Source: Magnetospirillum moscoviense (lineage in GTDB: Bacteria; Pseudomonadota; Alphaproteobacteria; Rhodospirillales; Magnetospirillaceae). From it: a stretch of 64,000 bases of DNA. Shown piece by piece: positions 1 through 64,000 of the stretch; the first letter of the stretch is position 1, and the number at the start of each line of letters is the position of its first letter. The position numbers and the translations under genes are program-made. The notes under the pieces are model-generated. The model was given only the letters and a program-made list of their open reading frames with translations, did not search any database and was not told where the DNA came from. The DNA lies in NCBI RefSeq assembly GCF_001650635.1, contig NZ_LWQU01000141.1, positions 62,001-126,000 on the forward strand. The letters run 5' to 3'.

Positions 1-1
1 G

Positions 2-1263
<1,262 letters not shown>

Positions 1264-1264
<1 letters not shown>

Positions 1265-1441
1265 AGAAGTCCTTCGCTTCGATCGGGGTGCCTTTTCTTG
1301 TTTGGCGTCCGCTATAAGGCGAGCAGGGCTCGCCGCAGCGCGGGGAAACGACCGGAACCCGCGCGGAAAGCTTGCTTGAGCACGGGTTCACCCAACAAAA
1401 ATCGGGGAAAAGTACACCGAGGCGAAGCCGAGGGACTTTTT
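1264..1441. repeat. imperfect inverted repeat between pgi and next gene
   Basis: Bases 1264-1297 read rightward and bases 1407-1441 read on the other strand are about 35-base imperfect copies. Shared blocks include AAGTCC, TCG, CTTCG, CGG and TTTTC, roughly three quarters identical. Between the arms lies a perfect 7-bp hairpin, GGCGAGC-AGG-GCTCGCC, at 1318-1334. The arms end in A/T runs on the outside. It may be a pair of opposed terminators for pgi and the convergent gene, or the remains of a small palindromic repeat element. No ORF of note lies inside. Confidence 0.5.
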
Positions 1442-1455
1442 CACGGACAACGGGG

Positions 1456-1860
1456 TCAGTGATGGACCAGGGTCTCGGCCTTGTCCATGACCCGGCGCCA
1501 CATCAGCCAGGCGATCGAGGGTAGCATCAGGGTCAGGCCCAGGCGGGCAAAGACGGCGCTGGCGCCGTTGCGTTCGCCCGATAGCAAGATGGTGTCGGCG
1601 CAGGCGAAGCGCTGCGAGAACTCGCCCTCGCAACTGGCCAGGCGTTCCTTGACCGCCGGCGAGCGGTGATGTTCCAGCGCGTTGGGGCTTAGTTCCGACA
1701 GCATGGCCTGGCCGACCACGCCGATCCACGCACAGCACAAGATCGCCAGCACCTGGCCCAAAAGGCGCAAGCGGTGATGGAGGCGTTCCAGTGGATGGAT
1801 GCGGTGGGTCACGTTGCCAAGCCTTCTGCTGACAATCGGAGTTTCTCTCCAGGTCGTCAT
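1456..1860 (-). CDS. small membrane protein of unknown function
   Basis: I do not recognise this 134-residue protein. It has two clear hydrophobic stretches: one near residues 30-55 (LLGQVLAILCCAWIGVVGQA) and one near the C terminus (VFARLGLTLMLPSIAWLMW). Between them is a roughly 45-residue, probably periplasmic, loop with two cysteines (LASCEGEFSQRFACAD) that could form a disulfide. I chose ATG 1860; a TTG at 1887 would add nine residues. The start lies 35 bases beyond the stop of dnaE2 on the same strand, so it could be read through from the SOS cassette, although an A/T-rich gap could hold its own promoter. Confidence 0.55.
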   Translation of the reverse strand: MTTWRETPIVSRRLGNVTHRIHPLERLHHRLRLLGQVLAILCCAWIGVVGQAMLSELSPNALEHHRSPAVKERLASCEGEFSQRFACADTILLSGERNGASAVFARLGLTLMLPSIAWLMWRRVMDKAETLVHH

Positions 1861-1894
1861 TATGCCGTTTTTTGGCGATTTTCGCAAGTTTAGC

Positions 1895-4800
1895 CTAACA
1901 GAAGTCGCGCGAGCGCGGCACCAGCAGGCCCAGCGCCCCGGTCATGTCCAGGATGGTCTTGGCGACGACGTGGACCACCGGGCCTTCGCGCTGGATGGTG
2001 CCGTCGATGCGCAGCAATCGCCCGGTCAGCACCGCCTTGCGCGCCGCCTCGAACATTGTCGGCCACACCACGATGTTGGCGATGCCGCTTTCATCTTCCA
2101 GCGTCAGGAAGATCACGCCGCTGGCGGTGCCGGGGCGCTGGCGCACCAGCACCAGGCCGGCCACGGCGATGCGCCCACCCTGACGCCGGGCCAGATCGGC
2201 CGCCGGCCTGACGCCGGCACTATCCAGGTTGGGGCGCAGCAGGGCCAACGGATGCGCCTTCAGCGACAGGCGCAGGCTGGCGTAATCGTGCACCACCTCT
2301 TCGCCCAATCCCATGGTCGGCAGGCTGACCGCCGGCTCACGGGACGGTGCCGCCGCCAGTGCCGCCAGCAGCGGCGGCGGCGGCGCGGTCAGGGCCTTGG
2401 CCTGCCACAGGGCGTCGCGGCGCGACAGCTTCAGCGAGCCGAAGGCGTCGGCGCGGGCCAGGCGTTCCAGTTCGGGCCGGGTCAGGCCGGTGCGGGCGAC
2501 CAGATCGGCAAACGAGCCATAGGGCCGCCTTGCCGCCAGGCGCCGGCCGCCGGCCTGGGGCAATCCGTCGATCTGGCGAAGGCCCAGCCGCAGGGCCAGG
2601 CCACCGCCCTTCCGTTCTTCCAGGCGATTGTCCCAGTCGCTGGCCGAGACATCGACCGAGCGGACCTCGATGCCGTGATCCTGGGCGTCGCGCACGATCT
2701 GGGCCGGGGCGTAGAACCCCATCGGCTGGCTGTTGAGCAGGGCGCAGGCGAACGCCGCCGGGTGATGGCATTTCAGCCAGGCCGAGACATAGACCAGATG
2801 GGCGAAGCTGGCGGCGTGGGATTCCGGGAAGCCGTATTCGGCGAAGCCCTCGATCTGGCGAAACACCCGCTCGGCGAATTCGTCGGTATAGCCGCGTTCC
2901 CGCATGCCGGTGATCAGCTTGTCACGGAAGCGCCCGACCTGGCCGGTGCGACAGAAGGCGGCCATCGAGCGGCGCAATTGGTCGGCCTCGGCCGGGGTGA
3001 AGCCGGCGGCGACGATGGCGATCTGCATCACCTGTTCCTGGAACAAAGGCACCCCCAGGGTCTTGCCCAGCACCCGTTCCAGCTCGGGCGAGGGGTACTC
3101 GACCTTTTCCAAGCCCTGACGGCGGCGCAGATAGGGGTGGACCATGTCGCCCTGGATCGGGCCGGGCCGCACGATCGCCACCTCGATGACCAGATCATAG
3201 AAACAGCGGGGTTTCAGACGCGGCAGCATGGTCATCTGAGCCCGGCTTTCCACCTGGAACACCCCGATGGAATCGGCCCTGCCCAGCATGTCGTAAACGG
3301 CGGGGTCTTCGCGCGGCACGGTGGCGAGGTCGATCTCGATGCCGCAATGGTCGGCCAGCAGGGCGAAGGCCTTGCGGATGCAGGTCAGCATGCCAAGGGC
3401 CAGCACATCGACCTTGACCATGCCCAGGGTGTCCAGATCGTCCTTGTCCCATTCGATCACGGTGCGCCCGTCCATGCGGGCGTTCTCGATGGGAACCAGC
3501 TCGTCCAGGCGGTGGCGCGACACCACGAAGCCGCCGACATGCTGCGACAGATGGCGGGGAAAGCCGGTCAGCTGGGCGGCCAGGTCCAGCACCCGGGCCA
3601 GGGCGGGCGAGTCCGGGTCCAGCCCCAGCTCGCGCACGCGGGCCGGGTCGATCGGTTTCGAGGAATAGCCCGAACTGGTCTTGGCCAGGGCGGCGACACT
3701 GTCGTCGGACAGGCCCAGGGCGCGGCCGACCTCGCGCACCGCCGAGCGGGCGCGGTAATGGATCACCGTCGCGGTCAGGCCGGCGCGGTCGCGGCCGTGA
3801 CGGGCATAGATGTGCTGGATCACCTCTTCCCGGCGTTCATGCTCGAAATCGACATCGATGTCGGGCGGCTCGCCCCGCTCGGCCGAGATGAAACGCTCGA
3901 ACAAGAGGTCGAAGACGGCCGGATCGACATTGGTGATGCCCAGGCAGAAACACACCGCCGAATTGGCCGCCGAGCCCCGGCCCTGGCACAGGATGCCCTG
4001 CTGGCGGGCGAAGCGGACGATGCCCTCGACGGTCAGGAAATAGGGGGCGAAGCCCAACTGGCCGATCAGCGCCATCTCGTGGGCCAGGGCGGCCTGGACC
4101 TTGGCCGGGATGCCGGTCGGATAACGCTGTGCCGCCCCCGCCGCGACCAGGCGCGCCAAGCGCTGGTGCGGGGTCTGGCCGTCGCCTTCCTCCTCGTCGG
4201 GATATTCATAGCGCAACTGGTCCAGCGAGAAACGGCACAGAAGGGCGATGTCGGCGGTCCGGGTGATGGCGTCGGGGTGGCGGGCGAACAGGCGGGCCAT
4301 TTCCTCGGGCGGCTTCAGATGGCGCTCGGCATGGGCGGCCAGGGCCCAGCCGGCGGCAGTGATGGTGGTGCCCAGGCGGATACAGGTCAGCACGTCGAGC
4401 AGCGGCCGGCGTTCGGGGACATGCATCAGCACATCGTTGGTGGCGACCAAGGGCGTGGCGCATTGGCCGGCCAGTTCATCAAGGTCAGCCAGGCGGGCGC
4501 GGTCGCGATCGTCGAAGCGGCGGCTGGCGGCCAGGAACACCCGGCCGGGCCGGTCGCGGCCCCAGGCCGCCAGTTCGGCGGCGAAATCAGCATCGGGATC
4601 GGGGGGCGGCAGGGCGATCAAAACCTGGCCGTCGGCATGGTCGGCCAACTCGGCGCGGGTGAAGGCGCAAGACCCCTTGTCGGCGCGCCTGCGCCCCAGG
4701 GTCAACAGCCGGGTCAGCCGGCCCCAGGCGGCGCGGTCGGTGGGCAGGCACAGCATGGCCATGCCGTCGGTGGGTTCAAGCCGGGCACCGGGCAGAAGGC

Positions 4801-4981
4801 GGATGCCGGCTTGGCGGGCCGCCCCGTGGGCGCGCACGATGCCGGCCACCGAATTGCGGTCGGTGACCGCCAGCGCCGACAGCCCCAGGGCGGCGGCGGC
4901 ACTGGCCAATTCGTCGGGATGCGAGGCGCCGTGCAGGAAGCTGTAATTGCTGGTGACCTGCAGCTCGCAATACTGGGTCAT
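1895..4981 (-). CDS. dnaE2: error-prone DNA polymerase DnaE2
   Basis: This is a C-family polymerase for SOS-induced translesion synthesis and mutagenesis, working with ImuA and ImuB. It is 1028 residues, the usual DnaE2 length. The N terminus has a PHP domain (YCELQVTSNYSFLHGASHP at residues 3-21). The palm aspartates are present in PDIDVDFEHERRE, and VIEVAIVRPGPIQG and LFQEQVMQIA follow. A C-terminal OB-fold segment (GVIFLTLEDESGIANIVVW) is also present. I chose ATG 4981 because homology starts at MTQYCELQ; the open frame runs on upstream but those codons overlap imuB out of frame. No good ribosome-binding site precedes the ATG; instead a perfect hairpin abuts it. It is the last gene of the LexA-controlled cassette. 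Confidence 0.95.
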   Translation of the reverse strand: MTQYCELQVTSNYSFLHGASHPDELASAAAALGLSALAVTDRNSVAGIVRAHGAARQAGIRLLPGARLEPTDGMAMLCLPTDRAAWGRLTRLLTLGRRRADKGSCAFTRAELADHADGQVLIALPPPDPDADFAAELAAWGRDRPGRVFLAASRRFDDRDRARLADLDELAGQCATPLVATNDVLMHVPERRPLLDVLTCIRLGTTITAAGWALAAHAERHLKPPEEMARLFARHPDAITRTADIALLCRFSLDQLRYEYPDEEEGDGQTPHQRLARLVAAGAAQRYPTGIPAKVQAALAHEMALIGQLGFAPYFLTVEGIVRFARQQGILCQGRGSAANSAVCFCLGITNVDPAVFDLLFERFISAERGEPPDIDVDFEHERREEVIQHIYARHGRDRAGLTATVIHYRARSAVREVGRALGLSDDSVAALAKTSSGYSSKPIDPARVRELGLDPDSPALARVLDLAAQLTGFPRHLSQHVGGFVVSRHRLDELVPIENARMDGRTVIEWDKDDLDTLGMVKVDVLALGMLTCIRKAFALLADHCGIEIDLATVPREDPAVYDMLGRADSIGVFQVESRAQMTMLPRLKPRCFYDLVIEVAIVRPGPIQGDMVHPYLRRRQGLEKVEYPSPELERVLGKTLGVPLFQEQVMQIAIVAAGFTPAEADQLRRSMAAFCRTGQVGRFRDKLITGMRERGYTDEFAERVFRQIEGFAEYGFPESHAASFAHLVYVSAWLKCHHPAAFACALLNSQPMGFYAPAQIVRDAQDHGIEVRSVDVSASDWDNRLEERKGGGLALRLGLRQIDGLPQAGGRRLAARRPYGSFADLVARTGLTRPELERLARADAFGSLKLSRRDALWQAKALTAPPPPLLAALAAAPSREPAVSLPTMGLGEEVVHDYASLRLSLKAHPLALLRPNLDSAGVRPAADLARRQGGRIAVAGLVLVRQRPGTASGVIFLTLEDESGIANIVVWPTMFEAARKAVLTGRLLRIDGTIQREGPVVHVVAKTILDMTGALGLLVPRSRDFC

Positions 4982-4984
4982 GTT

Positions 4985-5008
4985 GACGAACCGATAAGTC
5001 GGTTCGTC
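4985..5008. repeat. perfect hairpin just upstream of dnaE2 start
   Basis: The arms GACGAACCGA and TCGGTTCGTC are perfect 10-bp complements around a TAAG loop (CTTA on the dnaE2 strand). The hairpin starts 4 bases before the dnaE2 ATG, where a ribosome-binding site should lie, so it could limit dnaE2 translation. A related hairpin with compensated base pairs occurs at 50451-50466. Confidence 0.75.
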
Positions 5009-5139
5009 GGATTGCCCTCGCCGGGCGGGCGCATCCGCGCCCTTGTGGGCGAAGCCCACCCTCGGCAAGCCTCGGGCCGCCCTGTTGGGCGTTGTTTCGC
5101 CCCTGAGGGGCGGCACGGCCGCGGCCGCAATGGCCGCAG

Positions 5140-5188
5140 GATGCCGGCGCGCAAGTCGGGTGCATTGAATATTGCGCGCGCCGGCATC
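5140..5188. repeat. GC-rich hairpin in the imuB-dnaE2 gap
   Basis: GATGCCGGCGCGCAA at 5140-5154 pairs with TTGCGCGCGCCGGCATC at 5172-5188, with a two-base bulge, around a loop of 17 bases. The right arm covers the imuB stop codon. A smaller hairpin, GCGGCC-GCAAT-GGCCGC, sits at 5121-5137. The 205-base gap between imuB and dnaE2 is therefore highly structured and could act as a partial terminator or an RNA-processing element. There is no U-tract. Confidence 0.6.
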
Positions 5189-6692
5189 AAGACACCAACC
5201 CATGCAGGAACCAGCGAGGCGGCGGGTCGGCGCCGAACCAGCCTTCGCGGTACAGCCAGAAGCGCTGGCCGGTCTCGTCCTCGACGCAGTAATAGTCGCG
5301 GGTCGGCGTATGCTCCTTCCACCAGGCATCGGCGATGCGCTCGGGGCCGTCGGCAAGGCGGATGCGGTGGGTGGTACGGCGCCAGCGAAACAGCACCGGC
5401 GGGTTGTCGGGGATGGGGGCGACGGCCTCGACCGGCTCGGGCGGGTCGAACAGGCGGATCGGGCGTCGGCCCACCGGCCAACTTGCCTGCGGGTCGAAGC
5501 GGGCCAACGGCGGACAGCGCAGCACCGCCTGTTCCGGCACATGGCTGGAATGGGGCAACAGCCGCGCCACCCGGCCATCGCCCAGCCGGGCGGTCAGGGC
5601 GTCGAACAGGCGGGCGCACCGGGCCTGGCCGTCGGCGGCGGCGGCGCTGGCGGCGCCCAGCCGGGCCTGTTCCGGGGCCAAGGCGGCCAGGCCCAATGCC
5701 GCCACGGCGATGGTCTCGATGCCGAAGCCGGCATCCAGGCTGTCGAGCTGGGGGCGCAGCAGCTTCAGCAGATGGGGCGCGTCGCGGCTGGGCCGCCCGG
5801 TGCCGACGCTCAGACGCAGCACCGCCGCATCGACGCGGAACAGGCTGACCTCGATCCGCCTAAGGCCCATCTCCTCGCCATCCAGGCGGCGGCACAATTC
5901 GGCCAGCAGGCCTTCCAGCGCCGCTTCCACCGCCTCGGTGCGGCCGATCGGTTCGGCGAAGGCGCGCTGGACCCGGTGGGGGGCGACCGGGGCCAGGGGC
6001 GAGATCGGCTCGGGCAGGTCGCCCAACGCCTGGTCCAGGCGGCGGCCCGGTTCGGGGCCGAAGCGGGCCGCCAGCGGCGCGCGGGCCATGCCCAACAGGT
6101 CGCCGATCACCCGCAGGCCCACCGCCTCCAGCCCGGCGATGGTGGCGCCGTTCAGCCGCAGGGCGGCCAGCGGCAGCGGCGCCAGGGCGTCGCGCGGTCG
6201 GCCGGGCGGCAGGATCGGGGAATTACCCCGGCCGTGATGGGCCCAGGCCCAGGCCGCCCCGGGAGTGTCGGCGATGGCGGCCCGCACGCTAAAACCCTGG
6301 CGCGTCAGCCGGGCGGTCAGGTCGGCCAGCAGGCCAGCCTCACCGTCCCACAGATGGGCGCAGCCGGTGATGTCCAGCCACAGGCCGTGGTCGGCCGGGG
6401 CTGCCAGCGGGCTATAGCGGGTGCACCAGTCCGACAATCCCTCCAGCAGGCGCTGGTCGGCCATCGGCTGGGCCGGGCGGCTGATCAGGTCGGGGGCCTG
6501 GGCCAGGGAATCGGCCAAGGTGGCGCCCGGGCGCAGGCCGGCCTGGCGGGCCAGCGGGTCCACCGCCACGACGCGCTGGACCTGGCCGGCGGCCATCGTC
6601 AGGGCCAGCGGCCTATCCGGCGGCGCGCAGCCAGTGCGGCGCAACCGCTCGGTCGCCAGATCCGGCAGCCAGACGAAGATTACCCGTCGCAT
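5187..6692 (-). CDS. imuB: ImuB, inactive Y-family polymerase-like protein
   Basis: ImuB is the non-catalytic Y-family paralogue that recruits DnaE2 to the replication clamp during SOS mutagenesis. The 501-residue protein starts RRVIFVWLPDLATERLRR. Where active Y-family enzymes have a S-[IV]-D-E block, it carries WLDITGCAHLWDGE, without the catalytic Asp-Glu pair, as is usual for ImuB. The C-terminal part contains the typical WWKEHTPTRDYYCVEDETG stretch. I preferred ATG 6692 (GGAG seven bases upstream) over ATG 6707. The start lies inside the end of imuA (80-base overlap), implying translational coupling. Confidence 0.93.
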   Translation of the reverse strand: MRRVIFVWLPDLATERLRRTGCAPPDRPLALTMAAGQVQRVVAVDPLARQAGLRPGATLADSLAQAPDLISRPAQPMADQRLLEGLSDWCTRYSPLAAPADHGLWLDITGCAHLWDGEAGLLADLTARLTRQGFSVRAAIADTPGAAWAWAHHGRGNSPILPPGRPRDALAPLPLAALRLNGATIAGLEAVGLRVIGDLLGMARAPLAARFGPEPGRRLDQALGDLPEPISPLAPVAPHRVQRAFAEPIGRTEAVEAALEGLLAELCRRLDGEEMGLRRIEVSLFRVDAAVLRLSVGTGRPSRDAPHLLKLLRPQLDSLDAGFGIETIAVAALGLAALAPEQARLGAASAAAADGQARCARLFDALTARLGDGRVARLLPHSSHVPEQAVLRCPPLARFDPQASWPVGRRPIRLFDPPEPVEAVAPIPDNPPVLFRWRRTTHRIRLADGPERIADAWWKEHTPTRDYYCVEDETGQRFWLYREGWFGADPPPRWFLHGLVS

Positions 6693-7332
6693 CAAACCAC
6701 TCCACATCCCAGGACAAGGCGGAATCGGCGGCCAGGGCGGTGCCCCGGCAGCGGGTCAGGGCCAGCCGCCACACCGCCCGGCCCGGCGCCGGGGCATGGG
6801 CGTCGGTCGGTCGCGGATCGACCCGCCAGCGGGTCAGGGCGTTGGGCACCGGTTCGCCGCGATTGAGCAACACCAGCATGGTGCCGCCGGCCTGGGCGGC
6901 CAGATGCAGGCGCCGCGCCGCGATCAGGTCGGGCACCGCCAGCTCGGCGATGATGGCGGCCAGGCCGGGGCAGCGCGCCGCTTCCTCGGCCGCCCACAGG
7001 GCGTCGGCGGGGCGTCGGGCCTGAACCGTCACCAGTCGGCGCGGCGGCAAGCCCAGGGCGGCCAGGGCCGGGGCATAGGGCAAGGACCCGGCCGCCAGCC
7101 ACAGGACCGGACGGCGCAGCGCCTGGGCGGCCCGGCCCGCCAGCCAGGCGCAAAAGCCCGGCGCGCACGCATCGCCCGGATCGACGACGTCGTGCAGCCC
7201 CCCCAGCGCCAGCCCGCCCCACGGCAGGGCGCGGTCGATGTCGGGCAGACCCAAGGGCAGGGCCTTGTGATCGCCGCCCCGGTCCTGGGGCGCGAAACGG
7301 GCGCGCAATTGGGCGAAATCGGTACTCGACAT
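6613..7332 (-). CDS. imuA: ImuA, SOS mutagenesis cassette protein
   Basis: ImuA is the RecA/SulA-like first member of the imuA-imuB-dnaE2 cassette and is needed for damage-induced mutagenesis. The protein is 239 residues, typical for alphaproteobacterial ImuA. It contains LPLGLPDIDRALPWGGLALGGLHDV near residues 26-50, followed by an Ala/Leu-rich core (PVLWLAAGSLPYAPALAALG). The identification rests on this block plus its position directly upstream of imuB. The gene starts about 25 bases downstream of a LexA box and is the promoter-proximal gene of the operon. The short leader between the deduced transcription start and the ATG is only about 20 bases. Confidence 0.9.
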   Translation of the reverse strand: MSSTDFAQLRARFAPQDRGGDHKALPLGLPDIDRALPWGGLALGGLHDVVDPGDACAPGFCAWLAGRAAQALRRPVLWLAAGSLPYAPALAALGLPPRRLVTVQARRPADALWAAEEAARCPGLAAIIAELAVPDLIAARRLHLAAQAGGTMLVLLNRGEPVPNALTRWRVDPRPTDAHAPAPGRAVWRLALTRCRGTALAADSALSWDVEWFDATGNLRLAAGSGDRAVAPHWLRAAG

Positions 7333-7356
7333 GGCGGCTCACGCATTTTGTTCACG

Positions 7357-7371
7357 GAACATTCTTCGAAC
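7357..7371 (-). promoter_or_regulatory. LexA box over the imuA promoter
   Basis: On the minus strand the site reads GTTC-GAAGAAT-GTTC, an exact match to the alphaproteobacterial SOS box GTTC-N7-GTTC. It overlaps a likely -10 element (AAGAAT at 7366-7361) that is 18 bases from a -35 TTGACT at 7390-7385. LexA bound here would block the -10 region of imuA-imuB-dnaE2. The site is also within the imuA/glyQ divergent region but about 45 bases upstream of the glyQ -35. Confidence 0.92.
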
Positions 7372-7411
7372 ATTTTGCCTCTCGAGTCAAGGGGGCTCGA
7401 CACGGGCGCCC

Positions 7412-7440
7412 TTGACCGGAACCGGGGGGCTGGTTAGGGT
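7412..7440 (+). promoter_or_regulatory. sigma-70 type promoter of glyQS
   Basis: TTGACC (7412-7417), a 17-base spacer and TAGGGT (7435-7440) form a plausible housekeeping promoter. Transcription would start near 7447. That rules out the upstream TTG at 7441 as the glyQ start and supports ATG 7483. Confidence 0.55.
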
Positions 7441-7482
7441 TTGCCAGTCCTTTCATCCACCTTCCGAAAGACGGCGATTCTC

Positions 7483-8361
7483 ATGGGTCACAGCGGCACG
7501 AAGAAGCCCAGCTTCCAGCAACTCATCCTGACCCTTCAGAATTTCTGGGCCGAGCAGGGCTGCCTGATCCTGCAGCCCTATGACATGGAAGTGGGCGCCG
7601 GGACCTTCCATCCGGCGACGACCCTGCGGGCCTTGGGGCCTAAACCCTGGAAGTGCGCCTATGTCCAGCCGTCGCGCCGGCCCAAGGATGGCCGCTATGG
7701 CGAGAATCCCAACCGTCTGCAGCATTACTATCAGTATCAGGTCCTGCTGAAGCCCAGCCCGCAGAATTCGCAGGAGCTGTACCTGGAAAGCCTGAAGCGC
7801 CTGGGCATCGACCCGTTGTCGCACGACATCCGCTTCGTCGAGGACGATTGGGAAAGCCCGACGCTCGGCGCCTGGGGCCTGGGCTGGGAAGTGTGGTGCG
7901 ACGGCATGGAGGTGACGCAGTTCACCTATTTCCAGCAAGTGGGCGGCATCGAGTGCGACCCGGTCGCCGTCGAGCTGACCTATGGGCTGGAGCGCCTGGC
8001 CATGTACATCCAGGGCGTCGAGAACGTCTATGACCTGGATTTCAACGGCGACGGCGTTTCCTATGGCGACGTCTTTTTGCAGGCCGAGCAGGAATATTCC
8101 GCCCATAATTTCGAGCATGCCGACACCGACATGCTGTACCAGCACTTCGTCGATGCCGAAAAGGAATGCCAGGCGCTGCTCAGGGCCAATCTGGCGCTGC
8201 CGGCCTATGACCAGTGCATCAAGGCGTCGCATCGTTTCAATCTGCTGGACGCGCGCGGCGTCATCTCGGTGACCGAGCGGCAAAGCTATATCGGCCGGGT
8301 TCGCGCGCTGGCCAAGGCTTGCTGCGAAGGCTGGCTCGCCACCCAGGCGAAGGGGGCCTGA
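7483..8361 (+). CDS. glyQ: glycyl-tRNA synthetase alpha subunit
   Basis: This is the class II catalytic subunit of the bacterial alpha2-beta2 glycyl-tRNA synthetase. It activates glycine with ATP and charges tRNA-Gly together with GlyS. The protein is 292 residues, the normal length, and starts in the family fashion with [19 protein letters not shown]. Class II features include [35 protein letters not shown] and [16 protein letters not shown] chose ATG 7483 because it matches family starts and the promoter lies at 7412-7440. It is followed three bases later by glyS, so the two subunits are co-translated. Confidence 0.97.
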
Positions 8362-8364
8362 CCG

Positions 8365-10437
8365 ATGGCTGAATTGCTGCTGGAAATCTTTTCCGAGGAA
8401 ATCCCCGCCCGCATGCAGGCCGGCGCCGCCTTGTCCTTGCACAAGCTGGTGACCGACGGGCTGACCAAGAACGGCCTGACCTTCGACGCAGCCAAAAGCT
8501 TCGTCACCCCGCGCCGCCTGGTGCTGGTGGTCGAGGGCCTGCCGCTGGCCGGCCCCGACGTGAGGGAAGAACGGCGCGGCCCGCGCGTCGGCGCCCCCGA
8601 GCAGGCGATGGCCGGCTTCCTGGCTTCGACCGGCCTGACGCTGGAGCAGCTGGAAAAGCGCGACACCGGCAAGGGCGAGTTCTGGTTCGCCAATATCGAG
8701 AAGAAGGGCCGCGCCACCGCCTTGGTGATCAAGGAAACGGTCGAGACGGCCATGGCCGAGTTCCCGTGGCCGAAATCCATGCGCTGGGGCGCCAACGCGG
8801 TGCGCTGGGTCCGTCCGATCCAGTCGATCCTGTGCCTGTTCGAAGGCAGCGTGGTGCCGGTCTCGTTCGGTCCGATTTCGGCCGGCGACTCGACCGAGGG
8901 CCATCGCTTCCTGGCCCCGGCCCGCTTCTCGGTCAAGGATTTCGCCGATTACGCCGCCCGGCTGGCCAACGCCAAGGTGATGCTGGACCCGTTCGAGCGC
9001 CGCCACGACATCTTGCGCCAGGCCGAGGCGGCGGTGGCCAAGGAAGGCCTGACCCTGAAGGTCGATGACGGCTTGCTGGCCGAGGTCACCGGACTGGTCG
9101 AATGGCCCACCATCCTGGTCGGCACCATCGATTCCAAGTTCATGGGCGTGCCGGCCGAGGTGCTGATCACCTCGATGCGGGCGCACCAGAAGTACTTCTC
9201 GGCCCTGAAGGTCGACGGCAGCCTGGCGCCGCGCTTCCTGGTCACCTCGAACATGGTGACCGCCGACGGCGGCGTCCAGGTGGTGGCCGGCAACCAGCGC
9301 GTCCTGCGCGCCCGTCTGTCCGACGCCGCCTTCTTCTGGGACACCGACCGCAAGGCCCGGCTGGATGCGCGCCTGCCCAAGCTGGCCGAGCGATTGTTCT
9401 ATGCCAAGCTGGGCACCATGGCCGACAAGGTCGCCCGCATGGTCGAACTGGCCCGCCACCTGACCGCCTTCGTCGCCGATGCCCATGCCAACGACGCGGC
9501 GCGCGCAGCCCTTTTGGCCAAGGCCGACCTGTCGACCGAAATGGTCGGCGAGTTCCCCGAACTGCAGGGCATCATGGGCCGCTATTACGCCCTGCATGAC
9601 GGCGAGAAGCCGGACATCGCCGACGCCATCGCCGCCCATTACTCGCCGCAAGGCCCAAGCGACGGCGTGCCGACTGCGCCGCTGTCGGTGTGTGTCGCCC
9701 TGGCCGACAAGATCGACAGCCTGGTCGGCTTCTTCGGCATCGACGAAAAGCCGACCGGCTCGAAGGACCCGTTCGCGCTGCGCCGCGCCGCACTCGGCAT
9801 CATCCGCCTGGTGGTGGAAAACGGCCTGCGCCTGCCCCTGTTCCAGCTGTTCCAGTTCGCCCACGCCCAGTACGCCCCGGGCCAGCTGAACGGCGAGGCC
9901 AAGATGGTCGCCAACGACCTGTTGGACTTCTTCGCCGACCGCCTGAAGGTGCACCTGAAGGAAAAGGGCGTGCGCCACGATCTGGTCAACGCGGTGTTCA
10001 GCCTGGGCGACGAGGACGATCTGGTCCGCCTGCTGGCCCGGGTCCAGGCCTTGTCGGATTTCCTGGCCTCGGATGACGGCTCGAACCTTCTGGTCGCCTA
10101 TCGCCGCGCCGCCAACATCGTGCGGATCGAGGAAAAGAAGGACGGCGTGTCCTATGCCGGCTCGGCCGACGCCAAGGCCCTGAAGCAGCCCGAGGAAACC
10201 GCCCTGGCGGCGGCCCTGGCCGAGGTTCGCCAGGCGGCGGCCCTGGCCTTGAAGGCGGAAGATTTCTCGACGGCGATGGCGGCTCTTGCAAGGTTGCGCC
10301 GTCCGGTGGATGCTTTCTTTGAAAGCGTGACGGTCAATGCCGACGAACCGGCATTGCGCGTCAACCGTCTGAAGCTTCTGGCCGAGATCGGTGCCGCGCT
10401 GGGCGAGGTGGCCGATTTCTCGAAGGTCGAAGGCTGA
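8365..10437 (+). CDS. glyS: glycyl-tRNA synthetase beta subunit
   Basis: This is the tRNA-binding subunit of heterotetrameric glycyl-tRNA synthetase, 690 residues as expected. It starts [18 protein letters not shown], the standard GlyS N terminus. The HD-like core contains [19 protein letters not shown] and [13 protein letters not shown]. The C-terminal anticodon-binding-like segment ends with [26 protein letters not shown]. It forms an operon with glyQ (three-base gap). A hairpin follows the stop before ppdK. Confidence 0.97.
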
Positions 10438-10451
10438 TCAAAATATCGGAT

Positions 10452-10471
10452 GCGGGGGAACCAACCCCCGC
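10452..10471 (+). other. hairpin between glyS and ppdK
   Basis: GCGGGGG-AACCAA-CCCCCGC forms a perfect 7-bp stem with a six-base loop, 15 bases after the glyS stop. There is no U-tract, so it is more likely a 3'-end stabiliser or weak attenuator than a full intrinsic terminator. Confidence 0.5.
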
Positions 10472-10514
10472 CACCCCTTGGGACGCCGGATAACGCTTAA
10501 GGAAGGGACGTACC

Positions 10515-13202
10515 ATGAGCAGTAAGTGGGTCTACAGCTTTGGTGGTGGCCGCGCCGAGGGGCGCTCGGACATGAAGAACCTGCTGGGGGGCAAGGGGGC
10601 CAATCTGGCCGAGATGGCCAATCTGGGCATTCCGGTGCCGCCGGGCTTCACCATTCCCACCGAGGCTTGCACCTTTTACTACCAGAACGGCAACACCTAT
10701 CCCGAGGGATTGCAGGATCAGGTGATGGTCGCGCTGGCCACCGTCGAGCAGATCATGGGCGCCAAGTTCGGCGACCAGACCAATCCGCTGCTGGTGTCGG
10801 TGCGCTCGGGCGCCCGGGCCTCGATGCCCGGCATGATGGACACCATCCTCAATCTCGGCCTGAACGATGTGTCGGTCGAAGGCCTGGCCAAGCGCTCGGG
10901 CGATGCCCGCTTCGCCTATGATTCCTATCGCCGCTTCATCCAGATGTATTCCGACGTGGTGTTGGGCGTCGACCACCACCATTTCGAGGAAATCCTGGAA
11001 GAGGCCAAGGACGACCGGAACGTCAAGCTGGACACCGAATTGTCCGCCGACGACTGGAAGAAGGTGGTCGCCAAGTACAAGGACAAGGTCAAGGCCGCCA
11101 TGGGCCGGCCGTTCCCGCAAGACGTCCGTGAACAATTGTGGGGCGCCGTCGGCGCGGTGTTCGGCAGCTGGATGAACCAGCGCGCCATCACCTATCGTCG
11201 CCTGCACGACATTCCCGAAAGCTGGGGCACCGCCGTCAACGTCCAGGCCATGGTGTTCGGCAATATGGGCGAGGATTGCTGTACCGGCGTGTGCTTCACC
11301 CGCGACCCCTCGACCGGCGACAACGATTTCTATGGCGAGTTCCTGATCAACGCCCAGGGCGAGGACGTGGTCGCCGGCATCCGCACGCCGCAGCAGCTGA
11401 CCATCCACGGCCGCGAGTTGCAGCGTTCCGACCTGCCCAGCATGGAAGAGGCGATGCCGGTGGTGTTCAAGGAACTGAACGCCATCCGCCACAAGCTGGA
11501 AGCCCACTACAAGGACATGCAGGACATGGAGTTCACGGTCCAGCAGGGCCGTCTGTGGATGCTGCAGACCCGCACCGGCAAGCGCACCACCAAGGCGGCC
11601 TTGAAGATCGCCGTGGACATGGCCCGCGAAGGCCTGATCACCCGTAAGGACGCCATCGGCCGCATCGATCCGGCGGCGTTGGACCAGTTGCTGCACCCGA
11701 CCCTGGACCCCAAGGCGTCGCGCACCATGCTGGCGCGCGGCCTGCCGGCCAGCCCGGGCGCGGCTTCGGGCAAGGTCGTCTTTTCGGCCGAGGACGCCGA
11801 GAAGTGGGTCAAGGAACGTAAGGAAAAAGTCATCCTGGTCCGCATCGAGACCAGCCCGGAAGATATCGGCGGCATGCATGTGTCGGAAGGCATCCTGACC
11901 ACCCGGGGCGGCATGACCAGCCACGCCGCCGTGGTGGCGCGCGGCATGGGCACGCCTTGCGTCGCCGGCGCCGGCGAGATCCGCGTCGATTACGCCGCCA
12001 AGACCTTCAAGGTCGCCGGCAAGGTGATTGCGGAAGGCGATGTCATCACCCTGGACGGCGGCACCGGCGAGGTGTTCCTGGGCGCGGTGCCGACCATCCA
12101 GCCGGAACTGACCGGCGATTTCGCCACGCTTATGGAATGGGTCGATACCATCCGCACCATGAAGGTGCGCACCAACGCCGAGACTCCGCTGGACGCGGCC
12201 ACCGCCCGCAAGTTCGGCGCCGAGGGGATCGGCCTGTGTCGCACCGAGCATATGTTCTTCGCCCCCGAGCGCATCCTGGCGGTGCGCGAGATGATCCTGG
12301 CTTCGGATGAAAAGGGCCGCCGCGCTGCCCTGGCCAAGCTTTTGCCGTTCCAGCGCCAGGACTTCATCGATCTGTTCACCATCATGCAGGGCTTGCCGGT
12401 GACCATCCGCCTGCTCGACCCGCCGCTGCACGAGTTCCTGCCCCACACCGATGCCGACATCGCCGAGATCGCCAAGGCGGCCAATGTCGATGTGGCGGCG
12501 GTGAAGGCGCGCAACGCGTCCTTGCACGAATCCAACCCGATGCTGGGCCATCGCGGTTGCCGTCTGGGCATCACCTATCCGGAAATCTACGAGATGCAGG
12601 CCCGGGCCATTTTCGAGGCCGCCGTCTCGGTCTCGCAGGAAACCGGCCGCACGGTGACGCCCGAGGTGATGATCCCGCTGGTCGGCGCCAAGAAGGAACT
12701 GGACCTGATGAAGGACGCGGTCGACAAGATCGCCGCCGAGGTGTTCGCCGCCATGGGCCAAAGCGTCAAGTACCATGTCGGCACCATGATCGAGCTGCCC
12801 CGCGCAGCCCTGCTGGCTGGCGACATCGCCCAGACCGCCGAGTTCTTTTCGTTCGGCACCAACGACCTGACCCAGACCACCTTCGGCATGAGCCGTGACG
12901 ATTCCGGCCCGTTCCTGGAAGTCTATCGCGCCAAGGGCATCTACGAGCACGATCCCTTCGCCCAGTTGGACCAGGAAGGTGTGGGCGAGCTGATCAAGAT
13001 CGCCGCCGAGCGCGGCCGTGCCACCCGGCCCGGCCTGAAGCTCGGCATCTGCGGCGAGCATGGCGGCGACCCCAGCTCGGTCGGTTTCTGCCAGAAGGTC
13101 GGGCTGGATTACGTGTCGTGCTCGCCCTACCGCGTGCCAATCGCAAGGCTTGCCGCCGCCCAGGCGGTGCTGGGCAAGGAAGGCGGCAGCGGCACCAAGT
13201 AA
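10515..13202 (+). CDS. ppdK: pyruvate, phosphate dikinase
   Basis: This enzyme catalyses reversible conversion of pyruvate, ATP and phosphate to phosphoenolpyruvate, AMP and pyrophosphate in the cytoplasm. It is 895 residues, full length. The N-terminal ATP-grasp domain starts VYSFGGGRAEGRSDMKNLLG. The swivelling phosphohistidine domain carries GGMTSHAAVVARGMGTPCVAG, with the catalytic histidine near residue 470. The C-terminal TIM barrel contains NDLTQTTFGMSRDDSG and the active-site cysteine in LGICGEHGGDPSS. The ribosome-binding site GGAAGGG lies 8 bases before ATG 10515. A strong terminator follows. Confidence 0.97.
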   Translation: MSSKWVYSFGGGRAEGRSDMKNLLGGKGANLAEMANLGIPVPPGFTIPTEACTFYYQNGNTYPEGLQDQVMVALATVEQIMGAKFGDQTNPLLVSVRSGARASMPGMMDTILNLGLNDVSVEGLAKRSGDARFAYDSYRRFIQMYSDVVLGVDHHHFEEILEEAKDDRNVKLDTELSADDWKKVVAKYKDKVKAAMGRPFPQDVREQLWGAVGAVFGSWMNQRAITYRRLHDIPESWGTAVNVQAMVFGNMGEDCCTGVCFTRDPSTGDNDFYGEFLINAQGEDVVAGIRTPQQLTIHGRELQRSDLPSMEEAMPVVFKELNAIRHKLEAHYKDMQDMEFTVQQGRLWMLQTRTGKRTTKAALKIAVDMAREGLITRKDAIGRIDPAALDQLLHPTLDPKASRTMLARGLPASPGAASGKVVFSAEDAEKWVKERKEKVILVRIETSPEDIGGMHVSEGILTTRGGMTSHAAVVARGMGTPCVAGAGEIRVDYAAKTFKVAGKVIAEGDVITLDGGTGEVFLGAVPTIQPELTGDFATLMEWVDTIRTMKVRTNAETPLDAATARKFGAEGIGLCRTEHMFFAPERILAVREMILASDEKGRRAALAKLLPFQRQDFIDLFTIMQGLPVTIRLLDPPLHEFLPHTDADIAEIAKAANVDVAAVKARNASLHESNPMLGHRGCRLGITYPEIYEMQARAIFEAAVSVSQETGRTVTPEVMIPLVGAKKELDLMKDAVDKIAAEVFAAMGQSVKYHVGTMIELPRAALLAGDIAQTAEFFSFGTNDLTQTTFGMSRDDSGPFLEVYRAKGIYEHDPFAQLDQEGVGELIKIAAERGRATRPGLKLGICGEHGGDPSSVGFCQKVGLDYVSCSPYRVPIARLAAAQAVLGKEGGSGTK

Positions 13203-13226
13203 GGCGCTGTCGCGTGGATACGAAGA

Positions 13227-13255
13227 AGCCCCGGCCGGAAAGGTCGGGGCTTTTT
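13227..13255 (+). terminator. intrinsic terminator of ppdK
   Basis: AGCCCCGGCC (13227-13236), loop GGAAA, then GGTCGGGGCT (13242-13251) form a 10-bp stem with one G-U pair. It runs directly into five T residues (13251-13255), 25 bases after the ppdK stop. Confidence 0.85.
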
Positions 13256-13271
13256 CGTTCGGTGTGTAACG

Positions 13272-13300
13272 TTGACACTGGCGGCGGCGCCGTGTAGCGT
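13272..13300 (+). promoter_or_regulatory. hicAB promoter with possible operator
   Basis: TTGACA (13272-13277), a 17-base spacer and TAGCGT (13295-13300) form a good promoter. The start of transcription would fall about two bases before the hicA ATG (13309), giving a nearly leaderless message. GTGT-AACGTT-G-ACAC at 13264-13278 is a near-perfect inverted repeat over the -35, where HicB or the HicAB complex could bind for autoregulation. Confidence 0.6.
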
Positions 13301-13308
13301 CAGGGGTC

Positions 13309-13488
13309 ATGAAAAGCGCCGAGCTGATCCGCCTTCTGGAAGGCGATGGATGGGTCCTGGACCGGGTTCGAGGCTCGCATCATGTGTTCCGGCATCCGAC
13401 CAAGCCCGGCATCGTGGTCGTTCCACATCCCAAGAAGGATCTCGGGACCGGGCTGGTCGCGGCGATTCGCAAACAGGCAGGTGTTTGA
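13309..13488 (+). CDS. hicA: HicA-type mRNA interferase toxin
   Basis: This 59-residue protein has the double-stranded RNA-binding-like HicA fold. HicA toxins cleave mRNA and are neutralised by HicB. The sequence reads MKSAELIRLLEGDGWVLDR, then RGSHHVFRHPTKPG, with the conserved catalytic G-S-H-H motif at residues 27-30, then VVVPHPKKDLGTGLVAAIRKQAG. All key features look intact. The stop overlaps the hicB start by one base (TGATG, 13486-13490), so toxin and antitoxin are translationally coupled. There is no clear ribosome-binding site, in keeping with the predicted leaderless transcript. Confidence 0.9.
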   Translation: MKSAELIRLLEGDGWVLDRVRGSHHVFRHPTKPGIVVVPHPKKDLGTGLVAAIRKQAGV

Positions 13489-13880
13489 TGCGCTATCCCA
13501 TCCTGATCGAGGAAGGCTCGGACAATGCGGCGTTTGGCGTGGTCGTTCCCGACCTGCCGGGCTGCTTCTCGGCCGGCGACACCCTGGACGAGGCGATGGA
13601 GGCGGCAAGGGAAGCGGCGGCGGCATGGATCGACGCGGCCCTGGATGCCGGGGTGGACATCCCCGCGCCGTCGCGGCTGGCCGACGCGCGCTCCCTGCCC
13701 GGTTACGAGGGGTGGAGCGTCGGCATCATCGAGCTCGATCCCGCCTTGTTCGATGACAGTATCGAACGGGTCAACATCACCTTGCCCAAGCGGGTCTTGC
13801 GTCGGCTGGACGATCTGGCGGCCGCGCGCCACCAAAGCCGGGGCGCCTTCATCGCCGAATTGACCATGCACAAGCGCTAA
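13488..13880 (+). CDS. hicB: HicB-type antitoxin
   Basis: This 130-residue partner of HicA has the two expected parts. The N-terminal partial RNase H-like domain contains VVPDLPGCFSAGDTLDEAME, the hallmark HicB stretch. The C-terminal ribbon-helix-helix DNA-binding segment is VNITLPKRVLRRLDDLAAAR. It should bind and inhibit HicA and, with it, repress the promoter at 13272. ATG 13488 overlaps the hicA stop. Longer upstream readings in this frame are not supported because they run through hicA. Confidence 0.92.
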   Translation: MRYPILIEEGSDNAAFGVVVPDLPGCFSAGDTLDEAMEAAREAAAAWIDAALDAGVDIPAPSRLADARSLPGYEGWSVGIIELDPALFDDSIERVNITLPKRVLRRLDDLAAARHQSRGAFIAELTMHKR

Positions 13881-13889
13881 GTCGCCCCC

Positions 13890-14378
13890 TCAATCCCGGA
13901 AATTGACGAATTGCAGCGGGCGGTCGTGCTCGTCCTTGCGCAGCAGGGCGATCACTTCCTGCAGTTCGTCGCGCTTCTTGCCAGTGATCCGCAATTCGTC
14001 GCCCTGGATGGCGGCCTGGACCTTGATCTTGCTGTCCTTGATCAGCTTGACCAGGTTCTTGGCCAGGTCCTTGTCGATGCCTTCCTTGATGGCGATCTCG
14101 TGCCGAAGGGTGTTGCCCGAGGCCTTTTCCGGCGCCTTGGTGAAATCCAGCGACTTGGGATCGACGTTGCGCCGGGTGAAATAGACCTTCACCAACTCGT
14201 GCATCTGCTTCAGCTTCAGATCGTCGTCGGCGATGATGGTGATCAGCTGTTCCTTGCGCTCGATGGTGCATTTCGAGCCCTTGAAGTCGAAGCGGGTGGC
14301 GACTTCACGGACGATGCCGGCCAGGGCGTTGTCCACCTCGGCCATTTCGGTCTTGGAAACGATGTCGAACGACGGCAT
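13890..14378 (-). CDS. yajQ: YajQ-family nucleotide-binding protein
   Basis: This 162-residue cytoplasmic protein belongs to the YajQ/UPF0234 family, some members of which bind cyclic di-GMP and act with transcription factors. Family landmarks are present: MPSFDIVSKTEMAEVDNA at the N terminus, TRFDFKGSKCTIERKEQ, and the C-terminal LQFVNFRD. I chose ATG 14378 because of the AGGAAGG ribosome-binding site about nine bases upstream and family starts at MPSFDIVS. It ends 9 bases from the convergent hicB stop. The window also encodes a GGDEF cyclase and a degenerate EAL protein, so c-di-GMP signalling is likely in this organism. Confidence 0.93.
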   Translation of the reverse strand: MPSFDIVSKTEMAEVDNALAGIVREVATRFDFKGSKCTIERKEQLITIIADDDLKLKQMHELVKVYFTRRNVDPKSLDFTKAPEKASGNTLRHEIAIKEGIDKDLAKNLVKLIKDSKIKVQAAIQGDELRITGKKRDELQEVIALLRKDEHDRPLQFVNFRD

Positions 14379-14436
14379 GGATCTGGCCTTCCTCTCTGGC
14401 AAGTTTTCAGCACGATGGGCGAAGCAGGCGGCTTGA

Positions 14437-15051
14437 TCAAGTCCGCCATTCGCGCCAGGCGTGGCCCAGCACCTGGAATGCCCCCGAAAGCGCCAGCGCC
14501 GCCATGATGGCCGCGACCGCGAAGTCGGGCCAACCCGATTGCGAGGCCAGGACGCCGCCGGCCGCCGCCATCACCGCGACGTTGCCCAATGCGTCGTTGC
14601 GCGAACAGATCCACACCGACCGCATGTTGCTGTCGCCTTCGCGGAAGGCGTACAGCATCACCGCCACGCCGACATTGGCCATGAAGGCCAGCACGCCGAT
14701 CGCCCCCATGACCGGGGCCTCGGGCACGGTGCCGGCCATGGCGTGCATAAGGGTATTGCCGGCCACCCACAGACCGAAGGCCGCCATGGTGGCGCCCTTC
14801 AGCATCGAGGCCGCCGCCCGGCGGCGCAGGCTCATGCCCAGCACGAACAGGCTGACGCCGTAATTGGCTGCGTCGCCCAGGAAGTCCAGGGCGTCGGCCT
14901 GCAGCGACGAGGATTCCGAGGCGATGCCCGCGCCGATTTCCACCAGAAACATCAGGGCGTTGACCGCCAGGGCCACCCACAGGGCGCGGCGGAACCACCC
15001 CGATCCGGTCGGGGGCGGGCTACAGCATTGATCGCCGCAACAAGATCCCAT
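14437..15051 (-). CDS. CDF-like cation efflux membrane protein
   Basis: This 204-residue protein resembles the membrane half of cation diffusion facilitators, which export divalent metals against protons. The N terminus is Cys-rich (MGSCCGDQCCSPP), suggesting metal binding. About five or six hydrophobic segments follow. The metal-site regions are recognisable: QADALDFLGDAANYG in the second helix and CSRNDALGNVAVM in the fifth, with Asp/Asn in place of the commoner His/Asp sets. The cytoplasmic C-terminal domain of typical CDF proteins (about 300 residues) is absent. It lies 11 bases downstream of a GDT1-like gene on the same strand. Confidence 0.8.
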   Translation of the reverse strand: MGSCCGDQCCSPPPTGSGWFRRALWVALAVNALMFLVEIGAGIASESSSLQADALDFLGDAANYGVSLFVLGMSLRRRAAASMLKGATMAAFGLWVAGNTLMHAMAGTVPEAPVMGAIGVLAFMANVGVAVMLYAFREGDSNMRSVWICSRNDALGNVAVMAAAGGVLASQSGWPDFAVAAIMAALALSGAFQVLGHAWREWRT

Positions 15052-15062
15052 GGCAGCCTCCG

Positions 15063-15644
15063 CTATTGGCCGAAGCTTGGCATGAATCCCATCAGGGTCA
15101 AGATTCCCAGCAGAACGAAGATCGAGGCCGCGACGGCATGGACCAGCTTCAAGGGCAGCTTCTCGGCGGCGGCGTTGCCCAGCAGCACGGCCGGAACGTT
15201 GGCGATCATCATGCCCAACGTGGTACCCATCGCCACCACCACCACATCAAGATAGCGTGCCGCCAGGGCGACGGTGGCGATCTGGGTCTTGTCGCCCATT
15301 TCCAGGGTGAAGAAGGCGATGGTGGTGGCCAGGAACACCGACGCATGCGAGCGTTTGACCGGGTCGTCCTCGTCATCGACGCTGTCGGGCACCAGCATCC
15401 ACAGGCCCATGGCGATGAAGGACAGGCCCAGCACCCACCGCATGATCTCGGGCCCCACCGCCATCGACACCACTTGCCCGACCAGGGCGGCCAAGGCGTG
15501 ATTGGCGATGGTGGCGACAAAGATGCCGGCGATGATCGGGATGGGGCGACGGAACCGCGCCGCCAGCAGCAGGGCCAGCAACTGGGTCTTGTCGCCGATT
15601 TCGGCGATGGCGACGATGGAGGTCGAGACGAGAAAGGCTTCCAC
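15063..15644 (-). CDS. GDT1/TMEM165-family (UPF0016) cation exporter
   Basis: This 193-residue membrane protein has the duplicated family motif E-x-G-D-K-[ST], seen as AEIGDKTQLLALLLAARF near residue 14 and LEMGDKTQIATVALAARY near residue 114. Each copy opens a three-helix bundle, six helices in all, with an acidic cytoplasmic linker (DSVDDEDDPVKRS). Bacterial homologues export manganese and related proteins move Ca2+/Mn2+ against H+. It sits just upstream of the CDF-like gene, so the pair probably forms a metal-export operon. I saw no convincing yybP-ykoY manganese riboswitch upstream. Confidence 0.9.
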   Translation of the reverse strand: MEAFLVSTSIVAIAEIGDKTQLLALLLAARFRRPIPIIAGIFVATIANHALAALVGQVVSMAVGPEIMRWVLGLSFIAMGLWMLVPDSVDDEDDPVKRSHASVFLATTIAFFTLEMGDKTQIATVALAARYLDVVVVAMGTTLGMMIANVPAVLLGNAAAEKLPLKLVHAVAASIFVLLGILTLMGFMPSFGQ

Positions 15645-15689
15645 GGGGCAGGTCCCTGATTGATCCCCGCGAGAAGGGGCGGGCGGAGA

Positions 15690-16085
15690 CTACCGCCCGT
15701 CCATGCCTTTGCGCAAGAAGGCGATGGCGGTCTGCGAGGCCGATCCTTGTGCGCCGCCCTTGGTGGACATCTCCACAGTCCAGCCGCGCGGGGCGTAGGT
15801 ATCGACCAGCAAGGTGGCGAAGCCGGCCTGGGCCAGGCGCTCGGCGAACCATGGCTCGTTTTGCGGATCCAGGCCGCCGATGGTGTGCAAGATCACCACC
15901 GCCGGCACCTTGCCGTCGCCCTCGGGCAGGGACAGCGTGCCGATTGCTTCGATGTCCGCGCTTGGCTGCCGGGCTACGATCTTGCCGAGCGTATCATAGG
16001 TGCCCGAGGCGAAGCGGACGGTCTCGGCGGCCAGCGCCGGCCAGCAGGCCAGCAGGGTCGCCATGGTCAGGGCCAGAATGCGCAT
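15690..16085 (-). pseudogene. truncated dienelactone-hydrolase-like secreted protein
   Basis: The 131-residue product starts with a signal peptide (MRILALTMATLLACWPALAA). It then matches the N-terminal half of alpha/beta hydrolases of the dienelactone hydrolase type: VPAVVILHTIGGLDPQNEPW, then LAQAGFATLLVDTYAPRG. It stops after AIAFLRKGMDGR, before the nucleophile elbow G-x-S-x-G and the rest of the catalytic triad, whereas relatives are about 250 residues long. I therefore read it as a 3'-truncated, probably inactive gene. GTG 16094 is an alternative start. The downstream neighbour is the GDT1-like gene. Confidence 0.6.
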
Positions 16086-16164
16086 GCGGTTCACCCAAGG
16101 TTAAGGGGCTGTGTGCTATAAACCGGCGAAACGAACGTCAACACGCCTTTGATTGGGGTTTTTC

Positions 16165-16425
16165 ATGGCTGAAATCAACCGTGTCGGTGGCTCGTCCACC
16201 GGTTCGGGTCTGGAATCGATCCGCCAGTCGTTGGGTCTGGGCACGCCGGTCGCGCAGGCTCCGGCCGCCGGCGGGCGTAAAATGGATGTGACCGCCATCG
16301 GCGGCCGGGTCGATCCCGGCGCCATTGGCGGGCCGCGCGGCAACCGCATCCTGCCGGCCGATTTTCCTTTGGATCAGTTGGATCGCCGCGCCGCCCGCGG
16401 CACCTATCTGGATATCCTTGTTTAG
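16165..16425 (+). CDS. small hydrophilic protein of unknown function
   Basis: I do not recognise this 86-residue protein. It starts [20 protein letters not shown], is rich in Gly, Ala and Arg, and lacks membrane segments or a signal peptide. The C terminus ([20 protein letters not shown]) looks like an ordered amphipathic segment. GGGG seven bases before ATG 16165 supports that start over ATG 16153. It is preceded by the divergent truncated hydrolase and followed 47 bases later by the Nudix gene, so the two may be co-transcribed. Codon use matches its neighbours, which favours a real gene. Confidence 0.6.
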
Positions 16426-16472
16426 ACCGATACGCCTTGCCTGATGGGCGGGGCTTGGTCACACTGACGGCC

Positions 16473-17042
16473 ATGCAGTTCCAAGGCCCCACCTCCCGTC
16501 TGGTTCCCGAAGGCGACGACCGCGAACGTCTGGTCTGCCGCGATTGCGGCTTCGTGCTTTATGAGAACCCCAAGGTCATCGTCGGTGCCGTCTGCACCTG
16601 GGAAGACCGCTATCTGCTGTGCCGGCGGGCCATCGCGCCGCGCATCGGCTTCTGGACCATGCCGGTCGGATACATGGAATTGCACGAGACCACCGAACAG
16701 GGCGCCATTCGCGAAGTGTGGGAAGAAGCCCGCGCCACCATCGAGGTCGATGCACTGCTGGGCCTTTACGCCATTCCGGAAATCAGCCAGGTCCACATGA
16801 TCTATCGCGGCCGGATGACCAGCCCCGATTTCGCCGCCGGCCCCGAAAGCCTGGAGGTCGGGCTGTTCACCTGGGACGAGATCCCGTGGGACGAACTGGC
16901 CTATCCCAACGTGCGCTGGTCGCTGGAATACGAACGCGAGATGAAGGGGCGGGTGGGCTTCGCCCCACGCGGCCGGCCCGACCATCATGTTGCGACGCAA
17001 AAGGTTGACAAGGAAAGCCCTGCGGTGTTGATACAGCCGTGA
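16473..17042 (+). CDS. Nudix hydrolase with N-terminal zinc-ribbon remnant
   Basis: This 189-residue Nudix protein hydrolyses nucleoside diphosphates linked to another moiety; the substrate cannot be read from sequence. An N-terminal [14 protein letters not shown] looks like half of the zinc ribbon found in NudC-like and ADP-ribose-type Nudix proteins. The Nudix box runs from GYMELHE through REVWEEARA (residues about 67-90). It keeps G, E and the R-E-x-x-E-E core, but the usual final Gly is replaced. I chose ATG 16473, where homology starts. The C-terminal 30 residues ([16 protein letters not shown]) overlap the promoter of the next gene. Confidence 0.85.
17005..17034 (+). promoter_or_regulatory. 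promoter of the IalB-like gene
   Basis: TTGACA (17005-17010), an 18-base spacer and TGATAC (17029-17034) form a good sigma-70 type promoter inside the last codons of the Nudix gene, about 30 bases before the IalB-like ATG. Confidence 0.55.
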
Positions 17043-17067
17043 TGTTTCACACCTTGGAAGGGCTCTG

Positions 17068-17571
17068 ATGCGTACCGCGTTCCTTGCCGCCATGCTGGCC
17101 GTTTCCGTCGCGACCCCGGCTGTGGCCGACGACACCAAGCGTCTGGTCGCCGTCGGCGCGTGGGAGGCCTATGCCTATACCGACCAGACCGGCAAGGTGT
17201 GCTATGCCGCGGCCAGGGCCGATCGCACGGTGGGCGGCGAGCGCGAGCGTCAGGGCACCGCGGTGGCGGTCAGCCATCGCCCGAAAAGCCCGGGCGAGGT
17301 TAGCATCATGGCCCCCTACGGCCTGAAAAAGGATTCCGACGCCGAGCTGCAACTGGGCGCCATGAAGCACAGCTTCGTGCCCAAGGGCACGGTGGCCTGG
17401 GCCAAGGACGCCAAGGCCGATCCGGCCATCCTGGCCCAGATGCTGAAGGGCCGCGAGGTGACGGTGAAGGCGGTGCCGGCCAAGGGCCAGCCGATCACCG
17501 ACACCGTCCCGCTGCGCGGTTTCCCCGAGGCCCTGGCCGCCATCGACAAGGCCTGCGGCGTCAAACGCTGA
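17068..17571 (+). CDS. IalB-like periplasmic protein
   Basis: This is a 167-residue secreted protein with a signal peptide (MRTAFLAAMLAVSVATPAVA, cleavage after A-V-A). The mature part resembles the invasion-associated locus B (IalB) family that is widespread in alphaproteobacteria: WEAYAYTDQTGKVCYAA, then SIMAPYGLKKDSDAEL and PLRGFPEALAAIDKACG. Two cysteines, one after the first strand and one near the end, could pair. The biochemical role of this family in free-living bacteria is not known; an envelope function is the safest reading. It has its own promoter and a GGAAGGG ribosome-binding site. Confidence 0.75.
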   Translation: MRTAFLAAMLAVSVATPAVADDTKRLVAVGAWEAYAYTDQTGKVCYAAARADRTVGGERERQGTAVAVSHRPKSPGEVSIMAPYGLKKDSDAELQLGAMKHSFVPKGTVAWAKDAKADPAILAQMLKGREVTVKAVPAKGQPITDTVPLRGFPEALAAIDKACGVKR

Positions 17572-17618
17572 GCGCATTTCGTTGATTTCCGGGCGGGGAA
17601 TGCTTATCTGTCCATTCC

Positions 17619-18776
17619 ATGACCGATAGCACCTCCAAGATCGACCTGATCGGCCTGTCGCGCGAGCAGCTTGCCGCCGAAATGGCCGCCATCGGCGAGA
17701 AGCCGTTCCGCGCCAAGCAGCTGTGGCACTGGCTGTATAATCGCGGCGAGACCGACTTCTTCAAGATGAGCTCGATCTCGAAGACCATGCAAGCCGCCCT
17801 GGCCGAGCGCTACACGGTCGGCCGGCCAGTGGTCGAGCGCGACCTGATCAGCGTCGATACCACCCGCAAATGGCTGCTGAAATTCCCCGACGGCAACGAG
17901 GCGGAAACGGTCTACATCCCCGACGAGGGCGAGGCGCGCGGCGCGGTGTGCATCTCGTCGCAGGTGGGCTGCACGCTGACCTGCAAGTTCTGCCATACCG
18001 GCACCCAGCTGCTGGTCCGCAACCTGACCAGCGCCGAGATCGTCGGCCAGTTCCTGGTGGCGCGCGATTCCTATGGCGAGTGGCCGACGCCCGACGACAG
18101 CACCCGGCTGTTGTCCAACATCGTCATGATGGGCATGGGCGAGCCGCTTTATAATTTCGACAATGTCGCCACCGCCTTGAAGATCTTGATGGATGGCGAC
18201 GGTGTCGGCATCTCGAAGCGGCGCGTCACCCTTTCGACCTCGGGCGTGGTGCCGATGATGAAACGCTGCGGCGAGGAGCTGGGCGTCAACCTGGCGATTT
18301 CCCTGCATGCGGTGACCGACGAGGTGCGCGACCGCATCATGCCGATCAACAAGAAGTACCCGCTGAAGGAGCTGATGCAGGCCTGCCGCGATTATCCCGG
18401 CGCCTCGAACGCCCGGCGCATCACCTTCGAATACATCATGCTGAAGGGCATCAACGATTCCCTGGTCGATGCCCGCCAATTGCTGAAGCTGGTCAAGGGC
18501 CTGCCGGCCAAGTTCAACCTGATCCCGTTCAATCCGTGGCCGGGCTCGGAATTCGAATGCTCGGACATGAAGACGGTGCGGGCCTTCTCGGACTTCCTGC
18601 AAGATAACGGCTATTCGGCGCCGATCCGGAAGTCCCGGGGCCAGGACATCCTGGCCGCCTGCGGCCAGTTGCGCTCGGAAAGCCAGCGCCAGCGCCAGTC
18701 ACGCATGGCCGCCCGCATCGCGGCGGGCATTCCCGACGATCACGCGCCCAAGATGGCGCATGATGGGCTGGTCTGA
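17619..18776 (+). CDS. rlmN: dual-specificity RNA methyltransferase RlmN
   Basis: This radical-SAM enzyme methylates C2 of A2503 in 23S rRNA and of A37 in some tRNAs. The 385-residue protein has the radical-SAM C-x3-C-x2-C cluster motif in [14 protein letters not shown] (about residues 117-130). [18 protein letters not shown] lies in the N-terminal domain, [12 protein letters not shown] in the SAM-binding region, and [15 protein letters not shown] carries the C-terminal methyl-carrying cysteine. All features are intact. It reads alone, convergent with the secreted-protein gene beyond it. Confidence 0.96.
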
Positions 18777-18798
18777 CGGCGCCAGTCTTCTGCTCAGC

Positions 18799-19674
18799 CT
18801 ATTTCCGATCTTTCATCGATTGCGGATCGGCCATGTCCACCAGCCTCATTTCCTGCGGCGCGCTGGCGCTGTCGGTGTTGCAGGGGCGATACCATTCCAC
18901 CTGGATGTGTTTTCTTGCGCCAATGGCATTCCAAATCCGTGAACAGCGATCGCCATAGGGGGTATCGGGGAAGCCGAAGCGTTGAATGATCGACGCATAG
19001 AACCCAGGGTCACGCGGCGGCCAGGGCGGGCCGTAGAGAATAATCTTGCGTGACAGGCCGGTGGACAGTGAAAATCCCACCCGCAATTTGATCTCGCCGA
19101 ATGAGATATCTGCCGGCGCTCCCTCGGCCCATTGGGTCCAGGTGCCGCCTCGGGACAGCACCAACGCCTTCAACTCTTCGGCAGATCGGCGCAGGCGCAA
19201 CCCTTCGATATCACTGGTCGGCGCGGGAATTTCCGCGGGATAGACCCGCGACGGCTCCCCGTGGGCCGTGCCGCGGCATTCGGCGCGAAGGGTGCGCACG
19301 TAATGGCGGTTGACCTTCTCCCGGGCGTCCCACTCGGTCCCCTGCCATTCGACCAGGCAGGTCTTAACCCCTTCGGGAATCGAAACGGCCAAGTTAAACC
19401 CCCGCATTTCCTTGTAACGGCAATACAGGAAGAGGGGGCGCTGAGTGACCTTGGCCATATCGATACGGATAATTGCTCGTCCGGGGCTTTCCACAGGGTC
19501 GTCGCCGTGGCTATTGTCGATAGCCCCGTCGTCCGCCCAGGTATTTGCCCACAGCAGGCGCTGCTTCTGGGTGCCGAAGGTCCATTCAGACGGGCATGCG
19601 GCGACCACGGAATCTGCATGAGCGGTGGCGAGAGGCAAGAAGCCGAAAAGCGTGATCAAGACCAGCAGGCGCAT
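18799..19674 (-). CDS. secreted STY0301-like protein, candidate immunity partner
   Basis: This is a 291-residue protein with a signal peptide (MRLLVLITLFGFLPLATAHA), hence periplasmic. The mature part starts with SVVAACPSEW and contains a repeated pattern of short beta segments, with four or more cysteines that could form disulfides. From memory it resembles proteins annotated as STY0301 family, which occur beside type VI secretion or peptidoglycan-amidase genes; I cannot verify that here. ATG 19674 has a strong GGGAGGG ribosome-binding site six bases upstream. It lies 52 bases downstream of the BPSL0067-like amidase gene on the same strand, suggesting an effector and its periplasmic immunity or accessory partner. 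Confidence 0.55.
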   Translation of the reverse strand: MRLLVLITLFGFLPLATAHADSVVAACPSEWTFGTQKQRLLWANTWADDGAIDNSHGDDPVESPGRAIIRIDMAKVTQRPLFLYCRYKEMRGFNLAVSIPEGVKTCLVEWQGTEWDAREKVNRHYVRTLRAECRGTAHGEPSRVYPAEIPAPTSDIEGLRLRRSAEELKALVLSRGGTWTQWAEGAPADISFGEIKLRVGFSLSTGLSRKIILYGPPWPPRDPGFYASIIQRFGFPDTPYGDRCSRIWNAIGARKHIQVEWYRPCNTDSASAPQEMRLVDMADPQSMKDRK

Positions 19675-19726
19675 AGAGATCCCTCCCCCAACGAGGTGAC
19701 GCACTCCGTCGGGGGAGGATATCCAC

Positions 19727-20614
19727 TTAGGGTTTGCGGATCACCGAATATTTCTCTGCTTGGTAAATCGGTTTGCCCTTCGGATCGCCGAACGGGATGA
19801 ATTTTTCCCGCGCAGGAAAATTGTGCGCCTGTTCAAGAACGTACATCCCTTTCTTCCCATTCTCTTCCCCGTACCGATCGAAAACCACCGCATGATTGCC
19901 GGTGGACTTGTTCTGGTATTTCCCGCCCTCGAAGGTGGCCAGGGCGGTCCCTGGCTTCAGCGGCGGGTCGCCCGCCCCCTTGATCTTTTCGCCCTCCTTC
20001 CAGTCGCTGGCGCGAAGACCCTGAAGCTCGGGGGTGGCGTGCTTGACCAGGGCGACGCATTCCTCGCTCCCCTGGTCGGGACCCGATGAGAGATATCCAC
20101 CCTTCGCCTCTTCCTTCAGTTCCTTGATGCTCTTGCTCGCCTGATGCCCGTCGGCATACAGCCCGACCTTAACACCGGCCTTTTCCCCCTGACGGACCAG
20201 TTCCTCGGCGGCCTGTGGATTGGTCTTGTAGAGTTCGCGGCTGACCTCTTTGGCATGCTGTTCGGTGCCTTGCGGGTCCACCTTGGCGCCGCTCTTCAGC
20301 CAGTCGGTATAGCCGGGAATGTTGCCGGGATCCTTCAGCACTTCGGCGTCGCGTTGAACGGCAGTGTGCGCATCGTCGGGCGACGCGGGCGGCACAGGAC
20401 GAGGCGGCTCGGTCGTTGGACTTTCCGAAACGGGGGCAAGAGTCGGCGCTGGTGTCGCTTCGGGCACAGGTCCGGGCGGCGGGGCCGGTGTCGGCTCGGG
20501 CGTTGGGACCAAGGTCGGCGCCGGGGTTGTCGGGACCGGCATGGGCGCGGGCGCTGGTGTCGGCACCGGCGCGCCATCGCCGGACGTGGCGCCTTCTGCC
20601 AGCGCCATCTGCAT
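19727..20614 (-). CDS. BPSL0067-like amidase domain, 3' part of frameshifted gene
   Basis: The 295-residue reading has a long Pro/Thr/Ala linker (PTPAPAPMPVPTTPAP and onward, about residues 18-75). A helical stretch follows, then a domain resembling BPSL0067-type NlpC-like amidases: GSEECVALVKHATPELQG (candidate catalytic Cys), KPGTALATFEGGKYQNK, GNHAVVFDRYG (candidate catalytic His) and a C-terminal tail ending AEKYSVIRKP. Such enzymes cut peptidoglycan peptides. The first residues continue, in a shifted frame, the upstream peptidoglycan-binding ORF. I read both as one gene of about 493 codons interrupted by a one-base shift near 20612-20625. Confidence 0.6.
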   Translation of the reverse strand: MQMALAEGATSGDGAPVPTPAPAPMPVPTTPAPTLVPTPEPTPAPPPGPVPEATPAPTLAPVSESPTTEPPRPVPPASPDDAHTAVQRDAEVLKDPGNIPGYTDWLKSGAKVDPQGTEQHAKEVSRELYKTNPQAAEELVRQGEKAGVKVGLYADGHQASKSIKELKEEAKGGYLSSGPDQGSEECVALVKHATPELQGLRASDWKEGEKIKGAGDPPLKPGTALATFEGGKYQNKSTGNHAVVFDRYGEENGKKGMYVLEQAHNFPAREKFIPFGDPKGKPIYQAEKYSVIRKP

Positions 20615-21206
20615 CGGCCAGGTCCATCAAGGTGGCGTGCGAGTCCGGCCCGGCCTGTTTGGCGAAATCGCCATAGATGCGCGGAATGTCGCCATCATTG
20701 GTGCTGCGGGTCAGCGCCCGGGCGCTGTCGGCGTTGAAGGCCAGGGTCTGCTCGTCCAAATCCAGCTTGTGGTCGGGCGCAGGCAGCGACAACCGGGCCG
20801 GGCGCAGGTTCAAGGTGCCGGGCTCGCCCTGATACAGGCGCTGGTGGTGGTCGTCGATCTCGGCCAGCGTCGGCGGCTTGAAGCCGTTCAGCAGCGGGCC
20901 GGCTTTCTTGCCCAGGCTGGTGATGGTCGGGCCGTCGGGATTGAGCACACCATCGACCTTCAGCCCGTTCTGGGTTTGCCAGTCCCTGACCGACTTTTCC
21001 TGCCGTTCGCCCCAATAGCCCAGCGGGCCGTTGGTGGCGGCCAGATCGTGGAGGCCTGTATTGCCCAGGATGGTCTCGACCTTGACGACGTCTTCGCGCC
21101 GATTGGGCTGGTCGGGGCCGACCGGGGCGCCCAGGGTGAAGAAGTCGTCGTCGGGATAGAGCGGGGTGCGCGGTCTGGATTCGGGGTCGAGGGGCGTGGC
21201 GGTCAT
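20169..21206 (-). CDS. peptidoglycan-binding domain, 5' part of frameshifted gene
   Basis: Residues 1-198 (to about base 20613) look real. They carry a peptidoglycan-binding-like repeat (REDVVKVETILGNTGLHDL, then GYWGERQEKSVRDWQTQNG, then DGVLNPDGPTITSL) and a helical region ending DSHATLMDLAD. Beyond that the frame stays open to 20169, but the residues turn into an Arg-rich shadow (GRRRHVRRWRAGADT), while sensible protein continues in the neighbouring frame. Dropping one G in GATGCAG gives a smooth D-Q-M-A-L-A-E-G junction. There is no signal peptide, so export would need another route such as type VI secretion. Confidence 0.55.
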   Translation of the reverse strand: MTATPLDPESRPRTPLYPDDDFFTLGAPVGPDQPNRREDVVKVETILGNTGLHDLAATNGPLGYWGERQEKSVRDWQTQNGLKVDGVLNPDGPTITSLGKKAGPLLNGFKPPTLAEIDDHHQRLYQGEPGTLNLRPARLSLPAPDHKLDLDEQTLAFNADSARALTRSTNDGDIPRIYGDFAKQAGPDSHATLMDLADADGAGRRRHVRRWRAGADTSARAHAGPDNPGADLGPNARADTGPAARTCARSDTSADSCPRFGKSNDRAASSCAARVARRCAHCRSTRRRSAEGSRQHSRLYRLAEERRQGGPARHRTACQRGQPRTLQDQSTGRRGTGPSGGKGRC

Positions 21207-21375
21207 GTTTTGTTCCCTTTGTGGGCCGAAGAAAGGGCGATTCCGAAAGATCGCCCGTGCATGATTGCCACGTTACTCAGTTAATTGGGGAAGTCAAAGG
21301 AAACATAGCCTATCACATAGGATGCGATGGCTTGCCGCGCTGCCGGACCGGGCCGGGCCTTTGGCGGCATCACGC

Positions 21376-22755
21376 CTAGTTGGTCAGTGACCCCGGCTTG
21401 GTCCCGCTGGCCATGGCCATGCGGGACGAGGGCGGAATCTTCGCCATCAGCGTCTCGGTGTCCTTCTTGATGCCCTTGAAGCGGTCCAGTTCGCGGCCGG
21501 CCAGCTTGGTGTTGGTCGGCATCTTGACCGACAGCGGGTTGATCTGGGCGTGGCCCTGCAGCACCTCGTAATGCAGGTGCGGGCCGGTCGAACGGCCGGT
21601 CGAGCCGACGAAGCCGACGATCTGACCTTGCGAAACGCGGCGTCCGTTATGGATGCCCTGGGCGATGCGGCTCATGTGGGCGTAGGCGGTGGCGAAGCCC
21701 GAGCCGTGGCGGATGCGGACGTAATTGCCATAGGCGCCGTTGAAGCCGGCCATCTCGATGGTGCCGTCGCCGGCGGCCTGGATCGGCGTTCCCACCGGCA
21801 CCGCGAAATCAACGCCCTTGTGCATCTTGGTGAAGCCCAGGATCGGATGGTTGCGCATGCCGAAGCCGGAACTGATCTTGGCGCCGTCGACCGGGGTCTT
21901 CAGCAGGGCCTTCTTGATGCTTTCGCCCTTCTCGTTGAAATATTCCACGGTGCCGCCATCGGTCTCGAACCGGTACATGGCGATCGGCTTGCCCGACAGG
22001 CTGACCGAGGCGAACAGCATCTCGCCGGTGCGCACCAGCTTGCCCTTGGTGTCGTAATAGCCCTCGAACATCACCTCGAAGCCGTCGCCCGACTGAATGT
22101 CGCGCTGGAAATCGACGTCGTAGGACAGCGCCTTGATCATCGCCATCACGATCGGGATCGGCACGCCGGTCGATTGGGCGCTTTCGAACAGGCTGGAGCG
22201 GATCTGGCCGACATAATGGGCGACCTCGCGGCTGACCTGGCGCCGGCTTTCCTTGCCCATGAAGGTGCCGCCGCCACTGCGCAGGGCGAAGACTTCGCGG
22301 ATCGGGTCGGCGTTCAGCGACACTTTCTGGAAATCGCCGTGGCCGAAGCCGTGCGGCGAGCTGTCGAAGGTCACCTGGACCTTCTGGCCGGCCTTCAGGG
22401 CGCGCGGGTTGAACACCGCCCGCAGGGCGTCGATGGCTTGGTTGGCCTCGGCGCTATCGACGCCGGCGCGGATCAGCACGTCGCCCAGCGTGTCGCCCGA
22501 CGCGACCTGGACGTTGCGTTCGACCGGGCGGCCGGCGCGGTCCTCGAGCTCGCTGTCCGAGGCCAGGCCATCGGCCAGGGCCTGGCCCTCGGCCTCGTAA
22601 TCGATATAGATCGGCCGCACCGGATCCAGGGGCTGATTGCCTTCGACGAAGCGGACCAAGGGTTTGGCCGCGAACATCGCGACGACGCCAAGCACAGCGA
22701 CGACACCGAAGGCCTTCAAGGATCGTTTAATCTTGCCGGTGACCAGACAGCCCAA
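21376..22755 (-). CDS. M23 family peptidoglycan endopeptidase
   Basis: This 459-residue envelope protein has one N-terminal membrane anchor (LKAFGVVAVLGVVAMFAAKP). A LysM/OapA-like region follows (VASGDTLGDVLIRAGVDSAE), then a long periplasmic linker. The C-terminal M23 metallopeptidase domain carries zinc-ligand motifs HKGVDF (about residue 315) and HLHYE (about residue 395), and it should cut peptidoglycan cross-links. I chose TTG 22755 because AGGGGGAG sits seven bases upstream and the anchor follows at once. An ATG at 22884 would add 43 unlikely residues. It is divergent from serB. Confidence 0.9.
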   Translation of the reverse strand: MGCLVTGKIKRSLKAFGVVAVLGVVAMFAAKPLVRFVEGNQPLDPVRPIYIDYEAEGQALADGLASDSELEDRAGRPVERNVQVASGDTLGDVLIRAGVDSAEANQAIDALRAVFNPRALKAGQKVQVTFDSSPHGFGHGDFQKVSLNADPIREVFALRSGGGTFMGKESRRQVSREVAHYVGQIRSSLFESAQSTGVPIPIVMAMIKALSYDVDFQRDIQSGDGFEVMFEGYYDTKGKLVRTGEMLFASVSLSGKPIAMYRFETDGGTVEYFNEKGESIKKALLKTPVDGAKISSGFGMRNHPILGFTKMHKGVDFAVPVGTPIQAAGDGTIEMAGFNGAYGNYVRIRHGSGFATAYAHMSRIAQGIHNGRRVSQGQIVGFVGSTGRSTGPHLHYEVLQGHAQINPLSVKMPTNTKLAGRELDRFKGIKKDTETLMAKIPPSSRMAMASGTKPGSLTN

Positions 22756-22877
22756 TGGCCGGCTCCCCCTGGAGTGCAAGCGATTCCGGTTTATGCCAGC
22801 TTGCCGGGGGCAAAGGCAAGAATTTCCGCCTGCTTCCGTGGTTTGACTGTGGCGTGGGTCGGAGCTGCTTATGGTGA

Positions 22878-22899
22878 TTGGCAATGTTCCAAATTAGTC
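22878..22899 (+). repeat. shared 22-bp element, copy 1
   Basis: This copy shares 19 of 22 bases with 47743-47764. Both begin TTGG, and the core is TGTTC-[C/G]-AAATTAGTC. Copy 1 lies between the divergent M23 peptidase gene and serB; copy 2 lies upstream of murI. It may be a regulator site. Confidence 0.45.
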
Positions 22900-23019
22900 T
22901 GGGGCCGAGATCGCGAATCTTTCCAGGCAGATAGCGTCGCAAAACCGGCACTTGCCACGCCGCGCGCGGCACCTTAAAGCTTGTCCGCTTTCGCCGCTGC
23001 CCACGAAGGTCATGCTTCC

Positions 23020-23913
23020 ATGGATCACATCCTTACCCTCATCGCCGGCACCCAGGCGGAGCCGCTTTCCGACAGCCTGATCGCCGACCTGCGCCGCCAG
23101 TTGCACGGGTTGGGCGCCGATGTCGGCCAACCCGACTGGCTGGCTCCGGGCCGGGCCGTCGATATCGCCTTCGGCCATCTGGCCGCCGAGCAGGCCGACG
23201 GCGCCGCCCGCAAGATTCTGGCCGGCAGCCCGGTCGACGTGGTGGCGCAAGGGACCGAGGGGCGCAAGAAGAAGCTGCTGGTGGCCGACATGGACGCCAC
23301 CATGGTCCAGGGCGAGACCCTGGACGAACTGGCCGAATTCGCCGGCATCAAGGACCGCATCGCCGCCATCACCGCCCGGGCGATGAATGGCGAGCTGGGC
23401 TTCGAAGCGGCGCTGAAGGAACGGATCGGCCTGTTGTCGGAATTGAAGGAATCGGCGCTGGAAAAGTGCTGGGCCAAGGTCGAGCTGATGCCCGGCGCTC
23501 AAGCATTGGTGCGCACCATGAAAGCGGACGGGGCGGCCGCCGTGCTGGTGTCGGGCGGTTTCACCTTCTTCACCTCGCGGGTCCGGACCTTGTGCGGCTT
23601 CGACGAGGACCGCGCCAATCGCTTCATCTTCAAGAAGGGCAAGCTGGCCGGCGTGGAAGAGCCGATCCTGGGCCGCGAGGCCAAGCTGGCCACCCTGATC
23701 GGCAAGGCCGGCGAGATGCGCATCCCGCTGTCGGCCACCCTGGCGGTGGGCGATGGTGCCAACGACTTGGACATGATCAAGGCCGCCGGCCTGGGCGTCG
23801 CCTATCATGCCAAGCCGGTGGTGGCGGCCGAGGCCCGGGTGCGGATCGACCATGGCGACCTGACAGCGCTGTTGTTCGCGCAAGGTTGGCGTCGGGACGA
23901 GTTCGTTTCCTGA
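23020..23913 (+). CDS. serB: phosphoserine phosphatase
   Basis: This HAD-superfamily enzyme removes phosphate from phosphoserine in the last step of serine synthesis. The protein is 297 residues. The N-terminal part is an ACT-like domain of about 80 residues. The HAD motifs follow: I, VADMDATMVQGETLDEL with catalytic DxD; II, AVLVSGGFTFF; and the acidic motif IV, VGDGANDLDMIKAAG. KPVVAAEARVRIDHGDLTAL near the end is typical of SerB. I chose ATG 23020; in-frame codons upstream lack homology. Confidence 0.96.
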   Translation: MDHILTLIAGTQAEPLSDSLIADLRRQLHGLGADVGQPDWLAPGRAVDIAFGHLAAEQADGAARKILAGSPVDVVAQGTEGRKKKLLVADMDATMVQGETLDELAEFAGIKDRIAAITARAMNGELGFEAALKERIGLLSELKESALEKCWAKVELMPGAQALVRTMKADGAAAVLVSGGFTFFTSRVRTLCGFDEDRANRFIFKKGKLAGVEEPILGREAKLATLIGKAGEMRIPLSATLAVGDGANDLDMIKAAGLGVAYHAKPVVAAEARVRIDHGDLTALLFAQGWRRDEFVS

Positions 23914-23920
23914 TACGATC

Positions 23921-23936
23921 TGGCGTGGAGCTTGCA
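23921..23936 (+). promoter_or_regulatory. sigma-54 promoter of nasT
   Basis: TGGCGTG-GAGC-TTGCA has the invariant GG and GC separated by exactly ten bases, as required at -24/-12. Transcription would start near 23947, about 24 bases before the nasT ATG. It matches the type of promoter in front of the nitrate operon. Confidence 0.75.
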
Positions 23937-23970
23937 TCGCATCCACCGATAGACAGGGTGCGGAGTGACG

Positions 23971-24549
23971 ATGGGCCTGCGGGTCATCCTGGTTGACGAC
24001 GAACGCGAACGGGCAGAATCCGTCCGCACCGCGCTGGATGCCAACGGCTTCCAGGTGGTGGCCGTCGTCGCCACCGGATCGGGGCTGGAAGCCCAGGTGC
24101 GCGCCCTGGCCGCCGACATCATCATCTGCGACATCGACGCCCCCGACCGCGACACTCTGGAGGATATGGGGCGGGTCAGCCTGGACCAGCACCGCCCGGT
24201 GATCATGTTCGCCCAGGACGGCAAGCCGGAAACCATCAAAGCGGCGATCGAGGCTGGCCTGGCCGCCTATGTGGTCGATGGCCTGAAGCCCGAGCGGGTC
24301 CGCCCGGTGGTCGATGTCGCCATCGCCCGCTTCGCCCAGTTCCAGGAATTGCGCGGCGAGTTGGACAAGGCCCGCGCCACCCTGGCCGAGCGCAAGCTGG
24401 TCGAGCGGGCCAAGGGCATCTTGATGAAGCGTCGCGGCATCGACGAGGAAGCCGCCTATGCCCAAATGCGTGGCATGGCGATGAACCAGAAGCTGCGCCT
24501 GATCGACATCGCCAACAAGATCATCGAGGCGGCGGAATTGCTGGGTTAG
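23971..24549 (+). CDS. nasT: NasT, ANTAR-domain antitermination regulator
   Basis: This 192-residue RNA-binding regulator has an N-terminal receiver-like domain (LRVILVDDERERAESVRTAL; IIICDIDAPDRD with the pseudo-phosphorylation Asp) and a C-terminal ANTAR three-helix domain (ERAKGILMKRRGIDEEAAYA, then IANKIIEAAELL). NasT family proteins bind twin hexaloop hairpins in the leader of nitrate assimilation operons and prevent termination; the nitrate sensor NasS holds them inactive. The matching leader lies at 25345-25473 and nasS at 29763. ATG 23971 has CGGAG five bases upstream; GTG 23965 is an alternative. It ends four bases into the convergent lipoprotein gene. Confidence 0.93.
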   Translation: MGLRVILVDDERERAESVRTALDANGFQVVAVVATGSGLEAQVRALAADIIICDIDAPDRDTLEDMGRVSLDQHRPVIMFAQDGKPETIKAAIEAGLAAYVVDGLKPERVRPVVDVAIARFAQFQELRGELDKARATLAERKLVERAKGILMKRRGIDEEAAYAQMRGMAMNQKLRLIDIANKIIEAAELLG

Positions 24550-25139
24550 TTCTGCCGCCGGGCGATGTCGGCGGGATCGGCCGGATAGTCGGCCGAAACG
24601 GGCGGGCATTCGAAGGTGCTGGCCGGCTGCGCCCATGGCTGGTTGACGAAGACCTGCCAGCCCTTGGGGTTGGCACCGTATTGTTCCGGCCCGGCCGGGT
24701 TCTTGCACAAATCAACCGACACCGACTGCCCCGGCCCGATCGCCACCACCGCGCCGACCTTGAGCGTGCAGGTCGCCACCCAGGTCAGGTCGTTCCAGCT
24801 CAGGCAGATTTCGTAATCGTTGCGGTAGCTGCTGACCGCGCCCTTGGGCGGGTCGAACGACCACCACGAGCCCAGCCGGTTGGTCTGGCCGCTGGCATTG
24901 ACCTTGGCAGGCCCGCTCCACAAACGATAGACCGGCAGGTCGCGGGTCAGGCGGACCACCTGGGCCTCGGATACCCCGCCCTGGCCGGGCGCCTTCTTGA
25001 ACTGATCCAGCGGCACCGTGCCATAGGCCGGATCGGACGGAGCCAGCACCTCGATGGCCGAACGCCAGGGCGGGCCGGCATCGGGCGTGGCGCAGGCAGA
25101 GACCAACAACAGGATGGCAAGGGCGGTCAAGGCACGCAT
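24546..25139 (-). CDS. lipoprotein of unknown function
   Basis: This is a 197-residue lipoprotein. The signal peptide MRALTALAILLLVSACATPD has a clear lipobox (L-V-S-A-C). I do not recognise the mature domain. It contains two internal cysteines within a Trp-rich beta region (YEICLSWNDLTWVATCTLKV) and another pair, C in VDLCKNPAG and in STFECPPV, suggesting two disulfides. ATG 25139 has AAGGTG five bases upstream. The gene is convergent with nasT (four-base overlap) and divergent from the nitrate operon, sharing its 376-base upstream region. A role in the nitrate response is possible, but only position suggests it. Confidence 0.75.
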   Translation of the reverse strand: MRALTALAILLLVSACATPDAGPPWRSAIEVLAPSDPAYGTVPLDQFKKAPGQGGVSEAQVVRLTRDLPVYRLWSGPAKVNASGQTNRLGSWWSFDPPKGAVSSYRNDYEICLSWNDLTWVATCTLKVGAVVAIGPGQSVSVDLCKNPAGPEQYGANPKGWQVFVNQPWAQPASTFECPPVSADYPADPADIARRQN

Positions 25140-25158
25140 GATACACCTTATGGAATGT

Positions 25159-25173
25159 TTATTGTCGCAATAA
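25159..25173. promoter_or_regulatory. perfect inverted repeat upstream of nitrate operon
   Basis: TTATTG-TCG-CAATAA is a perfect 6-bp inverted repeat, 20 bases upstream of the lipoprotein start and about 140 bases upstream of the sigma-54 promoter. It could be an operator for either gene. The following stretch (25180-25260) is unusually A/T-rich, with two AAAAAATAG tracts, and may be bent DNA for activator looping. I could not find a convincing NtrC consensus site. Confidence 0.4.
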
Positions 25174-25310
25174 GCCCGCAAAAAGAGTGTTTGTCCAGAG
25201 GGTATGAAATATGCCCAAAAAATAGTCCACACAAAACAAGCAGCCTAAAAAATAGACATTCGGCTAAAGTCGGCCTTCGCACATGCGGCAGAATTCCGCC
25301 AATCCCGGTT

Positions 25311-25325
25311 TGGCACGCTGTTTGC
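25311..25325 (+). promoter_or_regulatory. sigma-54 promoter of nitrate assimilation operon
   Basis: TGGCACG-CTGT-TTGC is a near-perfect -24/-12 element with GG-N10-GC spacing. The start of transcription should be near 25337, so the first hairpin of the ANTAR leader begins within ten bases of the 5' end. It implies NtrC-type nitrogen control on top of NasT antitermination. Confidence 0.88.
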
Positions 25326-25344
25326 CTATAGGAAGGCGAGCGGC

Positions 25345-25419
25345 ACCGCCTCAACGGCGAGGGGGTTGCCCAAGCAGATAGACGGCCCCTTGGGGCCCGA
25401 AGGGAACAACGGCGTTCCC
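25345..25419 (+). promoter_or_regulatory. ANTAR-target leader RNA with twin AACGGC hexaloops
   Basis: Hairpin 1 has arms ACCGCCTC (25345-25352) and GAGGGGGT (25359-25366) with one G-G mismatch and loop AACGGC. Hairpin 2 has perfect arms GGGAAC (25402-25407) and GTTCCC (25414-25419) with the identical loop AACGGC. ANTAR regulators recognise two such hexaloops with A at position 1 and G at position 4, as here. The loop and 3' arm of hairpin 2 are also the 5' arm of the downstream terminator, so the two structures exclude each other. NasT binding should allow read-through into nrtA. Confidence 0.9.
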
Positions 25420-25473
25420 GTGGATCGGTCAGGCCATATGGCCCGACCAGACCCGCGGGGACGCCGTTTTTTT
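25408..25473 (+). terminator. leader terminator controlled by NasT
   Basis: AACGGCGTTCCCG (25408-25420) pairs with CGGGGACGCCGTT (25456-25468), 13 bp with one G-U pair, followed by a run of seven T (25467-25473). An inner hairpin (CGGTC, then GGCCATATGGCC, then GACC) fills the loop. It sits 43 bases before the nrtA ATG and would stop transcription when hairpin 2 of the leader is not held by NasT. Confidence 0.92.
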
Positions 25474-25515
25474 GTGCTTTCGCCACACCGGACGACACGA
25501 CGAAGGGTAACGGAC

Positions 25516-26910
25516 ATGACAGCCAAAGCAGCGTTTCTGAAGTGCAGCCGAAAGATCGGCCTGGGTCTGGCGGCCGCCGCCTTCCTGGTTCCGATGGTCG
25601 CCCAGGCCGGCCCGAAGCTGGAAAAGGACGAGTTGAAGCTGGGCTTCATCAAGCTCACCGACATGGCGCCCTTGGCCATCGCCAAGGAAAAGGGCTTCTT
25701 CGAGGATGAAGGCCTGTTCGTGACCCTCGAGCCGCAGGCCAACTGGAAGGTGCTGCTGGACCGGGTCATTTCCGGCGAACTGGACGGCGCCCATATGCTG
25801 GCCGGCCAACCGCTGGGCGCCACCATCGGCTTCGGCACCAAGGCCGACGTGGTCACCGCCTTCTCGATGGATCTGAACGGCAACGGCATCACCGTCTCCA
25901 ACGACGTGTGGGCAGCGATGAAGCCGCATCTGCCCAAGGACAAGGACGGCAAGGTCGCCCACCCCATCAAGGCCGACGCCCTGAAGAAGGTGATCGACAA
26001 GCTGAAGTCCGAAGGCAAGTCCTTCAACATGGGCATGGTCTTCCCGGTCTCGACCCACAATTACGAACTGCGTTATTGGCTGGCCTCGGGCGGCATCCAT
26101 CCCGGCTTCTACTCGCCGGAAAACATCACCGGCCAGATCGGCGCCGACGCGCTGCTGAGCGTGACGCCGCCGCCGCAGATGCCGGCCACCCTGGAAGCCG
26201 GCACCATCTCGGGCTATTCGGTCGGCGAGCCGTGGAACCAGCAGGCGGTGGCCAAGGGCATCGGCGTGCCGGTGATCACCGATTACGAGATCTGGAAGAA
26301 CAACCCGGAAAAGGTGTTCGGCGTCACCAAGGACTGGGCCGCCAAGAACGCCAACACCCACGTCGCCCTGGTCAAGGCGCTGATCCGCGCCGGCAAGTGG
26401 CTGGACGAGAACAACAACGCCAACCGCGCCGAGGCGGTCAAGATTCTGGCCAAGCCGGAATATGTCGGCGCCGACCCGCAGGTGATCGCCAACTCGATGA
26501 CCGGCACCTTCGAGTACGAGAAGGGCGACAAGCGCCCGGTGCCCGACTTCAACGTGTTCTTCCGCTACTACGCCACCTTTCCCTATTACTCGGATGCGGT
26601 GTGGTACCTGACCCAGATGCGCCGTTGGGGCCAGATCACCGAGGGCAAGCCGGATGCCTGGTATGCCGACATCGCCAAGAAGGTCTATCTGCCTGACGTC
26701 TACAACCAGGCCGCCAAGGCGCTGGTGGCCGAGGGCAAGGCCAAGGCCGACGAGTTCCCCGCCGCCACCGACGGCTATCGTCCGGCCACCGCCGACTTCA
26801 TCGACGGCGTCGCCTATGACGGCAAGAAGCCCAACGCCTACCTGGAAAGCCTGGCCATCGGCCTGAAGGGTGGCCAGACCGTGACCGGCAACAAGGTCGC
26901 CGGCAAGTAA
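25516..26910 (+). CDS. nrtA: nitrate ABC transporter, periplasmic binding protein
   Basis: This 464-residue solute-binding protein of the NrtA/CmpA family captures nitrate (possibly nitrite) for the NrtB-NrtC transporter. The N-terminal signal region is [20 protein letters not shown] followed by A-Q-A. The mature domain begins with [20 protein letters not shown] and contains [18 protein letters not shown] and [16 protein letters not shown], typical of the nitrate-binding clade. I chose ATG 25516 because AAGGG lies eight bases upstream; the open frame upstream is the leader RNA. It is the first gene of the nas operon. A stable hairpin follows. Confidence 0.94.
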
Positions 26911-26928
26911 GCCCAACCCAAGCACCTC

Positions 26929-26950
26929 CCCCCGGGCTTCGGCCCGGGGG
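26929..26950 (+). other. GC-rich UUCG hairpin between nrtA and nrtB
   Basis: CCCCCGGGC-TTCG-GCCCGGGGG is a perfect 9-bp stem with a UUCG tetraloop and no U-tract. Such hairpins commonly protect the 3' end of binding-protein mRNA or reduce read-through, giving more NrtA than membrane components. Confidence 0.8.
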
Positions 26951-26970
26951 CGCCAAAGAAGAGCCCAGAC

Positions 26971-28071
26971 ATGAAGGACGCTCCCATGACCAGCATCAGC
27001 CAAACCGCCGGCCCCGCGCCCGCTCAGCCGACCAAGGTGCCGTTCACGCGCAGCCCCGCTTTCACCCGCGCCGCCCATATCCTGACGGTGGCCGGCCTGG
27101 GCTGGATCACGCCGCTGGTCCGCATCCTGGCCGGCGACAATCCGCGCCAGCAGATGGGCGAGCTGTGGCGCCAGTTGGGGGTGCCGCTGGCCGCCATCCT
27201 TTTGTTCCTTGTCGCCTGGGGGACCTTGGCGCCCAAGGTGCAGACCTCGCTGGGCGCGGTGCCCGGCCCGGCCCAGGTGTGGGAACAGGTGACGGTGCTG
27301 GCCAACGACCATGTCGCCGAGCGGGCCAAGGAAGCCGCCTTCTACGAACGCCAGGCCAAGCGCAACGCCGAGGCCAAGGCCGCCGATTCCTCGGCCGACA
27401 CCAAGGTCCGCAAATATACCGGCAAGCCCACCTACATCGACCAGATCGCCACCAGCCTGAAGACGGTGTTCATGGGCTTCCTGCTGGCCTGCGTGTTCGC
27501 GGTGCCGCTGGGCGTGATGTGCGGCCTGTCCAAGACCGTCAGCGCCGCGCTGAACCCCTTGATCCAGCTGTTCAAGCCGGTGTCGCCGCTGGCCTGGCTG
27601 CCGATCGTGACCATGGTGGTCAGCGCCCTTTATGTCAGCGACGACCCGATGTTCGACAAGAGCTTCCTGAACTCGGCCATCACCGTGACCTTGTGCTCGC
27701 TGTGGCCGACCCTGATCAACACCGCCATCGGCGTCGCCTCGATCGACAAGGATCTGGTCAATGTCGGCCGCGTGCTGAACCTGTCGACCACCACCACCAT
27801 CCGCAAGCTGGTGCTGCCTTCCGCGCTGCCCTTCATCTTCACCGGACTGCGCCTGTCCCTGGGCGTGGGCTGGATGGTGCTGATCGCCGCCGAGATGCTG
27901 GCGCAGAATCCCGGCCTGGGCAAGTTCGTGTGGGACGAGTTCCAGAACGGTTCGTCGCAGTCGCTGGCCAAGATCATGGTGGCGGTGCTGACCATCGGTC
28001 TGATCGGCTTCCTGCTCGACCGTCTGATGCAGGCGCTGCAGGTCACCTTCTCGTTCTCCGCCACCCGCTAA
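26971..28071 (+). CDS. nrtB: nitrate ABC transporter permease
   Basis: This 366-residue inner-membrane permease belongs to the SsuC/TauC/NrtB type. A first hydrophobic segment ([18 protein letters not shown]) is followed by a charged roughly 60-residue insertion ([20 protein letters not shown]), then the usual five-helix core. [33 protein letters not shown] and the ATPase-contact region [20 protein letters not shown] are visible. It is longer than many NrtB proteins because of the N-terminal extension. It is read between nrtA and the fused ATPase gene. Confidence 0.93.
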
Positions 28072-28087
28072 GATCGGAGCCCCCGCC

Positions 28088-29746
28088 ATGGCCATCCTCG
28101 AACTGTCCGGCGTCTCGAAGTCCTACGGCCCGACCTCGGTGCTCAAGCATATCGACCTGGCCATCGAGGATGGCGAGTTCATCGCCATCGTCGGGTTCTC
28201 GGGCTCGGGCAAGACCACCCTGGTTTCGCTGATGGCCGGGCTGACCACGCCCGACCACGGCACCATCACCTTGCGTGGCAAGCCGGTGACCGGGCCGGGC
28301 GCCGATCGCGGCGTGGTGTTCCAGTCCTATTCGCTGATGCCGTGGCTGACGGTCGAGGGCAATGTCGCCCTGGCGGTCGACGCCACCATGAAGGGGGCAT
28401 CCAAGGCCGAGCGGGCCGAGGCCCTGAAGAAGTACATCGCCATGGTCGGCCTGTCGCACGCCGTCGATCGCCGCCCGGCCGAGCTGTCGGGCGGCATGCG
28501 CCAGCGGGTGGCGGTGGCCCGCGCGCTGGCGATGCGCCCGGAAATCCTGTTGCTGGACGAGCCCTTGAGCGCGCTGGACGCCCTGACCCGCGCCAAGCTG
28601 CAAGACGAGATCGAGGCGATCTGGTCGGGCGACAAGAAGACGGTGGTGCTGATCACCAACGATGTCGATGAAGCCCTGCTGCTGGCCGACCGCATCATCC
28701 CGCTGAACCCCGGCCCGGGGGCGACCCTGGGGCCGGCCTTCAAGGTGACGCTGCCGCGTCCGCGCGACCGCGCCGCCATCAATCACGATCCAGAATTCAA
28801 GCGCCTGCGGGCCGAGATCACCGAATATCTGATGGGCGTCGGCCTTGAACGCAGCGCCGGGCTTGAAACCCGCGATCTGCCCAACGTCACCCCCATTACC
28901 CAGATGCCGCCCAAGGTCTATCAGCAGGCGGCGGCCCAGGTGAACAACCCCGACCGCTACCTGGAATTCTCGCAGCTCAAGAAGATCTATCCGACGCCCA
29001 AGGGGCCGCTGACCGTGGTCGATGGCTTCGACCTCAAGATGGCCAAGGGCGAGTTCATTTCGCTGATCGGCCATTCCGGCTGCGGCAAGTCCACCGTGCT
29101 GACCATGACCGCCGGCCTGACCGAGGTGTCGGAAGGCGGCATCATCCTCGATGGCCGCGAGGTCTCGGTGGCCGGTCCCGATCGCGCCGTGGTGTTCCAG
29201 GCCCCCAGCCTGTTCCCCTGGCTGACCGCCATCCAGAACGTGGCGCTGGGCGTCGATCGCGTCTATCCGCACGCCAGCACAGCCGAACGCTTCGACATCG
29301 TCGCCTATTACCTGGAACGGGTCGGTTTGGGCGATGCCATGAACAAGAAGGCGTCCGAACTGTCGAACGGCATGAAGCAGCGGGTCGGCATCGCCCGGGC
29401 CTTCGCCCTGTCGCCCAAGCTTTTGCTGCTGGACGAGCCGTTCGGCATGCTCGACAGCCTGACCCGCTGGGAATTGCAGGAAGTGTTGATGGAAGTGTGG
29501 GCCAGGACGCAAGTGACCGCCGTCTGCGTCACCCACGACGTCGACGAGGCGATCTTGCTGGCCGACCGCGTGGTGATGATGACCAACGGCCCCAACGCCC
29601 GCATCGGCAAGGTGCTGGACATCGACATCCCGCGGCCGCGCACCCGGCGTGCCCTGCTGGAACACCCTCGCTACTACGAATATCGCGAGCAGGTCCTAAG
29701 CTTCCTCGACGAATACGAACACGGCGCCCACGCCAAGGCCGGCTGA
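28088..29746 (+). CDS. nrtC: nitrate ABC transporter ATPase, two fused ABC domains
   Basis: This 552-residue protein carries two complete ABC ATPase domains in tandem. Domain 1 (residues 1-250) has Walker [10 protein letters not shown], signature LSGGMRQR and Walker [14 protein letters not shown]. Domain 2 (about 285-545) has Walker [10 protein letters not shown], signature LSNGMKQR and Walker [13 protein letters not shown]. The two are joined by a roughly 40-residue linker. In cyanobacteria NrtC (ABC plus NrtA-like domain) and NrtD (single ABC) are separate; here one polypeptide could supply both nucleotide-binding sites. Domain 1 has [10 protein letters not shown] in place of the usual T-H-D switch region, so the sites may not be equal. 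Confidence 0.93.
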
Positions 29747-29762
29747 GGAAAGGGGAAACATC

Positions 29763-30935
29763 ATGGCTGTCGAACGCAACCGTCTGAAGCTGGGCATCGT
29801 CCCCCTGATCGACTGCGCGCCGATCGTGGTCGCCAAGGAACGCGGCTTCTTCGCCGAAGCCGGCCTGGAGGTCGAGATCAGCCGCGAACCCAGTTGGGCC
29901 AACATCCGCGACAAGCTGGCGGTCGGCGCCCTGGACGGCGCCCAGATGCTGGCGACCATGCCGCTGTCGATGAGCCTGGGTCTGGGCGCCATCCGCGCCC
30001 CGGTCCTGGCGGTGGCCGGCCTGAATCTGGGCGGCAACACCATCGCCCTGTCGGCCGGCCTGGCCAAGCGGATGGAAGATCACGGCGGCTTCGACGGGCC
30101 TGCGCTGAAGCGGGTGATCGATGCCGACCAGGCCGCCGGGGTGCAACCGATGGCCTTTGCCATGGTCTATCCGTTCTCGACCCACCATTACGAACTGCGC
30201 TATTGGCTGGCCGCCGCCGGCATCGACCCCGACCGCCATATCCGCCTGACGGTGGTGCCGCCGCCGCAGATGGTCGGCCATCTGTCGGCCGGCAACATTT
30301 CCGGCTTCTGCGTGGGTGAACCCTGGGGCACCTTGGCCGCCGGCATGGAACTGGGCCGCGTCGTCGCCTCCAGCGACGACATCTTCGCCAACCGGATCGA
30401 AAAGGTGCTGGGCGTCACCCGCGCCTTCGCCGACGCCAATCCCGAGACCGTCACCGCCATGATCAAGGCGGTGGTGGCCGCCGCCCGGTGGTGCGACGAC
30501 AACCCGTCCGAACTGGCGGAAATCCTGTCGCAGCCGGCCTATGTCAACGTGCCGCTGGATGTAGCCCGGCGCTCGCTGGAAGCGCCCAGCCGCCCGATCT
30601 TCCACGCCCATGCCGCCAACTTCCCATGGCGCAGCCAGGCCCTGTGGTTCCTGAGCCAGATGCAGCGCTGGAACCAATTGGGCTCAGGCGTCGATACCCG
30701 CCGCGTCGCCGAAGACGTCTACCGCCCCGACCTTTATCGACTGGCCGCCCTGGAACTGGGGCTGCCGGTGCCGCTGGTCGATCACAAGACCGAGGGCAGC
30801 CATGCCGGACCGTGGGTCCTGGACAAGGCCACCGCCCCCATCGCCATGGGCGCCGACACCTTCCTGGACGGTGCCCGCTTCGACCCCCTGGCCGCGCCGA
30901 AAGCTGACGCGCAGGCGCTGAAGGAGACCAAGTGA
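29763..30935 (+). CDS. nasS: NasS, cytoplasmic nitrate sensor
   Basis: This 390-residue protein is homologous to NrtA ([58 protein letters not shown]) but starts directly with MAVERNRLKLGIVPL and has no signal peptide. It should therefore stay in the cytoplasm. That is the hallmark of NasS, which binds nitrate or nitrite and releases the antiterminator NasT. It is encoded within the operon it controls, rather than beside nasT. Its stop overlaps the nirB start (TGATG), so its production is tied to nitrite reductase. Confidence 0.87.
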   Translation: MAVERNRLKLGIVPLIDCAPIVVAKERGFFAEAGLEVEISREPSWANIRDKLAVGALDGAQMLATMPLSMSLGLGAIRAPVLAVAGLNLGGNTIALSAGLAKRMEDHGGFDGPALKRVIDADQAAGVQPMAFAMVYPFSTHHYELRYWLAAAGIDPDRHIRLTVVPPPQMVGHLSAGNISGFCVGEPWGTLAAGMELGRVVASSDDIFANRIEKVLGVTRAFADANPETVTAMIKAVVAAARWCDDNPSELAEILSQPAYVNVPLDVARRSLEAPSRPIFHAHAANFPWRSQALWFLSQMQRWNQLGSGVDTRRVAEDVYRPDLYRLAALELGLPVPLVDHKTEGSHAGPWVLDKATAPIAMGADTFLDGARFDPLAAPKADAQALKETK

Positions 30936-33385
30936 TGAACGCTCAACCCCGCAGCCGACTGGTGGTCATCGGCAACGGCATGGCCGGCATGCGCACCGTC
31001 GAGGAGCTGCTGGCCATCGCCCCGGTGCGCTATGACATCACCGTGTTCGGCGCCGAGCCGCATCCCAACTACAACCGCATCATGCTGTCGTCGGTCCTGG
31101 CCGGCGAGAAGGGCGTCGACGACATCGTCATCAATCCCCGCCAGTGGTACGCCGACAACCAGATCACCCTTCATACCGGCGACCCGGTGGTGGCCATCGA
31201 CCGCGCCGCCAAGACCGTGACCGCCGCCTCGGGCCTGGTGGTGGCCTATGACAAGCTGCTGATCGCCACCGGCTCGAAGCCGTTGATGCCGCCGCTGCCG
31301 GGCCTGGAACTGCCGGGCGTGGTCGCCTTCCGCGACATCCATGACGTTGATAAGATGCTGGCCGCCGCCAAGGCTGGCAGCCGCGCCGTGGTGATCGGCG
31401 GCGGCCTGCTGGGTCTGGAAGCGGCCTGGGGACTGAAGCGCCAGGGCATGCCGGTGGCGCTGGTCCATCTGATGCCGACCCTGATGGAGCGCCAGCTCGA
31501 TGTCGAGGCTGGAAGCATGCTGCAGCGCGACCTGACCGATCGCGGCCTGCATTTCTTCACCTCGGGCCAGACCGAGGAAATCACCGGCACCACCCACGCC
31601 CAGGGCGTCAAGCTGGCCGACGGCCGCTTCGTGCCGGGCGAGTTGGTGGTGGTGGCCATCGGCATCCGCCCCAATGTCGATCTGGCCAAGGCCGCCGGCC
31701 TGGCCATCAATCGCGGCATCGAGGTCGGCGACGACATGGCGACCTCGGACGCCGACATCTACTCGGTCGGCGAATGCGTCGAACATAACGGCCAGGTGTT
31801 CGGCCTGGTGGCGCCTTTGTGGGAACAGGCCAAGGTCTGTGCCGCCCAATTGGCCGGCGATCGCGCCGCGTCCTATGTCACCCCGGCCCTGTCCACCCGG
31901 CTGAAGATCACCGGCATCGACGTCTTCTCGGCCGGCCAGCTGACCGCCCAAGACGAGGCCGATTCGGAAATCGTCTTCCGCGACGCCGCCAAGGGGGTCT
32001 ATCGCAAGCTGGTGATCCGCGAGGACCGGCTGGTCGGCGCGGTGATGTATGGCGACGTCGCCGACGCCAATTGGTACTTCCAACTGCTGCGCCAGGAAAG
32101 CGATGTCGGGCCGCTGCGCGACCGGCTGATCTTCGGCCAGCAATTCGCCGATGCCTGCTGCGGCGGCGCCAAGGGGGCCATGGATGTCGCCGCCATGTCC
32201 GACGACACCCAGGTCTGCGGCTGCAACGGCGTCTCGAAGGGAACGATCGTCAAGGCCATCAATGCCAAGGGCCTGACCAGTCTGGACGAGGTCCGGGCCC
32301 ACACCAAGGCATCGGCCTCGTGCGGGCAATGTTCCGGCGTGGTCCAGGCCATCCTGGCCCATGTCACCGGCGCCGACGCCGCAATCTCGGAAGCGATGTG
32401 CAAATGCACCGAGCACGGCCATGCCCACGTTCGCCAGGCCATCGTCGAGCAGGGTCTGAAGACGCAAGGTCAGGTCCGTCGGGCCTTGGGCTGGAAGACT
32501 GACGACGGCTGCGCCAAGTGCCGGCCGGCCCTGAATTATTACCTGCTGTGCGCCTGGCCGGGCGAGTATCTCGACGATGCCCGCTCGCGCTTCATCAACG
32601 AGCGGGTCCACGCCAACATCCAGAAGGACGGCACCTATTCGGTGGTGCCGCGCATGTGGGGCGGGCTGACCACGCCCGACGAATTGCGCGCCATCGCCGA
32701 CGTCGCCGACAAGTTCAAGGTGCCGATGGTCAAGGTCACCGGCGGCCAGCGCATCGACCTGTTCGGCATCAAGAAGGAAGACCTGCCGGCGGTGTGGGGC
32801 GATCTCAACAAGGCCGGGCTGGTGTCGGGGCATGCCTATGCCAAGGGGCTGCGCACGGTCAAGACCTGCGTCGGCTCGGAATGGTGCCGCTTCGGCACCC
32901 AGGATTCGACCGGTCTGGGGGTCAAGCTGGAAAAGCTGCTGTGGGGAAGTTGGACCCCGCACAAGGTCAAGCTGGCGGTGTCGGGCTGCCCGCGCAATTG
33001 CGCCGAGGCGACCATCAAGGATTTCGGTATCGTCTGCGTCGATGCCGGCTATGACATCCTGATCGGCGGCAATGGCGGCATCGAGGTGCGGGTCACCGAC
33101 CAATTCACCCGGGTCGCCACCGAGGACGAGGTCCTCGAGATCATCGCCGCCCTGATGCAGCTCTATCGGGAAGAGGGCTTCTATCTGGAACGCACCGCGC
33201 CGTGGGTCGAGCGGGTGGGGATGGCCCATATCAAGGCCCGGGTCCTGGACGACGGGGCGGGCCGCAAGGCCCTGGAAGCCCGCTTCCTGTTCTCGCAGCA
33301 ATACGCGCAGATCGACCCGTGGGCCGAACGGGCCGAGGGCGGCATCGACGCCCACGAATTCCAACCCCTGGCCGTGGTGGAGTAA
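30935..33385 (+). CDS. nirB: assimilatory nitrite reductase, large subunit
   Basis: This 816-residue flavo-siroheme enzyme reduces nitrite to ammonium with NAD(P)H. The FAD-binding start is RLVVIGNGMAGMRTVEELL and the NAD region VVIGGGLLGLEAAWGLKRQ. A BFD-like [2Fe-2S] domain follows (CGCNGVSKGTIV, then CGQCSGVV), then a second CxC/CxxC set (CKCTEHG; CAKCRPALNY). The siroheme/4Fe-4S ligands are in KTCVGSEWCRFG and SGCPRNCAEATIKDFG. I chose ATG 30935, with GGAG eight bases upstream and a one-base overlap with nasS. NirD follows five bases after the stop. Confidence 0.95.
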   Translation: MNAQPRSRLVVIGNGMAGMRTVEELLAIAPVRYDITVFGAEPHPNYNRIMLSSVLAGEKGVDDIVINPRQWYADNQITLHTGDPVVAIDRAAKTVTAASGLVVAYDKLLIATGSKPLMPPLPGLELPGVVAFRDIHDVDKMLAAAKAGSRAVVIGGGLLGLEAAWGLKRQGMPVALVHLMPTLMERQLDVEAGSMLQRDLTDRGLHFFTSGQTEEITGTTHAQGVKLADGRFVPGELVVVAIGIRPNVDLAKAAGLAINRGIEVGDDMATSDADIYSVGECVEHNGQVFGLVAPLWEQAKVCAAQLAGDRAASYVTPALSTRLKITGIDVFSAGQLTAQDEADSEIVFRDAAKGVYRKLVIREDRLVGAVMYGDVADANWYFQLLRQESDVGPLRDRLIFGQQFADACCGGAKGAMDVAAMSDDTQVCGCNGVSKGTIVKAINAKGLTSLDEVRAHTKASASCGQCSGVVQAILAHVTGADAAISEAMCKCTEHGHAHVRQAIVEQGLKTQGQVRRALGWKTDDGCAKCRPALNYYLLCAWPGEYLDDARSRFINERVHANIQKDGTYSVVPRMWGGLTTPDELRAIADVADKFKVPMVKVTGGQRIDLFGIKKEDLPAVWGDLNKAGLVSGHAYAKGLRTVKTCVGSEWCRFGTQDSTGLGVKLEKLLWGSWTPHKVKLAVSGCPRNCAEATIKDFGIVCVDAGYDILIGGNGGIEVRVTDQFTRVATEDEVLEIIAALMQLYREEGFYLERTAPWVERVGMAHIKARVLDDGAGRKALEARFLFSQQYAQIDPWAERAEGGIDAHEFQPLAVVE

Positions 33386-33390
33386 GAGCG

Positions 33391-33723
33391 ATGGACTGGA
33401 TCAATATCGGCACGCTGTCGGACATCCCGGCCCTGGGGGCCAGGACCGTCGAGACCAGCCTGGGCGAAGTGGCGGTGTTTCGCACCGCCACCGACGAGGT
33501 GTTCGCCCTGATCAACCGCTGCCCCCACAAGGGCGGTCCGCTGTCGGAGGGCATCGTCTCGGGGCGCAAGGTCGCCTGTCCGCTGCACAATTGGGTGATC
33601 GACCTGAACAGCGGCGCCGCCGACGCCCCCGACGAAGGCTGCACCACCACCGTTCCGGTCCGCCAGGATGGCGGCGCCATCTTCCTGGGCCTGGAAGCGG
33701 CCCGGAAGGTGGCCCATGGCTGA
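33391..33723 (+). CDS. nirD: assimilatory nitrite reductase, small subunit
   Basis: This is the 110-residue Rieske-type small subunit of NirBD. The cluster ligands are visible as C-x-H in INRCPHKGGPLSEG (about residue 44) and C-x2-H in KVACPLHNWVIDL (about residue 65). Many NirD proteins lack the ligands; here all four are present, so this subunit probably carries a [2Fe-2S] centre. I chose ATG 33391; the open frame upstream overlaps nirB out of frame. The 3' end overlaps nasA by eight bases. Confidence 0.93.
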   Translation: MDWINIGTLSDIPALGARTVETSLGEVAVFRTATDEVFALINRCPHKGGPLSEGIVSGRKVACPLHNWVIDLNSGAADAPDEGCTTTVPVRQDGGAIFLGLEAARKVAHG

Positions 33724-36316
33724 CGGCGGGGTCAGGACCACCTGTCCCTATTGCGGCACCGGCTGCGGCCTGGTCGTCACCCCCGAGGCCGACGGCTGGA
33801 AGGTGGCGGGCGATCCCCAGCATCCGGCCAATTTCGGCCGGCTGTGCTCGAAGGGAACGGCCTTGGCCGACACCCTGGCCCCCGACAGCCGCCTGCTTCG
33901 GCCCGAAGTGGATGGCCGCGCCGTCGATTGGACCCATGCGACGGCGGAAGCCGCCGGGCGTATCCGCTCGGTGATCGAGTTGCACGGCCCCGATTCCTTC
34001 GCCTTCTATCTGTCCGGCCAGTTGCTGACCGAGGATTATTACGCCGCCAACAAGCTGGCCAAGGGGTTCTTAGGGACCGCCAATGTCGATACCAATTCGC
34101 GCCTGTGCATGGCGTCCACCGTCGCCGGCCATCGCCGCGCCTTCGGGTCCGACAGCGTGCCGCAATGCTATGACGATCTGGAACTGGCCGATCTGGTGGT
34201 GCTGGCCGGCTCGAACCTGGCCTGGTGCCATCCGGTGCTGTTCCAGCGCCTGAAGAAGGCACGGGAAGACCACGGGACGCGGGTGGTGGTGATCGACCCC
34301 CGCCGCACCGATTGCTGCGACATCGCCGACCTGCATCTGGCCCTCGCGCCCGGTTCCGACGTCGCCTTGTGGAATGGATTGCTGGCCCATTGCGAGGCGG
34401 CCGGCCTGATCGATTTCCCCTTCGTCGATGCCCACACCGAAGGCTTCACCGAGGCGCTGAGCGCCGCCCGCGCCGCCGATACCTGCCAGACCGGGCTGGC
34501 GCCCGCCGATATCGCCACCTTCTTCCAATGGTTCGCCGCCACCCCCAAGGTGGTCACAATCTTCAGCCAGGGCGTCAACCAGTCGGCTTCGGGGACCGAC
34601 AAGGTCAATGCCATCTTGAACGTCCATCTGGCGACGGCCCGCATCGGCAAGCCGGGTTGTGGCCCGTTCTCGGTGACCGGCCAGCCCAACGCCATGGGCG
34701 GGCGCGAGGTCGGCGGCCTGGCCAACCAACTGGCCGCCCATATGGGCTTCGATCAGGCTTCGGTCGACCGGGTCGGCCGTTTCTGGAACGCCGCCCGCAT
34801 GGCGTCGTCCGAGGGCTTGAAGGCGGTCGAGCTGTTCCGTGCCGTCGATGCCGGCAAGGTCAAGGCCATCTGGATCATGGGTACCAATCCGGCGGTCAGC
34901 CTGCCGGAAGCCGATCTGGTGCGCCGGGCCTTGGCCAAGTGCCCGGTGGTGATCGTGTCGGATTGTGTCGCCGATACCGACACCATGCGCTTCGCCCACA
35001 TCAAGCTGCCGGCCCACGGCTGGGGCGAGAAGAACGGCACGGTGACCAATTCCGACCGCACCATCAGCCGCCAGCGTCCGTTCCTGTCCCCGGTGGGCGA
35101 GGCCCGGTCCGACTGGCAGGCGATTTCCGCCGTGGCGGGCCATCTGGGTTTCGGGTCCGCCTTCGCCTGGAAGGATTCCGCCGCCATCTTCGCCGAATAT
35201 GCCCGCCTGACCGCCTTCGAGAATGGCGGCAGCCGTGACCTTGACCTGACCGATTGGATCGGCGGCGATTACGACGCGATGGTGCCGACCCAATGGGGCG
35301 GCAAGCGCATGTTCGCCGACGGCCGGTTCTTCACCGCCGATGGCAAGGCCCGACTGGTGGCGGTGACTGCCAGGCCCCCGCGTGAGATGCCCAATGTCGA
35401 TTGGCCGCTTCGGCTGAATACCGGGCGTTACCGCGACCAATGGCACACCATGACCCGCACCGGCCTGTCGGCCCGGCTGTCCGGCCACCGCTCGGAGCCG
35501 TTGCTGGACATCAACCCCATTGACGTCGGCCGGCTGAACCTGTTGGACGGCGCCCTGGTCCGGGTGAAAAGCCGGCTGGGCGATTATGTCGCCCGCCTGC
35601 GCGCCACCACCGACCAGCGCCCGGGCGACGTGTTCCTGCCGATGCACTGGACCGACCGCTTCGCGGCGCGGGCCATCGTCGGCCGGCTGTTGGCCGGCCA
35701 TGTCGATCCGGTGTCGGGCCAGCCTGAATCCAAGCATATGCCGGTCAAGATCGAGCCCTTCACCGCCGATTGGAGCGCGGTGCTGGTGGCCGCCGCCCCG
35801 CTCGACCTGCCCGATCTGCCGTGGTGGGTGCGCCACGCCGCCGACGGTGCCCAGATCACCGAGCTGGCCGGCGATTCCCCGGCCCAGGTCCAAGGGTTGG
35901 TCGCGGCTCTTGACGCCCGGTTCGGGCGGAATCGGCTGGAAGTGATGGATCCGGCCCGCGGCATCGCCCGCTATGCCTGGATGGACGGCGAACATCTGGC
36001 GGCGGCCCTGTTCGTCGGTCGCGACCGGCCCGACGTGGTGCGGGCCTGGGTGGCCCGCCTGGTCGGCCGCGCCGTCGCCTCGGCGTCGGAACGCGCCGCC
36101 GTGCTGGCCGGCAAGGCCCCGGCCGGGCAGACCGACCAGGGGGCGATCGTCTGTGCCTGCTTCTCGGTCGGACTGGCGACCATCGAGGCGGCGATCCGCG
36201 ATCAGCATCTGACCGATGTCGCCCAGATCGGAGCCGCCTTGAAGGCCGGCACCGGCTGCGGCTCGTGCATTCCCGAACTGAAAGGCCTGTTGGCCCGCAA
36301 GGTCGCGGCGGAATAG
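33716..36316 (+). CDS. nasA: assimilatory nitrate reductase, catalytic subunit
   Basis: This 866-residue molybdopterin enzyme reduces nitrate to nitrite in the cytoplasm. The N-terminal [4Fe-4S] motif is CPYCGTGCGLVV plus LCSKGTALAD. NSRLCMASTVAGHRRAFG includes the cysteine expected to ligate Mo, and GPFSVTGQPNAMGGREVGG is typical of Nas/Nap enzymes. The C terminus adds a BFD-like [2Fe-2S] domain (IVCACFSVGLATIEAAI, then GTGCGSCIPELKGLL), as in Klebsiella-type NasA. No separate NADH-oxidising NasC is encoded nearby, so the electron donor is unknown. ATG 33716 lies inside nirD. Confidence 0.94.
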   Translation: MADGGVRTTCPYCGTGCGLVVTPEADGWKVAGDPQHPANFGRLCSKGTALADTLAPDSRLLRPEVDGRAVDWTHATAEAAGRIRSVIELHGPDSFAFYLSGQLLTEDYYAANKLAKGFLGTANVDTNSRLCMASTVAGHRRAFGSDSVPQCYDDLELADLVVLAGSNLAWCHPVLFQRLKKAREDHGTRVVVIDPRRTDCCDIADLHLALAPGSDVALWNGLLAHCEAAGLIDFPFVDAHTEGFTEALSAARAADTCQTGLAPADIATFFQWFAATPKVVTIFSQGVNQSASGTDKVNAILNVHLATARIGKPGCGPFSVTGQPNAMGGREVGGLANQLAAHMGFDQASVDRVGRFWNAARMASSEGLKAVELFRAVDAGKVKAIWIMGTNPAVSLPEADLVRRALAKCPVVIVSDCVADTDTMRFAHIKLPAHGWGEKNGTVTNSDRTISRQRPFLSPVGEARSDWQAISAVAGHLGFGSAFAWKDSAAIFAEYARLTAFENGGSRDLDLTDWIGGDYDAMVPTQWGGKRMFADGRFFTADGKARLVAVTARPPREMPNVDWPLRLNTGRYRDQWHTMTRTGLSARLSGHRSEPLLDINPIDVGRLNLLDGALVRVKSRLGDYVARLRATTDQRPGDVFLPMHWTDRFAARAIVGRLLAGHVDPVSGQPESKHMPVKIEPFTADWSAVLVAAAPLDLPDLPWWVRHAADGAQITELAGDSPAQVQGLVAALDARFGRNRLEVMDPARGIARYAWMDGEHLAAALFVGRDRPDVVRAWVARLVGRAVASASERAAVLAGKAPAGQTDQGAIVCACFSVGLATIEAAIRDQHLTDVAQIGAALKAGTGCGSCIPELKGLLARKVAAE

Positions 36317-36365
36317 TCGCCCCCCCAACCACCGTATGGTTGTTCGCCCGCCCACCCATGCCGAA

Positions 36366-36394
36366 TTGACAGGTGTGGGGTGACACCCTAAACC
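36366..36394 (+). promoter_or_regulatory. promoter of diguanylate cyclase gene
   Basis: TTGACA (36366-36371), a 17-base spacer and TAAACC (36389-36394). The spacer holds an inverted repeat GGTGT-GGGGTG-ACACC (36372-36387), a possible operator. Transcription would start near 36401, 20 bases before ATG 36421. A weak hairpin CAACCA-CCGTA-TGGTTG at 36326-36342 separates it from nasA. Confidence 0.55.
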
Positions 36395-36420
36395 ACGTGA
36401 TGCCGCTGGGGGGCGGGCTG

Positions 36421-37953
36421 ATGAATCGTCCGACGTTGCATCGTTTCTATGGCTGGGTGTTGCTGGGCGCGCTGACCGCGGCGATCCTGGCGGTGTTTTC
36501 CTTCCTGGCCTGGAAGGATTTCGACGGCCGCATCACGGCAGCGGCGCGCCAGGGCCATGACACCACCTGGTTCCTGGCCCGCTCGGTATCCGAACGCTTT
36601 CGCCAATTCGACCGCGAACTGTCCGACCTGGTCGGCCGCATCGAGGCGGCGGGGCCGGCCAGCATGAAAAGTCCGGACGTGTGGGAACGCATGATCCACA
36701 CCACCCAGTCGGTCGAGCATCTGCGGACCATCGGGCTGGTCGATCAGTCCGGCCGCCTCGTCAGTCATACCGACTATCGCGACCAATTGCCGTCCATCAA
36801 GGTGGCCGACCGCGCCTATTTCAAGTTCTTCGCCGAAGGCGGCGTCCAGCGTTCGCTGTTCATCTCGCCGCCCTTCACCACCCGGGTCTCGGCGGAAACG
36901 GCGCTGGCCCTGGTGCACGGCATTTATCGTTCCAATGGCGCCTTCGCCGGGCTGGTGGTGATGACCATTTCGCCCGACGCCTTCGACCTGCTGGGCGGCA
37001 TGCCCAACCTGCCGTCCGGCAGCGCCATCGCCATCCATCGCCGCGACGGCATCAACCTTTTTCGCGTCCCGCCGCTGCCTGGCCAGCTTGGCCAGGACTT
37101 GTCGCGCACCGCCTTGTTCACCCAGTCCCTGCCGCAGGCGCCGTTCGGCGTCGCCTGGACCCGGCCGGAAGGCAGCATCGTCGACGACACCGAGCGGATG
37201 TTGGCCTATCGCTCGCTGGATGAATGGCCGCTGGTGGTGGTGGTCGGCGTCCTGCGTCGGGAAATCGTCGCCGGATGGCGGGCCGACTGGATGCGCAACG
37301 CCCTGCTGGTCGGCATCGCCCTGGTCGGCTTTTCGTGGCTGGCGGTGGTGGTGCAGCGCCAGATTACCGGCCGGCTCGAAGTGGAACTGGCCCTGACGCA
37401 GACGGAAATCGGCCACCGTCTGAAGATCGAAGAGGAATTGCGGGTGTGGGCGACCACCGATTCCTTGACCGGAATCGCCAATCGCCGCCATTTCCTGGAT
37501 ATTGCCGATCGCGAGATCCAGCGAACCCGGCGCTATGGGCGGCCCTTGTCGGTGCTGATCATGGATGCCGACCACTTCAAGTCCATCAATGATCGCTACG
37601 GTCACGCCGTCGGTGACGAGGCCCTGAAGGCCATCGCCCGGGTGGCGGCGACCTGCCTGCGCGACGCCGACCTGCTGGGGCGCCTGGGCGGCGAGGAATT
37701 CGGCGTGCTGCTGCCCGAGACCGACCCTGTGGGGGCGCGCGAATTGGCGGAGCGCCTGCGCGCGGCCGTCGCCGAAATCGACCTGACGGTCCCAGGCGGC
37801 TCGGTCCGGCCGACCATCAGTATTGGCGGCGCCGACCTGTCGGCCGAGGGCGAGGGGATCGATTCCGTGCTGGCCCGCGCCGACCAAGCCCTCTACCGCG
37901 CCAAGGAGCGCGGGCGCAATTGCGTCGAGCTGGTGGCCCCCGCCGCTGTTTGA
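36421..37953 (+). CDS. Cache-domain diguanylate cyclase
   Basis: This 510-residue membrane enzyme should make cyclic di-GMP. One helix near residues 9-30 (WVLLGALTAAILAVFSFLAW), a roughly 250-residue periplasmic double-Cache sensor (VDQSGRLVSHTDYRDQLPS; AYFKFFAEGGVQRSLFISPP) and a second helix (ALLVGIALVGFSWLAVVVQ) precede the GGDEF domain. The active-site motif is GGEEF at about residue 422, and the inhibitory RxxD site (R-D-A-D) sits five residues before it, so both catalysis and product inhibition look intact. ATG 36421 has a G-rich ribosome-binding site eight bases upstream. The ligand is not predictable; it reads from its own promoter just after the nitrate operon. Confidence 0.92.
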   Translation: MNRPTLHRFYGWVLLGALTAAILAVFSFLAWKDFDGRITAAARQGHDTTWFLARSVSERFRQFDRELSDLVGRIEAAGPASMKSPDVWERMIHTTQSVEHLRTIGLVDQSGRLVSHTDYRDQLPSIKVADRAYFKFFAEGGVQRSLFISPPFTTRVSAETALALVHGIYRSNGAFAGLVVMTISPDAFDLLGGMPNLPSGSAIAIHRRDGINLFRVPPLPGQLGQDLSRTALFTQSLPQAPFGVAWTRPEGSIVDDTERMLAYRSLDEWPLVVVVGVLRREIVAGWRADWMRNALLVGIALVGFSWLAVVVQRQITGRLEVELALTQTEIGHRLKIEEELRVWATTDSLTGIANRRHFLDIADREIQRTRRYGRPLSVLIMDADHFKSINDRYGHAVGDEALKAIARVAATCLRDADLLGRLGGEEFGVLLPETDPVGARELAERLRAAVAEIDLTVPGGSVRPTISIGGADLSAEGEGIDSVLARADQALYRAKERGRNCVELVAPAAV

Positions 37954-37975
37954 TCCAGCTTCTGATCTATGTCAA

Positions 37976-37989
37976 GGCAAGCGCTTGCC
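37976..37989. promoter_or_regulatory. perfect 14-bp palindrome upstream of microprotein
   Basis: GGCAAGCGCTTGCC is fully self-complementary and lies 53 bases before the ATG of the 34-residue membrane protein and 22 bases after the cyclase stop. It is a good operator candidate for a dimeric regulator. Confidence 0.5.
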
Positions 37990-38041
37990 GATCAGCTTAT
38001 GGTGGCGGTCCGTACAAAGTACCTTCGAGGGGGAGGAACGT

Positions 38042-38146
38042 ATGGTTCTCGATACTGAAGCTTACATCGCTCTGGGATTCCTGGTTGCCACGATCGTGGT
38101 GACGGCCGGCCTGCTGGTGTTCGTGGTTGGCCGCATGAACCGCTGA
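38042..38146 (+). CDS. 34-residue single-helix membrane microprotein
   Basis: The product is 34 residues with one helix (IALGFLVATIVVTAGLLVFV) between an acidic N terminus (MVLDTEAY) and a basic C terminus (VGRMNR), so N-out/C-in orientation is likely. I do not recognise a family; it is not obviously CcoQ, CcmD or CydX. A very strong ribosome-binding site (AGGGGGAGG, six bases before the ATG), an upstream palindrome and a stable downstream hairpin make it much more convincing than its size suggests. It is followed by the convergent ribbon-helix-helix gene. Confidence 0.65.
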   Translation: MVLDTEAYIALGFLVATIVVTAGLLVFVVGRMNR

Positions 38147-38182
38147 TCGGCGCCGCGCCAATAGATTTGCTCTCGTTTGCCG

Positions 38183-38203
38183 CCGCCAGGGTACCCCTGG
38201 CGG
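38183..38203. terminator. hairpin after microprotein gene
   Basis: CCGCCAGGG-TAC-CCCTGGCGG is a perfect 9-bp stem 36 bases after the microprotein stop. There is only TT after it, so it is a probable but not classic terminator. A second weaker hairpin (GTGTC...GACAC, 38249-38268) faces the convergent gene. Confidence 0.5.
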
Positions 38204-38279
38204 TTGGCCGGGTGTCGAGCTTCCATTGTGAAGCCCGGCGCTTTGGTGTGTCTGGAGTTCCGGACACGGTGTTCGACGG

Positions 38280-38495
38280 CTAATCCTTCCCGGCTTCGTT
38301 CCGCAGATGCTCGAGGACGAAGACCCGAAGCGCCGACGACAGGTTGCCGGCCCGGTCGCTGTCGATTTCCGCCGCCATCTGGTTGATCGACTGACCGCGA
38401 AGGGCGGCGATCCGCTTCAGTTCAACCCAGAACTCCTCCTCCAGCGTGACGCTGGTCGAATGGCCGGCGACGACCAGCGATCGCTTCTTCAGCAT
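38280..38495 (-). CDS. ribbon-helix-helix regulator
   Basis: This is a 71-residue protein of the short ribbon-helix-helix type found widely in alphaproteobacteria. The DNA-contacting beta strand is HSTSVTLEEEFWVEL (about residues 12-26). The two helices follow as KRIAALRGQSINQMAAEI and NLSSALRVFVLEHLRNEA. It has no toxin neighbour, so it is more likely a free-standing repressor than an antitoxin. An array of AACGGT half-sites starts 26 bases upstream of its start codon, fitting autoregulation and control of the divergent FlaF-like gene. Confidence 0.85.
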   Translation of the reverse strand: MLKKRSLVVAGHSTSVTLEEEFWVELKRIAALRGQSINQMAAEIDSDRAGNLSSALRVFVLEHLRNEAGKD

Positions 38496-38520
38496 GAGCA
38501 GGGGAACTCCCTTGTTTTCA

Positions 38521-38549
38521 AACGGTTATTTCACCGAACGGTAACCGTT
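38521..38549. promoter_or_regulatory. operator array between RHH and FlaF-like genes
   Basis: The palindrome AACGGT-A-ACCGTT occupies 38537-38549, and an additional direct AACGGT-TA copy lies at 38521-38528, 16 bases away. The outer copy and the last half-site also form a perfect 8-bp inverted pair (AACGGTTA/TAACCGTT). Clustered short half-sites of this kind suit ribbon-helix-helix dimers. Confidence 0.6.
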
Positions 38550-38689
38550 GCGGGCTTGCGAGTCCAGGCCGGGCCAGCCATACATCCAAGGTGACTAAGC
38601 GTTCTACCTGATTGCCGTCAGGGACGAAAATTCTTAAACTCGCCTGCGGTTGGGGTGGGCGAAAAAGTGCTCTCGCAGGGGAGGATCTC

Positions 38690-39121
38690 ATGTCGTTCGC
38701 AGCCATTCCCGTCCGCCTTTCCCTCGAGGAAAGCAGCGCCGTCGCCCTGCTGGAAGCCGCCGAGGAATTGTCCACCGCACACGATGCGGAACGCTTTGTC
38801 GCCGCCTTGGACACCAATCATCGGGTGTGGATGGCGCTGTCGGATGTCGCCCGGCGGTCGGCCTGGAAGGTGTTCGAACGCAGGCTGGCCGATTTCGTGA
38901 TGACCACCACCTGCAAGGCCGGCAAGGGCGTGCGCGACGACGACGTGGAAACGCTGATCGGGATCAACCGTGACCTTTCGTCGCGCTTGGCCAACGGGCG
39001 TGATCTCGGTGCGATCCGGCTCCGCGCCCATTTGGCCTGGCAAGAGGGCGGCAAGGGTCGCGGATTGTCGCTGGATCGCTGGCTGATCGCCGAGATGGAA
39101 CGCAAGGCGCAGGCGCACTAA
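38690..39121 (+). CDS. FlaF-like protein
   Basis: This 143-residue cytoplasmic protein resembles FlaF, the flagellin synthesis and secretion regulator of alphaproteobacteria. The similarity lies in ALDTNHRVWMALSDVARRSA and ETLIGINRDLSSRLANGRDL, which parallel the A-L-x-x-N-x-x-[VL]-W-x-A-L and L-I-x-I-N-R signatures. The N terminus (IPVRLSLEESSAVALLEAAE) and C-terminal tail differ from classic FlaF, and no flagellin gene is nearby. AGGGGAGG lies five bases before ATG 38690. It is divergent from the ribbon-helix-helix gene and shares its operator region. Treat the name as tentative. Confidence 0.55.
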   Translation: MSFAAIPVRLSLEESSAVALLEAAEELSTAHDAERFVAALDTNHRVWMALSDVARRSAWKVFERRLADFVMTTTCKAGKGVRDDDVETLIGINRDLSSRLANGRDLGAIRLRAHLAWQEGGKGRGLSLDRWLIAEMERKAQAH

Positions 39122-39196
39122 TGCCGGTGGCCCTGCTTAATCGCCGCTCGGGCTTGTCGCGGATTTTGTACTGATCCGGTCAGCTCGAAATCCGCC

Positions 39197-39430
39197 TTAG
39201 ACGTCGCGCTCGGGATCGATGTCGTGGGCGCGCTTGCCGTATTTGTCGGTGAAGGACGCCCCGGTGGCGATCTCGACATGGTCTCGGTGATATTTCGACA
39301 CCTGATGCAGCATGCGATGTTGCGCCTCGAACAGGTGTTTCCACATCTCCAGGCTTTGACGGGAGGCCGTGGTCCACGCCTGGAACCATGCCGCCTGGAA
39401 CGCGTTCAAGTCCTTCATTGGATCTGGCAT
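39197..39430 (-). CDS. small phasin-like protein
   Basis: This 77-residue, mostly helical, amphipathic protein is rich in aromatic residues: KDLNAFQAAWFQAWTTASRQ, then LEMWKHLFEAQHRMLHQVSK. The pattern resembles the helical core of phasins that coat polyhydroxyalkanoate granules, but it is short and I cannot confirm a family. The C terminus (DKYGKRAHDIDPERDV) is charged. GGGAGGA lies about five bases before ATG 39430. It sits just downstream of the STAS gene on the same strand (69-base gap) and may or may not belong to that operon. Confidence 0.6.
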   Translation of the reverse strand: MPDPMKDLNAFQAAWFQAWTTASRQSLEMWKHLFEAQHRMLHQVSKYHRDHVEIATGASFTDKYGKRAHDIDPERDV

Positions 39431-39499
39431 GGCTTTCCTCCCGCTATATTGGGTCGGACCATTGTATCAGAGGATACCGGCCCCGACCAGCCCGCCCCC

Positions 39500-39838
39500 C
39501 TAGGCCGGGGGCATGGCGGCGACGGCGGTCGCGCGGTCGGGATGAATCTGCAAGATCTTGGCGAAGCCCGAGACATCGAAGATTTCGCGGATATGCGGCT
39601 TCATCGAGCACAGGGCGAACTTGCGCGGTGCGCGGGTCATCTTGGCGCCCACCAGCACGACGCGCAGGCCGGCGCTGGAAATGTAATCCATTTCGGCGAA
39701 ATCGATCAGGATGCGCGGTGCGCCGGAATTGACCACCGCCACCACCTTGGCTTCGAAGGCCTTGGCCGTGGCGCTGTCGACACGGGCGATGGGAACCAGC
39801 ACCGTCAGGCCTTCGCTCACTTCTTCCCTGATTTCCAT
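39500..39838 (-). CDS. STAS-domain anti-sigma factor antagonist
   Basis: This 112-residue protein of the SpoIIAA/RsbV type acts in partner switching. When unphosphorylated it binds an anti-sigma-like ATPase, and a SpoIIE phosphatase reactivates it. The core is RILIDFAEMDYISSAGLRVV, with the phosphorylatable serine in the I-S-S-A-G-L motif (about residue 56). The gene starts four bases after the stop of the SpoIIE/HATPase fusion, which contains both the kinase-like and phosphatase domains expected to act on it. It is the last gene of the six-gene cluster. Confidence 0.92.
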   Translation of the reverse strand: MEIREEVSEGLTVLVPIARVDSATAKAFEAKVVAVVNSGAPRILIDFAEMDYISSAGLRVVLVGAKMTRAPRKFALCSMKPHIREIFDVSGFAKILQIHPDRATAVAAMPPA

Positions 39839-39842
39839 AATC

Positions 39843-42770
39843 TCAACTCTCCTGTTCCGCGGTACCCTTCCACAGGGTCACGACGTTGCGCCCGTCTTCG
39901 CGGCGATACTCGGTTTTATCCATAAACTCCTTCACCAGGAAGACCCCCAGCCCGCCGATCGGGCGGTCGTCCACCTCCAGGGCCAGGTCCGGCTCGGGGG
40001 CTTCGGTGAAGGGATTGTATTCAGCCCCGTCATCGATGATTTCGGTCATCAGCGTCCCGTTGACTAGCACGAACCGGACATGAATGTCGTGATGCTGATC
40101 ATCTGAATACCCATAGGATATGATATTGGTGATCAGTTCATCCAGGCAAAGATTCAGGTTGAAGGCGATCCGTTCGGGCATCCCGTGCCGCTCGACGAAG
40201 GAATCGACCAGCCCGGCCAGGCGTTCCAACTCGGCCAGATCGTTGCTGATGGCCACCTTCAAGACATTGTGATCGTGGTGTTGCAGGGGCGTCGCGGCAA
40301 CAGGTGCCGGGGCCGGGGCCGGGGCCGGGGCGGGCGGCGGCGGCGCGGCCGCGACGATCTTCGGCTTGTTGATGATGCGGATGGCCGGCTTGGCCGCGGG
40401 TTGGGGCGCCGGCTCGGGCTTCTTGATGGCGACCGTTACCGGGGGTTTGGGTTTGGCCACGATCGTCGGCCGGATCACCTTCACCGCCGGGGCGGCTGCG
40501 GCGGCCGGCTGCGAAGCCGGGGGCGGGGCCGGAGTGGGCGCGGGGGGCGGCGCGACGGGCGGCGGGGCGGCATCCATATTCATGACCTCGACCGACGGGG
40601 TGGCCTTGAATCCTGTCAGCATCAACCGGCGATCCGGTTCATCGAACGCTTCCAGGTCGGTGCTGACCCGATCGAAGCTCAAGGACAGCATGGTGATATC
40701 GTCGAATTGCGGCGCTTCGCCGACGAAGGCTTCGACCGCGCGGTGCACCTCGGCGATGATGTCCTGCGGGGCATATCCCCCCAGGGTTCCCAGCTTCTCG
40801 ATCAGGCGAGGTTCGTCGTAAAGGGCCGAGACGACGTCCTGGGCTTCGGTGACGCCATCGGTATAAAGCAAGATGGTGTCGCCGGGGTTCAATTGGAAGG
40901 TACCGGTTTCGTAATCCAGCCCTTCCATCACGCCCAAGGCGACGCCCGAGACATCGCGGATGGCATCGACCTCGCCGCTGGTGCGCAGGATCAAGGACGG
41001 CGGATGGCCGGCATTGCAATAGGCCACCTGGCCGTCACGGGTGTCGAGCACCGCATAGAAGCAGGTGGCGAACAAGGTGTGCGGGTTGTCGGCCGACAAC
41101 ATGGTGTTGACGAAGGCCAGGCACTCGCCGGGGCTGGACGACAACGGCGCCACCGCCTTGATCAGCGAGCGCGCGATCGAGATGAACATCGCCGCCGGGA
41201 CGCCTTTGCCCGAGGCGTCGCCGATGACGAAGCCCAAATGATAGCGGTCGATCAGGAAGAAATCGTAGAAGTCGCCGCCGACCTCCTTGGCCGGGACCAT
41301 GCCGGCATGAATGCGGAACTCGTCGCGGTCGGGGAAGGGCGGGAACACCTGGGGCAGCGACGACAATTGCAGTTCGCGGGCGAAATCCAGTTCCTGGCGC
41401 AGCGCGTCCAACTGTTCGCGGGTCCGCAAGGCTTCGCGCAGCACTTCGGCCTCGCGGGTCCGTTGGGTGATCAGTTCTTGCAACGACAAATGCTGTTCGC
41501 GGATGCGGTCCGACATGGTCTGGAAGGCCACGCCCAGCACTTCCAGTTCGCCCTTGCCGGAATCGGTGTCGCCGGATTCTTCGGGGCCGCGCTCGGCCAT
41601 GGCCTCGATCTGCTTGAGGTCGGCCAGCACGGCGGCGCGGGCCTCTTCCTCCAGCATTTCGCTCATCTTCAGCATCTGCAGGCGGATATACAGTTCCTGG
41701 CGGCGGCGCTGACGTTCGCGGCGCTGCTGCATCAGTTCCAGCTTGACGACATTGTCGCGGAACACGCCGACGGTGCCGGCGATGCGGCCGATCTCGTCCT
41801 GGTCGTTCTTGACCTCAAGCGTGACCGAGGTGTCGCCGCGCGACAGCGCGTTCAGCACGGCGATGGCCTCGTCCAGCGGGTGGAAGGAACGGCGCAGATA
41901 GACGGTGAACAGCGCCAGCAGCACCACCAGGAAGCCGCCGACCGAGCCGATGGCGATCTGGCGGATCTGGCGCTGGCGGGTTTGGGTGGCGGTGACGTCG
42001 CGGGCGGTGACCAGGGCGCCGATCACCCGGGATGCGCCGTCATAGACCGGCAATACGGCGACCGAATAGAAGATTTCGCCCTGCTGCCAGGTTTCCAGCC
42101 GTGATTTACGGACGGAAATCTTGCCTTCGAAGATTTTCCAGATGGAATCGTCGGTCCCCAGTGACAATTGGCCGATACGGTCGACCAGGAAGATTTCAGA
42201 GCCGGTCGAAATCTTGAATTCGGCCAGGGGCGGTTGCATGTCGGCGGCCAGCACGGCGACGCCGATCACCTCGCCCTTGTGCTCGATCGGGAAGGCCAGG
42301 GTGGCTGTGAAGGTGCGCGACGCGTCTTGCAGCACACCGCGCACCGATTTGTTGGAATCGACGATGGTCCGGACGGTGCCGGCATCGACCGTCGGCGGTT
42401 CCAGCAGCGAACCGCGCGAATTGTACAAAAGCTCGCCGTCGCGGTTCATCACTTCGAAGCGGCTGACCTGGCCGCGGGCCCGCATGCCGTCGGCGATCGG
42501 CACCGCCAGGGCCAGGATTTGCGTGGGGTCGCGCTTTTCCACCGCCTGGACCAGGGATTCGTCGGTGGCGACGGCGCGGGCATCGGTTTCCAGCCGCTGC
42601 ACGGTGTTTTCCACCAGCTTGCGCCAGAAGATGTCCTGTCCGTTCAGCGTCGCCTGGGCATAGCGTTCGTCGGCCAGTTCCTCGCTCTTGATGGCGGCGA
42701 AGGTCAGGCCGGCCACCAGCAGCGAAAAGCTGACCGTGACGATCAGGGTTACGCGTGTCCGCAGCAGCAT
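39843..42770 (-). CDS. membrane SpoIIE phosphatase fused to RsbW-like ATPase
   Basis: This is a 975-residue hybrid switch protein. Helix 1 (residues 6-27), a periplasmic sensor of about 240 residues with Cache-like FEVMNRDGELLYNSRGSLL, helix 2 (about 277-297), a HAMP domain and a coiled coil come first. A PP2C/SpoIIE domain follows (about 470-700), with EVGGDFYDFFLID, ASGKGVPAAMFISIARSL and the metal-ligand motif DDITMLSL. Then come a long Pro/Ala linker (about 730-835) and a C-terminal GHKL/HATPase domain (NLCLDELITNIISYGYS; GGLGVFLVKEFMD). It could both phosphorylate and dephosphorylate the adjacent STAS protein. It overlaps the formyltransferase gene by 22 bases. Confidence 0.92.
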   Translation of the reverse strand: MLLRTRVTLIVTVSFSLLVAGLTFAAIKSEELADERYAQATLNGQDIFWRKLVENTVQRLETDARAVATDESLVQAVEKRDPTQILALAVPIADGMRARGQVSRFEVMNRDGELLYNSRGSLLEPPTVDAGTVRTIVDSNKSVRGVLQDASRTFTATLAFPIEHKGEVIGVAVLAADMQPPLAEFKISTGSEIFLVDRIGQLSLGTDDSIWKIFEGKISVRKSRLETWQQGEIFYSVAVLPVYDGASRVIGALVTARDVTATQTRQRQIRQIAIGSVGGFLVVLLALFTVYLRRSFHPLDEAIAVLNALSRGDTSVTLEVKNDQDEIGRIAGTVGVFRDNVVKLELMQQRRERQRRRQELYIRLQMLKMSEMLEEEARAAVLADLKQIEAMAERGPEESGDTDSGKGELEVLGVAFQTMSDRIREQHLSLQELITQRTREAEVLREALRTREQLDALRQELDFARELQLSSLPQVFPPFPDRDEFRIHAGMVPAKEVGGDFYDFFLIDRYHLGFVIGDASGKGVPAAMFISIARSLIKAVAPLSSSPGECLAFVNTMLSADNPHTLFATCFYAVLDTRDGQVAYCNAGHPPSLILRTSGEVDAIRDVSGVALGVMEGLDYETGTFQLNPGDTILLYTDGVTEAQDVVSALYDEPRLIEKLGTLGGYAPQDIIAEVHRAVEAFVGEAPQFDDITMLSLSFDRVSTDLEAFDEPDRRLMLTGFKATPSVEVMNMDAAPPPVAPPPAPTPAPPPASQPAAAAAPAVKVIRPTIVAKPKPPVTVAIKKPEPAPQPAAKPAIRIINKPKIVAAAPPPPAPAPAPAPAPVAATPLQHHDHNVLKVAISNDLAELERLAGLVDSFVERHGMPERIAFNLNLCLDELITNIISYGYSDDQHHDIHVRFVLVNGTLMTEIIDDGAEYNPFTEAPEPDLALEVDDRPIGGLGVFLVKEFMDKTEYRREDGRNVVTLWKGTAEQES

Positions 42771-43654
42771 GACGCCCCCACTCCTTTGGCCGCGGTATGG
42801 GCGAGATGGTCGATGCGGGCGTGCAGCGCCTCGGGGACGAAGCTGCGCAGCTCCTCTAGGTAGTCCGCAGGATCGTAGATACGAAAGCCCTTGGCGGCGA
42901 AGTCCTTGAACGAGTCGGCGCCCGGCAGCGACCCATAGACCCGCTGGCTGCGATCCTGCTCGGTCAGGGCCGGCTGGCGCCCCTCACGCAGGCCATCCAG
43001 CACCTGGAAGAACAGCTCGAGGCCGGGTCGGTAGGTCTGGGTCACATGCCACAACAACGAACGCGCCGGATTGATGTCGATCCAGCCGATGCCGGCGATC
43101 GGGCCGGTGTCGATGCCGCGATCGACCTGGTGCAAGGTGCAGCCGATGCGCTTGCCCCCTTCCAACATGCAGCGGAACGGCGCGAACAGTCCGGCATAGC
43201 GCGGAAGCGCGCCGGGGTGGACGTTATAGGTGCCGAGCGGTGGGATTTCGAAGATGTTCGGCTTGAAGATCAACGAGAACCGCGCCGACAAGATGATGTC
43301 GGGGGCGAAGGCGCGCACCAGCGACTCGCCGTCCTCGCCGTTGATATCGGCGACCACCTGGATCGGGATTCCGTAGCGCCGGGCCAGTCCGTCGAAGGTG
43401 GCGTGGTGGCACGTATCGTCACCGGTGGCGTCGATCAGCGGGAAGATGGTGTCGATCGGCAGGTCGCGTTCGAGGAACTTGATCTCGGCCAGCTCGGGAA
43501 CGGCGTTCTCGACCGGGCGGGTCTTGTCGGACAGCAGCACCATCACCTGGTCGCCGACCAGATGCGACAGGACCTGGTTCAGCACCATGGCCCCGGCCAA
43601 GTCGCGTTTGGTGCACACCAGGATGCGCAATGCCTTCTTGGGCGGCGCGGTCAT
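42749..43654 (-). CDS. formyltransferase-like protein
   Basis: This 301-residue protein has a 10-formyltetrahydrofolate-dependent formyltransferase core: LGTYNVHPGALPRYAG (N-x-H catalytic pair), then CTLHQVDRGIDTGPIAGIG (catalytic Asp). It is shorter than, and diverged from, methionyl-tRNA formyltransferase, so a sugar or small-molecule amine substrate is more likely. The C terminus ends GASCCCGHA, an unusual cysteine run that could bind metal. ATG 43654 overlaps the stop of the binding-protein gene (ATGA). Its place within a signalling operon is unexpected. Confidence 0.8.
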   Translation of the reverse strand: MTAPPKKALRILVCTKRDLAGAMVLNQVLSHLVGDQVMVLLSDKTRPVENAVPELAEIKFLERDLPIDTIFPLIDATGDDTCHHATFDGLARRYGIPIQVVADINGEDGESLVRAFAPDIILSARFSLIFKPNIFEIPPLGTYNVHPGALPRYAGLFAPFRCMLEGGKRIGCTLHQVDRGIDTGPIAGIGWIDINPARSLLWHVTQTYRPGLELFFQVLDGLREGRQPALTEQDRSQRVYGSLPGADSFKDFAAKGFRIYDPADYLEELRSFVPEALHARIDHLAHTAAKGVGASCCCGHA

Positions 43655-44682
43655 GGCTTGCCCCCCGGCCCGTCGATCACCTCGGCCAGGCTCAGCAGGT
43701 TCATCGGCGGATAGACCCCCAGCGCCCGCACCACCGGCATGTTCAAGATGATCGACAGCCGCTTGGGCGCGTCGATGGCGATGTCCTGGGGCGGCTTGTT
43801 GTGAACCAGGATCTGCTCGGCCTTGTAGGCGGTCAGCTGGCCGACGGTGTAATAGCGATAGACCCCGCCGATCAGCGCCTTCGAGGTCACCACCGGATTC
43901 TCGGCCGCCGCGAAGGTCGGCAATTGCTGGTCCAGCGCCGCCTGGGTCAGGATGTCGCGGTTGACGTTCAAGAAGGTGTCCGGCGGGATGTACAGGAACC
44001 CCACGCCGGATTCCTTCAGGCTGGCGACCTTGCCGGGGATGCTGGCCGCCACCGGCTTGCCCTCGACCACATCGACCGGGGCGACGATGACCTCGAAATC
44101 CTGGGCGGTGCCCAGCTCGCGCAATTCGTCGATCGCCACCAGCGAGTTGCGCTCCAGCGGGTTGTAGACCATGCCCAGGCGCTTGACCGGCAGGTACGAC
44201 CTGAGCAGGTTCACCTGGGTTTCCATCGGCACCAGGTACGAGGTGCCGGTGATGTTGCGGCCCGACGAAAGCAGGTTGGGCACCACCTTGGCGCCGACCG
44301 GCTGCGAGACGATGGCGAACACCGCCGGGATGTCGGTGATGTGCTTGGCCGGATCGACCTTGTCGAAGGTCCCCAGCATCTCCTGGGTGACGGTGGTGCC
44401 CCAGGTGAACACCAGGTCGACCTTCATCTCCTTTGCCTCGGCGACGAAGCCGGGCAACTTGCTCTTGTCCTGGGCGCAGTCGCGGATGATCAGCTCGACC
44501 GGGATGCCCTGGTTGGTGAAATAGTCCTTGAAGCCTTGCGCGGCCTCTTCCCAGCCACGGAACAGCGCCATGTAGATGCGGTAGGGCCGGGGCGGCTTGG
44601 CCGGCTGCGCGGCCAGCCCCGAAGGCCAGGCCGCCACGGCCCCCAATCCCCCCAGTCCGGCCAGAAAATCGCGGCGGATCAT
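43651..44682 (-). CDS. periplasmic ABC-type substrate-binding protein
   Basis: This 343-residue secreted binding protein is of the uncharacterised ABC_sub_bind (TrpX-like) type. The N-terminal MIRRDFLAGLGGLGAVAAWP looks like a twin-arginine-style or Sec signal ending A-L-A-A/Q-P-A. The mature protein contains GYNIT-like and family blocks such as VFTWGTTVTQEMLGTFDKV and MPVVRALGVYPPMNLLSLAE. No permease or ATPase gene lies in the cluster, so it may present its ligand to a membrane sensor rather than to a transporter. ATG 44682 overlaps the upstream MFS gene stop (ATGA). Confidence 0.87.
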   Translation of the reverse strand: MIRRDFLAGLGGLGAVAAWPSGLAAQPAKPPRPYRIYMALFRGWEEAAQGFKDYFTNQGIPVELIIRDCAQDKSKLPGFVAEAKEMKVDLVFTWGTTVTQEMLGTFDKVDPAKHITDIPAVFAIVSQPVGAKVVPNLLSSGRNITGTSYLVPMETQVNLLRSYLPVKRLGMVYNPLERNSLVAIDELRELGTAQDFEVIVAPVDVVEGKPVAASIPGKVASLKESGVGFLYIPPDTFLNVNRDILTQAALDQQLPTFAAAENPVVTSKALIGGVYRYYTVGQLTAYKAEQILVHNKPPQDIAIDAPKRLSIILNMPVVRALGVYPPMNLLSLAEVIDGPGGKP

Positions 44683-46775
44683 TCGCCATCCTCCTCGGCA
44701 ACGAGATGCAGGCCGCTGCCGAAGGCGAACGAGCACACCACGAAGATCACCGACAACACCAGCACCACCCCGCCCAGCGCGACCACCGCCCCGGTCAGGC
44801 CCCAGATCGGAATGAAGGCCGCCGCTAAAACCGGCCCGACGATCGAGCCCAGGCGTTCCACGGTGCGGACCAGGGCCAGGACCCGGGTGCGCCCGAAGGT
44901 GTGGCATTCGATCCAGCACAGGTCGGGCACCAGCGCCAATTGCGGCGAGGCCGACAGGCCGTGCGACACCCCCAGGGCGATGATGGCCAGGGCGACCGCC
45001 ATCGACGGTTCCAGGCCCAGTTGCGGCAGCGGCAGCAAAAGGCCCAGGCCGCCGATCAGGCCGCCGATGGCCACCAGCCCGGTACGCCAGCCGGTCAGGT
45101 CCGAGATCCGCGCCGACACCGCCGACAAGATGGCCATGATCAGCGGATACAAGACGATGGTCCGGCCGATCTCGGGCAGCGACATCTCGGCGCGCCACAA
45201 GATCACCGGAACCAGGAAGAACAAAAAGCCGGTCAAGGCCATCTTGGCCGGCACCGCCGCGAACAGCAAAAGCGCGGTGAAGCGCCAGTTGGCGAACAGG
45301 CTGAACAACGACTTGTCGCTGGCCGAGCCGTCGCCGTCGTCGGCGGCCTTACCGCCCTCGGCGCCGGGATCGAGCAGGCGGTGGACCAGCCAGCCGGAAA
45401 TCGCCGCCAGCACCGCCGAAACGACGAAGGTGGCGTCGAAGCCGACCCGTTCGGCCAGCACGCCGCCCATGGCGGTGCCGCAGATCGACGCGGTCAGCAC
45501 GGCGCCGACATAGATGCCCAGGCCCTGGGCCCGCTTGCCTTCCAAGGTGGCGCGCGAGATGTAGGTCTGGCAGGCGACGGTGACCAGGGCGTAACCCAGG
45601 CCCGAGACGATACGCAACACGATCAGCTGAACCACCGAATCGGCGAAGGCGGTCAGGAAATAGCCGCCCGCCGCCGGGATCAGACCGGTCAGGAACACCC
45701 GGCGAGTCCCCAGCCGGGCGATCACCGAGCCGGCCCAGGGCGAGGCCACGGTGATGCCGACCATGAACATGGTGATGGGCAGGGCCATCAGCATTTCCGT
45801 GGTGAACAGGCCGGTGCTCTGGCCGAATTCGCGGGCATAGAGCGGCATGAAGGCGCGGCCCATCTCTTCTGCGAAGACGAACAGGAACAGCGGCAGGCGG
45901 ATGTCGGTGGCCAGGCGTTCGCGCAATACCGCCGGTCGGCCGGATTCGGCGAAGCGATAGAGGAACTTGACGCGGTCGGCGATCTCGGCCACCCGCTCGA
46001 CCACGCTTTTGTCGAAATGGGCGGCACGCACCTCGTCGATATAGGCCATCAAGCTGCGGTACTGGTCGTCGGCGCGGCGGATGGTGGTCGATAAGGTGCG
46101 GACGAAATGTCCGACCTCGTCGCCCGACAGGCCCCCGGCCACATGCGAGAAATCGCCGCGCCGCGCGCGATCGACCACCAGTCCGACCAGCTTCATCGGG
46201 CCGGTGACGTTGAAGAACACCACGAACAGCAAGATCTCGAAGGCGACGATCAGCGAGGCCACCAAGACCACGGCGATGTCGTAGAAGATATCGGACAGCC
46301 GGCTGGCGATATAGCCCTGGTCGAAGCCGACATGGACGGCGGCGACCCGCTCGCCCTTCGACTGGACCGGCAGCGCCAGGTCCAGGAAGTCGCCGATGGT
46401 CAGGTTGGTGGCCTGCCCGGCCTCGCGGTAATGGGGTTCAAGGTCGGCCGACGGGGCGCCGGTGACGAACAGCACCCTTCCGTCGGGGGCCGAGATCGCC
46501 AGGTAGCGCAGTTCCGGATTGGCCATCAGCACCGGGCGGAAGAATTCATCGACCCCCACCAGATGGTCGATCGGAATCCCCAGCTCGACGGCGCGTTCGA
46601 CCTGGGCGGTGATGTCGCGCCCGATGGCGGCGGCCTTCTTGTCCAGTTCCGGGACCATGCCGCGTTCGAACTCGCCCAGCGCGCGGAAGGTGATCATCGC
46701 CACCGGAGGCACCAGGATCAGGATCGCCAGGACGAACAGGCGGACCAGCAGGGGTCGTGAGCGGTCGAGTCTCAT
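44679..46775 (-). CDS. sensor-HAMP-MFS transporter fusion
   Basis: This 698-residue protein has an unusual order of parts. A first helix (about 11-31), a roughly 130-residue periplasmic sensor (RYLAISAPDGRVLFVTGAPS), a second helix (about 163-190) and a HAMP-like segment (TGPMKLVGLVVDRARRGDF) lead into a 12-helix major facilitator domain (about 285-690: LPLFLFVFAEEMGRAFMPLY; GSVIARLGTRRVFLTGLIPA). Sensory input may thus gate a transporter, or the MFS part may itself sense. I chose ATG 46775; the open frame upstream overlaps the 260-residue sensor gene out of frame. Confidence 0.88.
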   Translation of the reverse strand: MRLDRSRPLLVRLFVLAILILVPPVAMITFRALGEFERGMVPELDKKAAAIGRDITAQVERAVELGIPIDHLVGVDEFFRPVLMANPELRYLAISAPDGRVLFVTGAPSADLEPHYREAGQATNLTIGDFLDLALPVQSKGERVAAVHVGFDQGYIASRLSDIFYDIAVVLVASLIVAFEILLFVVFFNVTGPMKLVGLVVDRARRGDFSHVAGGLSGDEVGHFVRTLSTTIRRADDQYRSLMAYIDEVRAAHFDKSVVERVAEIADRVKFLYRFAESGRPAVLRERLATDIRLPLFLFVFAEEMGRAFMPLYAREFGQSTGLFTTEMLMALPITMFMVGITVASPWAGSVIARLGTRRVFLTGLIPAAGGYFLTAFADSVVQLIVLRIVSGLGYALVTVACQTYISRATLEGKRAQGLGIYVGAVLTASICGTAMGGVLAERVGFDATFVVSAVLAAISGWLVHRLLDPGAEGGKAADDGDGSASDKSLFSLFANWRFTALLLFAAVPAKMALTGFLFFLVPVILWRAEMSLPEIGRTIVLYPLIMAILSAVSARISDLTGWRTGLVAIGGLIGGLGLLLPLPQLGLEPSMAVALAIIALGVSHGLSASPQLALVPDLCWIECHTFGRTRVLALVRTVERLGSIVGPVLAAAFIPIWGLTGAVVALGGVVLVLSVIFVVCSFAFGSGLHLVAEEDGE

Positions 46776-46782
46776 CGGGGCC

Positions 46783-47565
46783 TCACGCCAATCGATCCAG
46801 CCGTTCGACCTCTTGGGTCGATTCGGCGATGTGTTCCACGGCCTCGCGCGTCTTGGCGACGAATTCGGCATAGCGGCTTTCGAAGCCGCCCTCGTCGGTC
46901 GGGTCGGGCTCGGCGTCGCCGCCTTCGGCCAGCACCGTGGCCAAGGTGCGCTCCATCGCGCGAAGGCGTCGGCCGACCGATCCCAGCACGACATAGGACG
47001 CAACCAGGGCGATCACCGAGAACAGGCCCAGGGCGGCCAGCAGCTCGACGGCGACGCGGCTGAGCAGCGGGCCCAGTTCGCGGTCGATGAAGGCCGACGG
47101 GAAGCGCAGCACCACGGCGCCTTCGACCTTGCCCAGATTGTTGACCAGCGGCAGTCCGACCAACTGCATGTCGTCATCCATCAGCGAGAAGGGCTGGCTG
47201 GATGGCTGGGCCAGCGGCTCCAGCCACTTGGCCGGCACGCTGACGCCGATGCCGCCGCGATCGGTGTTGAACAGCACCTCGCCCCGCGCGTCGTAAATCT
47301 CGATGCCCAGGATCTGGTCGTCGCGGACCTTCTCGAGTTCGATGGTTTCCTGGATTTGGCGCAATTGGCGCAGGGCCAGGCCCAGGTTCAGGCGGTCCTC
47401 GATGTTCTTCTTGATGGTGAAGACGACGAAGCTGTAGCGCGACCGGACCAGCGAGGACAACACATCCTCGAATTTGTAATAGCCGAACACCGCGGTCAGC
47501 AGCCCTGTGCATAACAGGATGGCCACCAATGCCGCCGAAACCTTCCGGGCGAGAGACCACGACAT
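46783..47565 (-). CDS. membrane sensor protein with periplasmic domain
   Basis: This 260-residue protein has an N-terminal helix (VSAALVAILLCTGLLTAVFG), a periplasmic region of about 130 residues resembling a Cache sensor (IEIYDARGEVLFNTDRGGIG; GLPLVNNLGKVEGAVVLRFP), a second helix (VELLAALGLFSVIALVASYV) and a short HAMP-like/coiled-coil cytoplasmic tail. It has no kinase, cyclase or methyl-accepting output domain, so it must signal through a partner. It opens the six-gene leftward cluster and is followed seven bases later by the MFS fusion, whose N-terminal sensor it resembles. Confidence 0.85.
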   Translation of the reverse strand: MSWSLARKVSAALVAILLCTGLLTAVFGYYKFEDVLSSLVRSRYSFVVFTIKKNIEDRLNLGLALRQLRQIQETIELEKVRDDQILGIEIYDARGEVLFNTDRGGIGVSVPAKWLEPLAQPSSQPFSLMDDDMQLVGLPLVNNLGKVEGAVVLRFPSAFIDRELGPLLSRVAVELLAALGLFSVIALVASYVVLGSVGRRLRAMERTLATVLAEGGDAEPDPTDEGGFESRYAEFVAKTREAVEHIAESTQEVERLDRLA

Positions 47566-47837
47566 CGCCTAGTCCTTTGCTGCCGAAGCGAGCGTAAGGG
47601 CAAGTCCTGCCTTCGCGCGAGGCCTGAAGGTGAGCCGCATTCTATTCCCCGAACCCAATGGCACGCCGACCGAGAAGGTACATATTCCCGACAATCCCCA
47701 CCTAGCTTTATAGGCTATTTGGGCGCAGGCGCCAAGCAAGCCTTGGTAGTGTTCGAAATTAGTCCCACTTGGCGGAAAAATCCGCTATTCAACCGGCGAC
47801 CCTTTCTTGCCACGCGCAAAAGCCGGCTGACTATCCA
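47566..47837. other. 272-base divergent region, partner-switching cluster / murI
   Basis: I saw no gene or RNA here. The stretch holds the upstream regions of the leftward cluster and of murI. Visible structures are AGCTTTATAGGCT (near-palindrome, about 47704-47716), CCAAG-CAAGC-CTTGG (about 47732-47746) and the shared element at 47743-47764. No confident -35/-10 pair stands out on either strand. Confidence 0.4.
47743..47764 (+). repeat. shared 22-bp element, copy 2
   Basis: This is the second copy of the element at 22878-22899 (19 of 22 bases alike). It starts TTGG, with core TGTTC-G-AAATTAGTC, 73 bases upstream of the murI start and on the same strand as murI. Confidence 0.45.
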
Positions 47838-48668
47838 GTGATCACCCTAAAAAGCCAACAAAACGCCCTGCCTGTTGGAATTTTCGACTCAGGAATCGGC
47901 GGTTTGACCGTCGCCGCCGCGCTGCGTCGCCGGCTGCCCGGCGAATCACTGCTGTATTTGGGTGATGTGGCTCGTCTGCCCTATGGAACCAAGTCCCCCG
48001 AGACGGTTATTCGCTATGCCCTGCAAGGCGCCGACTATTTGCGGGGGCAAGGGGTGAAGATGCTGGTTCTGGCCTGCAACACCGCCTCGGCCCACGCCCT
48101 GGTCGCGGTTCGCGACCGTTTCCCCGACCTGCCGGTGATCGGCGTGGTGGAAGACGGCGCAGCCCTGGCGGCCAAGGCATCGCGATCCGGCCGGATCGTC
48201 GTTGCCGCCACCGAGGGAACCTGTGCGTCGGGCGCCTTTCCCAAGGCGATCCTGGCCCATCGGCCCGACGCCCGGGTGGCGCAAGTGGCCTGTCCGATGT
48301 TCGTCGCCCTGGCCGAGGAAGGCATGGAAACCGGGCCGATCGCCGAAGAGATGGCCAAGTCCTATCTCGGCGCCTTGTTTACCGGCGACCAAGCGGCCGA
48401 TTGCCTGGTGCTGGGATGTACCCACTTTCCGCTGCTGCGCCCGGCCATGCGGGCGGCGCTGGGCGATGGGCCGGTCTTCGTCGATTGTGCCGACGCCGTC
48501 GCCGAGGAAGTCGCCCGCGTGCTGGCGGCGCGGGACCTGACCGCCACGGGGGGCGACGCGAGGGTGCGTCTGGTCACCACCGACGGGCCGCACCGTTTCG
48601 CCAAAATGGCGGCGCGCTTCTTCCCCGAACTGGGGCCGGATCCGGCGGTCGAGATGGTGGATCTATAA
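47838..48668 (+). CDS. murI: glutamate racemase
   Basis: This enzyme makes D-glutamate for peptidoglycan. The protein is 276 residues from GTG 47838, close to the usual length. The motifs are LPVGIFDSGIGGLTVAAALR with the N-terminal catalytic region, LVLACNTASAHAL with the first catalytic cysteine and CLVLGCTHFPLLRPAM with the second. Start choice is uncertain: TTG 47769 would add 23 residues with no family support, and no ribosome-binding site is strong. The stop is five bases from the convergent hydrolase gene. Confidence 0.93.
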   Translation: MITLKSQQNALPVGIFDSGIGGLTVAAALRRRLPGESLLYLGDVARLPYGTKSPETVIRYALQGADYLRGQGVKMLVLACNTASAHALVAVRDRFPDLPVIGVVEDGAALAAKASRSGRIVVAATEGTCASGAFPKAILAHRPDARVAQVACPMFVALAEEGMETGPIAEEMAKSYLGALFTGDQAADCLVLGCTHFPLLRPAMRAALGDGPVFVDCADAVAEEVARVLAARDLTATGGDARVRLVTTDGPHRFAKMAARFFPELGPDPAVEMVDL

Positions 48669-48672
48669 AGGC

Positions 48673-49329
48673 CTAGGACATCATCCGCCACCAGCGCCGG
48701 GCCTCGCCGGCCGGCCATTCCGGGCCATGGCCGGAAAACAGCTGGCAATCGTCGGGCAGCAGACCCAGGAAGCGCGGGATCGATTCCCACAGCTTCTGTT
48801 CGCTGCCGCCCGGCAGGTCGGTGCGGCCGACGCCGTGGCGGAACAAGGTGTCGCCGGTCAGGGCGAAATCCCCGAAATCGAAGCAGATGCCGCCGGGGGT
48901 GTGGCCGGGGGTGTGGACCACGCGGATCGCCTTGCCGCCCAGTTCCAGGTTCGCCTCGCCGCTGAAGTAGGTGACGTTGCCGGGACCTTCCTGGGCCTGG
49001 CCGGTGAAGCTTTTGTTGAGGTCGCTCGAACGGGCGATGACCGACGCCTCGTCGGCGTGGGCCACGGTCGGTATCCCCAGTTCCAGCTCGAGGGCGCGGG
49101 CGGCGCCCAGATGGTCGGGATGGCCATGGGTCAGCCAGATCGCCTTGGGTGTGCCGTTCATCGCCCGCACCACTTCCAGGATGCGGTCGGCGTCGCCGCC
49201 GGGATCGACGATGACGATCTCGCCGCTGTCCTTGTGGCGGACGACATAGCAGTTCTCGTACCAGGGCGGGCTGGTGACCACCACGGTCAACGCGAATTCG
49301 CCGAAGGAATCGAACTGTTGCGCGGTCAT
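48673..49329 (-). CDS. metallo-beta-lactamase fold hydrolase, glyoxalase II-like
   Basis: This 218-residue cytoplasmic hydrolase has the zinc motif H-x-H-x-D-H in IWLTHGHPDHLGAARAL (about residues 79-84). Further ligands lie in VVHTPGHTPGGICFDFG and FSGHGPEWP. The fold is that of YcbL/GloB-like thioester hydrolases; the substrate is not clear. ENCYVVRHKDSGEIVIVDPG is the usual N-terminal strand. I chose ATG 49329. It is divergent from the LOG-family gene and convergent with murI. Confidence 0.9.
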   Translation of the reverse strand: MTAQQFDSFGEFALTVVVTSPPWYENCYVVRHKDSGEIVIVDPGGDADRILEVVRAMNGTPKAIWLTHGHPDHLGAARALELELGIPTVAHADEASVIARSSDLNKSFTGQAQEGPGNVTYFSGEANLELGGKAIRVVHTPGHTPGGICFDFGDFALTGDTLFRHGVGRTDLPGGSEQKLWESIPRFLGLLPDDCQLFSGHGPEWPAGEARRWWRMMS

Positions 49330-49442
49330 GGGCCTACAATCCTCGTCAAAATGCACTTCTTCGGTCCCGTATAGCACGGCTCTTTACCCGCCGCTAACGA
49401 AGACCCACAACAATAGGACAGAGCAAGCGTCGAACCGAGAGC

Positions 49443-50342
49443 ATGATGACCGAAAGCGCCGAAGCAGGTCCCTTCCCAACCGCGCGTGACGAAGCCGACA
49501 CCTTCGCGCCCGAACCGCAAGTGCAAACCCCGCAGACCGAATCGCCGGCCTATCGGCTGGCTTTCGCCGACGACGACTTCCTGCTGCGCCCCGATCTGCG
49601 CGCGGTCAGGCTGCAGCTTGAATTGTTGAAGCCGGAATTGCTGCAGCAGGAAATGGGCATCCGCTCGACGGTGGCGATGTTCGGTTCGGCCCGTATCCCC
49701 GATCCCGAGACGGCGGCCCGCCACCTGGCCGAGGCTGAAAAGGCCGCTCGCGACAAGCCGCGCGACAAGGACCTGGCCCGCAAGCTGACCATTGCCCGGC
49801 GCATGCTGGCCAACAGCCGTTATTACGAAGAAGCGCGGCGCCTGGCCCGCATTGTCACCAACACCTGTGTCGGCGAGCATGTCTGCGACTTCGTGGTCAA
49901 GACCGGCGGCGGCCCCGGCATCATGGAGGCCGCCAACCGCGGCGCCTTCGAGGCCGGCGGCAAGTCGATCGGTCTCAACATCGTGCTGCCGATGGAACAG
50001 GCCCCCAATCAGTACATCACCCCGGAACTGTGTTTCCGCTTCCACTATTTCGCCATCCGCAAGATGCATTTCATGATCAGGGTGCGGGCGCTGGTCGCCT
50101 TCCCCGGCGGATTCGGCACGTTCGACGAGTTGTTCGAGGCGCTGACCCTGATCCAGACCGGCAAGATCGAGCCGATCCCGGTCATCATGTTCGGCCGCGA
50201 ATATTGGGAACGGGTGATCAATTTCGACGCCATGGCGATGGAAGGGATGATCGGCCCCGAGGACAAGGATCTGTTGAGCTTCGTCGAGACCGCCGAGGAG
50301 GCCTGGAACATCATCGCCGAGTTCTATCGCCTGCCGCACTGA
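49443..50342 (+). CDS. LOG family protein
   Basis: This 299-residue Rossmann-fold protein belongs to the LOG/TIGR00730 superfamily, whose members cleave nucleoside 5'-monophosphates such as cytokinin ribotides. The phosphate/ribose-binding signature is ALVAFPGGFGTFDELFEAL (P-G-G-x-G-T-x-x-E) and KTGGGPGIMEAANRGAFEAG precedes it. This is the long subtype, with an extra roughly 75-residue N terminus and a helical insert (AEAEKAARDKPRDKDLARKL). The function in this organism is unknown. Two ATGs stand in tandem at the start. Confidence 0.9.
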   Translation: MMTESAEAGPFPTARDEADTFAPEPQVQTPQTESPAYRLAFADDDFLLRPDLRAVRLQLELLKPELLQQEMGIRSTVAMFGSARIPDPETAARHLAEAEKAARDKPRDKDLARKLTIARRMLANSRYYEEARRLARIVTNTCVGEHVCDFVVKTGGGPGIMEAANRGAFEAGGKSIGLNIVLPMEQAPNQYITPELCFRFHYFAIRKMHFMIRVRALVAFPGGFGTFDELFEALTLIQTGKIEPIPVIMFGREYWERVINFDAMAMEGMIGPEDKDLLSFVETAEEAWNIIAEFYRLPH

Positions 50343-50649
50343 CCCTTCGGTTCGATGGGGGGTAGTTACGAACTATCCTAAGGTAGATACCCGATAGCAC
50401 TGGCGAGCGTTCTCTTTTATCGTAACAGGCGTAGCGGGAGCGTTTCGAGAGACCGGTAAGCCGGTCCGGGGCAAGGGGGGCTTGGCCCGATCGGAACGGA
50501 CTCTTACGGGTGGGGCCGCCCTTGGGCGGTCCCGCATCCCGCGAAAGACTTCCCCGGGGGGGGAGGGGGGACGGCGCCTCGGTCTCGCACATGTGCGACG
50601 GACCGGGCGCCGGGGTTCCCCGCCGCAACGCCCAATCCAGCAGTTCGAC
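50343..50649. other. 307-base gap between convergent genes
   Basis: I saw no gene here. There is a small hairpin GGTAGTT-ACG-AACTATC near 50363 just after the LOG gene. A perfect hairpin GACCGG-TAAG-CCGGTC lies at 50451-50466, with the same loop and compensated pairs as the one before dnaE2. A G-rich stretch (50560-50575) follows. The short hypothetical frames in this gap have no supporting features. It probably holds the 3' ends of both convergent transcripts. Confidence 0.5.
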
Positions 50650-51351
50650 CTATTCCGGCAGGGCGAAGGCCATGACGGTTCTCCGGCCGCCCCGGCGGAT
50701 CGCCAGATCCTGGCAGCAGGCGCGAATCATCGCCAAGCCATTGCCGCCGCCGGCCGACAAGACGATGTCGCGGGGCGCGACCGGGGTGAAGCCGCGTCCG
50801 CAATCATCGACCCAGATCACCATCCGGCCGCCGCAGGTCACGGCTCCGACCGTCACCGGGCGGAACGCGTAGGCCGGATCGGCGGTTCGGCGTTCCATCT
50901 CGGCGGCGAACTCGACCAACCCCTCCAGGTTACCGCGCTGGGCGGTCTTCAGGTCCAGGTTGCCGTGCAGGACGGCGTTGCCGATGGCTTCCTGCAGGGC
51001 CATGGCGATCTTGCCCTCGACCGGGGCCAGGCCAGGCTGACGGCAGATCACCGCCTTGGTGAAGGCGCTGGCGCCGTCGATCTTCAAGGCGGTGCGGGTG
51101 GAAAGCCGCCACACCAGCACGTCGGGGCGCATGGGCATGGCGTGCCGCGCCGACAGGCAGGCGACGTCCAGCGCCGCTGATATCGGGTTTGCCAGAAGCG
51201 CGTCGAAGTCGGCGTTGTCGCCGTCGAACAAGGCGACCCTGAGGGCGCCGCGCCGCGCCGAGGTCAGCCTGGACAAGGATTGCCGCGCCACCTCGCACGC
51301 GGCGGCGGGAACGCCGCAGGCGATCAGTTCGATGGAGGGTGGCGAGGCCAT
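50650..51351 (-). CDS. anti-sigma-type HATPase protein
   Basis: This 233-residue cytoplasmic protein has a C-terminal GHKL ATPase domain of the RsbW/SpoIIAB kind: MALQEAIGNAVLHGNLDLKT (N box, about residue 116), VIWVDDCGRGFTPV (G1) and GGGNGLAMIRACC (G2). The N-terminal roughly 100 residues are not recognised and may be a receiver-like or binding domain. It follows a STAS gene by four bases, so it is the likely kinase or binding partner in a second partner-switching module, placed behind a chemoreceptor. Confidence 0.88.
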   Translation of the reverse strand: MASPPSIELIACGVPAAACEVARQSLSRLTSARRGALRVALFDGDNADFDALLANPISAALDVACLSARHAMPMRPDVLVWRLSTRTALKIDGASAFTKAVICRQPGLAPVEGKIAMALQEAIGNAVLHGNLDLKTAQRGNLEGLVEFAAEMERRTADPAYAFRPVTVGAVTCGGRMVIWVDDCGRGFTPVAPRDIVLSAGGGNGLAMIRACCQDLAIRRGGRRTVMAFALPE

Positions 51352-51355
51352 GAAG

Positions 51356-51655
51356 TCACGCGAACGGGAACAGATCCTTGAAGCCGGCGCGGCTCAGGAC
51401 CTCGTGCACGGGACCGGTGGCCCCTTTCAGGGTGACGGTCACGTTGGCGGCGCGGGACTGGTCATAAACATGGATGAACAGGCTCATGCCGGTGGAATCG
51501 ATGAATTCCAGGCCGGACAGGTCGATGGTGCACGACTGGGTTTCTTGCATCACCTCGCGCAGGAATTGCGGGAAATGCGGCGCGTCGGCGAAGGTCAGGC
51601 GCCCGGTAATGCCGGCAGTGACGGCGGCGCCGTTGCGGTTGACGGTATATTTCAT
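51356..51655 (-). CDS. STAS-domain anti-sigma factor antagonist
   Basis: This is a 99-residue SpoIIAA/RsbV-like protein. The conserved segment is CTIDLSGLEFIDSTGMSLFI, with the expected phosphorylated Ser in D-S-T-G-M (about residue 54). VTVTLKGATGPVHEVLSRAG follows. It lies between the NIT-domain chemoreceptor gene (34 bases upstream) and the HATPase gene (four bases downstream), all leftward. It differs clearly from the STAS protein at 39500, so the two modules are not recent duplicates. Confidence 0.92.
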   Translation of the reverse strand: MKYTVNRNGAAVTAGITGRLTFADAPHFPQFLREVMQETQSCTIDLSGLEFIDSTGMSLFIHVYDQSRAANVTVTLKGATGPVHEVLSRAGFKDLFPFA

Positions 51656-51689
51656 GGCCCGCTCTCGCTTTTTACACGGTGGCTCGGCG

Positions 51690-53747
51690 TTACGCCGACC
51701 GAATGGTGGTCAGGAAGACGTTGACCTGGTCACGCAGCGACGTCGCCCGGTTCGACACCGACCGGGCCGTTTCCAGAACGTCCGACGCCGCCTTGCCGGT
51801 TTCGTCGGCCGCCTGGTTGACCCCCATGACGTTCGAGCTGACCTCGGCGGTGGCTTGGGCCACCTGCTGGGCGTTGGTGGCGATTTCCGCGGTGGCGGTG
51901 TCTTGCAGGTGGACCGATTCGGCGATGCCGGACGAGATCGTGCTCATTTCCTCGATGATCCCGGTGATCTCGCCGATGGCGCCGACGGCGCTGCGGGTCT
52001 CTTGCTGGACGGCGCGGATCTGCGTGGCGATTTCCTCGGTGGCGCGCGCCGTCTGGTTGGCCAGGCTTTTGACTTCGTTGGCGACGACGGCGAAGCCCTT
52101 GCCGGCGTCGCCGGCCCGGGCCGCCTCGATGGTGGCGTTCAGGGCCAACAGGTTGGTCTGGCTGGCGATGGCGTTGATCAGCTCGATCACCTCGCCGATC
52201 TTGCTGACCGTCGTCGACAGCGCCTGGACCGAATGGTTGGTCGCCTGCACGCGGGACTTGGCGGTGTCGGCGATGGTCACCGATTCGCCCACGCGCCGCT
52301 TGATGTCCTCGACCGAGCCGGCCAATTGCTCGGCGGCGCCGGCGACGGTGCGCATGTTGACGGCGGTCTCCTCGACCGCGGCGGCGACCACGGTGGCCTG
52401 GTTCGAGGTCTCCTCGGCGGTGGCGCTCATCGCCTGGGCGGTGGCGTCCAGTTCGGTGGCCGACGACGACATGGTCTCCAGCACCTCGGCGACTTCCTGG
52501 TTGAAGCGTTCCAGGATGCCGTCGATGACACGGGCGCGCCGATCCTTGACCTGCTGCTCGGCCTCTTGCTGTCGTTGCAGATCGTCGGCGCGGATCAGTC
52601 CCTGGCGGAACACCTCGACGGCGCGGGCCATGTCGCCGATCTCGTCCGAGCGGTTGCCGTCGCTGTCCACCGGCTCACGGCCGCCCTTGGACAGCAGGTT
52701 CATGGCGGTGATGACCTTGGCCAGCGGACGGGTGATGTCGGTGGCGATGAACCACGCGATGCCCAGACCCGCCACCATCAGGACCAAGGTGCTGATCAAG
52801 GTGGCGTAAAGGCTGCTCTCGGCCCGATCATGGACGGACCCGGCCAGTTCGGCCAGGTCGGCGGCGACCTTGTCCTCGACCGCCTTCATCAGGTCGATCT
52901 TCTTGGTGATGGTGTCGAACCATACCGGCCCCTCGATGCCGCCGGTGTCGCCGCTGAACGCGCTTTCCATGGCGACCAGGCGCATGCGATCGACCTCTTT
53001 CGTGATCGGGTCGACCAACACCTTGTCCAGCATCGCTTTCTGGTCGGCGGTGGCATAGGCGGCGAAATTGGCGAAGAAGGTTTCCTGGCGGGCGATCAAT
53101 TGGGTGAAGCGACGCAGGATCACTCCTTCGAATTTCTTGGCGCCGAAGCCGGCCGAACCGGTGGCGCGTTCCTGGCCGGCTCGTTCCTTGCCGTGCAGCA
53201 TCTGGGCATAGGCGATCGACGCCTTGGTCACCTCGGCATCGGTGCTGATGGCGGCCATCCGCTCGATCAGGGCCAGCATGCGGGCGATCAGACCGGAATA
53301 ATAGTCGGCCGCCTCGACGGCGGTGATCGACAGCCCGTCGACGGCGGCGCGTTTGTCGCGCAACTGGGCCAGGGCGGAGTTCAGGGCGGCGATGCCGTCG
53401 GCCAATTGCGCCCCGGCCGGGCCCGCCGCCACCTTCTTGACGGCGTCGTTCAGGCCTTCTGCGCGGGCGTCGGTGGCCTTGCGCACCTCGGGCAGGCGGT
53501 CGCGGAACTTCTCGCCCTTGCTGCCGATGAAGCCGGCCGAGGTGCCGCGTTCCTTTTGCAGTTCATGCACCACCGCGCCGATGACCGGGCCGATGGCCGC
53601 CACTTCCTCGAGCTGGTTCATCCGCGAGGCGAAGGCTGCCTTCTCGACAACCGCCGCGCCGGCATACCACAGCATCCCGAGAATCGGGACCAGCATGGCC
53701 AGACCAATCCGAGGGCCGATCCGGAGTTTGTGCAGCAGGCTCAACAT
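51690..53747 (-). CDS. NIT-domain methyl-accepting chemotaxis protein
   Basis: This 685-residue chemoreceptor has helix 1 ([20 protein letters not shown]) and a periplasmic NIT (nitrate/nitrite-sensing) domain. The NIT domain is recognised by [20 protein letters not shown] and the paired helical [20 protein letters not shown]. Helix 2 ([20 protein letters not shown]), HAMP and the signalling domain follow, with the hairpin tip [20 protein letters not shown] (about residue 520). ATG 53747 has GGAG six bases upstream; longer starts at 53759 and 53813 are possible. It heads the STAS/HATPase operon, so its output may branch from chemotaxis to partner switching. Confidence 0.9.
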
Positions 53748-53841
53748 TGTCAGCTCCATGAAACTCGACGGGGCGGGAATGGTACGGTGCCTAAACCACA
53801 AGATAGCGGACAAAAGGATCGCATCCTTGACCTTGATTAAT

Positions 53842-53859
53842 CACCGATCGAATTCGGTG
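53842..53859. promoter_or_regulatory. inverted repeat upstream of NIT receptor operon
   Basis: CACCGA-TCGAAT-TCGGTG is a perfect 6-bp inverted repeat about 95 bases upstream of the NIT-receptor start and 133 bases before the divergent gene. The 244-base region (53748-53991) is otherwise A/T-richer than its surroundings and holds no gene. Confidence 0.4.
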
Positions 53860-53991
53860 TCGATAAGGGATTCGGTTTCGACCCATGGTTCCAAAGAGGT
53901 AGGAGAGGATCAAGGGAATACAGCAATATCCGCAATGACCGTGATGTCGGGTTCGGTGTACATTAAGGCTGTCTAATTAATGGAGGCCGTG

Positions 53992-54618
53992 ATGGATCGC
54001 TTTACCGTTTCAGAAGCTCGGCGGCTGTTTTTCCATCGTGTGCTGATCGAGCAGGTGATGGCGACGCCCGGCTTGATCGAGCGGGCGCGGGCGCGGTTGC
54101 GGCCTGCCGGTGACGAGGCATGGCGCGAGCTGCTGGACGGTCCATTCGAACGCCTGGCCGAAGCGGTGCTTGAGGCCAGCCCGCAAGGCGGGCTGCTGCG
54201 GGCGCAATCACCGCTGATGGCGGCGCTGTCCGACCAGGAACGAAACGCCTTGTGGCAGCGGGTCGGGTTGCAGCAGGTGGTGGCCTACGCTCAGGCGGCT
54301 TGCGCCGACCTTGGCTTGAGCCCCGAGGAAGAACTGGCGGTGATGGGCGAGGAGGCCGCCGGGTGGCATCGGGCGCCGCCGCAGGTCTTGACCGCCCAGC
54401 AACTCGAGCCGCTCAAGCAGATCATCGCCATCCAGCGCACCCTGGCGACCTTGGAGCCAGACCATCAGCGCCGCCGCGACTGGCTGCGCCAGCCGCATCC
54501 GGCCTTCTCGGTGGCCCCCATCGACATCCTGGTCAATGGCGGCGGCGAATTCTTGCAGCACGGACTGGCCGAGATGGTTCGCCCGCACCTGTCGGCCGGG
54601 GATGTTCCGGCGCATTAA
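53992..54618 (+). CDS. protein with Xre/MbcA/ParS-like C terminus
   Basis: This 208-residue cytoplasmic protein is mostly helical. I do not recognise the N-terminal 150 residues. The C-terminal stretch (WLRQPHPAFSVAPIDILVNG, then GGEFLQHGLAEMV) resembles the toxin-binding domain of Xre/MbcA/ParS antitoxins, where W-L-x(2)-P-x-P-x-F precedes P-[LI]-D-[LI]-L. However, no RES or other toxin gene adjoins it and the next gene is 208 bases away. ATG 53992 has GGAGG five bases upstream. It could be a solitary regulator derived from such antitoxins. Confidence 0.6.
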   Translation: MDRFTVSEARRLFFHRVLIEQVMATPGLIERARARLRPAGDEAWRELLDGPFERLAEAVLEASPQGGLLRAQSPLMAALSDQERNALWQRVGLQQVVAYAQAACADLGLSPEEELAVMGEEAAGWHRAPPQVLTAQQLEPLKQIIAIQRTLATLEPDHQRRRDWLRQPHPAFSVAPIDILVNGGGEFLQHGLAEMVRPHLSAGDVPAH

Positions 54619-54650
54619 GCGGAGCGTGATTCGGTTGAATCACGCTCCGC
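54619..54650. repeat. perfect 14-bp hairpin after 53992 gene
   Basis: GCGGAGCGTGATTC-GGTT-GAATCACGCTCCGC begins on the base after the stop codon. There is no U-tract. Its sequence is like palindromic GAGCGTGATTC repeats I recall from other alphaproteobacteria, so it may be a mobile palindromic repeat serving as a terminator. Confidence 0.7.
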
Positions 54651-54825
54651 TCGGCGGCCATTGCGGCCGCGGCCAAGCCGCCGGAAGGCGGCGCCCGGCG
54701 AGGGGCTGAAAAGGACGAGATCATGCCGCGATACGATCGCGACTTGATCTAGCGCCTTGTCGGTGAGGTGAAACAGGCATAGCCTTTCTGTACCTAAGGT
54801 GTGCGGGGCAAAGGGGGGGAATCCT

Positions 54826-56346
54826 ATGTTCGAGGCAGCGGAACTCGGTCGCAAGATCAGCCGGGAGGAATTCGACGCCATGGCTCCGGTTCTGCGGACC
54901 GAGCTTTTGGACCTGCAGCAGCGCCTGCGCGAGGCCGATTTTCCCGTCATCATCGTCTTCGGCGGCGTCGATGGCGCCGGCAAGAACGAAACGGCCAACC
55001 TTTTGAACGAGTGGATGGATCCGCGCTGGATCGTCACCCGCGCCTATGGTCGCCCCTCGGACGAGGAGGCCGATCGTCCCGAATATTGGCGCTACTGGCG
55101 TGACCTGCCGCCCAAGGGCAAGATCGGCATGTTCCTGTCGTCGTGGTATCACCGGCCGCTGCTGGACCGCGTGCACGGGGTGATCTCGGTGCCCGAGATG
55201 GACGAAATGCTGGAACGCATCGTCCATTTCGAGAAGGCGCTGGCCGACGAGGGCGCCTTGATCATCAAGTTCTGGATGCATCTGTCGGAAAAGGCGCAGA
55301 AGAAGCGCCTGAAGAAGCTGGAGGACGATCCGCTGACCGCCTGGCAGGTCACCGAGGTCGATTGGCAGCATTTCAAGATGTACGACAAGTTCGTCGGCAC
55401 GGCCGAGCGCTTGATCCGCCACACCTCGAAGGGCCACGCCCAGTGGCACCTGGTCGAGGGGGCCGATCCGCGCTATCGCTCGGCGGTGGTGCTCAACACC
55501 CTCAAGGAAGCGATCCTCAAGCATTTCGACGAGCGCGAAGCGGTCAAGAAGGTCGCCGCCGAGCTGAAAAAGCCCGCCAAGTCGAAGAAGATCGAAAAGC
55601 CCAAGGCGCTGGCCAGCCAGCCGTCGATCCTGTCGTCGCTGGACATGACCCAGACCGTCGAGGGCGAGGAATACAACCGACAGATCCAGGAGCAGCGCGG
55701 CCGACTGTCGCAATTGTACCGCAAGGCCAAGGAGCGGGGCGTCTCGACGGTTCTGGTGTTCGAAGGCTGGGACGCCGCCGGCAAGGGCGGCACCATTCGC
55801 CGCATGACCAACGCGCTGAACGCGCGCGACTATCAGGTCATTCCCATCGCCGCCCCCACCGAGGAAGAGCGCGCCCAGCATTACCTGTGGCGCTTCTGGC
55901 GCCATCTGTCGCGGGCCGGCCGCGTCACCATCTTCGATCGCTCGTGGTACGGCCGCGTCCTGGTCGAGCGGGTCGAGGGCTTCTGTACCGAGGAGGCTTG
56001 GCGCCGCGCCTATGGCGAGATCAACGATTTCGAGGAGCAGATCGTCGAAGCCGGCCATGTGCTGTGCAAGTTCTGGCTGCACATCACCGCGGAAGAGCAG
56101 TTGGCCCGCTTCAACCAGCGCAGCGAGATCGAATACAAGAAGTGGAAGCTGACCGACGAGGACTGGCGTAACCGCGAGAAGTGGGACGTCTATGAAGCGG
56201 CGGTCAACGACATGGTCGAGAAGACCTCGACCGGATTGGCGCCGTGGACCCTGGTCGAGGCCAATTCCAAGTCCCTCGCCCGCGTCAAGGTACTGCGCAC
56301 CGTGTGCGACAGCCTTGAAGCCGCGCTGAGGAAGAAAAGAGGCTGA
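54826..56346 (+). CDS. two-domain PPK2 kinase (polyphosphate:AMP phosphotransferase type)
   Basis: This 506-residue cytoplasmic enzyme has two PPK2 domains. Domain 1 (residues 1-240) has Walker A FGGVDGAGKNETANLL and lid-type FLSSWYHRPLLDRVH. Domain 2 (about 270-500) has EGWDAAGKGGTIRRMTNAL and IFDRSWYGRVLVERVEGF. A Lys-rich linker (AAELKKPAKSKKIEKPKA) joins them. Class II PPK2 proteins of this two-domain form phosphorylate AMP to ADP with polyphosphate. In that class the C-terminal domain is the active one; here both P-loops look intact. ATG 54826 follows a G-rich ribosome-binding site. Confidence 0.93.
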   Translation: MFEAAELGRKISREEFDAMAPVLRTELLDLQQRLREADFPVIIVFGGVDGAGKNETANLLNEWMDPRWIVTRAYGRPSDEEADRPEYWRYWRDLPPKGKIGMFLSSWYHRPLLDRVHGVISVPEMDEMLERIVHFEKALADEGALIIKFWMHLSEKAQKKRLKKLEDDPLTAWQVTEVDWQHFKMYDKFVGTAERLIRHTSKGHAQWHLVEGADPRYRSAVVLNTLKEAILKHFDEREAVKKVAAELKKPAKSKKIEKPKALASQPSILSSLDMTQTVEGEEYNRQIQEQRGRLSQLYRKAKERGVSTVLVFEGWDAAGKGGTIRRMTNALNARDYQVIPIAAPTEEERAQHYLWRFWRHLSRAGRVTIFDRSWYGRVLVERVEGFCTEEAWRRAYGEINDFEEQIVEAGHVLCKFWLHITAEEQLARFNQRSEIEYKKWKLTDEDWRNREKWDVYEAAVNDMVEKTSTGLAPWTLVEANSKSLARVKVLRTVCDSLEAALRKKRG

Positions 56347-56389
56347 CTACCTAAAAGTATAGGCCACTTGGAAACTCTCTAAACGAAGG

Positions 56390-56418
56390 TTGACATCGCA
56401 CTGCAGCGTTTGGATACT
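56390..56418 (+). promoter_or_regulatory. promoter and leader hairpin of Cache chemoreceptor
   Basis: TTGACA (56390-56395), a 17-base spacer and GATACT (56413-56418) form a near-consensus sigma-70 promoter. Immediately downstream, CCCCGGGTTAG (56419-56429) pairs with CTAACCGGGG (about 56450-56459), with one bulged base, forming a leader hairpin that ends seven bases before the ATG and covers the G-rich ribosome-binding site. Confidence 0.65.
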
Positions 56419-56468
56419 CCCCGGGTTAGCAACTGATAGTTACGCACAGCTAACCGGGGGGTTGAAGG

Positions 56469-58139
56469 ATGCGTATTGGTGTTCGGCTGGGACTGATCGT
56501 CGTCACGGCATTGGTGGGGCTGCTGGCCGTTTCGGTGGTCAGCCTGATGCGGACCCGGGCCGACCTGATGGCCGACCGCGAGGTCAAGACCCGCCATATC
56601 GTCGAGGTCGGACAATCCCTGCTGGCCCATTTCCAGGCCGAGGAGGCCGCCGGACGGCTGAGCCGCGAGGAAGCGCAGGCGCGCGCCCTGGCCGCCATCG
56701 GCGCCGCTCGTTACGAGACCACCGAATATCTGTGGATTCACCGCCGCGACGGTTCGGTGATGCTGTCGCATCCCAATGCCAAGCTGATCGGCAGCTCGGT
56801 GGATTCGATGCAGGACCCTTCGGGGCGCTATCTGTTTCGCGAGATGAACGACACCGTCGATACCGCCCGGGCCGGTTTCGTCAATTATATGTGGCCCAAG
56901 CCCGGCCAGTCCAAGCCGATCGCCAAACTGTCCTATGTCGCCGGTTTCGCCCCATGGGGCTGGGTGATCGGCTCGGGCATCTATATCGACGATGTCGATG
57001 CCGCCTTCCGGGCCAGCGCGCTGGTCTTCGCCCTGTGGGGCGTCGGCATCATCCTGGCGGTCAGCCTGATCGCCTGGTGGATCGGGCGCACCATCACCGT
57101 TCCGCTGGGCAACATCACCGTCGCCATCGGCCGGCTGACCAACGATGAACACGGTTTCGAGATCAAGCACACCGAGCGGCCCGACGAAGTGGGCGAACTG
57201 GCCCGCGGCCTGGTGGTGTTCCGCAATCAACTGGAAGCGGCGGAAGCCGCCAACGCCGAGCGCATGGCCGTGCAAGAGGCGCAGTTGGCCCGCCAGCGCC
57301 GGATCGAGGAACTGGCCACCACCTTCGACAGTTCGGTGGCCACGGTGATCAAGTCGGTGTCGGCGGCGGCCACCCAGATGCAGGCGGCCAGCCAGTCGAT
57401 GTCGGCCATCGCCGAACAGACCAGCCGCCAATCCTCGGCAGTGGCGGAAGCGGCGGGCAACGCCGCGATGAACGTTCAGACGGTGGCCGCCGCCACCGAG
57501 GAATTGTCGGCATCGGAAGGCGAAATCGTCCGCCAGGTCGAGACCTCGACCGCGATCGCCGACGCCGCCGCCGACCAGGCCAAGCGCTCGGGCCGCATCG
57601 TCGCCGGCCTGACCGATGCCGCCGGACGGATCGGCGAGGTGGTCAGCCTGATCAACAACATCGCCAGCCAGACCAATCTGTTGGCCCTGAACGCCACCAT
57701 CGAGGCCGCGCGCGCCGGCGAGGCCGGCAAGGGCTTCGCCGTGGTCGCCAACGAGGTGAAAAACCTGGCCAACCAGACCGCCAAGGCCACCGACGAAATC
57801 TCGGCGCAGATCGCCGCGCTGCAGGCTTCGGCCCGCGAGGCGGCCGACGCCATCGGCTCGATTTCCGGCACCATCGACGCCATCAACCGCGCGTCCAGCG
57901 AGGTGGCCGCCGCCGTCGAGCAGCAGACCGCCGCGACCAACGAAATCGCCCGCTCGATCGAAGAGGCTGCGGTCGGCACCCAGCAGGTGTCGTCGAACAT
58001 CGTCGAGGTCAGCCAGGCCGCCGAGACCGCCGGTGCCACCGCGGGCGAGGTGCTGACGGCAGCCGGGGAATTGTCGAGCCAGGCCGAATTGCTGCGGTTC
58101 GAGGTCGAGACCTTCCTGAAGGACGTCAGGGCCGCCTGA
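56469..58139 (+). CDS. single-Cache methyl-accepting chemotaxis protein
   Basis: This 556-residue chemoreceptor has helix 1 ([20 protein letters not shown]) and a periplasmic sCache_2-type sensor with [20 protein letters not shown] and [20 protein letters not shown]. Helix 2 ([20 protein letters not shown]), HAMP and the signalling domain follow, with tip [20 protein letters not shown] (about residue 398). There is no C-terminal CheR/CheB tether pentapeptide. sCache_2 receptors often bind small organic acids, but the ligand cannot be read here. It has its own promoter; the promoter of the next gene begins just after its stop. Confidence 0.95.
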
Positions 58140-58143
58140 GCGG

Positions 58144-58171
58144 TTGACATCCGCGCCATGTCCGCTATGTC
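58144..58171 (+). promoter_or_regulatory. promoter of yqhA-like gene
   Basis: TTGACA (58144-58149), a 16-base spacer and TATGTC (58166-58171), immediately after the chemoreceptor stop and 26 bases before ATG 58197. Confidence 0.55.
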
Positions 58172-58196
58172 AGTCCCCGGATGAATGGGGACTGCC

Positions 58197-58709
58197 ATGG
58201 CCTTTATCGAAAACGTGATCGAACGCTTCCTGTTCTGGGGTCGCTGGCTGCTGACCCCGCTTTATGTCGGCCTGACGCTGCTGCTGCTGGCGTTCGCCTT
58301 CAAATTCTTTCAGGAACTGGTCCATCTGGTGCCGCGCCTGCCCGACTTGGCCGAGGCCGATCTGGTGCTGGTGGCCCTGGGCCTGATCGACTTGGCCTTG
58401 GTTGGCAATCTGGTGGTGATGGTGATCCTGGCCGGCTATGAAAGCTTCGTCTCGCGCATCGAGGCCGCCCGCGAGGGCGACCAATTGTCGTGGATGGGCA
58501 AGGTCGATGCCGGCACCTTGAAGATCAAGGTCGCCGCCGCGATCGTGGCCATTTCCTCGATCCATCTGCTGAAGGCCTTCGTCAACGCCGAAAAGATCGC
58601 CAACGACAAGCTGGTGATGCTGGTGGTCATCCACATGACCTTCGTGGTGTCGGCATTGCTGCTGGCTTATGTCGACAAGCTGGCCTTCGCCGCGCATCGG
58701 GAGCACTGA
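58197..58709 (+). CDS. YqhA/UPF0114 family membrane protein
   Basis: This 170-residue inner-membrane protein has three or four helices: RWLLTPLYVGLTLLLLAFAF, LVALGLIDLALVGNLVVMVI, IKVAAAIVAISSIHLLKAFV and MLVVIHMTFVVSALLLAYVD. YESFVSR with a following D-Q-L-S-W-M-G-K-V-D segment is typical of the TIGR00645/YqhA family. The function of the family is unknown. ATG 58197 has GGGG six bases upstream and was chosen over ATG 58185. The next small membrane gene starts four bases after its stop. Confidence 0.88.
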   Translation: MAFIENVIERFLFWGRWLLTPLYVGLTLLLLAFAFKFFQELVHLVPRLPDLAEADLVLVALGLIDLALVGNLVVMVILAGYESFVSRIEAAREGDQLSWMGKVDAGTLKIKVAAAIVAISSIHLLKAFVNAEKIANDKLVMLVVIHMTFVVSALLLAYVDKLAFAAHREH

Positions 58710-58712
58710 ATC

Positions 58713-58985
58713 ATGGACGGCGAAAGCATCAATTTCCTGGCCGCGCCGGCCGCCTTTCTGCTGGGTCTGGTCTGTGGCTCGCTGGCCTTTCGCAAGGCCG
58801 GCTTCGGCTGGGCCAAGACATTGTTCGGCACCCTGACGCTGGCGGTGGCCGGCCTGGCGGTGGCCGGCATCGTGGTGTCGATTCAGAAGAAGGCGGGCGT
58901 TCCCGAATTGCCGCTGGCGTGGGTGTCAGTCGTCCTGGCGGTCGTCGCCGCCTGGCGCATCTCGAAGGTCCAGGCCCCCGACTGA
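58713..58985 (+). CDS. small three-helix membrane protein
   Basis: This is a 90-residue membrane protein with three hydrophobic stretches: LAAPAAFLLGLVCGSLAF, LFGTLTLAVAGLAVAGIVVS and [19 protein letters not shown] do not recognise a family. It is coupled to the yqhA-like gene (four-base gap, same strand), suggesting a joint membrane role. Its last 60 bases overlap the convergent queG gene; both readings look like genuine protein, the overlap encoding the third helix on this strand. Confidence 0.65.
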   Translation: MDGESINFLAAPAAFLLGLVCGSLAFRKAGFGWAKTLFGTLTLAVAGLAVAGIVVSIQKKAGVPELPLAWVSVVLAVVAAWRISKVQAPD

Positions 58986-59915
58986 GATTTGGTTGTCCAG
59001 GGCGATGCGCACGTTGCGGGCCATCCGGGCGATGCCGATACGCTTGACCGGCGAGCCCGAGAACACCTCGCGGAACGACGAATCGTCAAGCTCGGCCAGG
59101 TCGGTCAGGCGCGGCATGGTCAGTTCGATTCGCGGGCTGAAATCGGCCTCGCGCGTGGGCGGGGCGAACTTGTTCCACGGACAGGCGGCCATGCAATCGT
59201 CACAGCCATAGACGCGATTGCCCATCAAGCCCGCCAGTTCGGGCGCGATGTCGCCTTGATGCTCGATGGTCAGATAGGAAATGCAGCGCCGGGGCTCGAT
59301 TTTGCCGCCTTCCAGCGCCCCGGTCGGGCAGGCGGTCTCGCAGGCCCGGCACGATCCGCAATGGTCGGGCTCGGGCGGGTCGGGCTCCAGCTCCAGCGGG
59401 GTATAGATCTCGGCCAGGAACAGCCAAGAGCCGAAGCGGCGCGAGACGATGTTGGTGTGCCGGCCCTGCCAGCCGATCCCCGACCGGGCGGCCAGCGGCT
59501 TTTCCATCACCGGGGCGGTATCGACGAACACTTTCAGGGGCTGGCCGGTGCGCTCGGCCAGCCAGCGGCCCAGCGCCTTCAGGCGCTTCTTGACGGTGTC
59601 GTGATAGTCGCGCCCGCGGGCATAGACGCTGATGGTGGCGCGATCGGCGGGCGCCAGGCCAGCGCCGTCGGCCGGGGCGTAATTGGTGCCCAGCACGATC
59701 ACCGAGCGGACATCGGGCCACAAGGCCTGTGGGCTGGCCCGCTGGTCCATCCGCTCGGCCATCCAGCCCATGGTGCCGTGACGGCCATCGGCGACGAACC
59801 GGTTCAGCGCGTCGCGCCAGGCCGGGTCGGTGTGGGCCGAGGCGAACCCGACGGCATCGAACCCCAGCTCCAGCGCCTTGGCGCGGATTTCGGATTTGGC
59901 GTCAACCCCGCCCAC
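58926..59915 (-). CDS. queG: epoxyqueuosine reductase
   Basis: This cobalamin- and iron-sulfur-dependent enzyme makes queuosine from epoxyqueuosine in tRNA. The protein is 329 residues. The two [4Fe-4S] ligand sets are in [16 protein letters not shown] and [13 protein letters not shown], and [20 protein letters not shown] is the QueG hallmark. The start is GTG 59915, inside the 3' end of queF (14-base overlap), indicating coupling. The C-terminal tail after [12 protein letters not shown] overlaps the convergent membrane gene. Confidence 0.94.
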
Positions 59916-60360
59916 GGTACGGCGCCACGCCCTGGTCGGGCAGCCACAGGCCCTCGGGCGGGGTGCCGGTCTGCCAGAACACGTCGATGGGAATGCCGCC
60001 GCGCGGATACCAATAGCCGCCGATGCGCAGCCAATGGGGGCGGCAGGCTTCCACCAGCCGCTTGGCGATGCCGATTGTGCAGGCCTCGTGGAAGGCGCCG
60101 TGATTGCGAAACGAGGCCAGGAACAGTTTCAGCGACTTCGATTCGACCAGGCTGGCATCGGGGACATAGTCGATGACCAGATGGGCGAAATCGGGCTGGC
60201 CGGTGATCGGGCACAGCGAGGTGAATTCCGGCGCGGCGAAGCGGACCAGATAGGTCGTGCCCGGATGGGGGTTGTCCACCACCTCGATCACCGCCTGGTC
60301 GGGATCGGCGGCGGCGGTGACGCTTTGTCCCAGCTGGGTCAGGTGGGTGGGCTGGGTCAT
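59902..60360 (-). CDS. queF: NADPH-dependent preQ0 reductase
   Basis: This 152-residue enzyme reduces preQ0 to preQ1 in queuosine synthesis. It is of the short, unimodular type. The catalytic cysteine is in [14 protein letters not shown] (about residue 50) and the QueF signature is [23 protein letters not shown] 60360 overlaps the hldE stop (ATGA) and the 3' end overlaps queG, so hldE-queF-queG form one coupled run. Pairing of queF and queG in one operon fits their consecutive roles in the pathway. Confidence 0.95.
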
Positions 60361-61823
60361 GACGCGCTCATCTTCTTGATGGTGTTGGTGGTGCTTTGGC
60401 CGTCCACCAGATTGGCCAGAACCACCCGGCCGCCCCAGCCGATGACGTCTTCGGCGCCGACCACGGTGGCGACGGTGTAGTCGGCGCCTTTGACCAGCAC
60501 GTCGGGCTTCAAGGTGCGGATCAGGTCCAGCGGCGTTTCCTCGCCGAAGATCACCACCAGATCGACGGTGGCCAGCGAGCCCAGCACGGTGGCCCTGGCC
60601 GCCTCCGACTGGACCGGCCGGGTCGGCCCCTTCAGGCGCGCCACCGAGGCGTCGGAATTCAGGCCGACCACCAAGCGGTCGCAGGCGGCGCGGGCCTGGG
60701 CCAGCAGCGAGACATGGCCGGGATGCAACAGGTCGAAACAGCCGTTGGTGAAGCCGACCTTGACGCCCTTGCGGCGCCAGCGATCGACCATCTCGGCCGC
60801 CGCGTCCCAGCCCAGCAGCTTGGATTCGCCGGCGGCCAGATCGTCGTGGTGCAGGGCGCTGGCCACCTCGTCGGCATAGGCGACGGCGGTGCCGACCTTG
60901 GCCACCACGATGCCGGCGGCGACGTTGGCCAGCTTGGCCCCCTCCAGCAGCGAGGCCCCCGAGGCGATGGCGGCGGCCAGGGTGGCGACCACGGTGTCGC
61001 CGGCGCCCGAGACGTCGAACACTTCCTGCGCCTGGGCCGGCAGGTGGTGCACATCGCCGTCGGCGGTGACCAGGCTCATGCCGTCCTGGCTGCGGGTGGC
61101 CAGCACCGCCTCGACGGCGCAGGTGTCGATCAGCTTGCGGGCGGCGGCGACGATGGCCTGGTCGCTATCCACCGCCATGCCGGTCGCTTCGTGCAGTTCC
61201 TTGCGGTTGGGCGTCAGCAAGGTGGCGCCCTTGTACTTGGTGTAATCGGTGCCCTTGGGATCGACGATCACCGGCTTGCCGGCCGCCCGGGCCATGGCGA
61301 TCAGCTCGGCGGCGGCGGGTTCGGCCAGAACCCCCTTGCCGTAATCGGACAGGACCACGCAGGCCGCCTCGGCGATGCGGGCCTGGGCCCGGCTTTTCAA
61401 CTGGGCCCGGCTGGTGGCCGACAGCGGGGTGCGGGTCTCGCGGTCGGCGCGCAGCAATTGCTGGTTCGAGGCGAAGAAGCGGGTCTTGATGGTGGTCTGA
61501 CGGCCGGTCTCGACCACCAGGCAGGGATCGACATCGGCATGGGCGCCCAGCAGGCGGCCGACCTCGCGGCCGGCATCGTCGTCGCCGACCACCGCCAGGA
61601 ACGCAGGCTTGGCCCCCAGCGCCACCAGATTGCGCACGACGTTGCCGGCGCCGCCCAGCATGGCGTTCTCGCGCTCGATGCATAGGACCGGGATCGGCGC
61701 CTCGGGCGAGATGCGGTCGGCGTTGCCATAGATGAAGCGGTCCAGCATGGCGTCGCCGATGCACAGCACCGGGGTCCCGCGCATGGTGTCCAACCGCTCT
61801 ACCAACGCCGAAAGTTCCGTCAT
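60357..61823 (-). CDS. hldE: bifunctional heptose kinase/adenylyltransferase
   Basis: This enzyme makes ADP-glycero-manno-heptose for the lipopolysaccharide core. The protein is 488 residues. The N-terminal ribokinase-like domain (about 1-320) has [39 protein letters not shown] and the anion-hole motif [20 protein letters not shown]. The C-terminal nucleotidyltransferase domain has [21 protein letters not shown] chose ATG 61823; upstream in-frame codons lack homology. It shows that this organism makes heptose-containing LPS. It is followed by queF. Confidence 0.95.
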
Positions 61824-61890
61824 GGCCGTCGCCCCAGTTTTTCCCTGTCGGTCAGCTAACCCAAGCACAGCCGGCTTGCAAGACAAATGG

Positions 61891-62640
61891 TCAGGTGGAC
61901 AGGAAGTGCTGCGTGCTTCCGTCCAGGACCAGGGCGGTCAGCACACCCGAGCGATAGGCCCCGGTGTCGATGCCGATCCGGTTGGCGCGCACTTCCGGCA
62001 GCGGCCGTTGCGAGTGGCCATGCACCACCACCCACGGATGGGGGGTGGGGTCGAACAGAAACTCGTCCCTGATCCACAGCATGTCGCCGGGGTCCTGGTC
62101 TTCCAGACGGATGCCCGGCCGGATGCCGGCATGGACGAACAGATAGTCGCCGATCAGGTGCCACAAGGGCAGCCGCGACAGAAAACGCAGATGATTGCGC
62201 GGCAAGGCCCGGATGAAGGCCAATTGCAGCGCGGCCAGGTCGGTGCGCTGCTCGTCGGTCAGCGGGCCGGCATAGGATTCCACCGTCGCCACCCCACCAT
62301 TGGCGCACCACGCCCGGCCCGAGCCCTGGTCGGTGAAGAAGCGGACCAGATAATCCTCGTGGTTGCCGCGCAGGCACACCCAGGCGGCCTTGGCCAGCGG
62401 CCCGGTCGAGGGCGGGCCGGCGATCAGCCGATCGACCACCGCCTTGGAGTGCAGGCCGCGATCGACGAAATCGCCGAGAAACACCAAACTCAGCGCCTTG
62501 TGCGCATTGGCCTGGGCGTCCTCGGCGATGCGCGCCAGCAACTGGTCGAGCAGGTCGGCGCGACCGTGCACGTCGCCAATCGCATAGACGCGACATCCCG
62601 AAGGAACAGAAGGAAAGCAGGAAGCGGGGTCCGAGCGCAT
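61891..62640 (-). CDS. PPP-type metallophosphatase
   Basis: This 249-residue metallophosphoesterase of the PrpA/ApaH-like kind has the full set of motifs: VYAIGDVHGRADLLDQLLAR (GDVHG), LVFLGDFVDRGLHSKAVVDR (GDxVDRG), VCLRGNHEDYLVRFF (GNHE), YLFVHAGIRPGIRLEDQDPG (HAG) and VVVHGHSQRP. It could act on phosphoproteins or on diadenosine tetraphosphate. It starts 67 bases upstream of hldE on the same strand and may be co-transcribed with it. Confidence 0.9.
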   Translation of the reverse strand: MRSDPASCFPSVPSGCRVYAIGDVHGRADLLDQLLARIAEDAQANAHKALSLVFLGDFVDRGLHSKAVVDRLIAGPPSTGPLAKAAWVCLRGNHEDYLVRFFTDQGSGRAWCANGGVATVESYAGPLTDEQRTDLAALQLAFIRALPRNHLRFLSRLPLWHLIGDYLFVHAGIRPGIRLEDQDPGDMLWIRDEFLFDPTPHPWVVVHGHSQRPLPEVRANRIGIDTGAYRSGVLTALVLDGSTQHFLST

Positions 62641-62760
62641 TTCGCTCTAGGCTCACCATCGTGTGCGTTGTATTTTAAATGCCAGGGAAAAACATTGCCC
62701 GTTTCCGAGGGGCAGGACAACAGCTACTCGGACATGGGCCGCCACCAGAATGGGGACGGA

Positions 62761-64000
62761 ATGAACGCGACAGCGTTCGGAGGAAAACCGCAGGAAATCG
62801 TCACGTCGGAGAGCTTGCTCTTCGACGCCGCCGAGCGTGTCGGTCGAATCCGCGAAGGGCGCCAGGCGCTCCACCTGCATCTGTCGAAGCTTTTGCCGCA
62901 GAACCGCGAGGATGCGAAGATTCGCATCGCGTTCCGCATGTTCGAATCCATGGTCGACATGTTCCGCGGCCAGATGTTCCTGCTGACCAACAACGATATC
63001 GTGTTGATCTGCAAGGACGCCCGCCTGGCCGACCTGGACGCCATCGTCTATAAGCTGCGCGCCCTGTTCTCGAAGGACCCGTTGACCTATTCCGAGTCGG
63101 AAGACGGCGAAGATCGCTTCGTCACCTTCTACGACCTCGAGACCGAGTACGACACCTTCTTCTCGGTCTGCGCCGACCTTGTCAACCTGGCCAAGAAACG
63201 GGTCGCCGACCAAAGGACGGCGCCGCCGGTCCAGCCGCTGGACTCGCGCAACCTCGCCCAGGTTCTCGAACGGATCGGCGCCACCGATATCGGCGGCGTG
63301 GTGCGTCGCCAGCCGTGCATCCGCTTCGTCGACAAGACCAAGGCGGAAGTGGCGTTCCAGGAATTCTACATGTCGATCGGCGACCTGCAGAAGGTGCTGG
63401 CCCCCGACGTCAACATCCTGGCCAACCGCTGGCTGTTCCAGCATTTGTCGCAGGTCCTGGACCTGCGCGTGCTGTCGGTGCTGCAAGATGCCGGTTTCAG
63501 GAAGACGCCGGCGGCCTTTTCGGTCAACCTCAACGTCTCGACGGTCGAGACGCCGGTGTTCCAGCAATTCGAGCGCGCGGTGCACGGCAAGGCCGGCATC
63601 TATGTCGAATTCCAGCTGATGGATATCTTCAACAACCTCGACCTGTTCTTCCGGGTGCGCGACCGCCTGCGCCGGGCCGGGCACAAGACCGTGCTGGATG
63701 GCATGAGCCCGATCACCCTGCAATTCATGGATGCCGAGCTTTACGATGTCGATTTCGTCAAGGTCGCGTGGTCGGGCGACATGGCCGACGACGTGGTGAC
63801 CTCGGATATTCAGCGTTCGCTGGGGCCGGTCGGCATGGATCACGTCATCTTGTCGCGCTGCGACACCGAAGCGTCGATCGAATGGGGCCTGCAGCAGGGC
63901 ATCCGCCATTTCCAGGGCCGCTTTCTCGACACCATGGTCGCGGCCATCACCATGGCCCAGTGCGACAAGGCCAGCGCCTGCACGCTTCAGCAATGCAACA
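62761..64000 (+). CDS. degenerate EAL-like protein, 3' end outside window
   Basis: The frame is open from ATG 62761 (GGGG six bases upstream) to the window edge, 413 codons so far. Residues 1-150 are a charged helical region (LLFDAAERVGRIREGRQALH; VTFYDLETEYDTFFSV). From about residue 180 it looks like a diverged EAL domain: FSVNLNVSTVETPVFQQFER (N-V-S region), IYVEFQLMDIFNN, KTVLDGMSPITLQFMD where active enzymes have D-D-F-G, and VDFVKVAWSGDM where K-x-D is expected. Key metal and catalytic residues appear lost, so it is probably not an active c-di-GMP phosphodiesterase but may bind c-di-GMP or act structurally. Confidence 0.75.
   Translation, partial: MNATAFGGKPQEIVTSESLLFDAAERVGRIREGRQALHLHLSKLLPQNREDAKIRIAFRMFESMVDMFRGQMFLLTNNDIVLICKDARLADLDAIVYKLRALFSKDPLTYSESEDGEDRFVTFYDLETEYDTFFSVCADLVNLAKKRVADQRTAPPVQPLDSRNLAQVLERIGATDIGGVVRRQPCIRFVDKTKAEVAFQEFYMSIGDLQKVLAPDVNILANRWLFQHLSQVLDLRVLSVLQDAGFRKTPAAFSVNLNVSTVETPVFQQFERAVHGKAGIYVEFQLMDIFNNLDLFFRVRDRLRRAGHKTVLDGMSPITLQFMDAELYDVDFVKVAWSGDMADDVVTSDIQRSLGPVGMDHVILSRCDTEASIEWGLQQGIRHFQGRFLDTMVAAITMAQCDKASACTLQQCN

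Follow-up and report, generated by a model that had tools for sequence, protein, structure and literature searches.

A six-gene cluster of Magnetospirillum moscoviense encodes a predicted signaling module with a transporter-less binding protein, a Cache-HAMP-MFS fusion and a partner switch

The window analyzed here, a 64,000-nucleotide stretch of the Magnetospirillum moscoviense genome, contains a cluster of six ORFs on the minus strand at 39500-47565 (Table 1). An earlier note, made from the sequence alone, had described six leftward genes with gaps of 7 and 4 bases or overlaps of 4, 4 and 22 bases, and an ORF check reproduced this description exactly to the base. The six-gene arrangement is not due to chance, and in comparisons with two relatives the dN/dS values of all six genes were below 1 (0.14-0.51, values that are approximate because the synonymous sites are fairly diverged). 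None of the six proteins matched a PADLOC model of anti-phage defense, which ruled out a defense reading of the cluster. Two other genes in the window lie close by. Past the end of the STAS gene there is a FlaF-like protein at 38612-39121 (+), whose Pfam score of 23.2 is slightly under the cut-off of 23.6, and at 50650-51351 (-) there is a second small RsbW-like HATPase (PF13581, E 1.8e-7), a relative of which is found in L077 at 3321-3755, beside a SpoIIE-like gene at 4169-4906.

Table 1. Genes and domains of the cluster, listed from S1 to the STAS gene
Feature	Residues	Position in window	Strand	Basis	Spacing (bases)
S1, membrane protein, 260 aa		46783..47565	-	ORF; no Pfam match	
Cache-HAMP-MFS fusion (P0002), 698 aa		44679..46775	-	Pfam MFS_1, 6.5e-34	gap 7 to S1
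P0002, Cache-like domain	~40-152			model	
P0002, HAMP region	~206-272			model	
P0002, 12-TM MFS	~290-682			model	
Periplasmic binding protein (P0003)		43651..44682	-	PF04392 ABC_sub_bind, 1.5e-28	overlap 4 with Cache-HAMP-MFS gene
Formyltransferase-like enzyme		42749..43654	-	PF00551 Formyl_trans_N, 1.1e-15	overlap 4 with binding-protein gene
dCache-HAMP-SpoIIE-HATPase fusion (P0005), 975 aa		39843..42770	-	Pfam SpoIIE PF07228, 1.4e-49; HATPase_c_2 PF13581, 7e-25; HAMP; dCache_3	overlap 22 with formyltransferase gene
P0005, SpoIIE domain	511-699	about 40674-41240	-	Pfam	
P0005, HATPase domain (RsbW-like)	842-967	about 39870-40247	-	Pfam	
STAS-only protein		39500..39838	-	PF01740, 1.4e-12	gap 4 to SpoIIE-HATPase gene

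The AlphaFold model of S1 (20-row alignment, pLDDT 84) has two TM helices flanking one periplasmic Cache/PAS-like domain, and matches the sensor domains of WalK, CitA, DctB and the amino-acid chemoreceptor Tlp3 at Z 13-16. Judged by this model, S1 is a Cache-fold periplasmic sensor with no cytoplasmic output domain, in line with the membrane sensor lacking an output domain that the earlier note had proposed. In the model of P0002 (pLDDT 85), a TM helix, a Cache-like domain, a second TM helix and a HAMP region precede a 12-TM MFS half; the Cache fold was assigned from the secondary structure of the model, in which the alpha/beta domain follows the Cache order. The two proteins are joined in a single polypeptide of ~855 aa in L165/L166 and in three further loci. 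The closest folds to the MFS half are VMAT1/2, MdfA and NorA, which all export amines or drugs in a proton-coupled manner; this modeled likeness is one of fold only and names no substrate. The MFS half has the fold and motifs B and C of DHA1-type H+ antiporters: in the alignment of relatives the motif B Arg is invariant, the motif C-like GG is kept and an acidic residue in TM1 is nearly invariant. Transport may nevertheless be lost, because the motif A Asp is not conserved, being Ala in P0002 and D in some rows only.

The binding protein P0003 has an N-terminal RR signal peptide, its relatives also carry signal peptides, and its relatives in the PDB are 6hni, 3lkv and 3lft. Its score against the NCBIfam TrpX model (NF041285) was 91.1 bits, far below the cut-off of 390, and by this score it is not of the TrpX type. 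The gene is the only PF04392 gene in the M. moscoviense genome. The claim that neither a permease nor an ATPase lies near it holds across its relatives: searching 89 binding-protein loci with an HMM of BPD_transp_2 permeases gave no match, none of the PF02653 matches listed is near the module, and ABC ATPase signatures were present in four of the 89 loci, in none of them adjacent. The possibility of an orphaned ABC importer was ruled out by these results. Where the MFS gene is absent, the binding protein adjoins a Cache hybrid kinase (L113) or a Cache-SpoIIE protein and a receiver (L093). In a Magnetovibrio MAG (L083, 7-7222), TfuA, YcaO and radical-SAM-like genes come after a PF04392 relative, in what looks like a RiPP-type peptide cluster.

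The catalytic motifs of the last two proteins are intact in alignments of their relatives. The PP2C metal-binding aspartates of the P0005 SpoIIE domain (D500, D638, D690 and D691) are conserved in an alignment of 22 rows, as are the residues of the HATPase N box and G boxes (E878, N882, D913 and GGLG 939-942) in its relatives. The candidate phosphoacceptors of the STAS protein, S54/S55, lie within an ISSAGL motif, with SSAG in 17 of 18 rows and SSVG in the remaining one, and this protein scored 57.9 bits against TIGR00377, above the cut-off of 53.45 (anti-sigma-factor-antagonist type). At the level of sequence motifs, the SpoIIE-HATPase and STAS proteins thus have the tested defining features of SpoIIE/RsbU - RsbW - STAS partner switching, as had been suggested for them. 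The further suggestion that the output of the switch lies outside the operon is borne out by the lack of a downstream output gene within it. No sigma-factor gene was found next to the STAS gene in the window, ruling out an adjoining sigma-factor target; in another locus, L104, an ECF sigma gene follows the binding protein. The M. moscoviense genome has several further places with HATPase_c_2 matches above the cut-off. An amine-binding motif has been described in dCache domains (PMC10104139).

About 20 Magnetospirillaceae genomes retain the complete six-gene order next to murI, namely S1 / Cache-HAMP-MFS / PF04392 binding protein / formyltransferase / Cache-HAMP-SpoIIE-HATPase / STAS; further loci of this family are interrupted by contig ends. 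Six genomes of the Paramagnetospirillum group (L072, L073, L074, L077, L080 and L081) are missing the formyltransferase only, one genome (L071/L091) has a broken copy of it, and another Magnetospirillaceae genome (G016; L111, 4641-5513) has a triad-intact formyltransferase beside murI with the rest of the module absent. In L106, also from this family, the STAS gene is grouped with GGDEF and GGDEF-EAL genes. The genes had been read as a single system, and they are indeed kept together in the family, with neither dispersal nor a conserved ABC partner being found. The inclusion of the formyltransferase stands only in part, since its presence in about 20 genomes is set against its loss, breakage or replacement in others. 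Because the six-gene order is kept while the formyltransferase varies, gene conservation supports a single system with the enzyme as an optional part; absent from several genomes, broken in one and solitary in another, the formyltransferase is not essential to the rest. M. aberrantis (G003) has a second, divergent module in addition to the orthologous one (L094, 1-17000), with RraA-like and 2-hydroxyacid-dehydrogenase-like neighbors.

The solved structure nearest to the formyltransferase is the ArnA formyltransferase domain, and its catalytic triad of N144, H146 and D182 (N-x-H ... D) is invariant in all full-length copies. Its best score against the curated formyltransferase equivalogs was 60 bits, versus a cut-off of 316, and against Fmt it was 51 versus 201. 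These scores, far below the cut-offs, ruled out Fmt, ArnA and PurN, and by sequence score the enzyme falls outside every named formyltransferase family, the sugar N-formyltransferases included. The slot beside the binding protein, occupied by the formyltransferase in Magnetospirillaceae, holds a diverged-type GNAT in 16 loci (called from weak Pfam matches for three members and from a profile of five members for the rest), a canonical-type GNAT in L096, L144 and L151, a PanB-like protein in L098, L146 and L148 and a pair of ATP-grasp proteins in L154. A formyltransferase is also found upstream in L145 and downstream in L152, and the gammaproteobacterial type VI loci have no slot enzyme. Mapping the enzyme labels onto the tree of 44 binding proteins took 11 changes, as compared with a mean of 25.1 for shuffled labels; no value this low occurred in 200 shuffles. 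The PanB type and the canonical GNAT (GNAT2) type each form one clade, with three members from three families apiece. Because the enzyme type follows the binding-protein tree, the binding protein and enzyme seem to travel together as a cassette. Linked genes are co-inherited, so linkage alone could contribute to this agreement, which by itself is no proof of a shared ligand.

The acyl-transferring enzymes and the resemblance of the MFS half to drug and amine efflux carriers might both be accounted for by a toxic compound from outside, such as an amine or antibiotic, which the enzyme inactivates by acylation and the MFS protein pumps out while the switch triggers a stress response. Amines are commonly detoxified by GNAT or formyl transfer, which would fit such a role. 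However, detoxification is not typical of PanB-like and ATP-grasp enzymes and the enzyme-free core persists inside type VI operons, and we regard detoxification as an unlikely purpose.

Outside the Magnetospirillaceae, S1, the Cache-HAMP-MFS protein and the binding protein recur as a core in over 20 Pseudomonadota families, with Vibrio among the bacteria that carry it. In a survey that sampled genomes, the Cache-HAMP-MFS profile (A1) matched 22 of 289 genomes at class level, 9 of 398 at phylum level and 8 of 198 in one gammaproteobacterial order, and tblastn found relatives in Azospirillum and in one Vibrio plasmid record. Full-length Cache-HAMP-MFS copies on long enough contigs adjoin S1 and the PF04392 binding protein. 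SpoIIE, HATPase and STAS genes are found with roughly half of the core loci. The idea of the six genes as one unit therefore applies within the family, but the most conserved part is this core and not the partner switch. Four loci (L159-L162) with a peripheral MFS subfamily and weak binding-protein matches were not counted as core, and in G876 (L180, L182) the related MFS proteins lack the adjacent pair. A second arm, consisting of S1', a Cache-HAMP protein with a degenerate MFS-like domain and SpoIIE, is present in L104, L152, L153, L154, L156 and L167 and partly present in L149/L150.

These paralogs with degenerate MFS-like domains, the motif A aspartate missing from many rows and the dispensability of the enzyme are what would be expected of a receptor-only complex, in which the MFS protein no longer transports and instead acts as a receptor or scaffold in the membrane, the enzyme being a metabolic bystander. 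We consider such a complex quite unlikely, given the retention of the motif B arginine, the motif C-like glycines and the TM1 acidic residue, and the tracking of binding-protein clades by enzyme type. A further assumption, that the MFS half, regulated by the switch, is a new SBP-dependent secondary importer for the ligand of the binding protein, appears very improbable to us: the two proteins are nearly always paired and there is no ABC partner, but the MFS half is like exporters and unlike importers, and its fusion to Cache and HAMP argues for signaling.

In several lineages the core is embedded in type VI secretion operons that have no SpoIIE. The genes of L163, L164 and Vibrio sp. THAF190c (L168) run S1 - MFS - binding protein - VgrG - ... 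- PAAR - ... - TssA - Hcp - TssB - TssC. In L165, L166, L177, L178 and L179, the fused S1-MFS protein and the binding protein have ClpV on one side and, on the other, a family-3 binding protein, Fha and TssJ, K, L and M; the order in L181 is similar, with no PF04392 gene detected. The family-3 solute-binding protein (SBP_bac_3) between the PF04392 protein and Fha is at 6281-7006 in L165, with equivalents in L166, L177-L179 and L181. One alphaproteobacterium (L148/L185) has a complete PanB-type module and SpoIIE, then ClpV, Hcp, VgrG and TssB-TssC. The two gammaproteobacterial placements fall in separate parts of the binding-protein tree and, by that tree, the placement of the module inside or beside type VI clusters has at least two origins, with the count of cases dominated by one gammaproteobacterial order. 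Type III secretion genes lie beside the module in two loci from two families of the order: YscI, YscJ and CesT in L104 (16979-19814), where STAS and HATPase genes are directly 5' of the CesT-like chaperone gene, and YscU, the SctN ATPase, a FliP-type protein and YscK in L114 (8350-16177). TssC was not found in the M. moscoviense genome, ruling out a type VI output in Magnetospirillum itself, and therefore the output of the module here is something else. Two loci that are linked to type VI genes and belong to different classes have similar receiver-domain proteins encoded upstream of the module (L151, 826-2400; L168, 7202-8764).

Secretion systems are density-dependent weapons in many bacteria, and the placement of modules within their clusters raises the possibility of a self-made, quorum-sensing-like signal, for which the enzyme would carry out the last synthesis step, the MFS half would be the exporter, the binding protein and Cache domains would sense and the switch would respond. 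The exporter type of the MFS half and the swapping of enzyme types, together with the binding protein, on a fixed receptor-exporter chassis would suit such a signal. Many modules are without an enzyme at the locus, however, no precursor pathway is encoded at this one, and a lone group-transfer enzyme may merely modify an outside molecule, making a self-made signal somewhat unlikely in our estimation. We are rather doubtful about the broader proposal of a family of self-contained chemical communication systems, in which a fixed chassis (binding protein, Cache protein and Cache-gated MFS) carries an exchangeable synthase cassette that sets the signal chemistry, and in which the outputs vary. If it were true, the copy in the window would be the formyl-signal version, and the outputs would be the partner switch, c-di-GMP enzymes and type VI and type III secretion.

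We prefer to read the genes as one conserved signaling module, in which the ligand of the binding protein is read by the Cache proteins and the switch acts on STAS, and we judge this reading reasonably likely. What the module senses is probably a small molecule outside the cell. The PF04392 binding protein, with no ABC importer to feed, would pick up this molecule and, by docking, present it to S1, the Cache-HAMP-MFS protein and the Cache-HAMP-SpoIIE-HATPase protein; ligand delivery to the sensor domains had been put forward in the earlier note and is plausible from the gene arrangement. The ligand state would then shift the balance between SpoIIE phosphatase and HATPase kinase, the STAS serine (S54/S55) would be dephosphorylated or phosphorylated, and STAS would bind or release a partner encoded elsewhere. 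The local enzyme may edit the molecule read by the binding protein, most simply, in the case of the formyltransferase, by adding a formyl group to an amine. The exporter-type (DHA1-like) MFS half, gated by its own Cache-HAMP, may move the molecule out or act as a receptor.

Parts of this scheme have counterparts in known systems. LuxP-LuxQ and TorT-TorS each combine a transporter-less periplasmic binding protein with a membrane sensor that has a periplasmic domain and HAMP. The module is like them, by adjacency and co-conservation only, in having a transporter-less binding protein beside membrane sensors, but it has the PF04392 family and Cache sensors, and in place of a histidine kinase it has an MFS carrier and SpoIIE-HATPase as outputs. 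In the SiaA-SiaB-SiaC-SiaD system of Pseudomonas aeruginosa, a membrane HAMP-PP2C phosphatase controls a STAS-like protein. A HAMP-PP2C membrane phosphatase with STAS is common to both, and module locus L106 has the GGDEF-linked STAS variant; however, P0005 scored 73.4 bits against the SiaA model (NF038263) versus a cut-off of 700, and to our knowledge Sia has no binding protein, MFS or enzyme. SypE has a receiver domain between its kinase and phosphatase domains, and no receiver domain was found in P0005 using Pfam. In Vibrio fischeri, SypE acts on the STAS protein SypA as both serine kinase and serine phosphatase, and BtrU/V/W partner switching controls type III secretion in Bordetella (PMC8256260). 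As far as its genes go, the module resembles SypE-SypA, BtrU/V/W and RsbU/V/W in having a kinase/phosphatase switch on STAS. Unlike SypE, its dual protein is a dCache-HAMP membrane receptor, and unlike all three systems it is associated with a binding protein and an enzyme as well as with a second Cache protein and a Cache-HAMP-MFS fusion. The ammonium sensor/transducer is a transporter-histidine kinase fusion (PMC5764959); like it and CbrA, the module fuses a transporter domain to signaling domains, although here Cache-HAMP precedes an exporter-type MFS and there is no kinase domain in the same protein. By analogy, the module most likely works like binding-protein-assisted sensing joined to a SypE/SypA-style switch.

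Partner switches and binding-protein sensors are already known. What is apparently undescribed is an MFS carrier gated by Cache-HAMP whose gene is accompanied by those of a binding protein lacking a transporter and of an exchangeable small-molecule enzyme; a literature search, conducted outside most subscription journals, found no paper describing this gene combination. A term search of a 2023 review of type VI regulation (PMC10482370) turned up no MFS, PP2C, anti-sigma or substrate-binding regulators. The enzyme types are direct clues to the ligand, and the copies in type VI operons, in Vibrio among others, suggest an unrecognized way in which bacteria time the use of these weapons.

Follow-up and report, generated by a model that had tools for sequence, protein, structure and literature searches.

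A Cache–HAMP–MFS fusion protein of Magnetospirillum moscoviense in a conserved gene cluster that may couple transport to signalling

HAMP segments are usually seen as couplers to kinases, cyclases or chemoreceptors, and a gene in which one seems to lead into a transporter raises two questions: whether such a fusion is real, and what a receptor stalk and a transporter could do for each other. Such a gene lies in the window, the 64,000-nucleotide stretch of Magnetospirillum moscoviense DNA analysed here, where an initial annotation placed a sensor, a HAMP segment and a major facilitator superfamily (MFS) domain in one chain ahead of a downstream switch. The conserved cluster around this gene suggests that transport and sensing are carried out by one membrane complex.

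The fusion gene and its neighbours

The fusion gene occupies the coordinates first assigned to it, on the minus strand, and is present as a single copy in the genome. Its translation comprises 698 codons followed by TGA, with no internal stop, and the chain runs, from the N terminus, as helix, Cache-type periplasmic domain, helix, HAMP and MFS domain. The features of the locus, all on the minus strand, are as follows.

46783–47565, minus strand: sens2, 260 amino acids, TM–Cache–TM with a short HAMP-like tail and no output domain (structure model, Foldseek, relatives)
44679–46775, minus strand: Cache–HAMP–MFS fusion protein, 698 amino acids (open reading frame and translation, MFS_1 match, matches across the order)
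46296–46658, minus strand: Cache-type periplasmic sensor domain, residues ~40–160, between two TM helices (weak sCache_3_2 match, AlphaFold2 model)
46047–46205, minus strand: predicted HAMP segment, residues ~191–243 (profile–profile comparison, conserved P193 and E220, Pfam matches in four relatives)
45900–46046, minus strand: helical linker from HAMP to the first MFS helix, residues ~244–292 (family alignment, secondary structure of a low-confidence model)
44706–45899, minus strand: MFS domain, residues ~293–690 (Pfam MFS_1, Foldseek matches to MFS structures, conserved charged residues)
43651–44682, minus strand: PF04392 substrate-binding protein (SBP) with a Tat-like signal (PF04392 E 1.6e-28, ATGA overlap with the MFS stop)
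42749–43654, minus strand: formyltransferase-like enzyme, 301 amino acids (Formyl_trans_N E 1.1e-15, translation)
39843–42770, minus strand: dCache–HAMP–SpoIIE phosphatase with a C-terminal HATPase, 975 amino acids (Pfam)
39500–39838, minus strand: STAS antagonist protein, 112 amino acids (STAS E 1.4e-12, open reading frame)

Across 317 genomes of the order the fusion protein has 77 matches, in 76 of the genomes; 46 of these matches span both sensor and MFS, and fused relatives also occur elsewhere in the phylum. Among 84 unique relatives, the set (window excluded) to which all gene-company counts refer, 82 retain the sensor half in a frame continuous with the MFS domain. This recurrence rules out that the MFS part is a separate translation unit, and likewise that the fusion arose by sequencing artefact or chance; together with the profile matches it bears out the annotated layout. 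The sensor–transporter fusion is real and not a local oddity.

The sensor half is recognized by Pfam through sCache_3_2 at residues 124–162 (E 0.0021, below the cut-off). An AlphaFold2 model shows a Cache-like order of helices and strands, with pLDDT of ~70–82 over most of residues 50–150, and the Cache domain between its two TM helices follows the same element order as the model of sens2. The anticipated switch is also present: after the SBP gene come the formyltransferase, dCache–HAMP–SpoIIE–HATPase and STAS genes in one close-packed run. The large protein matches SpoIIE (E 1.4e-49), HATPase_c_2 (7.3e-25), HAMP (1.1e-10) and dCache (~1e-8), so that the phosphatase, the HATPase kinase and the STAS antagonist of a partner switch are encoded together. 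Two conserved partners, sens2 and the PF04392 SBP, did not figure in the initial annotation.

The HAMP segment and the MFS domain

The fusion protein itself gives no Pfam HAMP match even at E ≤ 1, and its AlphaFold2 monomer model, built on an alignment with only 7 close sequences, does not resolve HAMP: the zone has pLDDT of ~26–38, with helices at residues 193–205 and 220–253, too low a confidence to judge a parallel four-helix bundle either way. The family is more informative. A profile of 37 members (alignment columns 182–243), compared with a HAMP profile built from neighbouring SpoIIE and MCP proteins, matched over 45 columns with 97.1% probability (E 4.8e-11), against 0.9% for Cache columns and 0.7% for linker columns. 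Pfam HAMP matched 13 of the 37 members at E ≤ 1. When ten members were scanned one by one, four of them (L118, L123, L038 and L120) exceeded the curated cut-off, each time at a site after TM2 and ahead of the first MFS helix; P193 is conserved in 35/37 members and E220 in 28/37. Because of the family profile and the relatives' Pfam matches, and despite the window protein's own lack of a match, the predicted fusion of HAMP to a transporter is upheld, with HAMP placed in this family between TM2 and the MFS domain. Some members that retain the sensor–MFS chain, such as L053, have a weak HAMP or have lost it, and the linker (residues ~244–292) is short or missing in some relatives.

MFS_1 matches residues 297–619 (E 6.5e-34, 117.8 bits against a cut-off of 33.4). 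Near-invariant positions in the 37 members include E303 (34), R388 (36), K511 (33), D559 (35), R637 (35), E640 (36) and G437 (all 37), so that motif A/B/C-type sequences and charged TM residues are conserved as in the MFS. The first motif A of the window protein is without its Asp. As the near-invariant charged and coupling residues are kept, the window MFS looks transport-competent.

A different picture emerges at loci with two receptor pairs, where, in the copy closest to the effector (SpoIIE or cyclase), the MFS is eroded or can no longer be recognized. The MFS profile probability in effector-linked paralogues is 96–97% in L123 and L124, 56% in L125, 21% in L129 and no more than ~1% in L126, L147 and L044; these paralogues retain Cache–HAMP as the MFS erodes. 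In the effector-linked copies of the order of G366, the 6-TM part shows no similarity to the MFS (0.17% with an 11-sequence profile), and an MFS origin for it was discarded. For that reason we count as eroded MFS only L123, L124 and L186 and, weakly, L182 and L125. The initial annotation had left a choice between ligand sensing that gates transport and an MFS turned sensor; the family shows both tendencies, with the charged residues kept in the window MFS and eroded copies near effectors.

Conserved partners

The gene sens2 lies directly upstream of the fusion gene, and its product ends in VERLDRLA. Its model (mean pLDDT 61) finds, with Foldseek, the Cache domains of CitA, WalK and DcuS. It is a separate upstream gene in 63/84 relatives, and 18 more were flagged with two sensor modules in one chain, giving sens2 in separate or fused form in 81/84; in L144, for example, sens2, Cache–HAMP and MFS form one natural chain with 4 TMs before the MFS. 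A post hoc count found the C-terminal motif in 29/32 effector-linked and 1/29 unlinked sens2 proteins. With the pattern fixed beforehand, newly fetched genomes gave 9/12 against 1/20, the linked rows including L203 and L204, whose true effector-side sens2 fell outside the length filter; a length limit of 400 amino acids gave 38/44 against 3/51, with L204 and undetermined rows left out. The sens2 tree weakens the motif as independent evidence: it contains 1 independent motif pair on well-supported branches and 6 on all branches. Since only that one pair is well supported, the motif is largely a subfamily trait and its statistics do not count independent events.

The SBP gene lies downstream of the fusion gene, joined to it by the ATGA overlap, and is the sole PF04392 match in the whole genome. 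An SBP gene stands within 3.5 kb of the fusion gene in 73/84 relatives on the same strand and in 79/84 on either strand, and all 10 relatives' SBPs that were checked pass the PF04392 cut-off. It also adjoins stand-alone, sensor-less MFS copies, in divergent orientation (L133, L151, L189, L192, L201 and L202). The SBPs of solved structure nearest in sequence, whose ligands we presume to be of this kind, suggest that the ligand may be an amino-acid-like compound. No ABC importer ATPase or permease was found among the scanned window neighbours, and of 107 flanking ORFs scanned in relatives 3 matched ABC_tran (among the 25 commonest of 73 families); these neighbours give no support to a conventional ABC importer whose SBP gene lies out of place. 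In L067 a periplasmic-binding-protein domain lies in the same ORF, C-terminal to the MFS; it is Peripla_BP_6, a family other than PF04392, within a channel-like protein, and its counterpart in G136 is a separate frame.

A SpoIIE domain lies within 9 kb in 38/84 relatives and STAS in 27/84. No SpoIIE domain was found within 9 kb in the other 46, some of whose contigs end earlier, so the SpoIIE switch is not obligatory. The L123 effector is a dCache–HAMP guanylate cyclase in place of SpoIIE. In L128 and L130 the family's Cache–HAMP is fused to the N terminus of dCache–HAMP–SpoIIE, and because of these fusions we infer that the sens2/MFS pair may control the phosphatase.

A possible transceptor and its relation to known systems

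We rate at even chances a transceptor complex in which an SBP-served, Cache/HAMP-coupled MFS transporter reports to the SpoIIE/STAS partner switch. The cytoplasmic N terminus of the transporter would be the end of a TM–Cache–TM–HAMP receptor stalk. Since sens2 shares the TM–Cache–TM plan but lacks an output domain, the fusion protein would most likely pair with it through Cache and HAMP as a 1:1 hetero-receptor. The secreted SBP may capture a ligand and present it to the Cache ectodomains, the mouth of the MFS or both; ligand or transport state would twist the HAMP bundle, and the twist would set the MFS conformation, gating transport. A signal would also pass sideways in the membrane to the dCache–HAMP–SpoIIE–HATPase protein, which would set the phosphorylation of the last-encoded STAS protein by partner switching. 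In this model the sensor–MFS fusion, the profile matches to Cache and HAMP, the conserved MFS residues, the gene company and the natural fusions are observations, whereas pairing with sens2, docking of the SBP, transport, ligand, gating and the direction of signalling are inferred. Co-localization of genes is no proof of contact between the encoded proteins.

The Cache–HAMP module, together with sens2, might instead sense an external ligand and only open or shut the MFS, the SpoIIE protein being merely co-transcribed and answering the ligand of its own dCache. That dCache, and the 46 relatives in which no SpoIIE domain was seen within 9 kb, when nearly all relatives keep the sensor–MFS chain, sens2 and SBP, speak for this reading; we nevertheless consider it unlikely, as two relatives have this module joined to the SpoIIE protein and eroded-MFS copies remain beside SpoIIE or cyclase. 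The retention of Cache–HAMP in those copies would fit an MFS fold that serves as a membrane-embedded ligand sensor or scaffold feeding the switch without transport, but near-invariant coupling residues and a dedicated SBP accompany the MFS in the window and in relatives, and this seems improbable.

The SBP could also be an obligate delivery protein, as in TRAP, with Cache–HAMP as its dock and gate and signalling secondary. It is among the most constant partners, stays by sensor-less MFS copies, has ABC_tran in few of the flanking ORFs scanned (among the 25 commonest of 73 families) and has a possible parallel in the L067 ORF; however, it could serve the Cache receptors alone, and the L067 domain belongs to another family and a channel-like protein and is split off in G136, which leaves this reading quite improbable. 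Aligned members differ greatly in their linker length and HAMP, as they would if the stalk were a passive anchor devoid of regulatory meaning, yet the near-universal retention of the sensor half and of sens2 or its fused equivalent makes that hardly credible. Beyond the transceptor complex itself, we tentatively propose, as possible though against the odds, an unrecognized class of SBP-served MFS transceptors, in which a sens2 and Cache–HAMP hetero-receptor gates an MFS fed by an orphan PF04392 protein and drives SpoIIE or cyclase in trans, and in side lineages of which the transporter decays to a pure receptor.

HAMP–MFS or Cache–MFS proteins appeared in no title or abstract opening among the literature matches listed. 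The sequences of known structure nearest to the family profile are the DHA-type MFS exporters NorA, VMAT, MdfA and EmrB, which share motif-C-like glycines and the TM4 Arg with the window family; to our knowledge none has a Cache–HAMP stalk. A widespread lineage that couples HAMP to an MFS transporter would offer a system in which to ask whether HAMP motions can drive transporter gating, and the reverse. The two-pair loci, where an intact transporter neighbours an eroded one, display in nature successive steps between a transporter and a receptor.

The window phosphatase, with its dCache–HAMP–SpoIIE architecture and STAS antagonist, resembles SiaA-type SpoIIE phosphatases and RsbU/RsbW/RsbV switches, with a match to the NCBIfam SiaA model (E 1.4e-20) that lies below the model's cut-off; unlike those systems, its chain also has a HATPase, and its gene follows those for transporter, SBP and sens2. 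TRAP and TTT systems have other transporter folds and SBP families than the window. In them an SBP works with a secondary transporter without an ABC ATPase (PMC9352664, for TRAP), a likeness that in the window lies in gene company. For Corynebacterium, an abstract describes GlnH–GlnX–PknG signalling, in which the signal of a periplasmic binding protein reaches a separate Ser/Thr switch by way of a TM receptor that is not a kinase. This receptor, GlnX, has four TM segments; the abstract mentions no transporter domain, and the effector is the kinase PknG (PMC9769921).

In SLC5–STAC transceptors such as CbrA, CrbS and RpuS, a single chain holds both a secondary transporter and a signalling module and links transport with signalling (PMC13022988, PMC7096432, PMC5715377, PMC9100948). 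The window protein likewise joins a secondary transporter to a signalling module. However, SLC5–STAC proteins have the SLC5 fold, with the transporter as input and, joined to it via STAC, a histidine kinase of the same chain as output, whereas in the window protein the Cache–HAMP input is N-terminal, the MFS forms the C-terminal part and a SpoIIE protein encoded separately is the effector; Pfam found no STAC or kinase domain in the fusion chain, which sets it outside that group. The constant company of the SBP, if its role is proven, would add the MFS to the transporters that depend on binding proteins, and the proposed class, if true, would be the MFS counterpart of both TRAP, in SBP delivery, and CbrA, in transport-coupled signalling.

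Architecture of the fusion protein and its gene run

The minus-strand ORF at 44679-46775 is unbroken over 698 residues in translation and follows the layout that the initial annotation had read from it: a transmembrane (TM) helix, a periplasmic domain, a second TM helix, a HAMP-like segment and an MFS domain. The periplasmic domain comprises roughly 120 residues, and a helical linker lies between the HAMP-like segment and the MFS domain. In the encoded protein, Pfam matches MFS_1 at residues 297–619 (E 6.5e-34) and, weakly and under the cut-off, sCache_3_2 (E 0.0021). HAMP and the N-terminus of MFS both lie on the cytoplasmic side, and the HAMP–MFS topology is therefore consistent. The gene occurs once in the 4.16-Mb draft genome, within a run of close-packed genes:

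46783-47565, minus strand: second Cache receptor without an output domain (sens2), 7 bases before the MFS gene
44679-46775, minus strand: Cache-HAMP-MFS protein, ATGA overlap with the SBP gene
43651-44682, minus strand: PF04392 substrate-binding protein (SBP), short overlap with the formyltransferase-like gene
42749-43654, minus strand: formyltransferase-like enzyme, 22-base overlap with the SpoIIE gene
39843-42770, minus strand: dCache-HAMP-SpoIIE-HATPase protein, followed by the STAS gene
39500-39838, minus strand: STAS protein, last of the six genes

Sens2 has no Pfam match; its structure model (mean pLDDT 61) resembles the Cache domains of CitA, WalK and DcuS. The SBP is the one PF04392 match in the genome, and its closest solved relatives are 6hni, 3lkv and 3lft, which we take to be in part aromatic amino acid binders. 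A second HATPase and STAS pair, apparently another partner switch, lies at 50650-51655 (minus strand), adjoining a NIT-HAMP chemoreceptor at 51690-53813.

Identity of the HAMP segment

The HAMP assignment made at the outset finds no Pfam HAMP match in the window protein itself and draws its support from the family. In an alignment of 37 members the region reads V..P, then L.....GDF, then DE.G.F....N, with P193 conserved in 35, E220 in 28, G207 in 26, D219 in 24 and G222 in 23. Compared with a HAMP profile built from SpoIIE/MCP neighbours, the family profile of this region reached 97.1% probability over 45 columns (E 4.8e-11); the Cache and linker columns of the same alignment gave 0.9% and 0.7%. 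Pfam HAMP is matched by 13 of the 37 members at E ≤ 1 and exceeds the curated cut-off in four of ten scanned singly (L118, L123, L038 and L120). In a single-sequence HMM scan, 14 of 84 relatives had HAMP at i-E < 0.01; no reversed control did. The structure model of the window protein, the check suggested by the initial annotation, used only 7 close sequences and has a mean pLDDT of 49.8 (roughly 70–82 in the Cache zone, 26–38 in the HAMP zone); its helix breaks at 193–205 and 220–253, which lie in the low-confidence zone, would fit HAMP. On this question the family comparison gives the better answer.

Distribution and gene company of the family

The window protein has matches at 1e-30 in 76 of 317 genomes from its order. 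Among the 77 matches listed, its own included, 46 extend from the first 40 residues to beyond residue 600, 26 cover the MFS part only, 4 start mid-Cache and 1 is cut; nearly all re-examined ORFs open with two TM helices ahead of MFS. The family profile at 1e-40 matched 34 of 385 genomes in the class and 12 of 398 in a phylum sample, the 12 including full-length matches from other classes of the phylum (G997, G832). The order of genome G366 has matches at 1e-60 in 57 of 82 genomes, and two further orders have them in 2 of 43 and 1 of 2.

Counted over 84 unique relatives, the window excluded, the sensor part lies within the MFS chain in 82, an SBP within 3.5 kb in 79 (same strand in 73) and a separate sens2 upstream in 63. 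Five have no SBP at this distance (L053, L065, L066, L067 and L088), some of them being on short contigs. A chain with two sensor modules was flagged in 18, among them L053 with its uncertain start, and sens2 is missing in three (L067, L133, L151). All ten SBPs checked are over the PF04392 cut-off. At least 38 relatives have a SpoIIE domain within 9 kb (at least 33 on the same strand) and at least 27 have STAS in the stretch that was fetched, both lower bounds because several contigs end earlier. The formyltransferase is mostly limited to near relatives; a Pantoate_transf-like gene takes its position in genomes G209, G437, G587 and G079, and loci with such a gene directly 3′ of the SBP gene are L040, L118, L121 and L038. 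Judged by name, both are one-carbon/folate-type enzymes.

Sensor-less stand-alone family MFS genes stand divergent to one or two SBP-family genes at L133, L151, L189, L192, L201 and L202, with PF04392 confirmed at L133, L151 and L192. Second MFS copies at L183 and L184, with a short hydrophobic N-terminal part and no Cache or SBP neighbour found, are another reduced form. At L006 (8001-11948) and L155 (8299-12246) the MFS frame extends over 1315 residues and into the formyltransferase, passing by the SBP, which is in a different frame; a frameshift or assembly error is likely. A 1462-residue ORF of L067 (6349-10737, minus strand, genome G113) joins HAMP-MFS to Peripla_BP_6 and, at the C-terminus, to a part that has four TM helices and the motif RYPFDRQ, which is reminiscent of pentameric ligand-gated channels; in G136 this binding-protein/channel part has its own frame.

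Fusions, eroded copies and the proposed complex

In L144, L136, L134, L149 and others, which have no separate sens2, a single chain consists of TM-Cache-TM-TM-Cache-TM, in some cases a HAMP, and MFS. This speaks for sens2 working 1:1 with the MFS protein. In L128 and L130 the family's Cache-HAMP (domain E ~1e-57) is joined to dCache-HAMP-SpoIIE and the MFS is gone; Pfam places HAMP at residues 198–248 of L128 (1.3e-11) and also finds SpoIIE (2.5e-51). These fusions argue for a Cache-HAMP stalk that would sit next to the SpoIIE receptor.

Where the receptor pair is linked to an effector (SpoIIE protein or cyclase), sens2 ends in a short RLD/RID-type motif, VERLDRLA in the window. Spotted by eye and counted afterwards, the motif occurred in 29 of 32 linked, 1 of 29 unlinked and 1 of 8 undetermined sens2; in 36 sens2 of newly fetched genomes, searched with the pattern fixed, the corresponding counts were 9 of 12, 1 of 20 and 1 of 4. 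Linked rows cluster on the sens2 tree (6 changes; one independent pair on starred branches, six on all branches), so the counts are not independent evidence. The motif marks an effector-linked subfamily that includes the near relatives of the window's sens2, and the tail may be a docking site.

Some loci have two receptor pairs, one with intact MFS and SBP, the other adjacent to the effector. In the effector-side copies Cache-HAMP is retained but the membrane part is eroded. Comparison with the MFS profile gives probabilities of 96.3% for L123, 97.1% for L124, 55.7% for L125 and 21.4% for L129; for L126, L147 and L044 they drop to about 1% or less, and reversed controls reach at most 3.1%. In the order of G366 such copies have about six helices and no MFS similarity by profile comparison. 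The eroded copy of L123 adjoins a dCache-HAMP effector (2258-4441) with a guanylate cyclase domain at the usual SpoIIE position, and the output module therefore looks interchangeable. The window has one receptor pair, which shares its gene run with the effector, and its MFS residues E303, R388, K511, D559, R637, E640 and R641 are intact.

From this material we propose, giving it about an even chance, a transceptor complex served by the SBP and reporting to the SpoIIE/STAS switch. Erosion of effector-side copies is the pattern expected of a pure sensor, a reading that the intact window residues leave rather improbable. Against gating of the MFS by its attached sensor without any signalling stand the stalk–SpoIIE fusions; we regard it as possible, though doubtful. 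That the main point is SBP-dependent transport agrees with the constant SBP neighbour and seems to us the least probable of these. For the proposed transceptor complex, CbrA-type SLC5 transceptors and GlnH–GlnX are known parallels, of neither of which the window system is a member; should the MFS prove to depend on the SBP and signalling prove to be coupled to it, the system would constitute a new class.
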